This document shows, piece after piece, positions 1 to 46,465 of a DNA stretch of 46,465 nucleotides (positions are counted from its first letter, which is position 1; every line of letters begins with the position of its first letter). The notes under the pieces were generated by a model. It ran no database searches and had not been told where the DNA came from. It saw nothing but the letters and a program-made list of their open reading frames with translations. Made by a program: the position numbers and the translations under genes. The DNA is from Deltaproteobacteria bacterium (lineage in GTDB: Bacteria; Desulfobacterota; Syntrophobacteria; BM002). The stretch covers positions 1 to 46,465 of the forward strand of contig JAFDGZ010000041.1 of NCBI GenBank assembly GCA_019309045.1, written 5' to 3'.

Positions 1-9
1 TTCCATGAT

Positions 10-417
10 CTACACTACCCCCCTGCAAATGAGTTTCCGTGCTTCGTTAAATCCCACCAAGACGATGCCAATCACAATAATAGAAAGCCCCAATAGCAAG
101 CCAAACGGGCTTACTCGGCCGCTGATCAGCAACAGGGCTATGATGATGCCCAGAGCCGCAAAGCGCAAATAATACTTGAAAAGATAGAAAAATCGTGCTC
201 CCGACAATCTTGCTGGATCGAGAGCCCGCCGCAGGTTTCGCTTCATGAGGTAAAAATTGCCAACAGCAAGGACTCCTCCGATGAACACGCCGAGGCTGAA
301 CTTGAACGGGCAAAGGGCAAAGCTGGTCAGACTCAGGATACCGAGCAGTACCCAGATAATCATTTCAATTCTTTTGAGAAGAGCCTCGTCCTGAAGCATC
401 ATCGGCGCCGCCAACAA
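10..417 (-). CDS. atpI: ATP synthase subunit I (AtpI-like)
   Basis: A 135-residue protein with four hydrophobic segments (roughly residues 18-36, 40-58, 80-98 and 102-122) and little else, as in the ATP synthase I family. These small membrane proteins help assemble or stabilise the c-ring of F1Fo ATP synthase. It lies 7 bp downstream of atpZ on the same strand, the usual head of a deltaproteobacterial atp operon; atpB and the rest would lie beyond the left edge. The start is unsure: the longest frame begins with TTG at 417, just after the atpZ stop, while ATG codons occur at 402 and 399. Sequence conservation in this family is low, so the call rests on topology and position. Confidence 0.8.
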   Translation of the reverse strand: MLAAPMMLQDEALLKRIEMIIWVLLGILSLTSFALCPFKFSLGVFIGGVLAVGNFYLMKRNLRRALDPARLSGARFFYLFKYYLRFAALGIIIALLLISGRVSPFGLLLGLSIIVIGIVLVGFNEARKLICRGVV

Positions 418-424
418 GCCTTCT

Positions 425-643
425 TTACTCTCTTGTTCTCTTCGACATATAGCGAAAAAAATTACGAAAACCAGCGATGATACCGAATATCAGAAAGAGA
501 ATGGTCAGCCACGGGCTGGTGTCAAATACCTTGTCCAACCACAGCCCTAATGCCAAACCGATGAAGGTGGCCAGAACGATTGTCAGGCCTAATGAACTGG
601 CAAACCCCACAAGCCGGAGAAGCTTCCTGGTGTCTTCCCTCAT
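425..643 (-). CDS. atpZ: AtpZ/AtpI-family F1Fo-ATPase accessory protein
   Basis: A 72-residue protein with two transmembrane helices (about residues 14-36 and 43-62) separated by a short turn containing LDKVFDTSPW, followed by a basic tail. This is the pattern of the AtpZ family (putative F0F1-ATPase subunit, sometimes called a Mg2+ transporter subunit), in which the segment GLxLGxWLD is characteristic. It starts with ATG and is the first gene of the group, directly ahead of atpI. The role inferred from the family is help in Mg2+ supply or c-ring assembly for the ATP synthase. Confidence 0.8.
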   Translation of the reverse strand: MREDTRKLLRLVGFASSLGLTIVLATFIGLALGLWLDKVFDTSPWLTILFLIFGIIAGFRNFFRYMSKRTRE

Positions 644-1038
644 GAGTTGATCTCACATCATCCGGCGGGGCTAAATTCCTGATCTGTTGCAACGTTCTGA
701 CTTCGTGTAAATTATCACGTAGTACCTACCACAGCAGAGAAAAGAAAGTCAACTTTTTTTTGTGAAATTTTTGTCGTAGTCATGAAGCCGTAAAGAATCT
801 CGAGAAAACAGGGCAGCCTACAGGGGGGAATTTGTCTTATGGATTATGGGCGCAAGGTTTGAGGAGGGTGGCCGCGGGTAGGGCTCCGATGCCCATTTCC
901 TCTGTCGACAACATCAAGCGGTCTTGTCTCCCCTGCTCTGGGCCCCTGTTGCCTGCCGGCTGCAACAGTAACCGGCCAGAGGGCAACAGGATGCCCTCTA
1001 TTTCCCCCTGATAACCGATAACCCCCAAACTCCTATTG
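644..1038. other. intergenic stretch with stem-loop and heptamer repeat
   Basis: No credible gene is seen between hemL and atpZ. The stretch holds a perfect 7-bp stem-loop (GAGGGCA at 979-985 with TGCCCTC at 992-998) without a T-run on either side, so it is not an obvious terminator. It also holds two heptamers, ATAACCG and ATAACCC (1011-1024), related to the tails of the 83-bp repeats at 5419 and 29508. The weak atpZ promoter lies at its left end. Confidence 0.6.
723..752 (-). promoter_or_regulatory. possible sigma-70 promoter for atpZ-atpI
   Basis: On the minus strand TTGACT (752-747) is preceded by an A-rich tract and followed after 18 bp by TAGGTA (728-723). The -35 box is good and the -10 box is weak. 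It would give a leader of about 75 nt before the atpZ ATG. This is visual matching only. Confidence 0.25.
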
Positions 1039-2322
1039 TCACAGCTCCTTGAAGGTCTGCCCTGCCGCTTCCAGGGTTTGATCCAGATCAGCCTGCTGAT
1101 GCGCAGTGCTGATAAAGGCAGCTTCAAACTGTGAGGGGGCAAGATAGACCCCTTTCTGCAGCATGCCCCTGAAAAAACGCCCAAAGAGATCCGTGTCTGC
1201 TGTGAGGGCCGTATCAAAGTCTACCACTTGTTGATCTGTAAAAAAGAGCGACCCCATGGAGCCGACTCTGTTGCTTGTCACTGGCAGACCCTGATTTTTC
1301 GCCAGCCTCTCCATTTCAGTGAAGAAGTAAGCCGACTTTTCCTCGAGTTCCTCATAGATGCCCTCCATTTCTAACAACCGGAGGGTCACCAGACCCGCAG
1401 TAACTGCCAATGGATTTCCTGAAAGTGTCCCTGCCTGATAAACTTCTCCGAGCGGCGCAACTTTGCTCATGATTGCCCGACGGCCACCATATGCCCCCAC
1501 TGGCATACCGCCGCCGATGATCTTGCCGAGACAGGTCAGATCAGGGGTTATGCCATAGAGGCTCTGCGCTCCTCCAAGTGCTACGCGAAAGCCGCTCATC
1601 ACCTCATCGAATATCAACAAAGAGCCGCAGCGGTCACACCAGAGTCTGAGTTGCTCGAGGAATTCCATGGAGGCTGGCACCACCCCCATATTACCGCCTA
1701 CTGGCTCAACGATCACCGCAGCCACGTCCTGGCCTCGACTCTGCATGACTTCTGCCAGTTGCGCCACATCATTGAAGCGCAGCGACAGGGTATGCTGCAC
1801 CACATCCGGCGGCACGCCGCCACTGCCCGGGATGCCGAGGGTGGCAACTCCTGAACCAGCCTTGACCAGCAGGGTGTCTGCGTGACCATGGTAGCAGCCA
1901 TCAAACTTGATGATGGTATCTCGACCGGTGTAGCCCCGAGCCAGGCGGATGCTGCTCATGGTGGCCTCAGTACCTGAGTTCACCAGCCTCACCATTTCCA
2001 CCGAAGGGACCAGGCGGCTGATCAGTTCGGCCAGTTCTACTTCAGCTGCGGTTGGTATACCAAAGCTGGTACCCTCTGCGGCTGCTTCATTGAGGGCCCG
2101 GACTACTTGCGGATGTGCGTGTCCAAGAATCAGCGGCCCCCATGATCCCACATAATCAATGTACTCGTGGCCGTCCACGTCGTAGATACGGCAGCCATTG
2201 CCTCGCGCCACAAAAAGAGGGTCGATTCCTACTGCGCGGCAGGAACGGACAGGGCTGTTCACTCCGCCCGGGATCACCTGTTGGGCTCGTTGGTAAAGCT
2301 GTTCACTCCCACGACCAGCCAT
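1039..2322 (-). CDS. hemL: Glutamate-1-semialdehyde 2,1-aminomutase
   Basis: HemL is the PLP enzyme that converts glutamate-1-semialdehyde to 5-aminolevulinate, the last step of the C5 route into tetrapyrroles. Seen in the sequence are the N-terminal VIPGGVNSPVR signature, the GTEA motif, the FDEVMSGFR segment and the PLP lysine in LGKIIGGGMPVGAYGG. A longer frame opens at 2364, but ATG at 2322 is preceded by a strong GGAGGAG ribosome site 5 nt away and gives 427 residues, the normal family length, so 2322 was chosen. The gene follows ahbB after a gap of about 95 bp on the same strand. Since ahbB acts later in haem synthesis, the two are functionally linked. Confidence 0.95.
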   Translation of the reverse strand: MAGRGSEQLYQRAQQVIPGGVNSPVRSCRAVGIDPLFVARGNGCRIYDVDGHEYIDYVGSWGPLILGHAHPQVVRALNEAAAEGTSFGIPTAAEVELAELISRLVPSVEMVRLVNSGTEATMSSIRLARGYTGRDTIIKFDGCYHGHADTLLVKAGSGVATLGIPGSGGVPPDVVQHTLSLRFNDVAQLAEVMQSRGQDVAAVIVEPVGGNMGVVPASMEFLEQLRLWCDRCGSLLIFDEVMSGFRVALGGAQSLYGITPDLTCLGKIIGGGMPVGAYGGRRAIMSKVAPLGEVYQAGTLSGNPLAVTAGLVTLRLLEMEGIYEELEEKSAYFFTEMERLAKNQGLPVTSNRVGSMGSLFFTDQQVVDFDTALTADTDLFGRFFRGMLQKGVYLAPSQFEAAFISTAHQQADLDQTLEAAGQTFKEL

Positions 2323-2417
2323 TATCTCCTCCTCCACTTCCCGTCGCTCCTCTGGATAGGCCATCGCAGCTAACCCAGTTTTTCAAAGCTGCACCGCCCA
2401 CCTCAAAGTCGCCATAC

Positions 2418-2975
2418 CTATTCGCTATCTCTATCCTCGGCAAAGTAGCCCATGGTTGTCTTCTTTAGTTCCTCCACTGTATAGAGCAATTGATACTTTT
2501 CTATCTGTGCCGCAGTGGCCATGCGCTGCACAATTTCTGTACATTCCTCTGCTGATTTTGCGTGAATCATGGTAAAGATCGAATAAGGCCAATCGGGTCT
2601 CGTTGGCCGCTGGTAGCAATGGGTAACTTCCCGGAAAGAAGAGAGGATCTTGCCCACTTCCTCCATTTTTTCGGGGCTCACCTGCCATACTACCATGGCA
2701 TTGGCCTCGAAACCTGAGTGCTGGTGCCGCAAAGTGGCACCAAATCTTCGTATGGTCCCATCTGCCATAAATTCTCTGATCTTTTCGAGGAGCATTTCTT
2801 CACTGATGGCAAGCTTTTTTGCCACAGCAGCAAAGGGGCTGGCAACCACTGGCAAGTCTTCCTGCAAAGCATGCACTATACGCTTTTCCAGTTCGCTGAG
2901 AATTCTGGGGATTCGGCCGTACACCTGCGGTGACTTGCAATTGACTTTCTTCTTGCTGTGAACGTCAGATGCCAA
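2418..2975 (-). CDS. ahbB: Siroheme decarboxylase subunit, AhbB type
   Basis: A 185-residue AsnC/Lrp-like protein of the AhbA/AhbB/NirDGHL family: a winged-helix N-terminal half (about 20-95) and a ferredoxin-like C-terminal half (about 105-180). The segment IRRFGATLRHQHSGF followed by NAMVVW fits AhbB better than AhbA. In sulfate reducers AhbA and AhbB together decarboxylate siroheme to didecarboxysiroheme in the alternative haem pathway. The start is TTG at 2975 with an AAAGGAG ribosome site 8 nt upstream, placed just after the ClC stop codon. No ahbA lies beside it, which is unusual, so the partner must be elsewhere or this subunit works alone. NirDGHL-type activity in haem d1 synthesis is a less likely alternative. 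Confidence 0.82.
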   Translation of the reverse strand: MASDVHSKKKVNCKSPQVYGRIPRILSELEKRIVHALQEDLPVVASPFAAVAKKLAISEEMLLEKIREFMADGTIRRFGATLRHQHSGFEANAMVVWQVSPEKMEEVGKILSSFREVTHCYQRPTRPDWPYSIFTMIHAKSAEECTEIVQRMATAAQIEKYQLLYTVEELKKTTMGYFAEDRDSE

Positions 2976-2989
2976 CTTTCCGACTCCTT

Positions 2990-4774
2990 TTACTTGCCCA
3001 AACGAACCATTTCCTGGTGGTAGGCCTCCATTAACTCTTCCAGTTGGAGCATGCCGGCCAACTGGCCAGGCATCTCATCCTCCACAATGGGAATCTGGCC
3101 GTAGCCACTCCGAATAAACTTGATGAGCGCATCGTAGAGAGTTTCGCTGAGGGTAACCCACACCGGGCTCTCCGCCAGTTCACCCACAACAAGCAGATCG
3201 GATAGGGCATCCTCAAAGAGGATGGTACGCAGGTTGGGAAAGGATAAAATTCCCACGAGCACAAAGTTGTCATCCACGACTGGGAAAAAGGACTGCCTGG
3301 TGAGAGTCATGAGCTTTTTCAATTCCTTGAGACGCATATCAACAGGAAGCTGGGTTACAGGCTTCTCCGCACGGTAGACATCACGTACCTGGATCCGCTG
3401 TAGCACATTTATGGTCAGCTCTGCCAGATGCGCTGGTGAAGCGAATTTATTGGTCACCTGTTTTTCATAGATTCCCCATCGTCTCGACAGAGGCATGGTG
3501 ATAACGGAGACGAACATGAGTGGAACCACCAGGCCATACCCTTTGGTCATCTCGCAAACCATGAGCAAGGCACCTATGGGCGCCTTGGCCACACCAGCAA
3601 AAAATCCCGCCATACCAACCAGAGCAAAAGCTCCCGGATGTTTAACAATACCTGGAAAGAACTGATTGCCCAATTGCCCCACTACTCCACCTAGCATTGC
3701 CCCTATGAAAAGGGAAGGACCAAAGACGCCGCCGCTGCCACCAGATCCTATGGTAAAGGAGGTAGTGAAAACTTTGGCAAAAGCGAGGATCGCCATCAAT
3801 CCCACTGCAAGTTGACCAGCCAGGGCCAATTGTATGACGCCATAACCTCCACCTAGTGCTCTGGGAAAGAACAGACCAATACACCCCACCAACACTCCTC
3901 CCACAGCCGGCACAAAATGCGGCTTCATAGGGAGGCGCCGAAAGAATCTATCCCTCGAGCCATAGAGCGTCTTGGAATAGAGCCAGCCAACCGGTACACA
4001 TGTTAGCGCCAAGGCAGCATAAATGGCCAGTTCACGAGGGTCGCTGAAGGCCAGTTCTGGAGTGGCAAAAATCGGCTGCTGACCAAAAATGAGCGTAAAA
4101 AACGAATAGGCTACCACTGAACTCATAATTGCCGGCACAATGGCGTCAGTTTCAAAGTCTTCAGTGTAGAGCACCTCGATTGCAGTTATTGCCCCTCCCA
4201 GAGGAGCGCGGAAAATTGCCCCCAATCCCCCGGCACACCCTGCCAACAAGAGCAAGCGTTTCTCTTTACTGTCCAGCTTCAAAACCCGACCCAACCAGGA
4301 GCCAAAACCTGCACCTATCTGAGCAATCGGTCCCTCGCGACCAGCACTGCCCCCAGTGGCCAGGGTAACCACCGAGGCAATACTCTTGACAAAGGGCACC
4401 CGGGTGCGAATCTCACCCTCCTTGTTGTGGAAGGCATCGATCATGGCATCGGTGCCATGTCCCTCAGCCTCGGGAGCCCAGGTATATACCAGGAAGCCTG
4501 ATACGAGTCCTCCAATGACAGGAGCAAGAAATAGCAGCCATCTCCGCGGCGTTCCATGGGGCATACCATGGACGAGATGTTCTCCTGCAGGCGCTCCCAT
4601 GGGAAAGCCCGCCAGGTAATCAAGAACAAAATATTTGAGCCATTCAAGAGAGAAAAAGAAGGCGGCCGCACCCAGTCCTGAGACAAGCCCAATGAGTACA
4701 CTGTAAAAGACCCATCGAGGCAGGGTATGCTCCCTGATATTCAAATAGAGTGCTCGCCAATGCTGCCGCTTCAT
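2990..4774 (-). CDS. ClC-family chloride channel/transporter with CBS domains
   Basis: A membrane protein of 594 residues: a ClC core of about 10-12 helices (to about residue 440) and a C-terminal pair of CBS domains (about 455-590), which usually bind adenine nucleotides and regulate gating. The GREGP motif carries the gating glutamate and GGVFGPSLFIGA is the later anion-site motif. The first anion motif reads GHGTD where the Escherichia coli protein has GSGIP, so the central serine is absent. Start: ATG at 4774 has GGGAG 7 nt upstream, whereas the longer frame from 4825 has no clear ribosome site. ahbB follows after 14 bp, so ClC, ahbB and hemL may be one transcript. The substrate anion cannot be read from sequence. 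Confidence 0.9.
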   Translation of the reverse strand: MKRQHWRALYLNIREHTLPRWVFYSVLIGLVSGLGAAAFFFSLEWLKYFVLDYLAGFPMGAPAGEHLVHGMPHGTPRRWLLFLAPVIGGLVSGFLVYTWAPEAEGHGTDAMIDAFHNKEGEIRTRVPFVKSIASVVTLATGGSAGREGPIAQIGAGFGSWLGRVLKLDSKEKRLLLLAGCAGGLGAIFRAPLGGAITAIEVLYTEDFETDAIVPAIMSSVVAYSFFTLIFGQQPIFATPELAFSDPRELAIYAALALTCVPVGWLYSKTLYGSRDRFFRRLPMKPHFVPAVGGVLVGCIGLFFPRALGGGYGVIQLALAGQLAVGLMAILAFAKVFTTSFTIGSGGSGGVFGPSLFIGAMLGGVVGQLGNQFFPGIVKHPGAFALVGMAGFFAGVAKAPIGALLMVCEMTKGYGLVVPLMFVSVITMPLSRRWGIYEKQVTNKFASPAHLAELTINVLQRIQVRDVYRAEKPVTQLPVDMRLKELKKLMTLTRQSFFPVVDDNFVLVGILSFPNLRTILFEDALSDLLVVGELAESPVWVTLSETLYDALIKFIRSGYGQIPIVEDEMPGQLAGMLQLEELMEAYHQEMVRLGK

Positions 4775-5047
4775 GCCGGTCTCCCGTATTTTCGCCATTC
4801 TATGGGCTTTGCGCGGCAAGCGCAACCGAATTTCAGCTTTGGCGGTTTCTCTTGCGTGTTACTGGTCGGTGAAGCACCTCTGGAAAGCATGGGGCAAGAA
4901 CTGGCATATCATCTGTGGCTACTCCTTGCGGTGGCTTTCAAAAAAAGATTGGCGGATCCGCCTGCCGCGGCAATAGTCAACCGAGTTCGCCAGGAACAGG
5001 AAACGGCAAAGCCCTCGCCCTTTTCTCGGGGAAGAGATGCCTCCCGC

Positions 5048-5074
5048 AAAAAAAAAGCGGCCGCACGGCCGCTT
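5048..5074 (-). terminator. Rho-independent terminator (minus strand)
   Basis: AAGCGGCC (5055-5062) pairs with GGCCGCTT (5067-5074) around a GCAC loop. Read on the minus strand the stem is followed by a run of nine T residues (complement of 5048-5056). It sits about 90 bp after the stop of the 41-residue gene and ahead of the ClC gene, so it ends that small unit. Confidence 0.85.
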
Positions 5075-5163
5075 CCGCATCATCCCGACAACTGCTGTCC
5101 ATACAGGGAAATTCTCGGCTGAACTAATTGCTCCCCTGCAGGTCAGTTATCTATGTGTCTAGG

Positions 5164-5289
5164 TCAGATTTTGGCATAAATGCCCTGTTTGAGGATCATC
5201 TCTTGATATTCTTTCAATTTATCACATTTTTCAATACATTTGTTCTTGTCCTCATTGACGTGTTCGCAAGTTACGCATGGGCTTTTCAT
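5164..5289 (-). CDS. Small Cys-rich protein, 41 residues (putative metal-binding)
   Basis: A short reading frame starting ATG at 5289 and ending TGA at 5164. The product begins MKSPCVTCEHVNEDKNKC and carries four cysteines spaced as CxxC and, after ten residues, CxxxC, followed by an amphipathic KLKEYQEMI helix. The four cysteines suggest a single zinc knuckle or similar metal site. A purine-rich AAGGGGGT ribosome site lies about 10 nt upstream, a strong promoter about 50 bp upstream, and an intrinsic terminator downstream, so it forms a self-contained unit of about 290 nt. The function is not known to me. The frame is short, but the full set of expression signals makes a chance frame unlikely. 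Confidence 0.7.
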   Translation of the reverse strand: MKSPCVTCEHVNEDKNKCIEKCDKLKEYQEMILKQGIYAKI

Positions 5290-5342
5290 GGCTCTTTCTA
5301 CCCCCTTCTCGGATAACTGATAGCTTTTCTTTCTAAAATCTT

Positions 5343-5373
5343 TTTATATCTCATAAGGTCTTGGCGATGTCAA
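5343..5373 (-). promoter_or_regulatory. Sigma-70 promoter of the 41-residue gene
   Basis: On the minus strand a perfect TTGACA (5373-5368) is followed by ATATAA/TATAAA (5349-5343) at a spacing of 18-19 bp. Transcription would start near 5336 and give a leader of about 47 nt before the ATG at 5289. Confidence 0.65.
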
Positions 5374-5418
5374 GCATTTTCTTGGATATTATAGGGGATC
5401 GATAGCAACACCTGGCAA

Positions 5419-5501
5419 CGCAGGCTAAAGCCTGCGGCTACCAACTCATTGCCAAGACTTCCACCAGTAACCGATAACCGATCACTGATAGCCAATTGAC
5501 T
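5419..5501. repeat. 83-bp dispersed intergenic repeat, copy A
   Basis: The unit starts with an 8-bp palindromic stem (CGCAGGCT at 5419-5426, AGCCTGCG at 5429-5436), continues with GCTACC, and ends with a run of degenerate heptamers from 5467: GTAACCG, ATAACCG, ATCACTG, ATAGCCA. The same arrangement, same orientation and same 48-bp distance from stem to heptamers is seen at 29508-29590; ungapped, the two share roughly two thirds of bases by eye. The rest of the gap 5374-5639 holds no recognised gene. Confidence 0.6.
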
Positions 5502-5639
5502 CCCGGCCATTTATATGCCATATTCAGGTGTGTGCGTGAGCCTTTGTGCCGGGCTCACAGGCGGCCGCTCAGCCGTTATTTCCACACCTGATGATCTTTG
5601 GGCTCACGAGCACAGCTTGCAGGAATCAGTCTCACTCAC

Positions 5640-6545
5640 ATGTCTTCTGTGCCAAGTTATCCGGACTTCAAGCCCTTGCAGTTGGAGGACCAGGGGGTTA
5701 TCAGCCAGATACTCCAGGAGTTTCCTCCCACCACTTCGGAGCTCACCTTCACCAATCTTTTCGTCTGGAGGCATCGCTACCAGTTTCAGTGGTCAGTGGT
5801 GGGCAACGCCCTTTTAGTCATTGGCAAATATCCCCAGGGCGGTTTTTTCGGTCTGCCTCCTGTGGGCGCCGACGATCTCAGCCAACCTCTCGAGTGTCTG
5901 TTCAACAAGCTGCACAGCATCAGTGATACTGCTGAATTGCATCGAGTTCCACTGGCGCTTGCCAAGAGATATGCTGCTGCTTTGGCATTGGAATGGGAGC
6001 TCGACCGGGCCAACAGTGATTACGTTTATCGCACTGAAACGCTTATCAGCTTGTCGGGCCGCAAGTTACATCGGAAGCGCAACCACCTGAATCAGTTTCG
6101 CAGGAGATATTCCTACCGCTACCAGCCGCTCACAGAGGAGCTGATCGAGGCCTGTCTTGCCCTTCAGGAGGACTGGTGCCGGCTCCGCGATTGTCAGGCC
6201 GACGAGCTGTTGCTCAGTGAAGAAGGGGCTATTCGTGAACTGCTGGCCCATTTTCGGGCCCTGTCATGCAAAGGAGGAGCCCTTGTTGTAGATGACAAGG
6301 TGGTGGCCTTCACTGTTGGCGAGCAGCTCAATCGTTCTACCGCGGTCATTCATGTGGAAAAGGCCGATCCTGAATATACGGGAAGCTATGTAATGATAAA
6401 CCAGCAGTTTTGTCTCCATGCCTGGCGTGACTTTCCTTTTATCAATCGAGAACAGGACCTGGGGGAGCCAGGTTTGCGCAAAGCCAAACTCTCTTACTAT
6501 CCGGACCACCTAGTAGATAAAGTAATCCTGCGCTCGAGGAGATAG
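5640..6545 (+). CDS. DUF2156 (LPG synthetase-like) domain protein
   Basis: A soluble protein of about 301 residues matching the DUF2156 family, two GNAT-like folds related to the C-terminal domain of phosphatidylglycerol lysyltransferase (MprF). Typical features are the early FTNLFVWR segment, the basic GRKLHRKRNHLNQF stretch in the middle, and the late GSYVMINQQF and NREQDLGEPGLRKAKLSYYP motifs. It lacks the membrane flippase part of MprF. The family probably transfers an aminoacyl or acyl group, but no substrate is established for the stand-alone type. The frame stays open back to 5598; ATG at 5640 was chosen because homology starts there. It stands alone, 132 bp ahead of ald. Confidence 0.8.
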   Translation: MSSVPSYPDFKPLQLEDQGVISQILQEFPPTTSELTFTNLFVWRHRYQFQWSVVGNALLVIGKYPQGGFFGLPPVGADDLSQPLECLFNKLHSISDTAELHRVPLALAKRYAAALALEWELDRANSDYVYRTETLISLSGRKLHRKRNHLNQFRRRYSYRYQPLTEELIEACLALQEDWCRLRDCQADELLLSEEGAIRELLAHFRALSCKGGALVVDDKVVAFTVGEQLNRSTAVIHVEKADPEYTGSYVMINQQFCLHAWRDFPFINREQDLGEPGLRKAKLSYYPDHLVDKVILRSRR

Positions 6546-6677
6546 CCACAGCAGGCTAGCTTATGGCTGATGAAGGGGCAAAGTCCGCTGCTGCAGGACT
6601 AGTGAAAGGTGAGACTGCCTGGCAGTCGCGCCAGGCATAGTCTTCCATTGCGTTCATCAAACAAGGGGGTTGAGACC

Positions 6678-7796
6678 ATGATTATTGGCGTACCCAAAGA
6701 AATCAAGACCGAGGAATATCGTGTGGGCATCGTGCCTGCTGGCGTGAAGCTGCTTCTCAATGATGGTCATCGGGTACTTGTGGAGCAAGATGCAGGAAAA
6801 GGGGCCGGCATTCTAGACGATGAATACCGCCAGGCCGGAGCGGAAATTGTTTCCTCTGCAGCAGAGGTTTATAATTCTGCAGAACTTGTAATGAAGGTCA
6901 AAGAACCTCTGCCGCCAGAGTACGATTTTCTACGGCCCGGACTGGTAATCTACACTTATCTGCATTTGGCTCCGGCCCCTGAACTGACTGCCGTGCTGCT
7001 GGAGAAAGATGTCATTGCTATCGGCTATGAAACCATTCAGCAAGCTGACGGTTCATTGCCGCTGCTCACTCCGATGAGCGAGATTGCCGGACGAATGGCC
7101 GTCCAGGTGGGAGCACACTACCTGGAAAAGACCGAAGGCGGCCGCGGTGTATTGCTTGGCGGGGTGCCGGGCGTCTATCGCGGCCAGGTGACTATTCTCG
7201 GCGGCGGGGTTGTGGGCACCAACGCTGCGAAAATTGCGGTGGGCATGGGGGCAAAGGTGACAGTCATTGACATAAATCAGGCAAGACTCATGGCGCTGGA
7301 TGACATTTTCGGCTCCACCATTACTACTCTCATGTCCAATCCGGACACCATCGAACGATCTGTTCGTGACTCACACCTGGTTATCGGCGCTGTCCTAGTC
7401 CCGGGTGGTCGGGCGCCGAGCCTCATCAGCCGTGATATGGTGTCCCAGATGAAGCCTGGTACTGTAATCGTTGATGTGGCGGTGGACCAGGGAGGCTGTT
7501 GCACCACTTGCAAACCCACCACTCACGACAACCCCGTTTACTTTGTGGACAGTGTAATCCATTACTGTGTGGCCAATATGCCCGGGGCTGTCCCGAGAAC
7601 CGCTACTTTTGCCCTCACCAATGTGACCATCGTCTATGCCCTGATCATGGCAAACGAGGGAATAGAGAAATCCCTGGCCACAAACGAAGCTCTAGCAGCA
7701 GGCGTCAACATATATCGAGGCCATGTCACCCACGAGGCAGTAGCCCGAGATCTCGACTACCCTTTTCATTCATTGGACACTTTGATCAAAGCTTGA
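6678..7796 (+). CDS. ald: Alanine dehydrogenase
   Basis: A 372-residue NAD-dependent alanine dehydrogenase interconverting L-alanine and pyruvate with ammonia. It begins [17 protein letters not shown], the standard start, with AAGGGGGT 7 nt upstream; an upstream in-frame extension to 6609 has no support. Visible motifs are the substrate lysine in MKVKEP, the catalytic histidine in [13 protein letters not shown], the Rossmann glycines in [17 protein letters not shown], and DVAVDQGGC. The length matches the family. It provides alanine catabolism or ammonia assimilation; the enzyme acts in the cytoplasm. The next gene starts 36 bp downstream on the same strand. Confidence 0.96.
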
Positions 7797-7832
7797 CTTG
7801 GCCTGACTTGCTCTTTTGGAAGACCTACTGGA

Positions 7833-8609
7833 ATGAAACACAGCAAGGTGGCACTGGGCAAAAGGCTCCGCCATTGCCAAGCAGTAATAACCCTGGGCTT
7901 GCGCCCCAATATGGATGACTATACTGAGGGCGAGCTCGAGCTTCTGCGCCGAGCCGAAACTGTTTACTATCCCACCATGCTTTATGAGGATGTGTTCCTG
8001 GCGCTGGGCAAGCGAGTTTTTCCGTCAAACTATTATCGCTTCATGGGCGACAAGATAAAACAGACCGAGCTTTTTAACATTTTGCAGATCCCCCATCCTC
8101 GCACCAAAATCTACAGTGATGTCACTGTGGAGCCCCAGAGAGTGTTGCAAGATTTTTCTCTGCCAGTGATCGCCAAGATCCCCCGGGGTTCCTCCAGAGG
8201 CAGAGGCGTGTTTCTCATGCGCAGCCTGGAGGACCTTCGAGATTATCTTGCGCGGGTGTCGCCAGCCTACATTCAGGAATACCTTCCCATCGACCGTGAC
8301 CTGCGTGTGGTTCTGCTAGGCAAGAAAGCCGTACATGCCTACTGGCGCATAGCCAGGCCCGGCGAGTTCAGAACAAACGTCAGTCAGGGAGCCAGTGTCT
8401 CTTTTGCACAAATTCCTCGAGGAGCCCTCCGCTTCGCTGAAAGAGTAGTGCAGATGTGCAACTTTGACGAGGTCGGACTGGACATATGTGTTCATAAAGG
8501 AGAATTTCTGGTGCTCGAGGCCAACATGGTCTATGGACTCATGGGATTCCAGCTGGCTGATCTCGACATCTATCAACTGCTCGGCAGCCGTATACTCGAA
8601 GGGGAATGA
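7833..8609 (+). CDS. RimK-like ATP-grasp enzyme
   Basis: A 258-residue protein with the ATP-grasp fold of the RimK group (carboxylate-amine or thiol ligases such as glutamate ligases). Seen are a substrate-side N-terminal region, an ATP-lysine segment VIAKIPRGSSRGRGVF, the AYIQEYLPIDRDLRVV adenine-binding stretch, and the metal-binding end VLEANMVYGLMGF, where RimK has ExNxxPGL. The residues after the asparagine differ from canonical RimK, so the substrate may differ. Its stop codon nearly touches the sirtuin start (2 bp), so the two are probably co-translated. A ligase that modifies a protein or small molecule is inferred; no target can be named. Confidence 0.78.
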   Translation: MKHSKVALGKRLRHCQAVITLGLRPNMDDYTEGELELLRRAETVYYPTMLYEDVFLALGKRVFPSNYYRFMGDKIKQTELFNILQIPHPRTKIYSDVTVEPQRVLQDFSLPVIAKIPRGSSRGRGVFLMRSLEDLRDYLARVSPAYIQEYLPIDRDLRVVLLGKKAVHAYWRIARPGEFRTNVSQGASVSFAQIPRGALRFAERVVQMCNFDEVGLDICVHKGEFLVLEANMVYGLMGFQLADLDIYQLLGSRILEGE

Positions 8610-8611
8610 CA

Positions 8612-9349
8612 ATGACAATCGCCAATAAAGACGTGCAGCAAGTTCGTTGTTGGCTACAACGCGCCAGACGCGTTACGGTGCTCACCGGCGCCGGTATTTC
8701 CGCTGAAAGCGGCGTGCCCACCTTTCGCGGGCAGGACGGACTCTGGCGGGGCTACCGGGCTACTGACCTGGCTACGCCTGAGGCATTCGACCGCGACCCC
8801 CAACTCGTCTGGGCTTTTTACCATTGGCGCCGCCAATTGCTTGCGGCCCTTGAACCAAATGCAGCTCACCACGCTCTCGTTCTGGTCGAAAGCAAAAAGG
8901 AACAGTTCAGCCTTATTACTCAAAATATCGACGATCTGCATCGCCGGGCAGGCAGCAGCAACATCCTGGAATTGCATGGCAATATCTGGCAGATCCGCTG
9001 CACTGCCTGCAGCGTGGTGCGCTGGAACAGGGAACTCACTTTGCCGCCATTGCCCATTTGCCGGGATTGCGGCGCACTCCTTCGTCCTCATGTGGTCTGG
9101 TTTGGTGAACCTCTGGAAGCGGCCATACTGGAAAGCGCCATTGCCGCCTGTCGTTCCTGTGATCTGATGCTGGTAATCGGCACCTCCGCTGTTGTGCAAC
9201 CGGCCGCCTCTCTGGCCTTAGTCGCCCAGGAGCATGGCGCCCGCATCGTTGAGATCAATCTGGAGGCAACTCCTTACACCGACCGTTTTGATTGCTGTTT
9301 GCGAGGCAAGGCAGGAACCCTGGTGCCGGAATTGGTACGAGATTTGTAA
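8612..9349 (+). CDS. cobB: NAD-dependent protein deacylase, sirtuin class III
   Basis: A sirtuin of about 245 residues that removes acyl groups from lysines using NAD+. The NAD-binding segment GAGISAESGVPTFRG, TQNIDDLH, the catalytic histidine in LELHGN, two zinc CxxC pairs (CTAC and CRDC) and GTSAVVQPAASL are all present. FYHWRR has the Y-x-x-R pair that in CobB and SIRT5 favours succinyl and malonyl groups. ATG at 8606 overlaps the previous stop, but ATG at 8612 lies 7 nt after AGGGG and was preferred. The close link to the ATP-grasp gene suggests a shared transcript. Confidence 0.93.
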   Translation: MTIANKDVQQVRCWLQRARRVTVLTGAGISAESGVPTFRGQDGLWRGYRATDLATPEAFDRDPQLVWAFYHWRRQLLAALEPNAAHHALVLVESKKEQFSLITQNIDDLHRRAGSSNILELHGNIWQIRCTACSVVRWNRELTLPPLPICRDCGALLRPHVVWFGEPLEAAILESAIAACRSCDLMLVIGTSAVVQPAASLALVAQEHGARIVEINLEATPYTDRFDCCLRGKAGTLVPELVRDL

Positions 9350-9361
9350 AGAAGCACAAAT

Positions 9362-9405
9362 GCGGCCAACATCAGCCAGGAGGCGCTCTCCTGCTGACTA
9401 GCCGC
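9362..9405 (+). other. Strong stem-loop after the sirtuin gene
   Basis: GCGGC (9362-9366) pairs with GCCGC (9401-9405); inside, TCAGC-C-AGGAG (9372-9382) pairs with CTCCTGCTGA (9388-9397) with one bulged C, around a GCGCT loop. There is no T-run after it, so it may be a processing or stability element or a weak terminator ahead of mltG. Confidence 0.4.
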
Positions 9406-9470
9406 ACTCTCTCCAGCCGAATGGCTTTGTTACCGTACCAATATTTTTTGTTTATTTGGGCGAAAACGAC

Positions 9471-10502
9471 ATGACTGACACAAAGGCCATTGGAACAAAG
9501 TCTGTTGCTCGTCTCATGGGCAAATGGCTGTTGCTGCTGCTAGTGCTGGGCTGTCTGTGGCTCGGTGGCAATGTTTTCTATTTCCTCAATTCTCCCGCCA
9601 GTCGGACAGCCGCCACCATTGTCATCACCATCTCCCCGGGCATGAGTCTAGATGAGGTTGCTGGACTGTTGCAGTGCAAAGGTCTGGTACGCAGCGCCCG
9701 GAAGTTCAGCCTGCTGGTAAGAGTAAAGGGGCTCGCCCGGTCGATCAAAGCTGGAGAGTATGAGCTGTCCACAGGCTTGCGCCCCGGCCAACTGCTCGAT
9801 AAGTTGGTGCAGGGATCGGTGATGGTTCATCAGGTAACCTTTCCCGAAGGAGTTACCGTCAGCCAGATCGCCCGCATTTTAGAAAGTGCAGGTTTGGCCC
9901 GGGCTGAGCACGTGTTAGCAGCAGCCAACGATCGGAAGATAGCGGAGGCATTGGGTATCCCCGCTGCCAGCCTCGAGGGCTACCTCTTTCCGGACACATA
10001 CCGGTTCGCCCGTGATCTGCCAGCTTCCCGCATCCTGCAAACCATGGTGGCGCGGTTCAAGCATTATTTTGGCGAGGCTTATGAGGCAAAGGCCAGGAAA
10101 CTTGGCCTGACCCGCCACCAGGTAGTCATCCTCGCCTCCATCGTGGAGAAAGAAACAGCTGTGGCCAGTGAACGCCCCCTGATCGCAGGTGTATTTCTCA
10201 ACAGGCTGAAAAGAGGAATACCCCTGCAGAGCGATCCCACTGTCATTTATGGACTGCCAGGCTTTGACGGCAACCTCACTCGCGCTGATCTCAAAGCAGA
10301 CACGCCATACAATACCTATACCAGAAAGGGTTTGCCTGCTGGTCCCATCTGTAATCCAGGCGCAGCAGCACTCAAGGCAGTACTATATCCCACTGCCACT
10401 CCCTACCTTTACTTTGTGGCCAAAAAAGACGGCACTCACTACTTTTCCGCCACTCTTGCCGAGCACAATGCTGCGGTAGCTCGCTATCAGAAGCGACGCT
10501 GA
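9471..10502 (+). CDS. mltG: Endolytic murein transglycosylase MltG
   Basis: A 343-residue MltG (YceG-like) protein. One N-terminal transmembrane helix (about residues 15-35) is followed by a LysM-like region (about 50-120) and the YceG catalytic domain. The segment LEGYLFPDTYRF, the catalytic glutamate in ASIVEKET, and IPLQSDPTVIYG with PAGPICNPG are family hallmarks. It cuts nascent glycan strands at the periplasmic face of the inner membrane and so limits chain length. A TTG in frame at 9456 is possible; ATG at 9471 was chosen, though neither has a strong ribosome site. Lying immediately before the dcw cluster suits its murein role. Confidence 0.93.
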   Translation: MTDTKAIGTKSVARLMGKWLLLLLVLGCLWLGGNVFYFLNSPASRTAATIVITISPGMSLDEVAGLLQCKGLVRSARKFSLLVRVKGLARSIKAGEYELSTGLRPGQLLDKLVQGSVMVHQVTFPEGVTVSQIARILESAGLARAEHVLAAANDRKIAEALGIPAASLEGYLFPDTYRFARDLPASRILQTMVARFKHYFGEAYEAKARKLGLTRHQVVILASIVEKETAVASERPLIAGVFLNRLKRGIPLQSDPTVIYGLPGFDGNLTRADLKADTPYNTYTRKGLPAGPICNPGAAALKAVLYPTATPYLYFVAKKDGTHYFSATLAEHNAAVARYQKRR

Positions 10503-10657
10503 CTGCAGGGCAAAGCCAAGGAAACCTTTTCAGCTGGAAACCGCACACCCTGGCGCTCCAGACCACTTCTTGCGCGGCGCAGCAGAGCGAACCGCCAATC
10601 ATGTGGAGCAGAATTGCTTTATCTAATCTATGAATTGGGCAACAATTCAAGTTTTTT

Positions 10658-10678
10658 ACCACTATCTTGTGGTGTTTT
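10658..10678 (+). terminator. Weak intrinsic terminator after mltG
   Basis: ACCAC (10658-10662) pairs with GTGGT (10669-10673) around TATCTT and is followed by GTTTT. The stem is only 5 bp. The bases TTTTTTACCACT (10652-10663) are also nearly the reverse complement of the mraZ boxes (AGTGGTAAAAAG), so this could instead be a distant MraZ site. Confidence 0.3.
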
Positions 10679-10762
10679 ATCTACTTATATTATATATTGA
10701 GTTTTTTAATAATAAAATGGAGAGGGAGAATATGTGGCCCTGCCCTTGATCTGCTTTTTTTG

Positions 10763-10792
10763 TTGACAATAGTGGCGCCAAACTGGTATACG
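10763..10792 (+). promoter_or_regulatory. Sigma-70 promoter of the dcw cluster (Pmra)
   Basis: A perfect TTGACA (10763-10768), an 18-bp spacer and TATACG (10787-10792) preceded by TGG. The predicted start near 10799 lies directly at the first of the MraZ-type boxes, as expected for an autorepressed promoter. Confidence 0.65.
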
Positions 10793-10800
10793 GTGCCATT

Positions 10801-10826
10801 AAGTGGTAAAAAGTGGTAAAAAGTGT
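10801..10826 (+). promoter_or_regulatory. MraZ operator: three 10-bp-spaced GTGG/T boxes
   Basis: AAGTGGTAAA occurs twice in tandem (10801-10820) and a third partial unit AAGTGT follows (10821-10826). The GTG cores are exactly 10 bp apart, one helical turn. MraZ, a ring of AbrB-like subunits, is known to bind GTGG-type direct repeats with this phasing near its own promoter. Location next to the predicted start site supports repression of the whole cluster. Confidence 0.7.
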
Positions 10827-10852
10827 CATCAGCAGATCAAAGTGGGGTTCCA

Positions 10853-11293
10853 ATGTTCCGGGGCCGCTTCCATCATACCTTAGATGCCAAGGGGCGTCTA
10901 CGCATTCCCACACGGTTCCGGGAAATTCTGCAGAAGCAATTCAATGATCAGCTGATCATTACCAATCTTGACCGTTGTCTCATTGCCTACCCTCTGCCTG
11001 AGTGGGAGAAGGTGGAAGAGCAGGTGGGAGGACTCTCCAAAATGAGTCCTGATATCAGAGCATTCCAACGGTTTTTCATCTCTGGCGCCACAGAGTGCTC
11101 ATTCGACAAACAGGGAAGAATTCTAATCCCGCAAACACTGCGGGATTACGCCAAATTAGAGCGCGAGGTGGTCATTGCTGGCGTGCTCAAGAATTTTGAG
11201 ATCTGGAGCAAGCCCCTGTGGGACGAGGAAATACGGAACTCCCAGGAAAATTTCCGCCAGATTGCCGAAAGCGTATCCAGCTACGGCGTGTAG
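10853..11293 (+). CDS. mraZ: Transcriptional regulator MraZ
   Basis: A 146-residue protein with two AbrB-like SpoVT domains, each with the family motif: FRGRFHHTLDAKGRLRIP near the start and CSFDKQGRILIP near residue 87. MraZ forms a ring that binds repeats at the dcw promoter and represses the cluster. The ATG at 10853, behind AGTGGGG, gives the canonical MFRG start; a GTG at 10823 in the same frame lies inside an operator box and was rejected. It is the first gene of the cluster; rsmH begins 256 bp later, a longer gap than usual. Confidence 0.96.
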   Translation: MFRGRFHHTLDAKGRLRIPTRFREILQKQFNDQLIITNLDRCLIAYPLPEWEKVEEQVGGLSKMSPDIRAFQRFFISGATECSFDKQGRILIPQTLRDYAKLEREVVIAGVLKNFEIWSKPLWDEEIRNSQENFRQIAESVSSYGV

Positions 11294-11549
11294 CGCCATA
11301 TCCCCCAGAGGCAATGCGGCCTCCCTTGTTCGAGGCCGGCTGAATTTGTACTGCAAGGCCGCCATGTCTCGGCGTGTTGGCTCTTTTTGAGAAATATGTA
11401 TGAGCACAACATTTTTTTGCGGCAAGCTGGACTCTCAGCAGGCAGCAAGGTGCCTGGGCAGCGCATGTGTCACTGCTCATAGCAACAGTCGGCTGCAGAC
11501 GGATTCCACTTTTTTTGCGGCCGGCAATTCAGCAATTGTTTCCAGGGTT

Positions 11550-12515
11550 ATGAACAGTAATAGCAAGACATTGCCTCTGCTGCATCACCGCCCCGTGCTT
11601 GTGGAGGAGACAGTAGAGCTCCTCAACTGCAAGCCCGGCAGCTGTGTGGTGGACTGCACCATAGGCGGTGGAGGACATGCTCGTGCTATCCTGACAAAGA
11701 TTGCACCGAACGGCTTGTTGCTTGGTATGGACTGGGATAAGGATGCCCTGACACGGGCAAGATTCACTCTCAGGGACTACCAGAACAGCATCATACTGGT
11801 GCGAGAGAATTTCTGCCGCCTTGCCCAGGTGCTCGCCAAGCACGGTATGCGAGAGGTGGACGGCATACTCCTGGACCTGGGGCTCTCTTCTTTCCATCTG
11901 GAGCAGCCAGAGCGCGGCTTCAGCTTCAATTCCCCAGGGCCCCTGGATATGAGGATGGATACCAGAAAGACAACCACTGCCGCTGATCTGGTCAACAACT
12001 TGCCCGAAAAAGAGCTCGCCTCCCTGATTCACAGATTAGGGGAAGAGCGGTGGAGCGCTCGAATCGCTCGGGCAATTGTCAGGAAAAGAGAACAACAACC
12101 TATTACCACAACTACTGAATTGAGCAAAATAATAGTGGCTGCTGTTCCCAGGGGGAAAAAGGGTCGCTGGCATCACCCTGCAACCAGAACGTTTCAGGCA
12201 CTGCGCCTGGCTGTAAATGAGGAACTGGACAACCTCCAAGATTTTCTTGCTCAGGTGCTGACCTGTCTTCGTCCGGCAGGCAGACTGGCAGTTATTAGTT
12301 TCCATTCTCTCGAAGATCGATTGGTAAAGCATACCTTTGTCAATTGGAGTCGCAGCTGTCGTTGTCCGAAACAGGTAGTCGTCTGTCGCTGTCAGGGTCC
12401 ACTCGTCCGGCTGATAACTCGCAAACCTGTTATGCCCACAGAGGAAGAAGTGGCTGCCAATCCTAGATCACGAAGTGCCCGCTTGCGGGTAGTTGAAAAG
12501 CTGGAGCCCGTATGA
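11550..12515 (+). CDS. rsmH: 16S rRNA (cytosine(1402)-N(4))-methyltransferase
   Basis: RsmH (MraW) of 321 residues, the SAM-dependent methyltransferase of C1402 in 16S rRNA. It shows HHRPVLVEETVELL, the SAM-binding DCTIGGGGHARAIL, LDLGLSSFHLEQPERGFSF, and the C-terminal ISFHSLEDRLVK. The frame extends upstream to 11400, but homology begins at ATG 11550, which has CCAGGG nearby. The upstream gap contains a hairpin (GCGGCCTC/GAGGCCGGC near 11316-11341) and TTTTTTTGCGGC twice, about 100 bp apart. The stop overlaps the ftsL start (ATGA). Confidence 0.95.
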   Translation: MNSNSKTLPLLHHRPVLVEETVELLNCKPGSCVVDCTIGGGGHARAILTKIAPNGLLLGMDWDKDALTRARFTLRDYQNSIILVRENFCRLAQVLAKHGMREVDGILLDLGLSSFHLEQPERGFSFNSPGPLDMRMDTRKTTTAADLVNNLPEKELASLIHRLGEERWSARIARAIVRKREQQPITTTTELSKIIVAAVPRGKKGRWHHPATRTFQALRLAVNEELDNLQDFLAQVLTCLRPAGRLAVISFHSLEDRLVKHTFVNWSRSCRCPKQVVVCRCQGPLVRLITRKPVMPTEEEVAANPRSRSARLRVVEKLEPV

Positions 12516-12823
12516 AGCGAGGAACAACAAAAGGGAAATTCCTCCGTCGTCAGCAGCTCAGGAGTCAAATGGGCTTGATATTGCTGCTGCTGCTTTGGGC
12601 GCTAGCCAGTGGCTTCGGCTATGTCTGGTGCAGAATGAAAGTGGTGGACCTGGGCTACCGACTGGCAGCAGCGCACCGGACGCACTCTCGGCTGGTGGAT
12701 GACAACAAGAAGCTCTCTCTCGAACTCGCCCGCCTGAGGTCTCCGGAAAGGGTGGAACAGGTAGCCCTGTCACGACTCGGCCTCAGCCGACCCAACAAAA
12801 ATCAGATAGTGGTCTTGCCATGA
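12512..12823 (+). CDS. ftsL: Cell division protein FtsL
   Basis: A 103-residue bitopic protein: basic N-terminus, one transmembrane helix (about 20-42) and a periplasmic coiled coil (about 44-85) ending in a region VEQVALSRLGLSRP typical of FtsL. It forms part of the FtsQLB complex that activates FtsWI at the septum. Sequence similarity in FtsL is poor, so the call relies on topology and on its position between rsmH and ftsI. It overlaps both neighbours by 4 bp (ATGA), and GGAG lies 5 nt before the start. Confidence 0.88.
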   Translation: MKRGTTKGKFLRRQQLRSQMGLILLLLLWALASGFGYVWCRMKVVDLGYRLAAAHRTHSRLVDDNKKLSLELARLRSPERVEQVALSRLGLSRPNKNQIVVLP

Positions 12824-14808
12824 AACATAGCCGCCATGCCCAAGAACAGACAGGCCGCTGGGTGCGTTGCCGCCTGGTGCTGGTGTCAGCAGGGCTTTTT
12901 GTAGGCCTGACGCTCCTTCTTGGCCGCAGCGTGCAGCTGCAGCTCTTGCAGCAGGACCTCTGGACCAGCCTGGCGGAGAAACAGATTCAAAGAAATCTCC
13001 GCTTCGAATCCAGGCGAGGTGATATCTTTGATCGCAACGAGCAGGAACTGGCAGTAAGCGTTCAGGTCGACTCACTAGCTGCCAATCCCCGTCTAATAGG
13101 CAATGCCCGAGCCGCAGCCGCCAAACTGGCTCCCATTCTTGGCATGTCGCGCGCCAAGCTGACTAGAAAACTGCGACGCCAGCGCTCCTTTGTCTGGCTC
13201 AAGCATTATCTGTCGCCCCGCAAGGCCGACAGAATACGCGCTCTGGGTCTCAAGGGTATTCATTTCGTCAAGGAAACCCGACGCTATTACCCCAACGGCG
13301 CCCTCGCAGGCCATACCCTTGGCTTTGTGGGCCTGGACAAGAAAGGCCTGGAAGGGTTGGAGCGCTCTCAGGACCATCTGTTGCGAGGCCATCCCAATAC
13401 CCAGGAAGGAGCCAAAGATGCCAGGGGCGGTATTATTTACACCCAGGGGCTGCCCGAGAGCGAAACCCCAGCAGGCTATTCACTGCGGCTCACACTGGAC
13501 AGGCGAATACAGTACCTAGCCGAACGAGAATTAGAAAGGACAGTATCTGCCTTTGCTGCAAAAGGTGGCGTAGCAGTGGTTCTGGAGCCTGCAACGGGAG
13601 AGATTCTGGCGCTGGCAGTAGCGCCCCCCTTCAACCCAAACAGCTTTACCAGTTACACCCCCTCCGATTGGCGCAACAGGGCAGTGACTGACACCTTCGA
13701 GCCGGGCTCAACCTTCAAGATCTTCCTGGCAGCCGCTGCCCTGGAGGAAGGCGTGGTTCAACCACAGGATATCTTCTATTGCGAGCAGGGAAAATACCGC
13801 ATCCACGGACACACTATTCACGACGCCAAGAAGTACGGCTGGCTGTCGCTCGCAAGAATCATTCAATTTTCCAGCAATATCGGCGCGGTAAAAGTGGGAG
13901 AGAAGCTGGGTGCCAGAACCTATTATCGATACATAAGAGCATTCGGTTTCGGCACTCCAACCGGCATAGATTTTCCGGGCGAAACCGGAGGTACAGTGCG
14001 ACCTCCTGAAAACTGGACCAGCGTTGATCTGGCAGCAGCAAGTTTTGGCCAGGGAATATCAGTCTCGGCTCTCCAGCTCGCAGCGGCTGTGGCAGCGGTG
14101 GCCAACAACGGCTTGCTTATGAAGCCATATCTGATCAAAGACGTTCTCGACCTTCACGGCCGCGTCGTGCAACAGCATCAACCTCAGGTGGTCAGACGGG
14201 TGATCAGTGCGGCCACTGCCCAGCGGCTCAAGAAAATTCTTGTCAGGGCTGTAAGTCCAGAAGGCACAGGCTCTCATGCAGCTCTGGCCCACTACAGCAC
14301 TGCAGGCAAGACCGGCACAGCCCAAAAGAGCAGTCTGCGGAAACAGGGCTATGCCTCGGACCGTTACACTGCCTCTTTCGTGGGTTTCACTCCTGTGGAT
14401 CAGCCCAAAATAGTGGTGGCGGTGGTCATAAACGAACCCAGCAAAGGTCACTACGGTGGTGTGGTGGCTGCTCCTGCCTTCCGTCGAATAGCCTCCCAAA
14501 CACTGCACTGCCTTCACGTACCTCCTGACAGAGAAGAAAGATCTCTTGCCTATCATTTTCAAGAGACCCGAATCAAGACAGACTTTCCTGAAGTACGGTC
14601 CGTGCTCTACAGTGAAAACGATGGCAGCAGCAGCCATCATATGCCCGATGTAAGGGGCCTGAGTCTAAGAGCTGCCCTGGATCAGTTGGCGGACATCTCT
14701 TTGCCCGTGACTGTAAAAGGCAGTGGCCGGGTAGTAAAACAGAGCCCCAAACCTGGCGCAGACTTGACTAGAATTCGCTCGTGTCGTTTGGTTCTGCGGG
14801 ATGACTAG
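12820..14808 (+). CDS. ftsI: Septal peptidoglycan transpeptidase FtsI (PBP3) with PASTA domain
   Basis: A 662-residue class B penicillin-binding protein. After one N-terminal membrane helix (about 20-42) comes the dimerisation region (RRGDIFDRN near 65), then the transpeptidase with active-site S297 in STFK, SSN at 351-353 and KTGTA at 497. A C-terminal PASTA domain (about 608-660) begins MPDVRGLSLRAALDQL; PASTA domains bind murein or beta-lactam-like ligands and are absent from the E. coli enzyme but seen in related deltaproteobacteria. It cross-links septal murein with FtsW. It overlaps ftsL by 4 bp and murE by 8 bp. Confidence 0.96.
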   Translation: MKHSRHAQEQTGRWVRCRLVLVSAGLFVGLTLLLGRSVQLQLLQQDLWTSLAEKQIQRNLRFESRRGDIFDRNEQELAVSVQVDSLAANPRLIGNARAAAAKLAPILGMSRAKLTRKLRRQRSFVWLKHYLSPRKADRIRALGLKGIHFVKETRRYYPNGALAGHTLGFVGLDKKGLEGLERSQDHLLRGHPNTQEGAKDARGGIIYTQGLPESETPAGYSLRLTLDRRIQYLAERELERTVSAFAAKGGVAVVLEPATGEILALAVAPPFNPNSFTSYTPSDWRNRAVTDTFEPGSTFKIFLAAAALEEGVVQPQDIFYCEQGKYRIHGHTIHDAKKYGWLSLARIIQFSSNIGAVKVGEKLGARTYYRYIRAFGFGTPTGIDFPGETGGTVRPPENWTSVDLAAASFGQGISVSALQLAAAVAAVANNGLLMKPYLIKDVLDLHGRVVQQHQPQVVRRVISAATAQRLKKILVRAVSPEGTGSHAALAHYSTAGKTGTAQKSSLRKQGYASDRYTASFVGFTPVDQPKIVVAVVINEPSKGHYGGVVAAPAFRRIASQTLHCLHVPPDREERSLAYHFQETRIKTDFPEVRSVLYSENDGSSSHHMPDVRGLSLRAALDQLADISLPVTVKGSGRVVKQSPKPGADLTRIRSCRLVLRDD

Positions 14809-16459
14809 AAGATCACAAATACAGTTGCGAGAATTCCTCGAAGACCTTGCAGTCGTTGCTATAGACGGGGATATTGATATACCGGTCACCGGGCTCAGCT
14901 ACCACACGGATCAGGTGCAAGAGGGGGGGGTGTTTCTAGCTCTAAAAGGCAGCCGCACCGACGGGCATGACTTCATCGAGCAGGCCGTTGCCCGGGGAGC
15001 TCGCGCCGTGGTAGTAGAAAGAAAGCTAGAGAGTTCAGCAAACGTTACCACTATTCAGGTGAAACACACTCGCCTGGCCCTGGCGAAAATGGCCAGCCGC
15101 TACTATGGCTTTCCTTCACAAAGACTCACGGTTATCGGAATAACAGGCACCAATGGCAAGACCACCACCTCCTACCTCCTTGAGTCGCTGTTTGCCGCCT
15201 GCGGCCATAATGTGGGCGTCATTGGCACAGTAAACATTCGCCAACCTGGCCAGAGCAGAACGGCGCAAATCACCACACCTGAGTCTCTCGATCTACAAGC
15301 TATACTTCGTCAAATGCTGGACTCCGGAGTCACTCATGTAATCATGGAAGTCTCTTCACACGGCCTGGACATGCACCGGGTGGACGGAACCACTTTTGCC
15401 GCGGCAATTTTCACCAATCTTTCCCAGGATCACCTGGACTATCATGGCACCATGGCCGAGTATTTTCAGGCAAAATCTCGCCTGTTCAGTCAGCTCCTCA
15501 TAACAACAAGGGGTTCTGCGCCCCTTGCCGTGGTTAACAGCGATGATTCCTGGGGGGAAAGGCTCTGTGCCCAGGTTGACGGCCCTCTGTTGCGTTACGG
15601 ACTATCTTCCTCTGCTCAGGTCAGGCCCTCCCGGGTAACCTCGGATCTGTCTGGCATTGCCGCCACAGTTGAGACGCCGACCGGAGAGCTGCTCCTGCAT
15701 TCGCCTCTGCTCGGTCGGGTCAATCTGTACAATATCCTGGCGGCCACAGCAGTGGGTGTGGGCTTCAATGTGCCGCTGCCCATAATTCGTCGCGGCCTCG
15801 AAGCCCTGGCAAGGGTGCCAGGCAGACTGGAAAGGCTTCCCTGCAACCTGGGTTTCGAGGTAGTGGTGGATTACGCCCATACCCCTGATGCCCTGCAGAA
15901 AGCGCTGGACGCTTTGAAAGAACTGCCCCACAGGCGATTGCTCTGTGTTTTTGGTTGCGGCGGGGACCGCGACCGCAGCAAGCGGCCGCTCATGGGCAGG
16001 GCAGCTGCTCAAAGGGCTGATCTGGTCATAGTAACCTCTGACAACCCGAGAAGTGAAGAGCCGAAAGCCATAATGGCAGACATTGAGAAAGGCATACGTC
16101 CCCTGGGATTGCCGCTGCTGTCATCTTCGTCTCCTGCGGAACTGGCCGGGGCCAGCGGTTATCTCATGATCGAAGACCGGGCCCGAGCAATCGAGGTCGC
16201 CATCGATTCAGCCTCTTCTGGAGATCTCGTCTATATCGGCGGCAAGGGGCATGAAACCTATCAGATTATCGGTACTCAGCGCTTCGACTTCGACGACCGG
16301 CTGGTGGCTGGCCAGGCCCTGGAAAGTCGCGTCCGCAGAGAAAAAGTGCGGACTGGCTCCAGCTGCGGCAAAGCTGACTCTCCAACCAGATTGCAGCGAC
16401 ATAAGACGGCAAGAACAGCCAGGATCCACAAAGAGTACAACACGGGACCTGGCCCTTGA
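14801..16459 (+). CDS. murE: UDP-MurNAc-L-Ala-D-Glu:meso-DAP ligase MurE
   Basis: A 552-residue Mur ligase that adds the third residue of the murein stem peptide in the cytoplasm. Visible are the UDP-binding N-terminal domain, the ATP loop GITGTNGKTTTSY, the central HGLDMHRVDG and FTNLSQDHLDYHGTM segments, and DNPRSEEP, the motif that selects meso-diaminopimelate. The body ends near residue 505; the last 45 or so residues are an unusual Arg/Lys-rich tail with no recognised fold. It starts inside ftsI (8-bp overlap) and ends directly before murF. Confidence 0.96.
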   Translation: MTRRSQIQLREFLEDLAVVAIDGDIDIPVTGLSYHTDQVQEGGVFLALKGSRTDGHDFIEQAVARGARAVVVERKLESSANVTTIQVKHTRLALAKMASRYYGFPSQRLTVIGITGTNGKTTTSYLLESLFAACGHNVGVIGTVNIRQPGQSRTAQITTPESLDLQAILRQMLDSGVTHVIMEVSSHGLDMHRVDGTTFAAAIFTNLSQDHLDYHGTMAEYFQAKSRLFSQLLITTRGSAPLAVVNSDDSWGERLCAQVDGPLLRYGLSSSAQVRPSRVTSDLSGIAATVETPTGELLLHSPLLGRVNLYNILAATAVGVGFNVPLPIIRRGLEALARVPGRLERLPCNLGFEVVVDYAHTPDALQKALDALKELPHRRLLCVFGCGGDRDRSKRPLMGRAAAQRADLVIVTSDNPRSEEPKAIMADIEKGIRPLGLPLLSSSSPAELAGASGYLMIEDRARAIEVAIDSASSGDLVYIGGKGHETYQIIGTQRFDFDDRLVAGQALESRVRREKVRTGSSCGKADSPTRLQRHKTARTARIHKEYNTGPGP

Positions 16460-16461
16460 CC

Positions 16462-17919
16462 ATGGTGGTACTGGCCAAATCAATGACCAGAGTGCACAAC
16501 AATAGAGGACAGCAATGGAGCCTGGATCAGGTCCTGGCGGCAACCCATGGCCGATTGTGCTCCTCGGGGTTGGCGCAAGTGAAATTTGCCGGCATATCCA
16601 CCGACAGTCGCACAGTACAGCCTGGAGATCTCTTCGTCGCCCTGAAAGGAGAACGATTTGATGGCCATGACTTCGTGTCGCAGGCCGTAAACCAAGGAGC
16701 TGCTGGCGTGCTGGTTGCCGAGTTCAGGGCGGATGACTTTACAGATTTAACTGTGGCTGTGGTTGCTGTAGCCGACACCTTGAAGGCACTTGGCGATCTG
16801 GCAGCCTACTGGCGCCATCGCCACGCCATCCCTTTGGTGGCCATAACAGGCTCCAACGGCAAGACCACCACCAAAGAGATGGTGGCTGCCATCCTGAGCC
16901 GCTCATGGCGCGTGCTGAAAAACCAAGGGACTTACAATAACCTGGTCGGCGTACCTCTCACCCTGCTGCAAATGACCAACAGCCATCAGGCTGCAGTAGT
17001 CGAGATGGGTATGAATCGTCCTGGAGAGATAGCCAGACTCACAGAGATCGCTGCTCCAGAAGTGGGGTTGATTACTAATATCCAGCCGGCCCACCTGGAG
17101 GGAGTGCACTCTATTGAAGGTGTGCAGGCTGCCAAAGGGGAGCTCTTTGCCGGACTCCGGTCCCAGGCAACTATTGTAGTCAACCGCGACGACCCGCGGG
17201 TGTGCTCCCTGGCTGCTGACTACCCTGGTCGTCAGGTGGGTTACTCGTGCACAGGAGTCGTCACAGATGTAACAGTTGAGAGGATCATTGCCATGGATTC
17301 TGAAGGCAGCGTCTTCATCTTGAGACTCGGTAATGAAACCAGGGAGGTTCAGGTGCGCATCATGGGACGTCATCACCTGAATAATGCAGTTGCGGCAGCA
17401 GCAGTAGCCTGGAGTCTCGACCGTCCAGCAGATGACATCTCTGCAGCTCTCGCTGAGTTCAAACCCTTTGACAAGCGCATGGAGGTGGTGGTGTTCCCCG
17501 GCAACATTCATATCATCAATGACAGCTACAATGCCAATCCCGCCTCAGTAACTGCTGCCCTGCAAACGCTTATACGACTGAATCGTACTGGCAGATTATT
17601 TGCCGTACTGGGAGACATGCTGGAACTGGGTGAACGCAGCCCCGAACTCCACCGCCACGTGGGTCGCCTGGCAGCAGAAGAAGGTGTGGATTACCTCATT
17701 GCCCGTGGTGAACAGGCCAGGAATCTGCTTGCAGGAGCTGCCGAGGCCGGCATGGAAAGCGAGCGGTTGAGCCACGCTGTTGACCATCGTGAGATCGCCC
17801 TGAAGTTGCGCTCACTTCTGGCCAGTGGAGATTGGGTCCTGGTGAAAGGCTCCAGGGGCATGCACATGGAAAAAGTGGTGGACTACCTCATGGAGGAGTG
17901 GGGGAATTCACGGTCCTGA
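16462..17919 (+). CDS. murF: UDP-MurNAc-tripeptide:D-Ala-D-Ala ligase MurF
   Basis: About 485 residues. MurF adds D-Ala-D-Ala to the UDP-MurNAc-tripeptide. Motifs: GISTDSRTVQPGDLFVALKG, the ATP loop ITGSNGKTTTKEM, the NNLVGVPLTLL and EMGMNRPGEI segments, and NDSYNANPASV in the C-terminal half. Several starts are possible: TTG 16456, ATG 16462 and ATG 16483; none has a clear ribosome site, and translation may couple to the murE stop at 16457-16459. Normally mraY follows, but here only 80-86 bp separate murF from murD. Confidence 0.95.
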   Translation: MVVLAKSMTRVHNNRGQQWSLDQVLAATHGRLCSSGLAQVKFAGISTDSRTVQPGDLFVALKGERFDGHDFVSQAVNQGAAGVLVAEFRADDFTDLTVAVVAVADTLKALGDLAAYWRHRHAIPLVAITGSNGKTTTKEMVAAILSRSWRVLKNQGTYNNLVGVPLTLLQMTNSHQAAVVEMGMNRPGEIARLTEIAAPEVGLITNIQPAHLEGVHSIEGVQAAKGELFAGLRSQATIVVNRDDPRVCSLAADYPGRQVGYSCTGVVTDVTVERIIAMDSEGSVFILRLGNETREVQVRIMGRHHLNNAVAAAAVAWSLDRPADDISAALAEFKPFDKRMEVVVFPGNIHIINDSYNANPASVTAALQTLIRLNRTGRLFAVLGDMLELGERSPELHRHVGRLAAEEGVDYLIARGEQARNLLAGAAEAGMESERLSHAVDHREIALKLRSLLASGDWVLVKGSRGMHMEKVVDYLMEEWGNSRS

Positions 17920-18005
17920 AAAGTGTTTGACTCTGCTGGCCAACTCTTCAGCAGAAATAGCAATGCGGGGCAACAGCACAACCGGGGCGGGCAGGAAAGA
18001 TGAGC

Positions 18006-19424
18006 ATGGATTCATTGGACAACAAAAGGGTGCTGGTTGTGGGTCTGGCGCGCAGCGGTCTGGCAGTGGCGAAATTTCTTTGCAGCCAGGGTGCTCGAGT
18101 GACCATCACCGATGAGCGGTCCGAGCCCCTTCTTGGGACCTTCCCGCAGAAGGCCCGAGAGCTCGGCTGTGAACTCGCCCTTGGAGGCCATCCACTGGAG
18201 ATTTTCAGCGGTTCTGACCTGGTGGTCTTGAGCCCAGGCGTACCCCTGGATCTGCAACCACTGAACCTCGCTAGAGAGCGTTCCATACCAGTAATTGGTG
18301 AATTGGAACTTGCCTGCCGCTTCCTGCATTTGCCTGTTGTTGCCATCACTGGCACCAATGGCAAGACCACCACAACCACCCTGGTGGGAACCATGCTCGA
18401 GCAAAGCGGTGTGCGAACCTTTGTGGGGGGCAATATCGGCAATCCACTCAGCAACATCTTCTTTCTGGAGAATGCTCCTGAGGTGGCAGTGGTGGAAGTG
18501 AGCAGTTTTCAACTCGACTCCAGTTCCACCTTTCATCCGCAGGTAGGAGTTCTGTTGAACATCAGTGAGGATCACCTGGACCGCTATGACTCTTTTGAGG
18601 AGTATGTGGCCAGCAAGTGTCGGATATTCATGAATCAGAGCCAAACAGACAAGGCAATCTTGCCAGCTGTTGCTCCCTATTTTATGGATTATGGCCGTAT
18701 TAGAAGCCAGCACCTTCTCTTCGGCAGCAAAGCAACCCTGGCTCACGCACGCGTAGACAGTGGGACTTTGATATGCAGTATGGGCCCAGGATGCAAAGTC
18801 CACTACGATCTCAGCCAATGGCGTCTGCCCGGCAGACATAACCTGGACAATCTCCTGGCAGCGGTGCTTGCCGCAACCTCAATGGGGGCCAGACCAGAGG
18901 CCATTCAGCGTACTATAGATTCTTTCTCTGGTCTGCCCCACCGTATGGAACTGATCTGCCACTGGCGCGGTATCAGATTTTACAACGATTCCAAAGCCAC
19001 CAACATTGCTGCCGTCTGTAGTTCGCTGGCCAGCTTTTGCGACCCCATCATTCTTATCGCCGGAGGGCGCTACAAGGGCGGGCCACTCAAGTCTCTCGTT
19101 CCCCTGGTTAATGAACGCGTAAAAATGCTCTTGCTCATGGGAGAAGCCAGGTTCGAATTTGCCAGGGTGTTCAGCAGCTGCGGCTGCACCATGGTTGTCG
19201 ACTCCATGGAGCGAGCTGTGCGGGAGGCCATTGCCGCCGCAGTGCCCGGCGATGTGGTTCTCCTGGCGCCAGCATGCGCCAGCTTCGATCTTTATGAAAA
19301 TTATGAAGCAAGAGGAGATCATTTTCGCTCTATTGTGGCTGCAGTCACAAGCGAACTCCGCAATGCTGATGGTTGTCTAGAGACCTGTTCCCTGAGCGAG
19401 TCCTCCAGTGTAAGCAGAAGTTGA
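18006..19424 (+). CDS. murD: UDP-MurNAc-L-alanine:D-glutamate ligase MurD
   Basis: About 472 residues. MurD adds D-glutamate to UDP-MurNAc-L-alanine. Motifs: VLVVGLARSGLAVAKFL at the N-terminus, the ATP loop ITGTNGKTTTTT, GGNIGNPL, VVEVSSFQLD, NISEDHLDRYDSFEEY, FYNDSKATN and LAPACASFDLYENYEARGDHF. ATG at 18006 sits 9 nt after AGGA; the in-frame ATG at 18000 is only 3 nt after it, so 18006 is preferred. A short Ser-rich tail follows the conserved end. It directly follows murF, without the mraY usually found between them. Confidence 0.95.
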   Translation: MDSLDNKRVLVVGLARSGLAVAKFLCSQGARVTITDERSEPLLGTFPQKARELGCELALGGHPLEIFSGSDLVVLSPGVPLDLQPLNLARERSIPVIGELELACRFLHLPVVAITGTNGKTTTTTLVGTMLEQSGVRTFVGGNIGNPLSNIFFLENAPEVAVVEVSSFQLDSSSTFHPQVGVLLNISEDHLDRYDSFEEYVASKCRIFMNQSQTDKAILPAVAPYFMDYGRIRSQHLLFGSKATLAHARVDSGTLICSMGPGCKVHYDLSQWRLPGRHNLDNLLAAVLAATSMGARPEAIQRTIDSFSGLPHRMELICHWRGIRFYNDSKATNIAAVCSSLASFCDPIILIAGGRYKGGPLKSLVPLVNERVKMLLLMGEARFEFARVFSSCGCTMVVDSMERAVREAIAAAVPGDVVLLAPACASFDLYENYEARGDHFRSIVAAVTSELRNADGCLETCSLSESSSVSRS

Positions 19425-19466
19425 GCGGACTGCGGTGGAGCCCACGGCCGCTGCCGCCACCAGAAA

Positions 19467-20615
19467 ATGACCAACATGGACAGGATAAAAAAACTGAAAA
19501 GCAGCTATGATTTGACCTTGCTCTGTACCACCCTTGCCCTGGTGGTCTGGGGACTGGTGATGCTCTACAGCGCCAGCTCCATCCTGGCCCAACAACGATT
19601 TGGCGACAGCCTGTTTTTTGTCAAGCGGCAGATTATCTTCGCTCTTGTGGGACTGGCGCTCCTCATCGGCAGCAAGAATATCCCTTACAAACTATATCAC
19701 CGACTGGTCTACCTCATCTTGGCGGTGTGTCTACTGTCTCTGGCTCTGGTGTTGCTGCCGCAAATCGGTCACCGGGTGGGCGGCGCCAGAAGGTGGCTGC
19801 GGCTGGGTCCCATCTCTCTACAGCCGGCGGAATTTGCCAAACTATCGCTAATCATGTACCTCTCGTACTCCCTGGCCAAAAAGGAAGATCGGCTCAAGGA
19901 CTTCAGTATAGGATATGTCCCGCATGTGATGGTTACCGGCCTCTTTGTAGGGCTGATCATCCTGGAGCCGGATCTGGGTACGGCAATCACCTATGCCTTG
20001 CTTGCCTTTCTCCTCTTGTTCGTAGCAGGCGTCCGCTTCCGTTATCTCATCCTGACGGCTGTGGCTCTTCTGCCGATGCTCTTTCTGGCCATATCCGGTA
20101 GCCGCTATCGTTGGGAAAGACTCCTGGCCTTCCTCGACCCGTGGAGAGACCCGAGCGACACCAGCTTTCAATTACTACACTCGCTGTTGGCTCTCGGCTC
20201 GGGCGGTCTGCTGGGAGTGGGCCTCGGGGCAGGAAAGCAGAAGCTGTTCTACCTGCCCGAGCCTCACACGGATTTCATTCTCGCTGTTCTCGGTGAAGAG
20301 ATGGGTTTGCTGGGCATTGCTGGAGTACTTCTCCTCTATGGTCTTCTGTTATGGAAAGGCGTGCACATAGCACTGCGGGCGCCGGATCGCTACGCCAGCT
20401 ATCTCGCTTTTGGTTTGACTCTGCTCATCGGCGTTCAGGTAATGATAAATGGTGCGGTAGTCATGGGCCTCTTGCCTACCAAGGGGCTGCCTTTACCGCT
20501 GATGAGCTATGGAGGCAGTTCTTTGCTGACGAATCTTGTTGCCATCGGCATTCTGCTGAACATTGCCTCCAGCTCCAACAAGCAAGCAACAGCAAAAAGG
20601 AAGGACAGCAAATGA
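19467..20615 (+). CDS. ftsW: Septal peptidoglycan polymerase FtsW
   Basis: A 382-residue SEDS-family glycosyltransferase with about ten membrane helices. Motifs include the early GLVMLYSASS, GGARRWLRLGPISLQPAEFAKL, LEPDLGTAI, the large-loop segment YRWERLLAFLDPWRDP, and GLLPTKGLPLPLMSYGGSS near the end. FtsW polymerises septal glycan strands from lipid II with FtsI. An alternative start is ATG 19476. An ATG overlaps its stop (ATGA at 20612) and opens a frame of only nine codons where murG would normally begin. murC begins 71 bp later. Confidence 0.95.
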   Translation: MTNMDRIKKLKSSYDLTLLCTTLALVVWGLVMLYSASSILAQQRFGDSLFFVKRQIIFALVGLALLIGSKNIPYKLYHRLVYLILAVCLLSLALVLLPQIGHRVGGARRWLRLGPISLQPAEFAKLSLIMYLSYSLAKKEDRLKDFSIGYVPHVMVTGLFVGLIILEPDLGTAITYALLAFLLLFVAGVRFRYLILTAVALLPMLFLAISGSRYRWERLLAFLDPWRDPSDTSFQLLHSLLALGSGGLLGVGLGAGKQKLFYLPEPHTDFILAVLGEEMGLLGIAGVLLLYGLLLWKGVHIALRAPDRYASYLAFGLTLLIGVQVMINGAVVMGLLPTKGLPLPLMSYGGSSLLTNLVAIGILLNIASSSNKQATAKRKDSK

Positions 20616-20686
20616 GAGGACGCCATAGCGGCAAATTCTAGACTGCTTCCTTTGTATGGAATTGTAAACAATACCAGCGGGGACCC

Positions 20687-22075
20687 ATGTACAGGCAGTC
20701 CTATCATATCCACTTCATTGGCATCGGCGGCATCGGCATGAGCGGCATTGCCGAACTGCTGCTCAATCTCGGCCATAAGGTGACCGGCTCCGATCTGAAG
20801 GAAAGCGACATTACTCAACGGCTGCAATCCCTGGGTGCCACAGTCTACTATGGCCACGAACCAGAAAACGTTAGCGGTGCCGAGGTGGTGGTGGTCTCAT
20901 CTGCCATAGCCCCTGACAACCCGGAACTGGTGGCCGCCCGCGAACACTACCATCTGCCAGTAATAAAGCGAGCGGAGATGCTGGCCGAACTCATGCGTCT
21001 CAAGTACGCCGTCCTCATTGCAGGCGCTCATGGCAAGACCACTACCACTTCCATGATCGGCACCGTAATGGCTCGGGGCGGCCTTGATCCTACTGTGGTC
21101 ATTGGCGGCCGCCTCAACTCCTGGGGCACCAATGCCAAACTGGGACAGGGAGATTTTGTGGTAGCCGAAGCAGATGAAAGCGATGGCACTTTTCTGCTCT
21201 ACTCCCCAACCATATCAGTAGTGACCAATATCGACCGAGAACATCTGGACTTTTTTACAGATCTACAGCAGATCAGGGAAACTTTTCTGGAATTTATCAA
21301 CAAAGTGCCCTTTTATGGCGCGGCCATCCTCTGTCTCGAAGATCCCAATATTCAGAGCTTGCTGCCGCTTGTCAAGAAACGGATCATCACCTATGGCTTC
21401 TCACCTCAGGCAGACTTTCAGGCGCGGCATGTTATTTTCGAAGGTCTGAGCACCTCTTATCGCGCCTTCCTCCATGGCGAGGAGATGGGCACAGTAAAAC
21501 TGGCAATCCCTGGTCGTCACAATGTGCTCAACTCCCTGGCAGCAGTGGCTGTGGGGCATGAATTGGGCATAGGCTTCGATGACGTCCGTAAAGGTCTGCA
21601 GGAAATGACCGGGGTGCAGCGCCGTTTTCAGATCAAGGCCGAAGTGGGCGGCGTTACCATAATCGATGACTATGGCCACCATCCCACTGAGATTCAGGCA
21701 GTACTGCAAACAGTGGCACAGTGTTATCCTGGTCGCAGACGCATTGCCGTCTTTCAGCCACACAGGTACAGCCGCACCCAGGCTCTTTTTCAAGAATTTA
21801 CCACCGCCTTCTATCAATCGGATGTCCTGCTGGTCACGGATATCTATCCGGCTAGTGAGCAGCCAATTCCGGGTGTAGAGGCGGCAAAACTTGCAACCGC
21901 TATTCAGCAGCATGGCCATGGCAACACCATCTTTGTGCCTGACATCAAAGAAATCGTGCCATTGTTGCTGGACGAATTGGCAGCCGGTGATGTGGTCTTG
22001 ACCCTGGGAGCTGGCAATATCTGGCAAACTGCAGATGAACTGGCAAGACGCTTGGAGGAGCGGGCGCAACGGTAA
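20687..22075 (+). CDS. murC: UDP-N-acetylmuramate:L-alanine ligase MurC
   Basis: A 462-residue Mur ligase adding L-alanine to UDP-MurNAc. It begins with IHFIGIGGIGMSGIAELL and carries the ATP loop GAHGKTTTTSM, VAEADESDGTF, TNIDREHLDFF, GRHNVLNSLAAVAVG and DDYGHHPTEI followed by FQPHRYSRT. Length is normal. GCGGGGAC lies about 5 nt before the start. It precedes murB by 48 bp on the same strand. Confidence 0.96.
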   Translation: MYRQSYHIHFIGIGGIGMSGIAELLLNLGHKVTGSDLKESDITQRLQSLGATVYYGHEPENVSGAEVVVVSSAIAPDNPELVAAREHYHLPVIKRAEMLAELMRLKYAVLIAGAHGKTTTTSMIGTVMARGGLDPTVVIGGRLNSWGTNAKLGQGDFVVAEADESDGTFLLYSPTISVVTNIDREHLDFFTDLQQIRETFLEFINKVPFYGAAILCLEDPNIQSLLPLVKKRIITYGFSPQADFQARHVIFEGLSTSYRAFLHGEEMGTVKLAIPGRHNVLNSLAAVAVGHELGIGFDDVRKGLQEMTGVQRRFQIKAEVGGVTIIDDYGHHPTEIQAVLQTVAQCYPGRRRIAVFQPHRYSRTQALFQEFTTAFYQSDVLLVTDIYPASEQPIPGVEAAKLATAIQQHGHGNTIFVPDIKEIVPLLLDELAAGDVVLTLGAGNIWQTADELARRLEERAQR

Positions 22076-22123
22076 AAGGGGCTCCCCCTGAATCTTTGCT
22101 GAAGAAGGAAAGCAGCAGGACCC

Positions 22124-23038
22124 ATGAACCCATCCCTCAAAAGAAAACTTCAGAGCCTCGAGCATCTTCGCCTCGACTGGGATGTGCCTCTGGCTGGCTA
22201 CACCTCTTTCAAGATTGGCGGACCTGTGTCCTGTCTGCTGCGGCCCTTCGATATCGACAGTTTGCGCCGTGCTGTCGCTGTATTGAACTCTTACGATTTC
22301 CCCTATTTTGCTCTGGGCAGAGGCTCCAATATCCTGGCCAGCGAGGCGCCCATTCAGGCGGCAGCCATACTCATGGAGGCTGGTCTGCACAACGTTGTCG
22401 TGCAGGAAGAGTCCTGTCTTGTACGGGCCCAGGCAGGCGTCCGTTTGAGTCGTCTGCTCCGCTGCTGTCTGCGGCACGGGCTGGGAGGCCTGGAATTCCT
22501 TGTTGGTATTCCCGGAACCGTTGGTGGGGCAGTGAAAATGAATGCGGGCAGCCATGGGCAATGCCTTGCTGAAGTCTGCCATTCTCTCCTCATTCTCTGC
22601 AAAGACGGCTCTGTGGCTCAACTGGCAAGCTCCGAGTTGCAATTTTCATATCGTCACCTCCAGTTGCCTCCGGGTGCCCTGATTCTGGAAGGGGTGTTTT
22701 CCCTGGTGCGGCTGCCTGGACAAGCTATCCGCAGCCGGCTCCGGCAGCTTCTCAAAAAACGCCAGGCTAGCCAGCCCTGGCAGCTTCCCTCTGCCGGGTC
22801 GATTTTCAAGAACCCTCCAGGAGATTATGCCGGCAGACTCATAGAAGCTGTTGGTCTCAAGGGCGTTGCAGTGGGTGGAGCACAAATATCACCTCGTCAC
22901 GCCAATTTCATAGTGAATCGAGGGGGAGCCACAGCTGGCGAGGTTATGGCACTCATCCGACTGGCTCGCGAAAAGGTAGAAAAGGAAACCGGCATCCATC
23001 TGGAGTTAGAGGTGGAGCTTCTCGGCAATCACTTTTAG
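22124..23038 (+). CDS. murB: UDP-N-acetylenolpyruvoylglucosamine reductase MurB
   Basis: A 304-residue flavoprotein that reduces UDP-GlcNAc-enolpyruvate to UDP-MurNAc with NADPH. FAD-binding features are TSFKIGGP, LGRGSNILAS and GIPGTVGGAVKMNAG; the FSYRH segment, the catalytic serine region SAGSIFKNPPG and the final glutamate in LELEVELLG are present. The short loop pattern matches the type II enzymes (Gram-positive and many deltaproteobacterial). An AGGACCC ribosome site precedes the ATG. Confidence 0.95.
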   Translation: MNPSLKRKLQSLEHLRLDWDVPLAGYTSFKIGGPVSCLLRPFDIDSLRRAVAVLNSYDFPYFALGRGSNILASEAPIQAAAILMEAGLHNVVVQEESCLVRAQAGVRLSRLLRCCLRHGLGGLEFLVGIPGTVGGAVKMNAGSHGQCLAEVCHSLLILCKDGSVAQLASSELQFSYRHLQLPPGALILEGVFSLVRLPGQAIRSRLRQLLKKRQASQPWQLPSAGSIFKNPPGDYAGRLIEAVGLKGVAVGGAQISPRHANFIVNRGGATAGEVMALIRLAREKVEKETGIHLELEVELLGNHF

Positions 23039-23090
23039 AAGACAGCGCAGAGTAAGCAAGTGATGGGTAGATTCTGGAACGGGTGACCCC

Positions 23091-23924
23091 ATGGCTGCAG
23101 TGAACAAAAAAAAGAAACTCCGTGGTAGACAGCCCCGGTGGAGATCTCTGCTGAGACCATTTCTCTATGGCATCTTGATTAGTTTGTCACTCTACGGGCT
23201 GAGTATTTTTTGTGTTGCCGGCTACCATATGCTGCTCCGCTGTCCCTGGCTCAGGGTAACCGCGATTCAGGTAGAGGGTTGTCAGCGGGTGGAGTCGGCG
23301 GCCATCATCGAACAGGCAAAAATTCCCCCAGGGGTGAATATTCTAGCATTGGACCTGGATGATGTACGACAACGAGTAGCTTCCCACCCCTGGGTGGCGG
23401 ATGTCTCTGTAATTCGAGAGATTCCCGACAGAGTTCGCATTGTTATTGCTGAGCGCCGGCCTTTCGCCATTGTGCGAACTGGCGACTTCTATCTCATAGA
23501 CAGCAGCGGTTACTGTTTTGCCAAGGTTGAGGTAGCCAAATACCCTGGCTTGCCCATTATTTCTGGAATTGATACTGCCCTCATTTCCCGAAGGCGTAGG
23601 GTGCCGCCTCGAGTGCTCGCCATGATCAAAGAACTCCATGCTCAGTGTCAGTCAGGGCTGCCCTGGAGATTGATTTCTGAGATTGTGGTCACCAGCAGTG
23701 GTGGGCTCAAGCTCTTCACCTTAAAGGATGGCATTGCCATAAACCTGGGCAAGGACGATTACGCCCGCAAGATGGTTCGTCTGCAAAGAGTGTTGCAGTA
23801 CCTGGAAGAGCAGCATATTCCCTGTCGCCTGCGGGCTATTGATCTTGCCTATCGGGATCGAGTTTTTCTCAGGGGCGATTTTTCTTCAGCCCAAAAACTT
23901 CAGCATGAGCGAAAGGGTGTGTGA
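23091..23924 (+). CDS. ftsQ: Cell division protein FtsQ
   Basis: A 277-residue bitopic protein with a very basic N-terminus, one membrane helix (about 24-48), a POTRA domain (about 55-125) and the FtsQ beta domain. Seen motifs are IQVEGCQRVESAAI, the LDLDDVRQRVASHPWVADVSV segment, the REIPDRVRIVIAERRPFAI strand and the final RAIDLAYRDRVFLRG. FtsQ links the FtsLB pair and early divisome proteins. A GGGTGA ribosome site precedes ATG 23091. The stop overlaps an alternative GTG start of ftsA. Confidence 0.93.
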   Translation: MAAVNKKKKLRGRQPRWRSLLRPFLYGILISLSLYGLSIFCVAGYHMLLRCPWLRVTAIQVEGCQRVESAAIIEQAKIPPGVNILALDLDDVRQRVASHPWVADVSVIREIPDRVRIVIAERRPFAIVRTGDFYLIDSSGYCFAKVEVAKYPGLPIISGIDTALISRRRRVPPRVLAMIKELHAQCQSGLPWRLISEIVVTSSGGLKLFTLKDGIAINLGKDDYARKMVRLQRVLQYLEEQHIPCRLRAIDLAYRDRVFLRGDFSSAQKLQHERKGV

Positions 23925-23926
23925 GC

Positions 23927-25156
23927 ATGGCCAAGAAAAAGGAAGAATTACTCGTGGGGCTCGATATCGGTACCACCAAGATCTGCGCTGTTGTGGGGGA
24001 AGCAAGCCAGGAGGGATTGGATATTGTTGGCATAGGCACTCATCCTTCCGAAGGTCTGCGCAAAGGGGTTGTGGTTGACATTGAGAGCACGGTTGATTCC
24101 ATCAAGCGTGCAGTGGAAGAAGCGGAACTCATGGCAGGTTGCGAGATCAATGCTGTCTATGCTGGTATTGCTGGGGGTCACATCCAGAGTCTCAACAGCC
24201 ACGGTGTCATAGCTGTAAAAAATCGTGAAGTGACTCAGCAGGACATCGACAGGGTGATTGATGCAGCCAAGGCAGTTTCCATTCCTTTTGACAGAGAGGT
24301 AATTCACATCCTGCCGCAGGAATATATCATTGACGATCAGGGTGGCATTCATAATCCGCTTGGCATGTCTGGTGTGCGTCTGGAGGCCAAGGTCCACATA
24401 GTCACCGGTGCAGTGACCTCGGCGCAAAACATTGTCAAGTGCTGCAACCGCGCTGGCCTGGATGTCTGCGATATCGTCCTCGAGTCCCTGGCCTCAGCTG
24501 AGGCAGTCCTGTCACCTGAAGAAAGGGAGCTCGGAGTGGCCCTGGTAGACTTTGGCGGTGGCACTTCTGATCTGGCCATCTTTTCTGAAAAGAGCATTCG
24601 CCACACTTCGGTTTTGGCCCTGGGCGGCAACAATCTTACCAACGACATTGCCGTGGGTCTGAGGACTCCGGTGGAAGAAGCTGAAAAGATCAAACAGCGC
24701 TATGGCTGCGCTCTGACTGCCTCGATTCAAAAGGACGAAACCATCCAGGTGCCCAGCGTGGGTGGAGGCAAACCGAGAGTACTCAGCCGTCAGTTGCTGG
24801 GGGAAATTCTCGAACCTCGGGTAGAAGAAATCTGCTCCCTGCTGCATCGCGAGATCATCCGCTCCGGCTACGCTGATCTGGTGGCCTCCGGTCTGGTAAT
24901 TACCGGCGGCTCAGCTTCCCTGCCCGGGCTTGCCGAACTGGCGGAACAGGTATTCGGTCTGCCGGTGCGTACCGGTATACCATCCAATATTGGAGGGTTG
25001 GTGGATGTGGTTAAAAATCCCATGTACGCCACGGGCGTGGGTCTCGTGCTCTATGCCCTCAACAGGAAACCCAAGAAGCTCTTTCGCATCCGGCAAAACA
25101 ACATATTCAACCGACTTATAGACAGGATGCGACGATGGTTTGGCGACATAGTGTAG
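23927..25156 (+). CDS. ftsA: Cell division protein FtsA
   Basis: A 409-residue actin-like ATPase that tethers FtsZ to the membrane. It shows VGLDIGTTKICAVVGE (phosphate 1), the SHGVIAVKNREV segment of the 1C domain, VALVDFGGGTSDLAIF (phosphate 2), GLVITGGSASLPG (adenosine motif), and a C-terminal amphipathic helix NRLIDRMRRWFGDIV for membrane contact. A GTG at 23921 overlaps the ftsQ stop, but ATG 23927 lies 9 nt after AAAGGG and is preferred. Confidence 0.96.
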   Translation: MAKKKEELLVGLDIGTTKICAVVGEASQEGLDIVGIGTHPSEGLRKGVVVDIESTVDSIKRAVEEAELMAGCEINAVYAGIAGGHIQSLNSHGVIAVKNREVTQQDIDRVIDAAKAVSIPFDREVIHILPQEYIIDDQGGIHNPLGMSGVRLEAKVHIVTGAVTSAQNIVKCCNRAGLDVCDIVLESLASAEAVLSPEERELGVALVDFGGGTSDLAIFSEKSIRHTSVLALGGNNLTNDIAVGLRTPVEEAEKIKQRYGCALTASIQKDETIQVPSVGGGKPRVLSRQLLGEILEPRVEEICSLLHREIIRSGYADLVASGLVITGGSASLPGLAELAEQVFGLPVRTGIPSNIGGLVDVVKNPMYATGVGLVLYALNRKPKKLFRIRQNNIFNRLIDRMRRWFGDIV

Positions 25157-25167
25157 CAACCCCAATC

Positions 25168-25256
25168 TTAACCCTTAACCCACAGGCGGTCATGCGGCCC
25201 GAAGCGAGGCCAGAGGATGGGGGGTAATTCCCGGCCTCCCATCCTAATCTGGCCTC
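25168..25256 (+). other. ftsA-ftsZ spacer with heptamers and long hairpin
   Basis: Two exact TTAACCC heptamers (25168-25181) are followed by a long imperfect hairpin: GAGGCCAGA (25206-25214) with TCTGGCCTC (25248-25256), and GGATGGG (25215-25221) with CCCATCC (25238-25244), with a 3-nt bulge. The whole spacer of 280 bp is unusually long for this gene pair and ends in an AT-rich part (25275-25300) that could hold an ftsZ promoter, though no clear -35/-10 pair is seen. Confidence 0.45.
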
Positions 25257-25436
25257 CTGGAGGGCAGGCAGTCGATAAATATTTTGCAATATCTGGAGGG
25301 CGGCACCTAGCGCAAGATTGCTCAGCAGTGCAAATGAATGTGGCACAGGTGAATAGTGAGTCCTCGATTTGGTGGCTTCGGGCTCGGGCCACGAATGACG
25401 GGCAATATGAACGCAAAGGGAGGCAGGAGGTGAATC

Positions 25437-26591
25437 ATGATTTTTGAGTTTGCAGAGTGCGAAAACGCAGCAAAGATCAAAGTGATCGGCATTGGAGGCG
25501 GCGGGGGCAATGCCATCAACAACATGATCGAAGCCAATCTTGTTGGCGTGGACTTTATTGTCGTCAACACTGACTCCCAGTCCCTGGAGACCTCTCTAGC
25601 TCCAGTAAAGATCCAGATAGGAGCCACCATCACCAAGGGACTGGGGGCGGGCGCCAATCCGGAAGTGGGCCGCAACGCCGCTCTGGAGGATTCGGAAAAA
25701 ATTAAAGAGGTCCTCGAGGGCAGTGACATGGTGTTCATCACCGCCGGCTTTGGCGGTGGCACGGGCACTGGCGCCAGCCCCGTGGTGGCAGAAATTGCCA
25801 AAGAACTGGGCGCCCTCACTGTGGCTGTCGTGACCAAGCCTTTCAACTTCGAAGGCCGTCAAAGAATGAAGCAGGCGGAACGCGGCATCCAGGAACTCAA
25901 GAAGGCGGTGGACACCATCATCACCATCCCCAACGACCGCCTTATCAGTCTGGCACCCAAAAGGGCGACCTTTCTGGAAATGTTGAAGAGAGCAGACGAA
26001 GTGTTGCTCTACGCCGTCAAGGGCATCTCCGACCTCATCATGATCCCTGGTCTGGTTAATCTCGATTTCGCGGATGTGAAGACCATTATGAGCGAGATGG
26101 GCATGGCCTTGATGGGAACCGGCATAGCCAGCGGTGACAACCGCGCCACAGAGGCTGCCGAACAGGCCATCTCCAGTCCGCTTCTGGAAGATATCTCTAT
26201 CAGCGGCGCCCGGGGCCTGCTCATGAACATCACCAGTGGACCTGATCTCACCATCGAGGAGGTCCAAGAAGCCTCCTCTCTCATTCAACAGCAAGCCCAC
26301 GAGGACGCCAACATCATCTGGGGAACCGTGCTGGATTCGAACGTGGGTGACGAGCTGCGCGTCACGGTAATTGCCACGGGCATCGGCGAAGTGGATGCCA
26401 GACCGAAACCAGATCTGGGAGTTATTCAAGGCAGCCGCCAGGCGGACGACCTGGAGATTCCCACTTTCCTTCGTCAGAGTAAGAAACTTGCTGAGTCGAG
26501 CAGTGAAGGTGCAACCTGCAGCATCAGGGATCTGGCCTTTGACGAGGACGAGTTGGATATTCCCACATTTCTCAGACGCCAGGCCGACTGA
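25437..26591 (+). CDS. ftsZ: Cell division protein FtsZ with two C-terminal peptides
   Basis: A 384-residue tubulin-like GTPase that forms the Z-ring. The GTPase domain shows [26 protein letters not shown] (tubulin signature) and the T7 segment [11 protein letters not shown]. The C-terminal tail carries the conserved peptide twice: [11 protein letters not shown] at 337-347 and [14 protein letters not shown] at 371-384, joined by an acidic and Ser-rich linker. The peptide normally occurs once, at the very end, and binds FtsA and other partners. GGAGGTGA just before the ATG is a strong ribosome site. Confidence 0.97.
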
Positions 26592-26753
26592 TAATCTGCA
26601 ATGCCCGGCCTGCAACGGCGGAGCTTCTGCTTCAGCCGACTTAAGGGACAGGCATATGCAGGCGGCAGACATAGACGGCTATCTATGGCATAATGAGGCA
26701 AAAGTGTTTTCTTTGTGCTCTCCACAAAGTCATGTTCCCCAGGCGGGCGTTAG

Positions 26754-26789
26754 GCTGCAGCGCACCATCTCTTTTGATGGTGTCGCAGC
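26754..26789 (+). other. Stem-loop in the leader of the radical SAM gene
   Basis: CACCATC (26763-26769) pairs with GATGGTG (26776-26782) around TCTTTT, extended by CG and GCTG/CAGC pairs with small bulges (26754-26789). No T-run follows. It lies 18 bp before the start codon at 26808, so it could act on translation or mRNA stability. Confidence 0.35.
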
Positions 26790-26807
26790 AAGACACCGGG
26801 GTGTTCA

Positions 26808-28565
26808 ATGTCTAGGAAGTATCGTCAACGGCTGCAGCAACAGCTTGCCCGAGAGCTGGGCACGGTCAGAAAAGACTGGCAAGGAAGGGTGACAGTGGCA
26901 CTGCTATATCCCAACCGATATTACCTGGGCATGTCCAACCTCGGCTTCCAGACCGTGTACAAAGAGTTCAACAAGCTGGAAGAGGTGGTTTGTGAACGCT
27001 TCTTTCTGCCAGAGCGCGAAGATATTGCTGCATTTAGCTCGAAACAGCCATTGCTTTCTCTGGAAAGCCAGAGGCCCCTGAAGGATTTTGCCATTGCAGC
27101 CTTCTCTGTATCTTTTGAAAATGATTATCCCAACCTTGTTCACCTCCTGAGACTTGGTTGTCTAACCCTCTACAGCTCCCGCCGCCACCAGCACGAGCCC
27201 CTGGTGGTGGCGGGTGGCGTCGCCACCTTTATCAATCCAGAACCCATAGCACCGTTCGTTGATCTCTTCCTGCTCGGCGAGGCTGAGGACCTGCTGAGCC
27301 GCTTTATCCACTCATGGCAGCAGGGGCAACAGCAAAAAATGTCGAAATCCACTCTGCTGGAGCAGTTGGCCTGCACAGTGCCCGGGGCATACGTACCATC
27401 TCTCTACCGGACACAACATTATGCGGACGGGCGCCTGGCAGCGTGGGAGCCACTGCCTCCAGCACCCGCCAGAATCAAGATCGCCAGGAGCAAGACTTCC
27501 CGCCAACAGCCGGCAGTGACCACTATTGTCACACCGGACACTGAATTTGCTTCAGCCACCCTGGTGGAGCTTGGTCGAGGATGCGGCCGCGGCTGCCGCT
27601 TCTGTGCAGCCGGCTTCGTTTACAGACCAGTTCACTTTCACAGCAGCCACCTGGTGCTTCGTACAGTGGCAGAAGCAGGGCTGCCGGTAGACAAAGTGGG
27701 TCTGGTAAGCGCCGCAGTTTCTGACCACCCTGAGATAGACTCCCTTTGCCTCGAGCTGCGAAACCAGGGCTGTAACCTGACCATTTCTTCCCTCCGAGCC
27801 GACTCTCTGACGCCGCAGCTGCTCGAGACCCTGGCTGCCAGCGGCCTGCGCTCCCTGGCCATCGCACCTGAAGCTGGAAGCGAACGGCTGCGGCGGGTGA
27901 TCAACAAGAAGCTCTCCGAGGCACAAATTCTGGATGCTGCTGCCGCTATATTCGAAAGTGGCTTCGTCCATCTTCGCCTTTATTTTATGGTGGGACTGCC
28001 CACCGAAACAGAAGAGGACGTCAAAGCAATGGTCCAGCTGGTCAAGCGGTTGAAGCACACTCTGCTCGTTGTGGGCCGTGGTCGAGGCCGCCTTGGCACT
28101 ATCACTGTCAGTCTCAACTCATTCGTGCCAAAGCCGTTTACTCCTTTTCAATGGACAGGCTTCTGCGACCTCGCAGTACTGAAAAAGCGAATCCGCAAGA
28201 TAAAGCGCGAACTGGCGCCGGTGGCCAACGTCCGTGTCCATGCCGACGTACCAAGATGGGCTTACAACCAGGCCCTGCTCTCCCGTGGCGACAGGCGACT
28301 GGCCTCATTATTGGAACAACTGGTAAAAAATCAGGGCAACTGGCCTCAGGCGGTCAAGAGCGTCAATGTCAACCCGGAATTCTATGTCTACCGTCAACGG
28401 CAAAGGGATGAACTCTTGCCCTGGGATTTCATGGATCATTCCATAGACAAAGGATTCCTTTGGCGGGAGTATCAGAGGGCCCTGGCCGAAAAAACTACGC
28501 CAGCCTGCGTTCCCGAAAGCTGCACGGCCTGCGGTGTGTGTCCTGCTGGCTCCACGCCCTCCTGA
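26808..28565 (+). CDS. Radical SAM protein with B12-binding-like N-terminus
   Basis: A 585-residue protein of the B12-binding radical SAM group often seen in deltaproteobacteria (TIGR03960-like). The N-terminal part (about 20-190) resembles a cobalamin-binding Rossmann region; the radical SAM core follows with the 4Fe-4S motif CGRGCRFC near residue 262 and a SAM-binding stretch SLNSFVPKPFTPFQW. The C-terminus carries a further CTACGVC cluster that could hold a second metal site. In other genomes the family is fused or adjacent to a DUF2344 protein; that is not the case here. The reaction is unknown. Confidence 0.85.
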   Translation: MSRKYRQRLQQQLARELGTVRKDWQGRVTVALLYPNRYYLGMSNLGFQTVYKEFNKLEEVVCERFFLPEREDIAAFSSKQPLLSLESQRPLKDFAIAAFSVSFENDYPNLVHLLRLGCLTLYSSRRHQHEPLVVAGGVATFINPEPIAPFVDLFLLGEAEDLLSRFIHSWQQGQQQKMSKSTLLEQLACTVPGAYVPSLYRTQHYADGRLAAWEPLPPAPARIKIARSKTSRQQPAVTTIVTPDTEFASATLVELGRGCGRGCRFCAAGFVYRPVHFHSSHLVLRTVAEAGLPVDKVGLVSAAVSDHPEIDSLCLELRNQGCNLTISSLRADSLTPQLLETLAASGLRSLAIAPEAGSERLRRVINKKLSEAQILDAAAAIFESGFVHLRLYFMVGLPTETEEDVKAMVQLVKRLKHTLLVVGRGRGRLGTITVSLNSFVPKPFTPFQWTGFCDLAVLKKRIRKIKRELAPVANVRVHADVPRWAYNQALLSRGDRRLASLLEQLVKNQGNWPQAVKSVNVNPEFYVYRQRQRDELLPWDFMDHSIDKGFLWREYQRALAEKTTPACVPESCTACGVCPAGSTPS

Positions 28566-28579
28566 ATGTCACAACTGTC

Positions 28580-29344
28580 ATGCTCGAGCACACCTTTATC
28601 CATCTGCCCTTCATTGGCCCGCGCACAGAGGTGCAGCTCTGGCGTCAGGGCATACTCACCTGGGAAGATCTCAACCACCACCTTGGCCATTGGCCCAAAT
28701 GCGTCAAAAGAAGAGAAGCCATGCAGCGAGCACTCGAAGAATCCTGGCGCCATCGGCAGCAACCCACCTATTTCCACAGTCACCTGCCCAGCAGTGAAAG
28801 ATGGCGGCTGTATGGTTCGTTTCGGCACAGCTGTGCTTTCCTTGACATCGAGACTACGGGCCTCAGCAGCTTTGCTTATGAAATAAGCGTGATTGGCATC
28901 TTTGACGGGCTGCACCTGTACCAGTTTGTCAACGGCCGCAACCTGGAGGAATTCGAGGAGGTCATCTATCATTACGATCTGCTGGTCACCTTCAACGGCA
29001 GCCGCTTCGACCTTCCCTTTATCACTGCTTCATTTCCCAACTTCCGCTTCCAGCATGCCCATATTGATCTCCGCTTTGTGCTGCATCATCTGGGCATCCA
29101 GGGAGGCCTCAAAAAAATAGAGCCTCTTTTCGGCATCCACCGCCACGCTGACATCAGGCAAATGGGAGGCTATGAGGCGGTTCTGCTCTGGCAGGAGTAC
29201 CTGCGAGGCAGTTCAGAAGCCCTGGAACGCTTGCTCCTTTACAACCGGGCGGATGTACTGAACCTGCAGACCATAATGGAAGCTGCTTATGAACGACTTC
29301 TCCGCCGACTGGAATCCAGGATAGGCAAACTGTTGTTTTCTTGA
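28580..29344 (+). CDS. RNase H-fold (DEDD exonuclease-like, YprB-type) protein
   Basis: A protein of about 254 residues. A short N-terminal region (FIHLPFIGPRTEVQLWRQGI) precedes an RNase H-like domain with the DEDD exonuclease pattern: FLDIETTGL (first D and E), VTFNGSRFDLPFI (second D), and YNRADVLNLQ (last D). These acidic residues bind two metal ions in 3'-5' exonucleases. The arrangement matches the YprB family. Homology begins at ATG 28580, 14 bp after the radical SAM stop; an upstream extension within the previous gene was rejected. The substrate is unknown. Confidence 0.82.
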   Translation: MLEHTFIHLPFIGPRTEVQLWRQGILTWEDLNHHLGHWPKCVKRREAMQRALEESWRHRQQPTYFHSHLPSSERWRLYGSFRHSCAFLDIETTGLSSFAYEISVIGIFDGLHLYQFVNGRNLEEFEEVIYHYDLLVTFNGSRFDLPFITASFPNFRFQHAHIDLRFVLHHLGIQGGLKKIEPLFGIHRHADIRQMGGYEAVLLWQEYLRGSSEALERLLLYNRADVLNLQTIMEAAYERLLRRLESRIGKLLFS

Positions 29345-29507
29345 TTTATAATGTCCAAGAAATACTCCCAGCTGCCGCTTGCCCGCCGGCTTGTGCCAGC
29401 GACTGCTCTCGGCAAAGTCTTGACGAAGCCGGGAGTCCTGACGAAGACGCAAGCCACTGGCGAAGCCGGACTTGTCAGGGCGTAGCCAAAGGCGAAGCCA
29501 AGGACAG
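29345..29507. repeat. Degenerate GCGAAGCC-type short repeats
   Basis: The stretch between the RNase H-fold gene and the 83-bp repeat holds no gene. It has a series of short related strings: GACGAAGCCGGGAGTC, GACGAAGACGCAAGCC, GGCGAAGCCGGACTTG, GGCGTAGCC and GGCGAAGCCAAGG (about 29420-29502), apparently a decayed tandem array. Confidence 0.45.
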
Positions 29508-29590
29508 CGCAGTCTGAAGCCTGCGGCTACCGCCATAATGCCACGATATTTCCCGATAACCGACAACTGACAACCAATAACTGACAACCC
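29508..29590. repeat. 83-bp dispersed intergenic repeat, copy B
   Basis: The second copy of the unit at 5419-5501, same orientation and length. CGCAG/CTGCG stem bases at 29508-29525, GCTACC at 29526-29531, then five heptamers in register: ATAACCG, ACAACTG, ACAACCA, ATAACTG, ACAACCC (29556-29590). The stem-to-heptamer spacing of 48 bp is identical to copy A. Confidence 0.6.
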
Positions 29591-29665
29591 CCACTCCCTT
29601 GCAAAAATGGCGAAGCGTTACTAATTTATTAGGCATAATAGCCTCTCTAACTCCCGGAGGAATCC

Positions 29666-30109
29666 ATGAAGTGGTTCGACGATGAAATCGACAAGGAATT
29701 TGAGCGCATGCGCCGACGCATGGAGCAGACCTTTGGTGCTCTGAGACGGCAGACTGCGGCAACGCTTCTCAGTGACAGCGGCTGGCGCCCTCAGATGGAT
29801 CTGTACGAGACCGATGGTGATTACGTTGTCCTCGTTGCCCTGGCTGGCATGAAGCCAGAGGAGCTGGAAGTAGTTGTTGATCGGGATACCCTGCGAATCT
29901 CAGGCAACAGATGTCGACCCTTGAGCCAAGGGATTATTAAGGTTCACCAGATGGAAATAGACTTCGGTCCCTTTAGTCAAACTATCCGTCTGCCGGAGGC
30001 GGTCGACTCGAACCGGGCAAGCTCCACTTATCGCGACGGCTTTCTGACGGTGCGTCTGCCCAAACAGAGCAAGGTCACCGCCACCATTAGCGTCACTGTG
30101 GAGGAGTAA
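29666..30109 (+). CDS. Small heat shock protein, Hsp20/alpha-crystallin family
   Basis: A 147-residue sHsp. After a charged N-terminal helix (DDEIDKEFERMRRRMEQTF) comes the alpha-crystallin domain (about 45-140), with the ALAGMKPEELEVVV strand region, IRLPEAVD and the diagnostic YRDGFLTVRLPK. It holds unfolding proteins in a refoldable state as an ATP-independent oligomer. CGGAGGA 5 nt before the ATG is a strong ribosome site. lon follows after 39 bp, a recurrent pairing of holdase and protease. No clear sigma-32 promoter was seen. Confidence 0.94.
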   Translation: MKWFDDEIDKEFERMRRRMEQTFGALRRQTAATLLSDSGWRPQMDLYETDGDYVVLVALAGMKPEELEVVVDRDTLRISGNRCRPLSQGIIKVHQMEIDFGPFSQTIRLPEAVDSNRASSTYRDGFLTVRLPKQSKVTATISVTVEE

Positions 30110-30148
30110 TCTTCAGTTCGAGCCAGAATACTTTTCAAGGAGTCTCTG

Positions 30149-32464
30149 ATGGCTGATGACGCAGCACCAGTAACCACTGTCCAACAAAGTCAGCAGGTGC
30201 CCGAGCAGTTGCCAGTGCTGCCTCTGCGGCAAGGTGTGCTCTACCCGGAGCTCACCGTACCTCTGATGGTGACAACCCCCGAGCACAAGAAGCTGGTAGA
30301 CGACGCCCTGGTAAAGGACCAGATGCTGGCGGCTGTAGCACAAAAAAATGACAAGGTCAGCCATCCCAGGATGGCTGACCTCTATCAGGTTGGGGTGGCT
30401 GTTTTTATCCTGAAAATGATGAGAACACCTGACGGCGCTTACCACCTGCTGGTGAGAAGCTTCAAGAAAATCCGCTTGCTGGAGGCAGTTCAAGAAGAGC
30501 CATATCTGGTGAGCCGCATACAGGTTATTGACGAACATATCGAGGTTGACCAACAGATAGAGGCCATGGTGGTAAACATCCGCAACCTCTTTCAAAAGAT
30601 GGTAGCGCTGAGCAGTCTGCCTGACGAACTGGGTGTGCTGGCTATGAATGTGCCCGGACCCTACCCTCTGATCTATCTGGTGGCCTCCAACCTGGACCTG
30701 CCCCCGGCGCAGGCCCAGGAAGTTCTCGAAAGTGAAGATCTCAACAGTGTTCTCGAACAGTTGACCGTCTCCCTCAACAAAAAGCTGGAAACCCTCGAGC
30801 TCAGCCAGGAAATTCAGAAAAAGGTCAAAGAAGGCATGGACAAGAGCCAGAGAGACTTCCTGCTGCGGGAACAACTCAAGGCCATTCAGAAGGAACTGGG
30901 AGAGAGTGATGAACGGACCATGGAGGTGGAGGAACTCAGGAAACGTCTGGCAGATACTCCTATGCCGGCAGAGGCGCGCAAAGCTGCAGAAAAAGAACTC
31001 GACCGTCTGAGTCGCATGCCTCCTGCCGCCGCTGAATACACGGTGTCACGCACCTATCTGGACTGGCTGCTCGACCTTCCCTGGGAAACAGCCACCGAAG
31101 ACAACCTCGATATGGCCGCTGCTCGCCAGACATTAGACCAGGATCATTACGACCTGGAAAAGGTGAAGAAACGCATACTGGAATATCTGGCTGTACGCAA
31201 GCTGAAGAAAGATCTCAAGGGCCCTATCATTTGCTTTGTGGGCCCTCCCGGAGTGGGCAAAACCTCCCTGGGCCAGTCAATTGCCAGAACACTCGGAAGA
31301 AAATTCGTGCGCATCTCCCTGGGAGGCGTCCGCGACGAGGCTGAAATTAGAGGCCATCGCCGCACTTATGTTGGCGCCCTCCCGGGGCGCATCATTCAGG
31401 GGCTTCGCAAAGCTGGCACCAACAATCCTGTGTTCATGCTCGATGAAATAGACAAGGTTGGCACCGATTTTCGCGGCGACCCTTCTTCTGCCCTGCTCGA
31501 GGTGCTGGACCCAGAGCAAAACTCGACATTTTCGGACCACTACCTGGAAGTTCCCTTTGACCTTTCCAGGGTCATGTTTATTACCACGGCAAACATCCTG
31601 GAAACAATTCCAGCGGCGCTGCGGGACCGCATGGAAGTAATGGAGCTGCCCGGCTACACAGACCAGGAAAAACTGCTCATTGCCAAGAGACACCTGTTGC
31701 CCACTCAGCTCCAGGAGCACGGCCTCAGCGCGGATCTCCTCACAGTGGAGGATGAGGCCATTGTCACCATCATCCGCTCCTACACTCGGGAGGCCGGAGT
31801 GCGCAATCTGGAAAGACAATTGGCAGCGCTGTGTCGCAGTGTGGCCTCAGCAGTGGCCTCAGGCAGAGAGGAAGCCACTACCATTACCAGTGACAATCTG
31901 GCCGACTATCTGGGTCCTGCCAAGTATATCCCGGAACTTACTGCCAGGACCTGGGGCCCCGGCCTTGCCACGGGTCTGGCCTGGACGCCCACAGGCGGTG
32001 AGATCATCTTCATTGAAGCTGCTCGGATGCCAGGGAAAGGCAACCTTACCCTCACCGGCCAGTTGGGAGATGTGATGAAAGAGTCCGCTACTGCAGCCCT
32101 GACCTACGTTCGTGCTCACGCAACCGAACTAGGGCTTGGCGACAACTCCTTCGACAAAACAGATATCCATGTGCACGTGCCAGCTGGTGCCATCCCTAAA
32201 GATGGCCCATCTGCCGGCATTGCCATGCTGGTAGCATTGACCTCGCTCATGACCGGCCGGCAGAGCCGCAGAGAGGTCGCCATGACTGGAGAGATTACCC
32301 TGCGAGGCGATGTTCTGCCGGTAGGCGGCATCAAAGAAAAGGTGCTGGCAGCAAGCCGCGCTGATCTCGTTGATGTCCCTGAAGAAATCCGCCACAGTAT
32401 ACGCTTCCATTTTGTCCGGGCTATGCCCGAGGCCCTGGAGGTTGCTCTGGAAACCCAGAAATAA
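30149..32464 (+). CDS. lon: ATP-dependent protease Lon
   Basis: A 771-residue LonA protease that degrades misfolded and regulatory proteins. It has the N-terminal LON substrate domain (about 25-220), a helical segment, the AAA+ module with Walker A GPPGVGKTS (near 364) and Walker B MLDEIDK, and a C-terminal serine protease domain with S688 in KDGPSAGIAM and K729 in GGIKEK as the Ser-Lys dyad. AAGGAG precedes the ATG. It follows hsp20 directly. Confidence 0.97.
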   Translation: MADDAAPVTTVQQSQQVPEQLPVLPLRQGVLYPELTVPLMVTTPEHKKLVDDALVKDQMLAAVAQKNDKVSHPRMADLYQVGVAVFILKMMRTPDGAYHLLVRSFKKIRLLEAVQEEPYLVSRIQVIDEHIEVDQQIEAMVVNIRNLFQKMVALSSLPDELGVLAMNVPGPYPLIYLVASNLDLPPAQAQEVLESEDLNSVLEQLTVSLNKKLETLELSQEIQKKVKEGMDKSQRDFLLREQLKAIQKELGESDERTMEVEELRKRLADTPMPAEARKAAEKELDRLSRMPPAAAEYTVSRTYLDWLLDLPWETATEDNLDMAAARQTLDQDHYDLEKVKKRILEYLAVRKLKKDLKGPIICFVGPPGVGKTSLGQSIARTLGRKFVRISLGGVRDEAEIRGHRRTYVGALPGRIIQGLRKAGTNNPVFMLDEIDKVGTDFRGDPSSALLEVLDPEQNSTFSDHYLEVPFDLSRVMFITTANILETIPAALRDRMEVMELPGYTDQEKLLIAKRHLLPTQLQEHGLSADLLTVEDEAIVTIIRSYTREAGVRNLERQLAALCRSVASAVASGREEATTITSDNLADYLGPAKYIPELTARTWGPGLATGLAWTPTGGEIIFIEAARMPGKGNLTLTGQLGDVMKESATAALTYVRAHATELGLGDNSFDKTDIHVHVPAGAIPKDGPSAGIAMLVALTSLMTGRQSRREVAMTGEITLRGDVLPVGGIKEKVLAASRADLVDVPEEIRHSIRFHFVRAMPEALEVALETQK

Positions 32465-32668
32465 GCACCTGCCCTTGACAAGTCTCTTTACGCAACTTAA
32501 CTTTGTGCACCAGGTTGATAACAAGGTGTAATGGAGTTATATCAGTTCTATCTCTATAAGCCTACAATCCACACTCTCAGGAACGGAACCTTAAGGCATT
32601 TCAATCCGGAAGAAATAAATAACAGTTGCTTCTATACTCAACTGCTGCGAGGGTACTGTCGCTCTAAT

Positions 32669-32698
32669 TTGAAAATAAAGAGGGCGATTCTTTATAGC
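32669..32698 (+). promoter_or_regulatory. Candidate promoter of the VWA-OmpA gene
   Basis: TTGAAA (32669-32674), an 18-bp spacer and TATAGC (32693-32698), about 40 bp ahead of the start codon. A second candidate further up is TTGACA (32475-32480) with a weak TAACTT 17 bp later. The 271-bp gap after lon holds no gene. Confidence 0.35.
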
Positions 32699-32735
32699 TG
32701 ATACATCAACAACTGAAACGAAAAGGAGTAAGCAA

Positions 32736-33746
32736 ATGAAGAGTATCATGAGAACACTGATGCTGCTAGGTCTGGTCATGGGATTATCGTTGTGTTTGAC
32801 CATTCCAGCGAGCGCCAAGATCATCCCGAGGGTAACCAACTTCGTTATTCTGGTAGATCAATCCGGCTCCATGTTCATGAACTATGACAAGGGCAACAGG
32901 ACAAAGGCCGCGCTTGCCAAGGAAACCCCGACAAGAAGATTGATCGGTCCTGAAACGTACAGTCGGGCCTTTTTCAGACCGCACTTTCAGGCCTTGCCTA
33001 CGGAAGGAAAGGTTTATCGGAATCTTACCGCCCTTGGCCCCGCCATCTCTGACACCGACAATGTGCTGCAACTCTTTACAGGGAGCAGGATGGTAGTTCT
33101 GGTCTCAGACGGCCGGGCCACGGAGGGCGGCGACCCTGTGGAGGCAGCAAAAGCCCTGTACGCCAAATACCCCAACCTCTGTATACACGTGGTCTCACTC
33201 GCTGATGAGGACAAAGGCAGAGAGGTTTTGAAAACCATAAGCGGCATGGGCAACTGCGTCTACGCTGAGGGATCTGATCTGCTGTCAGACCCCACGGCGC
33301 TGCAGAACTTTCTCAGTCAGACATTTTATGAGGAGATTCCGGATGAAGCCCTAGTGGCTATACTGCCGCCGCCGGCGAAGCCCCCGGGAACTCTGGAGAT
33401 CATCACTATTCATGCACCTTACTTTGACTTTGACAGCGCCGAAATCAACGCAGACTACATACCTGCTTTGGATCTGGTGGTTGACAAGCTGGCCAGCAAT
33501 CCGAATCTCAGCATCGTTATAGAAGGCCACACGGATTCTACTGGCCCAGCAGAGTACAACCAGAAGCTTTCTGAGCGCCGGGCCCAGGCTGTCCAGGCCT
33601 ATCTGCTCAAGAAAGGTGTGCCTGCAGACCGGATGACAGTCATAGGCTGGGGTGAGAGCAGGCCAAGAATCAGCAATCTGACCCGCGAAGGCAGAGCAGC
33701 CAATCGCAGGGTAGAAATCAGGGTGTTGGAAAGAACCGGTCAGTAA
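32736..33746 (+). CDS. Secreted von Willebrand A domain protein with OmpA C-terminus
   Basis: A 336-residue exported protein. A signal peptide (about 1-28, cleavage after ASA) is followed by a VWA domain (about 32-200) with the metal-binding MIDAS start LVDQSGSM and VVLVSDGRATEGG. A linker rich in Pro leads to an OmpA-like peptidoglycan-binding domain (about 225-333) with YFDFDSAEIN, IEGHTDSTG and NRRVEIRV. There is no lipobox, so it is probably periplasmic and anchored to murein by the OmpA part. AAAAGGAG precedes the ATG. The ligand of the VWA domain is unknown. Confidence 0.9.
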   Translation: MKSIMRTLMLLGLVMGLSLCLTIPASAKIIPRVTNFVILVDQSGSMFMNYDKGNRTKAALAKETPTRRLIGPETYSRAFFRPHFQALPTEGKVYRNLTALGPAISDTDNVLQLFTGSRMVVLVSDGRATEGGDPVEAAKALYAKYPNLCIHVVSLADEDKGREVLKTISGMGNCVYAEGSDLLSDPTALQNFLSQTFYEEIPDEALVAILPPPAKPPGTLEIITIHAPYFDFDSAEINADYIPALDLVVDKLASNPNLSIVIEGHTDSTGPAEYNQKLSERRAQAVQAYLLKKGVPADRMTVIGWGESRPRISNLTREGRAANRRVEIRVLERTGQ

Positions 33747-33821
33747 GTTAGCCGAAACAAGAGAAGGACGCCGCATCTGGCGAAAAGAGTTGGAAGCGGG
33801 TCCTTCAATATCCAGCCTGGC

Positions 33822-33861
33822 AAACCTCCCCTTTCCATAAAGGGGAGGTTTGATTTTTTTT
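33822..33861 (+). terminator. Strong Rho-independent terminator
   Basis: A perfect 13-bp stem (AAACCTCCCCTTT at 33822-33834, AAAGGGGAGGTTT at 33839-33851) with a CCAT loop, followed by GA and eight T residues (33854-33861). It ends the VWA-OmpA gene and also separates it from the convergent zinc-ribbon gene, whose stop codon overlaps the T-run. Confidence 0.93.
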
Positions 33862-34027
33862 AGGCTTGTAAATCTTCTTCCTTTATTTCTCTGCCGCAAT
33901 CAGGACACAGGCTGATCTCCTGGAGATTCAGATCAAAGAAGCGCTGCATCCACTCCTTGCCGGTCCACAGATACTCGATCCACACCTCGTAGCCGCACTG
34001 ACAATAGCCCAATTTGCTGTTGATCAT
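33860..34027 (-). CDS. Small zinc-ribbon protein, 55 residues
   Basis: ATG at 34027 directly follows the ogt stop (TGA at 34030-34028), which suggests coupled translation; the stop TAA is at 33862-33860. The product begins MINSKLGYCQCGYEVWIEY and contains two knuckles, CxCG near the start and CPDCGRE near residue 43, a one-zinc ribbon pattern. The middle is aromatic and acidic. Coding continuity and the touching position beside ogt make it likely to be real. Function is not known; nucleic-acid or protein binding is only a family-level guess. Confidence 0.65.
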   Translation of the reverse strand: MINSKLGYCQCGYEVWIEYLWTGKEWMQRFFDLNLQEISLCPDCGREIKEEDLQA

Positions 34028-34543
34028 TCAAATAGATCCTTCATGCCTGAGCAGCCACTCTTTCCTCCACAAGCCGCTGCCATAGCCAATCAATTTGCCG
34101 TTGCTGCCGATGATACGATGACAGGGCACCACCAGAGCAATCGGGTTCTTGCCATTGGCTGCACCCACGGCCCTCACGGCCCGGGGTCTGCCTATGGCCA
34201 CGGCAATATCGCGGTAGGAGGCCAGCCGTCCATAAGGAACCTCGAGCAATTGCCGCCAGACCTTTTTCTGAAACCCGGTTCCGTCCATGTGGATCTTCAG
34301 GTGGAAATCCTGGCGTCGATGGTAGAAATACTCGTCCAGCTGGCGGACAGCCTCGCGTACGGCTGGATGAGAGTCATATGCTGGCCGCGGACTCTGGACA
34401 AAGCTCAGGGAGGTTATGGCCTCAGCAGTGCCGCCCACCTCGAGGAGACCGATGGGCGATTCATAGTAGTCGTAGTATAGAGGCGTCACAATTTGTTTGT
34501 CAGCAATATTGTTGGCTCTGCGCATCTCCGTCACCCAGGGCAA
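34028..34543 (-). CDS. ogt: Methylated-DNA--protein-cysteine methyltransferase
   Basis: About 171 residues. The protein removes alkyl groups from O6-alkylguanine by transferring them to its own cysteine. The active-site motif PCHRII is present, with the helix-turn-helix segment VPYGRLASYRDIA and RAVGAANGKNP in front of it. The first codon in the longest frame is TTG 34543; ATG 34525 is an alternative and the conserved region only begins about 20 residues in. It lies 30 bp after proA on the same strand and touches the zinc-ribbon gene. Confidence 0.93.
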   Translation of the reverse strand: MPWVTEMRRANNIADKQIVTPLYYDYYESPIGLLEVGGTAEAITSLSFVQSPRPAYDSHPAVREAVRQLDEYFYHRRQDFHLKIHMDGTGFQKKVWRQLLEVPYGRLASYRDIAVAIGRPRAVRAVGAANGKNPIALVVPCHRIIGSNGKLIGYGSGLWRKEWLLRHEGSI

Positions 34544-34573
34544 GCGCCAAAATCCACTTTCAGCAAAATCAAG

Positions 34574-35878
34574 CTACACTACCTGGTTGAACTTTTTTTG
34601 AAGTTTTCTATGAATGAATGATTTTGCTTTTTCCCCGGTGTAGTCAGCAACTATATGGCCATTGCCAAAAAGCAGCCACTTGTAGATCAACAACCCCTCC
34701 ATGCCCACAGGACCCCTGGCGTGTATCTTGTTGGTACTGATGCCCACCTCTGCGCCCAGGCCGTAGCGATAACCGTCGCTGAATCTGCTGCTGCAGTTCA
34801 GAAAAACATCAGCAGAATCTACCAGGTTCATAAACTCGAGGCCTCTGCTTCTGTCCCCAGTTACAATCACATCTGTATGTCCTGAGCCATACTTGTTGAT
34901 GTGTTCGATTGCCTCCTGCAAACTGTCTACTATTTTGACTGCCAGGATCAGGTCCAGGTACTCTGTTCGCCAATCTTCCTCTGTCGCCCGGACCACCTCG
35001 ATAATCTTACCTGTCTCCTCGCAGCCCCGGATTTCTACCCCTTTTTGCTCCAGACTCTTTTGCAGCTGCGGCAGCAGCGCCTTTGCTGCATCCCGGTGTA
35101 CCAGCAGTGTCTCAGCTGCATTGCACACAGCCACATACTGGCACTTGCTGTCCAGCACGATTCTCTCGGCCATTTGCAGATCGGCTGTCCTGTCCACATA
35201 CACGTGACAGATGCCCTCAGCATGTCCCAGGACTGGAATATTGGTATTGGCCATTATGTGTTGCACAAAGGCATTGCTTCCCCGGGGGACAATCAGATCA
35301 ATGTACTCGTCGAGTCGCAGCATTTCCGCCACATCTGCCCGCGTTTCGAGCAGAGCCAGCCAACCTGCGGGGATCCCTGCCTTGACACTCGTCTGGTAAA
35401 TAATCTCAGCCAGTATGCGGTTCGTCTCTGCAGCCTCACTGCCACCCTTCAAAAGCACAGCATTGCCGCTCATGAGGCACAGTGAAGATATTTGCACCAA
35501 AGCATCAGGCCTCGATTCAAAGATTACCCCGATCACACCGATAGGACAGCTCACTTTATAGAGTTCCAGGCCCTCATCCAGCTCCATGGCACTCAAAGTC
35601 ACACCCACAGGATTCGCCAGTGCCTGCAAACTTTGCAGCCCCTGGCAAGCCTCCTTGATCTTCGCCTCGTCAAATTTCAGTCGCTTCAATAGAGGTGCGG
35701 CAAGATTCTCTTTTCTGGATCTCTCCAAGTCCTGGCGATTTGCAGAGACAATGTCATTTGTTCTCTTTTCAAGTGTTGTGGCAATCGCAGCAAGAGCCCG
35801 CTTTTTTAACTCGCCACCAACTGCCGCCAACTGAATTGCCGCCCCTTTTGCTTGCAAGGCTGCCTGCCTGGTATCCAT
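34574..35878 (-). CDS. proA: Glutamate-5-semialdehyde dehydrogenase (gamma-glutamyl phosphate reductase)
   Basis: A 434-residue NADPH-dependent reductase of the aldehyde dehydrogenase superfamily that makes glutamate-5-semialdehyde, the second step of proline synthesis. Motifs: VIFESRPDALVQI, the NAVLLKGGSEA segment, IVPRGSNAFVQHIM, the catalytic cysteine in VCNAAETLLVH, and SGHTDVIVTGD. The C-terminal ARGPVGMEGLLIYKW is typical. GAGGGG lies before the ATG. proB is not in the window. Confidence 0.96.
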   Translation of the reverse strand: MDTRQAALQAKGAAIQLAAVGGELKKRALAAIATTLEKRTNDIVSANRQDLERSRKENLAAPLLKRLKFDEAKIKEACQGLQSLQALANPVGVTLSAMELDEGLELYKVSCPIGVIGVIFESRPDALVQISSLCLMSGNAVLLKGGSEAAETNRILAEIIYQTSVKAGIPAGWLALLETRADVAEMLRLDEYIDLIVPRGSNAFVQHIMANTNIPVLGHAEGICHVYVDRTADLQMAERIVLDSKCQYVAVCNAAETLLVHRDAAKALLPQLQKSLEQKGVEIRGCEETGKIIEVVRATEEDWRTEYLDLILAVKIVDSLQEAIEHINKYGSGHTDVIVTGDRSRGLEFMNLVDSADVFLNCSSRFSDGYRYGLGAEVGISTNKIHARGPVGMEGLLIYKWLLFGNGHIVADYTGEKAKSFIHRKLQKKFNQVV

Positions 35879-36113
35879 TGCACCCCTCGTTCGTAATCAG
35901 CATATTTCATGAAAGGCCAGTAGCGTTCACACCCACGTCAGTCTTTCTCTCCAGGCCGCAGACCCTGGCTCTGAGTCCAAAAGCAGTGCTGTCTGGAAGC
36001 AGACCAAGAGAACCAGCCAACCTCGCCCGGCTGCCATCTGATGAGTCCCTGGGGTTGCCTGGAGGACAATTATCTTGCCAGCTCGAGCACGTCCAGCCGC
36101 AAAACGCCTTGTG

Positions 36114-36680
36114 TCAATTGCCAGCATCTTCGGCCATCTTCTTTTTCAAGGCCCGGTATCTTTCAAGGTCAATAGTGACTCTGTTGCCTGCATTGTCAAG
36201 ATCCTCCTGTTTGATCTTGTTGCCATTTTTGTCATAGTAAACAACTCTTTTATAAACACCAAGGCGACCAATGAGACTGTTCTTGTTTATATAGTATTCT
36301 CTCTTGTATAACTGGTTATCCTTGTGATAGAAGTTTACCATTCTGTAAAATCCATAGACTCTAGAGTGAGTATCAGTTGAGTAGATTTCTCCAATTTTTT
36401 CTTTTCCCCAGGAATAGGAGACAGTTCTTTGCCAGCCTTCCTTATTAGCCTGTTCTGGTCTGGCTACTACTTCAGTTTTCACTTTTACTCCCTTGTTATT
36501 ATAGGAGTATATTATTTCTTGTATACCTTTCTTGTATTCCTGGTCTTCAGAAGAAAATTCAATCCTTTTTGTTATGCCACCATATTCATTATTAGTAGCA
36601 ATTACTTCTTCTGATTTCGCATACAAACTGCTCCCTGTAAGCGTCCACACAAGAATCAACAAAAGACAACTTCGCTTCAC
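36114..36680 (-). CDS. AT-rich secreted protein of unknown function
   Basis: A 188-residue protein starting at GTG 36680 behind a strong AAAGGAG site 7 nt away. The N-terminal MKRSCLLLILVWTLTGSSLYAKS is a signal peptide, cleaved near residue 22. The rest is rich in Tyr, Lys, Asn and Glu, with recurring short strings such as SYNNKGV, NFYHKDN and YYDKNGN, reminiscent of beta-strand repeats (YD- or YwqK-like). I do not recognise the family. Base composition is visibly more AT-rich than its neighbours and codon use follows, a sign of possible transfer. It lies about 235 bp upstream of proA. Confidence 0.65.
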   Translation of the reverse strand: MKRSCLLLILVWTLTGSSLYAKSEEVIATNNEYGGITKRIEFSSEDQEYKKGIQEIIYSYNNKGVKVKTEVVARPEQANKEGWQRTVSYSWGKEKIGEIYSTDTHSRVYGFYRMVNFYHKDNQLYKREYYINKNSLIGRLGVYKRVVYYDKNGNKIKQEDLDNAGNRVTIDLERYRALKKKMAEDAGN

Positions 36681-37208
36681 TTCAGATCTCCTTTACCCTG
36701 TATGCCTAATTTGCCCAGACAACGGCAGTAAGCAACATCCCAAGCCTGGTGATTTAGATAGCCATCTGCCCCTGGAGCAGGAGGAGCCGAAATGATTTGC
36801 CTCAAACTCACCCCTGACAGGGACCACCAGCAAGCAGAAACCGGGGGAAAACACTGTAAACCAACAAGTGGCATCGATTATAGCAATAACGGCCAAGATT
36901 ACAACCTGCAGCTGTCTGGCCTCTGCACTGTTTCTGTTTTGGGACACTTCAGCAATTCAGTCTTCGACCAAGTCGACTCTGTGAGCAGCGCGGATTTCCC
37001 TCGCATCTGCCTGGGCCGTCATGGCCGCGGTCCGGTTTCAATCCTCCACCATCGAGCCCCAGCAGCAATCCCTGGCCCAGAAGCTGAACAGTGATCAATA
37101 TATTGCCGACGAACTGCATTGCCATCTTACGGCTGATTGGGGTAGCATTGTAACTGGCGAAGATATGGCAGCTACAACTGTTTTGCTTTTCAACCATACG
37201 AGGAACAC
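36681..37208. other. Intergenic stretch, no gene recognised
   Basis: This 528-bp gap separates two divergent genes, the secreted orphan and the histidine kinase. Short open frames on both strands have no recognisable domains, poor ribosome sites and non-coding composition. The leader of the kinase (ACGAGGAACAC before ATG 37209) lies at the right edge. No clear promoter was picked out. Confidence 0.5.
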
Positions 37209-39590
37209 ATGAACTGGGAAAACTATTCACGAGAGCAACTTGTTGAAAAGCTCGAATCAATGCAGCGCACCATTGCAGAACTGCAGGAGGCAGCAGGGAA
37301 GCCAAAGGAAAAAGATGAGGCTCAGCGCTTGACCGAGGCCAGATTGCGTACGCTAGTCGAGACTCTGCCTTTTGATTTTTTCATGATCGACGATAATGGA
37401 CGCTACGTCATGCAGAACTCCGCCTGCGCCGAGCACTGGGGAGATGTAATCGGCAAGACTCCAGCGGAGCTGGACTTCGATCGCCGCTACATAGCGCTGT
37501 GGGAGGACAACAACCGCAGGGCTTTTGCAGGAGAGACGGTAATGGGTGAAGTCTCCTACGAGGTGGCAGGACAAGAAATGCACTTCTACAACATCATTTC
37601 ACCTGTCCGTCTGGACAATCGCATCCGCGGGATTGTCGGCATCAATATAGACATCACTGAACTCAAGCAAAGAGAGAAAGAGTTGCGGGCAGCCGAAAAA
37701 AACTACCGCACTCTAGCTGAATTCGCCAGTGATGCCATCGTGGTGGTTCAGGGAGGTGAGACAGTCTACCGGAATACAACCTACGAACAACTCCTGGGCT
37801 ACAGCGTGGCTGAAACCTCTGGCAGGAGCTTTCTGGAGGTTGTTGCCCCTGAGGACAGGGAGCGCATACGGCAATACTACTCGCGAAGGCTGAAAGGAGA
37901 AGCTGTACCTGAGCAGTATGAAGCAACCATAGTAACCCGCAGCGGCCGGCGGATTACCATGGAAGTCAAATCCTGTCTGATAGAATATCACGGCAGGCCA
38001 GCCGCCATGGCAATCATGCGCGACATCACTGAGCGTAAGAATGCTGAACAGGCTCTGGAAAAGGAGCACGAACAGTTGGAGGCAGAGGTAGAGCAGCGAA
38101 CCCATGAATTACAGAGGCTCAATAGACAACTTCTGCGGCAAATAGAAAAACAGAAGAAAGCCGACCAGGCCCTGCGACAAAGTGAACGGAAATTCAGGGG
38201 GATTTTCGAAATCATCTCTGATGCCTACTACCGGACCGACATGGCCGGCAACCTCCTTATGGTAAGTCCCTCGGGGGTAAGAATGCTGGGATACGATACG
38301 GTGGAGGAGGTAATCGGCAAGAATGTTGTCGACCATTTATATTACAATCCAGAAGACAGAAGAAAGTTCATCGTATCTCTACTAAAGCAGGGCAGCTTGC
38401 AAAACTATGAAGTGACACTCAAAAAAAAGGACGGCACTCCACTGATTGGGGAAACAAATTCTCTGCTGGTACTCAATGAAAAGCGTGAGCCTGTGGCAAT
38501 CGAAGGCATCTTCAGAGACATTACTGAGCGCAAAGAGGCAGAGGAAGCCCTCAGATTAAGCGAAGAACGTTTCCGTTCCATCTTCGAAAAGTCTGAAGAT
38601 GCCATCTGCCTCATTGACAATGAAGGATATTGTGTAATGGTCAACGACGCTATGTGCCGCCTTACTGGAATGCACCGCAAGGACCTTGTCGGCACCCATT
38701 ATTCTGTCTTTCTCGACGAGAACACTTATCAGCAGATGCGAAGTTACTGGCTGCAGAGAAAGCAGGGCAAACCAGCTCCCCGGCGGTATGAATTCGAGCT
38801 TATCCGTCCCGATGGTGAGATCCGTACGGTGGAAAATGTGCCCACTCTTATCCAGCTGCCTTCGGGCACAGCACTCACCGTGGCCATACTGAGAGATGTG
38901 AGCGAACGCCGCCGCACTACAGCGCTCCTCGAGAATCTGCGCGCCAGGTTGCTCAACCTTCAGGAAAAGGAGCGCAGCAACATTGCCAAAACGCTGCACG
39001 ATTCAGTTGGCCAAAACATTTCAGTTCTGGACTTCAATTTAACGGCTCTGGAGGAACTGATCACGGAATACGACCGCGAACGGTTTCAAGGCCTAATCAA
39101 CTATATGAGAAGGATCATCAGTGAAACCGGAGACATGCTCCGGAATATCGCTACAGGTTTGATTCCCCGAGAGGTGCAGGAGCTGGGTCTGGTTACAGCA
39201 GTTCGAGGCTTCCTCGACCGGTTCCGCCAGCAAACGCGTCTGCAGATAGTAGAAATGATCGAGGTCGAGGAGCTTGTCCTGGAAGAGAATGTGGCCATCA
39301 ACATTTACCGCATCATTCAGGAGGCGTTTACCAACATCCTCAAACACGCCCACTGTCACAGCGTGCACTTTCAGATGGAACTGCAAGAGGACCATATCAA
39401 GATTCGCATTAGAGACGACGGCAGAGGTTTCGATCTCGAGGGTGTCTCCCCTGAAGCACAGGATGGCCATGGGCTGGGCCTCTTCATTATGCGCGAACGC
39501 GCCCGCGCAATAAACGGCAGGCTGGAAATCAGGGCAAGACCAGAGGCTGGCACCGAACTGCTCCTGGCCGTGCCCCACAGCTCCTGCTGA
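37209..39590 (+). CDS. Multi-PAS sensor histidine kinase, NarL/LuxR-partner type
   Basis: A 793-residue kinase with no membrane segment. A short coiled coil (1-40) is followed by PAS domains at about 45-155, 165-280, 325-440 and 445-565, with a charged coiled coil at 275-325; several end in the DITERK motif. The output part is a HisKA_3 dimerisation domain with the phosphorylated histidine at 597 (KTLHDSVGQ), and a HATPase_c domain (NIYRIIQEAFTNILKHA, DDGRGFD, GHGLGLFIMRERA). This type usually works with NarL-family response regulators; none is adjacent. It probably senses a cytoplasmic redox or small-molecule signal. Confidence 0.92.
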   Translation: MNWENYSREQLVEKLESMQRTIAELQEAAGKPKEKDEAQRLTEARLRTLVETLPFDFFMIDDNGRYVMQNSACAEHWGDVIGKTPAELDFDRRYIALWEDNNRRAFAGETVMGEVSYEVAGQEMHFYNIISPVRLDNRIRGIVGINIDITELKQREKELRAAEKNYRTLAEFASDAIVVVQGGETVYRNTTYEQLLGYSVAETSGRSFLEVVAPEDRERIRQYYSRRLKGEAVPEQYEATIVTRSGRRITMEVKSCLIEYHGRPAAMAIMRDITERKNAEQALEKEHEQLEAEVEQRTHELQRLNRQLLRQIEKQKKADQALRQSERKFRGIFEIISDAYYRTDMAGNLLMVSPSGVRMLGYDTVEEVIGKNVVDHLYYNPEDRRKFIVSLLKQGSLQNYEVTLKKKDGTPLIGETNSLLVLNEKREPVAIEGIFRDITERKEAEEALRLSEERFRSIFEKSEDAICLIDNEGYCVMVNDAMCRLTGMHRKDLVGTHYSVFLDENTYQQMRSYWLQRKQGKPAPRRYEFELIRPDGEIRTVENVPTLIQLPSGTALTVAILRDVSERRRTTALLENLRARLLNLQEKERSNIAKTLHDSVGQNISVLDFNLTALEELITEYDRERFQGLINYMRRIISETGDMLRNIATGLIPREVQELGLVTAVRGFLDRFRQQTRLQIVEMIEVEELVLEENVAINIYRIIQEAFTNILKHAHCHSVHFQMELQEDHIKIRIRDDGRGFDLEGVSPEAQDGHGLGLFIMRERARAINGRLEIRARPEAGTELLLAVPHSSC

Positions 39591-39597
39591 ATCGCTT

Positions 39598-40299
39598 CTA
39601 CCAGCCACTTTTTACTGACAGACGGGCAGCCCGGCTCCCTGGCGCCTGCGACAGTTTCTTTTCCAGGGTCTCCTTCTTTTTCTTGAGCAGTGCTATAGCC
39701 TGGGCCGGTGTGTGGGAAAGAAGGTAGTATTTGAACTGCATCCGGTAGAGGAGCGCCCCGCTTACTCCCAGGGCAGTGGCATCGTATGCCTTCCAGGCGT
39801 GGCCTTTCTTGAGCATGCGAACCTCTATGGGAACATTTACTCCTTTCCACAGGACAGTGAGACGTACCACTGCCGTCTTTTTGGAAATGAGCTCTTCACC
39901 AAGATAACGTACTTGCTCGCCTCTATACTTCTGCTGCAGCTTGCTCAGATAGAAGTCACCGATAAATTTGGCAAATACCGTAGTGAATTCTTGCCGCTCC
40001 TGCAGACTGAATTGCTTCCAGTTAGCAGCAAGAACCAGGCGTGAAAATGCCCCAAAATCGAAATGGTCCTGCAGAATATGCCACAACTTCTGGCGTTGTA
40101 CGTCACTGAGATGCCCACTTTTATAGAGAGGATCTTGCAGAATTCGGATGCCTTCTTCGATGCCTCTTTTTACCGCTTGCAAAGGCTCCTCAGCTGCGGC
40201 TGCAGATGTTAGAATAGGATGGCAGACAACGAGAAACAGCAACGTTATCGTCAGCATCAGATATTTTCTGCGGCTTGCTCGCTGCAGCTGCAGTTTCAT
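39598..40299 (-). CDS. MlaC/Ttg2D-family periplasmic lipid-binding protein
   Basis: About 233 residues. A basic start and a hydrophobic stretch (residues 16-34) form a signal peptide ending near LTSAAAAEEP. The mature part matches the MlaC (toluene tolerance Ttg2) fold, including DHFDFGAFSRLVLAANWKQFSLQERQEF and FAKFIGDFYLSKLQQ. MlaC ferries phospholipids between the outer and inner membrane. ATG 40299 has GAGG 11 nt upstream; longer frames start at 40323 and 40386. The partner genes mlaD, mlaE and mlaF are not nearby. The 3' end nearly meets the convergent kinase gene (7 bp apart). Confidence 0.85.
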   Translation of the reverse strand: MKLQLQRASRRKYLMLTITLLFLVVCHPILTSAAAAEEPLQAVKRGIEEGIRILQDPLYKSGHLSDVQRQKLWHILQDHFDFGAFSRLVLAANWKQFSLQERQEFTTVFAKFIGDFYLSKLQQKYRGEQVRYLGEELISKKTAVVRLTVLWKGVNVPIEVRMLKKGHAWKAYDATALGVSGALLYRMQFKYYLLSHTPAQAIALLKKKKETLEKKLSQAPGSRAARLSVKSGW

Positions 40300-40356
40300 A
40301 GAGTCGATATCCTCTGAAAGCATCCTGGCAATCCCATAAATGTGGAGGTCAGTATC

Positions 40357-40737
40357 ATGGAGAGCTACATTCACCCGGGTGAACAACTGGTGGTGGTATT
40401 CTATGTAGTCGACATCAGGGAATCAAGCGAATTCTACCTGGGATATGGATTCGAGACAGTTCGGGACGAGGGATCCTTCATGGAATTGAAGTGGGAGGAG
40501 TCCAGGCTTTTCCTGGTGGAGCTCCCTGATGCTCCACCTCCGCCTCCCCAGCCAATTGGCAACATGCGGATAATGGTGCCAGACGTTGATGAATACTGGA
40601 GACGCGCCAGGGAAAAAAGAGCCACTATACTGCGGCCCATTGGCGACCGGGCTTACGGTTTGCGGGATTTTATCATTGCGGGTCCAGATGGCCTTGCCCT
40701 TCGCTTCGCAACCCGCCTCGAGGATGTAAGAGGTTGA
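40357..40737 (+). CDS. VOC/glyoxalase-family protein
   Basis: A protein of about 126 residues with the vicinal-oxygen-chelate fold of two beta-alpha-beta-beta-beta units: VVFYVVDIRESSEFYLGYGFE in the first and MRIMVPDVDEYWRRA to YGLRDFIIAGPDGLALRFA in the second. Relatives include glyoxalases and bleomycin-resistance-like proteins. The start ATG 40357 lies 8 nt after GGAGG; the GTG at 40342 is less likely. It diverges from mlaC with a 57-bp gap. Only few acidic or His metal ligands are visible, so activity is uncertain. Confidence 0.82.
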   Translation: MESYIHPGEQLVVVFYVVDIRESSEFYLGYGFETVRDEGSFMELKWEESRLFLVELPDAPPPPPQPIGNMRIMVPDVDEYWRRAREKRATILRPIGDRAYGLRDFIIAGPDGLALRFATRLEDVRG

Positions 40738-40855
40738 GGCCTTTGCCGACTTACCAGGAGATGGATGGTCAGGCGAACGGCAAGCAGAAGAAATCTTTTG
40801 GGCTGGCGCATCGTGAAGCGCTGTCTCTGGCAGGCAGGAGTGAAATCAGCGTGCC

Positions 40856-42502
40856 TCAGTCGGCAGCTGGCTCGCCGCCTATGATAAGCCTTTGACCTGG
40901 ATGGATGACAGCAGCCGCGCCAAGTTTGTTGAGCTTTTGCAGCTGTTCAACAGTGAGGCCAAACCGGCGGCCTATGGCCCAAAGGGTGTCGCCCGTGCGA
41001 ACCTGGTAGTATCTAGTTCTTTTTGCCTCAGAGCGAGCAACGGCTGCTGAAGCAGGAGGTTCCTTGGCAGCCAACTTGATAGTCACTTGAATTTCTTTGG
41101 GCTGGCCTTCAACAAGATGCAGTGAGGACGGGGTCAGTACCAGAGGAGCTTTGAATGTTTTCTCGCCAGCCTCTGGAGCCAGGGCATCGAGATCTACTGG
41201 CGCCGTTCTGACCCTCTTGGCATAACGCAACACAGACTCACCCCCACTCAGCTTGACGACGTCTGGCTCTGGCCGTATTTCGACTATTTTGAAGCCTGGC
41301 GGCGCCTTGCCCACCAGATGCGGCTCCACAACCAGCTCTTTGATAATGCGCCGTTCCAACTCTAACTTGACTCGAGATGGTGTGACCCTGACGACCCTCA
41401 ACCCCAGAGGGAGTTCAATGTTGTCTGAATCCAGCACCACCGTGTGAACACCATTGCTGATATTCCTGAGATCAACAAAAGCACTGACCTGATTCGGTTT
41501 CAGAGCGCTGACCAATCGGCGCCTGCCAGTGATCTGCACTTCAACTTTATCGGTTGAAGCTTTTTTCAGTTCTAAATTTTCAGGAAGATTGCGAAAATCT
41601 ATCGGCGTTGTCACAGTAATAAGAGAAGAAAGTTGCTTGCCAGAATAAATTCCCCACACGGTTGACACCAGAAAAAAGGTCAAGACAAAACCCGCAGTCT
41701 GAGTGAGCCATATTTTGGTCCTGCTCCTGGGCACCACCTCCTTGATAATGCCGAGCAGTAATTGATCGAGCTCCTCTTTTAACTGCAGGGGGTCTCTCGT
41801 CAACTCCACCTTCCCCCGGTGCACCACTGAGACCTGGCCGCGTTCTTCAGACACCACCAGCACCACAGCGTCGGTAAGCTCACTCAGGCCAATGGCAGCT
41901 CTGTGTCTGGTGCCGAAGCGCGAGGGTAACCCCTCTCTCTGGGTTAGAGGCAGATAAGTAGCTACTCTTACAATCCTGTTGCCCCGAACAACGATGGCGC
42001 CATCATGAACAGGACTGTGCTTGTTGAAAATGGACTCGATAATCTGGGGATCGTATCGGCCGTCTAAATGTATGCCCTCGCGCAAATGGCTTGCCAGTCT
42101 GTCTCTGTTCTGAATAACTATGAGCGCCCCTGTTCTGCTGCCGGCCAGGCGAAAAGCAGTCTCGGCGATGCTTGCCACGTCGATGCTTCTGGTTTCTTGA
42201 GGCCGCCCGAGGAAAAACCGAACCGGACTCGTCTGGATCAAAATGTCTCTGATTTCGTTTCGAAAGACAACCACTATCACCAGAACGGCAACTGTGCCGA
42301 GGCCCTGGAAAAACCAGCTGGTAAGCACCAGACCTATGGCCTGGGCAATGGCGTGAAAAATCCACAGAGACACCAGTCCCAGCGTGATTTGCAGGGCGGT
42401 GGTCCCTTTGAGCAGCAAGAAGAGCCGTTGTATGATAAAGCTGATCACCAGGATATCAATCACATCCTGCCAGCGAAAATGAAAAATAAGATCAGTGATC
42501 AT
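40856..42502 (-). CDS. cdaA: Diadenylate cyclase (CdaA-type) fused to YbbR domains and LysM
   Basis: A fusion protein of about 548 residues (numbering below is from the longer frame at 42544, 14 residues more). Three N-terminal membrane helices (about 28-95) as in CdaA are followed by a DAC domain (about 120-245) with both catalytic motifs, DGA at 181-183 and RHR at 213-215, which make c-di-AMP from two ATP. A fourth helix (280-298) leads into the periplasm, where two YbbR repeats (about 310-400 and 405-492) and a C-terminal LysM domain (512-556, YQVRTGDTLWAIGRRFG) follow. In Firmicutes CdaA and its YbbR regulator CdaR are separate neighbours. Start: ATG 42502 has AAGGAG 11 nt upstream. Confidence 0.88.
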   Translation of the reverse strand: MITDLIFHFRWQDVIDILVISFIIQRLFLLLKGTTALQITLGLVSLWIFHAIAQAIGLVLTSWFFQGLGTVAVLVIVVVFRNEIRDILIQTSPVRFFLGRPQETRSIDVASIAETAFRLAGSRTGALIVIQNRDRLASHLREGIHLDGRYDPQIIESIFNKHSPVHDGAIVVRGNRIVRVATYLPLTQREGLPSRFGTRHRAAIGLSELTDAVVLVVSEERGQVSVVHRGKVELTRDPLQLKEELDQLLLGIIKEVVPRSRTKIWLTQTAGFVLTFFLVSTVWGIYSGKQLSSLITVTTPIDFRNLPENLELKKASTDKVEVQITGRRRLVSALKPNQVSAFVDLRNISNGVHTVVLDSDNIELPLGLRVVRVTPSRVKLELERRIIKELVVEPHLVGKAPPGFKIVEIRPEPDVVKLSGGESVLRYAKRVRTAPVDLDALAPEAGEKTFKAPLVLTPSSLHLVEGQPKEIQVTIKLAAKEPPASAAVARSEAKRTRYYQVRTGDTLWAIGRRFGLTVEQLQKLNKLGAAAVIHPGQRLIIGGEPAAD

Positions 42503-42624
42503 CGGGGCAAATGCTCCTTCTGCCGAACCTGCATCAGAGTGCACCCAGGAGAAGTCCTCAGCTGCTCTCGAATAGAACAGAGTGGCTCAGATCAATCCTG
42601 CGGCCAGGCCAACTCCACGAATGA

Positions 42625-42653
42625 ATCCTACTCGCTGCTCATACTCTTGTCAA
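42625..42653 (-). promoter_or_regulatory. Sigma-70 promoter of the diadenylate cyclase gene
   Basis: On the minus strand a perfect TTGACA (42653-42648), a 17-bp spacer and TAGGAT (42630-42625). It lies in the 179-bp gap between the GTPase gene and the cyclase start, giving a leader of about 115 nt, so the cyclase can be expressed independently of the GTPases. Confidence 0.6.
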
Positions 42654-42681
42654 AATATATAGTGCCACCATCGAGCCAGCT

Positions 42682-44427
42682 TCAAGCAGGTCTAGAAGCC
42701 CCTTGCTGGCTGCTTTCCGCGCCAGCAATAAGGGCAATCTCTGCCTCTACCTCTGAATTGAGCCTGGCCAGCTCTTCTGCCAGGTCATTCACTTGCTCTT
42801 GCCATATTTGCAGCAGTACTTCTCTCAGGGCAGCCATCCTCTTCTGAGCCTGCTTATGCAGCAGATTCCTGTATCGCCTGTAGAAGCGATAAGCAACAAT
42901 AAGATTGAGCAGCAGGTAACTTCCTAGAGCTGCCAGACCCTTGCTGCTGAAAAGAACGTGAACCGTAGACAGCACCAGCTGCATAAAACTTTTGAGCCCG
43001 GGTGCCTCCAGCACCTGCTGCCAGGAAGCTTCAGGACCAATGGCAAAAAGAAATGCCGCCAAAAGAAAACCATAGCCTATAAACTGTATCGCCTTGAAAC
43101 CTCTGTAGGTCGGCTGCCAAGCCTCGGTTGCCGCTGCTGCCGCGGCCCTGGCAAAACGATTTTCCAGATTCCTGGCCACCCTGTCTGGCTCCAGAATCTG
43201 CTGTACTCTGTGGCGCAGGGATTCGGGCATACTGTGCCGCAACAGGCTATGGTCCATCCGTGCCGCCAGCCACACCAGCCTGTCTCTAAAGACAGTGCTG
43301 ACCTCCTCAGGAGGTCTAAACTGCAAGGTAGCCGGGGCAGCAGCCCTCTTGTCGGCAAACCTTCTATGCCAGCTCTCGAGGAGTACGCCAAGGGCATATC
43401 CCGGTCCCACCAGCACAGAGGGCTCGCCAGCGAGCATAAAAACATTCGGGCTGTTACCCGTGCTCAGCCAGTGATCGATTGCTTGCGCTCCCGCCTGCAT
43501 CCATTGCGCTCGTTGTTCTTCGACATCGGTCGAAGCTGCGGCCACTATTTGGGAGAACCGTGTCAGCTGCTTTATTTCTTTTTCGAGTATTGTGCGGAAG
43601 TGGTCAATTTCCACATCTAGATTTGCCGTTTTGATCGCGGAAACCTGCTTGAAATCTCGTTGTTGGAAGAGATACCTCCTGAAGGACGGAAATTGATTCC
43701 AGGATGCCACTTCAGCCGAGGTAAACGCTTGCAGAGCTGAAACAAGGTAGAGAAGAGGATCACCAATGCCATGGTCGTGTATGTGTCTCTGGAAGGTTCG
43801 CCCTACGAGATCCAGCTGTTGATAAGCCTCCTGCTCGCTCTTACCATCGAACAGCATGTCAATCTTGTTCAGGACAAAGACAAAATTCTGCTCTGCTTTG
43901 GCAACTGTCTGCAAGAACTCATAGAACCTGCCGTCGGCATACTTTTCGGGTGAGGTCACCCAGACCAGCACATCCAGGTACTCGAGAAAACCAGCTACCC
44001 GTTCACGATGTTCCCCGAGAAGGCTGTCAAAGTCAGGAAGGTCACAGAGAAGAACGTGCTGGATGACATCTGCATCATGACTGATCTCCAGCCATGGAAT
44101 ACTTGCCTGTTGCAGGGCAGTGGGAACTTGAACATTCCGGTGTCGATAAAGGAGTACTTTGTCCGTATGGGGGCGGCGATGGCTGGTGGAGGCAATTTGC
44201 TCACCGGCAAGTGCGTTCATCAGTGTGGATTTGCCCACCCCCGTACCACCGAGAAGACCTATCATCAGAAAGCTTGTCTCGATGGAATCCAGTTTGCCGG
44301 CACATTTTTCCAGTGCGGCGCTGATCTGCTCCAGTTCGGTGGCAGAGAAAGAAAACAACAGATCCTGCTCCAGAAGGGAGCGGATCCTGTCTATTTCACC
44401 ACGCAGCAATGGTAGCGTTCGCTTCAT
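42682..44427 (-). CDS. Membrane-associated dynamin-like GTPase, second of pair
   Basis: A 581-residue P-loop GTPase. G1 is GGTGVGKST (60-68), G3 reads DLPD (129-132) instead of DxxG, G4 is NKID (187-190). The motif SPEKYAD follows G3 by about 30 residues. The middle (about 260-440) is helical, and two hydrophobic helices (about 455-475 and 500-525) suggest membrane insertion, then a coiled coil rich in Glu and Gln to the end. The layout resembles bacterial dynamin-like proteins, which often act in tandem pairs. It starts 39 bp after its paralogue. I cannot assign a precise family or substrate. Confidence 0.75.
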   Translation of the reverse strand: MKRTLPLLRGEIDRIRSLLEQDLLFSFSATELEQISAALEKCAGKLDSIETSFLMIGLLGGTGVGKSTLMNALAGEQIASTSHRRPHTDKVLLYRHRNVQVPTALQQASIPWLEISHDADVIQHVLLCDLPDFDSLLGEHRERVAGFLEYLDVLVWVTSPEKYADGRFYEFLQTVAKAEQNFVFVLNKIDMLFDGKSEQEAYQQLDLVGRTFQRHIHDHGIGDPLLYLVSALQAFTSAEVASWNQFPSFRRYLFQQRDFKQVSAIKTANLDVEIDHFRTILEKEIKQLTRFSQIVAAASTDVEEQRAQWMQAGAQAIDHWLSTGNSPNVFMLAGEPSVLVGPGYALGVLLESWHRRFADKRAAAPATLQFRPPEEVSTVFRDRLVWLAARMDHSLLRHSMPESLRHRVQQILEPDRVARNLENRFARAAAAAATEAWQPTYRGFKAIQFIGYGFLLAAFLFAIGPEASWQQVLEAPGLKSFMQLVLSTVHVLFSSKGLAALGSYLLLNLIVAYRFYRRYRNLLHKQAQKRMAALREVLLQIWQEQVNDLAEELARLNSEVEAEIALIAGAESSQQGASRPA

Positions 44428-44466
44428 AGCACTGTTTTTCTCTTTTTACGGAGCTTCTCAGCACCG

Positions 44467-46197
44467 TCAAGTTATGGAATCCTCGAACTGCTGGCATAGC
44501 TCCTCTAGTTTATAGGTCAGCTCATTTGCAGTCATCAGTCTTTGCAAGCTCTGCCGGTAAAGATCGCGCTGGTGCTGCAGTACAGACAACAGTCCCTGCT
44601 CGTACCGTTTCGCCAGTTTGCGGCCAACTCGCTGGATCTCATGATAGGCAAAGAGCTCCACTGCACCTTTCGTCAAGAAAGGAGCCACTGCAGTATCGAC
44701 GGCTGCATCCACAAGGGTAAGACCGCCACCAACAGCCGCCTCGAAAGAGAGCAGCAGCAGCCCCCAGAGCACAGAAGTGGAATAGATACCCAGCTCCTTT
44801 TCTTTCGAGATCCCCCGGGAAATCTTCTTGAAGTGATCCTCGAGCCACTGAATGAGTTGATCTTGCTGCTCTGTGAGACGCTGTTTGATTTCCTCGTCCG
44901 TGAGCAACACCGCAGGATCCCGCAGTGCCCTGAAAAGCGGTGCTGTAGCTTCACCGGGAGACAGCTGTTCGAGTACAGCACGATTGAATTGCTCCACTGC
45001 ACTGTGCACTACTGCCTGGTCCAGTTTACGCCTGATTCTGAGCAGAGCTTCGTCATGTACTTTTGCCTCGTTCTCCCGGCGAAATCCCAACAGCCTCAAC
45101 GGTGTCAGCAATAGTTCCCTGATGAAGCGGCGCGGCTTGGCGAGCACATCATACCTGGTGTAGAGCTGCCGTATTTCTCTCTGCAGATATTCCCGACTGA
45201 TAGAGCTAAAGTGTTCTTTCTGCCTGGCAACTAGATCGCGGGCAATCTGCTCATACAAGGCGTCCAGACGGCTGAGCCATTTCTGGCAGGCGTCGTTTTC
45301 CTGCGCCAAGAGTGCTAGCAAGGCTCGTATACGGTTCACCAGATCCTGCAGCCTCTCTGCGCTCTGCTTCCTGGTGAAATCAGCTAACCGCTCCCCGCTG
45401 AAATCAGCCAGCAGGCTCTGCCGAAAAGCCCGGAACTCGGGTTCGGCCGCGATACTCTGCCAGGGCTGGGAGGGAACATAGGGAATGAGCCACAGTCTTT
45501 CTCCGGCTATTGACACGCCGCTTCGTGCCAGCAATTGCAGTACTTCTTTCCTGCCGAGCCGGCCATCTGCTTTATTGACGAGCACGTAGCAGGGCTTGTT
45601 GTCGGCTATGGTCTTCAACAGCGACTTATAGGGTATTTCGTCCGCATATTTTTCCTGACTGCTCACAAAGAGCACTACATCAGCCAACAGATAAAGCTGG
45701 CTGGCAAAGGCGCGGTTCTCCACCTCCACACTGTCCAGATCAGGAGTGTCCACCACGAGAAAGGGTAAGTGGGGTTGTTGTTCGTATTCCACAACAACAA
45801 GCTGGCCTGGGCGTCCTGACACAGGCCTTTGCTTTATACTTTCATAGGGTTCCCTGTCTATCTGCACAGCAGGAAATGGAAAATCTCTGTCAATTCGAGC
45901 TCCCCGGGGGGCCCATACCACCGGTCCTTTGGTCTTTGGCCGCTCAACTCCCGTATCGCTCAGCAATTCGCCCAGCAGGGCGTTGAACAAAGTAGATTTT
46001 CCTGTACCGGTGCCCCCGAGGAACACAGACCACAGGAGAGGATTGGACTGTTTGTAATAGTAAACTCTCAATCTTTCGCTGAGCTCGGCCGCTGACTCTT
46101 GAAGGTCGGCCGCCCTGATGCTGAGACCGGGGCACTGGATAGAGCCGGCAAGGTCTCTCGTCAATTCAAGCTGCCCCCCCGAGGTTTGCTCGAACAT
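44467..46197 (-). CDS. Membrane-associated dynamin-like GTPase, first of pair
   Basis: A 576-residue relative of the next gene. G1 is GGTGTGKST (near 62), G3 reads DTPDLDS with Asp in place of the usual Gly, the motif SQEKYAD follows, and G4 is NKAD. The helical middle part is followed by a hydrophobic stretch around 475-515 (STSVLWGLLLLSFEAAVGG) that may enter the membrane, and a helical C-terminus. The two proteins clearly share the GTPase core but diverge elsewhere, as in hetero-oligomeric dynamin pairs. No clear ribosome site is seen. A TTGACA lies upstream on the same strand (46323-46318) but lacks a good -10 box. Confidence 0.75.
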   Translation of the reverse strand: MFEQTSGGQLELTRDLAGSIQCPGLSIRAADLQESAAELSERLRVYYYKQSNPLLWSVFLGGTGTGKSTLFNALLGELLSDTGVERPKTKGPVVWAPRGARIDRDFPFPAVQIDREPYESIKQRPVSGRPGQLVVVEYEQQPHLPFLVVDTPDLDSVEVENRAFASQLYLLADVVLFVSSQEKYADEIPYKSLLKTIADNKPCYVLVNKADGRLGRKEVLQLLARSGVSIAGERLWLIPYVPSQPWQSIAAEPEFRAFRQSLLADFSGERLADFTRKQSAERLQDLVNRIRALLALLAQENDACQKWLSRLDALYEQIARDLVARQKEHFSSISREYLQREIRQLYTRYDVLAKPRRFIRELLLTPLRLLGFRRENEAKVHDEALLRIRRKLDQAVVHSAVEQFNRAVLEQLSPGEATAPLFRALRDPAVLLTDEEIKQRLTEQQDQLIQWLEDHFKKISRGISKEKELGIYSTSVLWGLLLLSFEAAVGGGLTLVDAAVDTAVAPFLTKGAVELFAYHEIQRVGRKLAKRYEQGLLSVLQHQRDLYRQSLQRLMTANELTYKLEELCQQFEDSIT

Positions 46198-46465
46198 TCA
46201 TTTTCGTGGCGGTGATACTGTTCCCAGATCTCTCCATCCCCACCCTGGCCGCAATGCTGGCAGCATAATTCCACCTGCCGAAATTCATACCTACCATTAG
46301 CGTGCCAGGGATGAATTTGTCAATTTAGCAAAATCAGCAGCTTCGCCTTTTCATCTCATTGGCGGAACGAGCGTGAGAGCAAGGAAGCTTGACCAGCATG
46401 TCTTGCTGGCAGCCCTTTCTCACTCACCCCTGTACTGTTGCTGTGGCAATGGTCTGCCAGTCAGC
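46198..46465. other. Right-edge non-coding stretch
   Basis: No gene is seen. There is a perfect 6-bp hairpin CCAGCA/TGCTGG (46393-46409) and the upstream region of the GTPase pair. The next gene probably lies beyond the edge. Confidence 0.45.

Follow-up and report, generated by a model that had tools for sequence, protein, structure and literature searches.

A CdaA-type diadenylate cyclase carrying YbbR repeats and a LysM domain in one polypeptide: a candidate murein-tethered c-di-AMP synthase in Desulfobacterota

We describe a CdaA-type c-di-AMP synthase that combines, in one polypeptide, the cyclase, a built-in CdaR-like YbbR arm and a putative murein-binding LysM domain. The architecture and topology of this protein are well supported, and it is best read as a murein-tethered synthase whose cytoplasmic cyclase may be tuned or positioned by contact with the wall; the sensing part of this reading is what we infer, and the specific proposal that wall contact sets cyclase activity is, in our judgment, evenly balanced between being right and wrong. 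The DNA analyzed, hereafter the window, is the entire 46,465-nucleotide contig C41 of a 3.9-Mb genome (G000), and the gene lies 3.9 kb from the nearer contig end.

In the list of open frames of the window, the minus-strand frame 40856..42544 is a single uninterrupted ORF, with its stop end at 40856. The GTG at 42544 is an alternative start that lies further upstream and would yield a longer protein. Because the proteins of relatives begin at Met15 of this longer frame (ATG 42502) and AGAAGGAG stands upstream of that ATG, aligned sequences make 40856..42502 (minus strand, 548 amino acids) the probable gene; residue numbers of domains, helices, and motifs are nevertheless given for the frame 40856..42544. 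An earlier note, made from the letters alone, had read the protein as CdaA-like helices, DAC, a further helix, two YbbR repeats, and LysM, and this content and order were borne out by Pfam matches that all exceed the curated cut-offs. CdaA_N (25.1 bits compared to a cut-off of 23.8; 2e-5) matches ahead of DAC and marks the three N-terminal membrane helices (42263..42472, minus). The DAC domain itself (residues 130-245; 41810..42157, minus) scores 129.5 bits against a cut-off of 27 (6.2e-38), with its place confirmed by a six-frame search, and inspection found both of its active-site motifs intact, as the note had claimed: DGA at residues 181-183 (as HDGA; 41996-42004, minus) and RHR at residues 213-215 (as GTRHR; 41900-41908, minus). 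YbbR matches in two stretches (3e-21), both after the fourth membrane helix, and the genome search places repeat 1 at 41360..41614 (minus; 6.8e-11) and repeat 2 at 41078..41329 (minus; 1.2e-10). A variable linker of about 20 residues (41009..41068, minus) leads to the LysM domain (residues 513-555; 40880..41008, minus), for which the note had proposed a domain search and which was recovered at 53.5 bits compared to a cut-off of 20.9 (2.4e-14). Among solved wall enzymes, LytE 8i2e (4e-20) and the Thermus entries 4uz2/4uz3 (1.5e-15) match this domain with their LysM parts. The NCBIfam CdaA equivalog TIGR00159 covers residues 17-259 with 179.7 bits, below its cut-off of 188.8, and for this reason we call the protein CdaA-type rather than a strict CdaA.

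Hydropathy peaks define four membrane segments, TM1 (27-45), TM2 (55-73), TM3 (76-94), and TM4 (278-296), and an AlphaFold2 model of low overall confidence (pLDDT 59, shallow alignment) has helices at 25-44, 48-70, 73-93, and 275-302. Positive charge is located after TM3 and before TM4; the DAC domain is therefore predicted to be cytoplasmic and the YbbR-LysM part to lie outside, with TM4 (41639..41713, minus) running from inside to outside. Hydropathy and flanking charge thus predict a periplasmic LysM, which the earlier note had placed outside, and the low-confidence model agrees on the helices. In that model, repeat 2 reaches a pLDDT of about 80-90 over most of its length, and the beta-alpha-alpha-beta order of LysM elements is correct in both structure models, though at a pLDDT of only about 50-60.

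The four-part fusion also occurs in two genomes of the same family, G395 and G397, in proteins with 57% identity over the full length, and a fourth LysM fusion, 48% identical to the window protein, is found in another family (G077). Pfam confirmed DAC, YbbR, and LysM in all three proteins, and their DGA and RHR motifs are intact. The arrangement, for which the earlier note had suggested a survey across the phylum, is real but rare. These copies also bear on the worry, raised in the same note, that a frameshift or an assembly join had fused two genes. That the window genome is a 211-contig assembly speaks for such an error, but the gene is one unbroken frame within a contig, and the fusion recurs, identically placed, in independent assemblies, among them a 3.6-Mb single contig (G397); we regard an error as excluded in practice.

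How the fusion relates to its surroundings can be seen from 140 distinct DAC-YbbR frames, which were sampled as top-scoring matches of the window protein rather than as a census and come nearly all from this phylum: LysM is present in four, an OmpA domain in one, and neither in 135. Judged from these frames, the DAC-YbbR core is common in the phylum, and LysM is the added part. Frames that looked long enough for extra C-terminal domains (G202, G098, G056, G387, G271, and others) have no added domain, and a plasmid search yielded nothing but ordinary cyclases, all of which matched less than 80% of the query. No CdaA-type cyclase other than the LysM form is present in the window genome. Besides the LysM cyclase, G395 and G397 each encode another DAC-YbbR protein that lacks LysM, and in G077 the LysM cyclase coexists with an ordinary cdaA and a separate ybbR. 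The latter pair raised the suspicion of a contaminant contig, but composition argues against it: the tetranucleotide profile of the fusion contig correlates at r 0.92 with G077's own contig, at 0.89-0.92 with relatives, and at 0.50 with the window. As the profile matches G077, transfer or long residence is likelier than contamination. In the tree, the LysM copies stand beside, and not inside, the LysM-free group whose genes precede an Rrf2-like gene, and the LysM-free protein of G405, a close relative, groups among the LysM copies. A single clade of the four LysM proteins was rejected (AU p = 0.019), with the caveat that L005 is a long branch. LysM may thus have been gained once, with a later loss, or gained several times. 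Small LysM proteins with a hydrophobic N-terminal part are encoded at L080:416-967 (G000:C210) and L079:2955-3545 (G395:C595); their LysM closely resembles the one in the fused cyclase, and they are possible domain donors. In G398:C1 (L056, near 2980567-2983507) and G399:C137, of the same family, two different DAC-YbbR genes stand in tandem, and these genomes therefore have three CdaA-type cyclases.

Conservation differs along the protein. Between the window protein and that of G397, identity is 64% in DAC and 55% in LysM, compared to 39% in the second YbbR repeat and 31% in the linker; synonymous sites are saturated in LysM, linker, and second repeat for this pair. For G395 and G397, LysM has a dN/dS of 0.34, a value to which 44 codons lend little power. 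With that limit, the alignments suggest that the LysM tail is being kept. That it is instead a neutral C-terminal acquisition without function would agree with its presence in only four of the distinct frames and with the LysM-free relative in G405. Yet the domain persists in proteins whose overall identity is only 57%, where it is better conserved than the linker, its dN/dS is as given above, and the same scaffold has elsewhere gained a second type of murein-binding domain; we therefore think a functionless tail very improbable.

This second domain is found in G074 (L109:1442-3187, G074:C5), where a DAC-YbbR-YbbR protein ends in an OmpA domain (59.5 bits) within one 582-residue frame on a 396-kb contig. 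In its DAC, RHT replaces RHR, and the OmpA fusion is not a family trait around G074 but unique to that one genome. In nine genomes, a LysM gene lies directly downstream of DAC-YbbR, and in eight of them (G362, G202, G098, G063, G287, G153, G246, and G025) it encodes a LysM2-NlpC/P60 murein peptidase on the same strand as DAC-YbbR (L106:1680-2816, L126:348-1505, L142:308-1405, L031:2967-4025, L105:2318-3424, L127:2957-4048, L148:3005-4081, and L149:311-1444). These eight, counted with f84-type neighbors left out, span three families (f104, f29, and f50) and probably represent one ancestral arrangement. In G105:C73 (L114:2454-3128), the gene immediately after DAC-YbbR lies in another frame and encodes a helix and a coiled coil with LysM at the C-terminal end; it could represent a split fusion or a stage before fusion. 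Taken at face value, the gene arrangements point to at least four separate ways in which a DAC-YbbR cyclase is joined to wall binding. A wider generalization, in which the CdaA-YbbR cyclase of this phylum would be a general wall-state sensor repeatedly wired to murein (by fused LysM, fused OmpA, or adjacent LysM-NlpC/P60) and the window protein a one-component murein-to-c-di-AMP receptor, is put forward tentatively, as something that we would sooner doubt than assert.

The window gene adjoins no peptidase; its neighbors are GTPases, a glyoxalase-like gene, and MlaC. Two dynamin-like GTPases lie upstream on the same strand (42682-44427 and 44467-46197, minus), and an MlaC-like gene (39598-40386, minus) is nearby, with the glyoxalase-like gene between on the opposite strand. 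In G395 and G397, the LysM cyclase gene faces a convergent gene with an OmpA domain (L072:5975-7486), and a 51% identical relative of this OmpA gene is found in the window 7 kb from the cyclase gene (32736-33746, plus). Elsewhere, the window genome encodes a second cyclase of the DacZ type (DacZ_P plus DAC; L077:4659-5630, G000:C112), a type best known from archaea. A Pfam search of this genome found no other YbbR protein, so that the fused YbbR is its only CdaR candidate. Eleven RCK_C (TrkA_C) matches mark possible c-di-AMP targets, a 322-residue DHH protein may hydrolyze c-di-AMP or pApA, and no c-di-AMP riboswitch was found in the window genome.

On the wall-contact reading, the three N-terminal helices would fix the cyclase to the membrane's inner face, and TM4 would carry the two YbbR repeats and LysM into the periplasm. 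There, contact of LysM with murein, either glycan strands or fragments, would anchor the periplasmic arm. Depending on whether this contact is present, absent, or displaced, the YbbR arm might be held or strained, and its state might pass through TM4 to the cyclase helices, altering the pairing or oligomerization of DAC and with it the rate of c-di-AMP synthesis; the product would then act on its usual targets, of which the genome encodes RCK_C proteins. External CdaR, a YbbR protein, touches CdaA through membrane segments (PMC10243994) and can raise or lower its activity, and active CdaA requires higher oligomers (PMC8573169), both of which favor such a route.

Murein sensing that sets c-di-AMP synthesis is compatible with all findings and may be considered strengthened by the OmpA fusion and the LysM-peptidase neighbors. 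The recurrence of the same four-part fusion with intact motifs, the conservation of LysM over linker and second YbbR repeat, the lack of any other YbbR protein in the window genome, the RCK_C matches, and the parallel murein links in G074, in the eight peptidase genomes, and in G105 all count for it. Against it, LysM can function purely as an anchor, and other polymers of GlcNAc are also bound by such domains; the four LysM proteins do not form one clade; and, since 135 of the 140 frames have neither LysM nor OmpA, wall contact is dispensable for the core function. The main rival is a tether without sensing, in which LysM would hold the cyclase at wall sites such as the septum or growth sites and produce c-di-AMP locally, with no signal across the membrane. 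Sensing and tethering would be expected to leave the same traces in sequences, and we give this rival substantial weight, though clearly less than the wall-tuned cyclase. A single LysM on a short variable linker has the look of a flexible anchor, and OmpA, which the G074 relative carries, is a classic example of an anchor; in G395, G397, and G077, the LysM cyclase comes in addition to a LysM-free CdaA, as would suit a spatially specialized paralogue. However, LysM is joined in the same chain to the YbbR arm, the supposed regulator of CdaA, and a mere tether leaves the wall-peptidase genes downstream in other families unexplained.

Those peptidase genes would, in turn, suit a flow in the outward direction, with the state of the cyclase controlling the periplasmic arm, which would position or activate wall enzymes and make LysM-YbbR an output. 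An NlpC peptidase gene of Corynebacterium is under the control of a c-di-AMP riboswitch (PMC9960051). But the window gene has no such peptidase beside it and its genome no detected c-di-AMP riboswitch, and we consider outward flow unlikely, only a little less so than a neutral tail.

If the wall-contact reading is correct, it would suggest a way in which wall state could be translated into c-di-AMP levels. The presence of a cyclase and a wall-binding domain in one natural chain makes murein a candidate signal for CdaA; with all parts in one polypeptide, the window protein would allow such a signal to be examined. It is mainly in Firmicutes that c-di-AMP synthesis is known to be linked to the wall; the OmpA fusion and the adjacent LysM peptidase genes suggest such a link in the diderm members of this phylum, too. 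The literature names as a gap both the role of CdaR's external YbbR part and the route by which outside signals reach CdaA (PMC10243994). The CdaA-YbbR fusion as such is not new, being frequent in this phylum and reported in some streptococci (PMC10243994). As for LysM, the earlier note knew of no description of such a fusion, and our text searches, which covered mainly open-access papers, likewise gave no paper on a diadenylate cyclase/CdaA-LysM fusion.

Compared to CdaA (DacA) and CdaR of the Firmicutes, encoded in the cdaA-cdaR-glmM operon, the window protein has the same three N-terminal helices, cytoplasmic DAC with DGA and RHR, and external YbbR part, but it is one chain where theirs are two, LysM is added, and GlmM is not among the genes adjoining it; its two YbbR repeats compare to three or four in lactic acid bacteria. 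The CdaA-CdaR fusions of streptococci likewise unite cyclase and YbbR repeats in one polypeptide, but they belong to another phylum, and no LysM is mentioned for them (PMC10243994). The LysM-free DAC-YbbR proteins of the phylum, including the paralogues in G395 and G397, share core and topology and are 57-60% identical within the family, but end soon after the second YbbR; in G395, G397, G135, and others, the gene of the LysM-free paralogue precedes a regulator gene that we read as Rrf2-like from its sequence rather than from a profile match. The DAC-YbbR-OmpA protein of G074 has the same core and a peptidoglycan-binding type of domain at its C-terminus, but with OmpA instead of LysM, RHT for RHR, and in a single genome. 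Finally, PASTA-domain Ser/Thr kinases such as PrkC combine an intracellular signaling enzyme, a membrane passage, and wall-binding domains outside. They resemble the window protein in this layout by analogy only, since enzyme and binding domain are unrelated and their signal is phosphorylation, not c-di-AMP.
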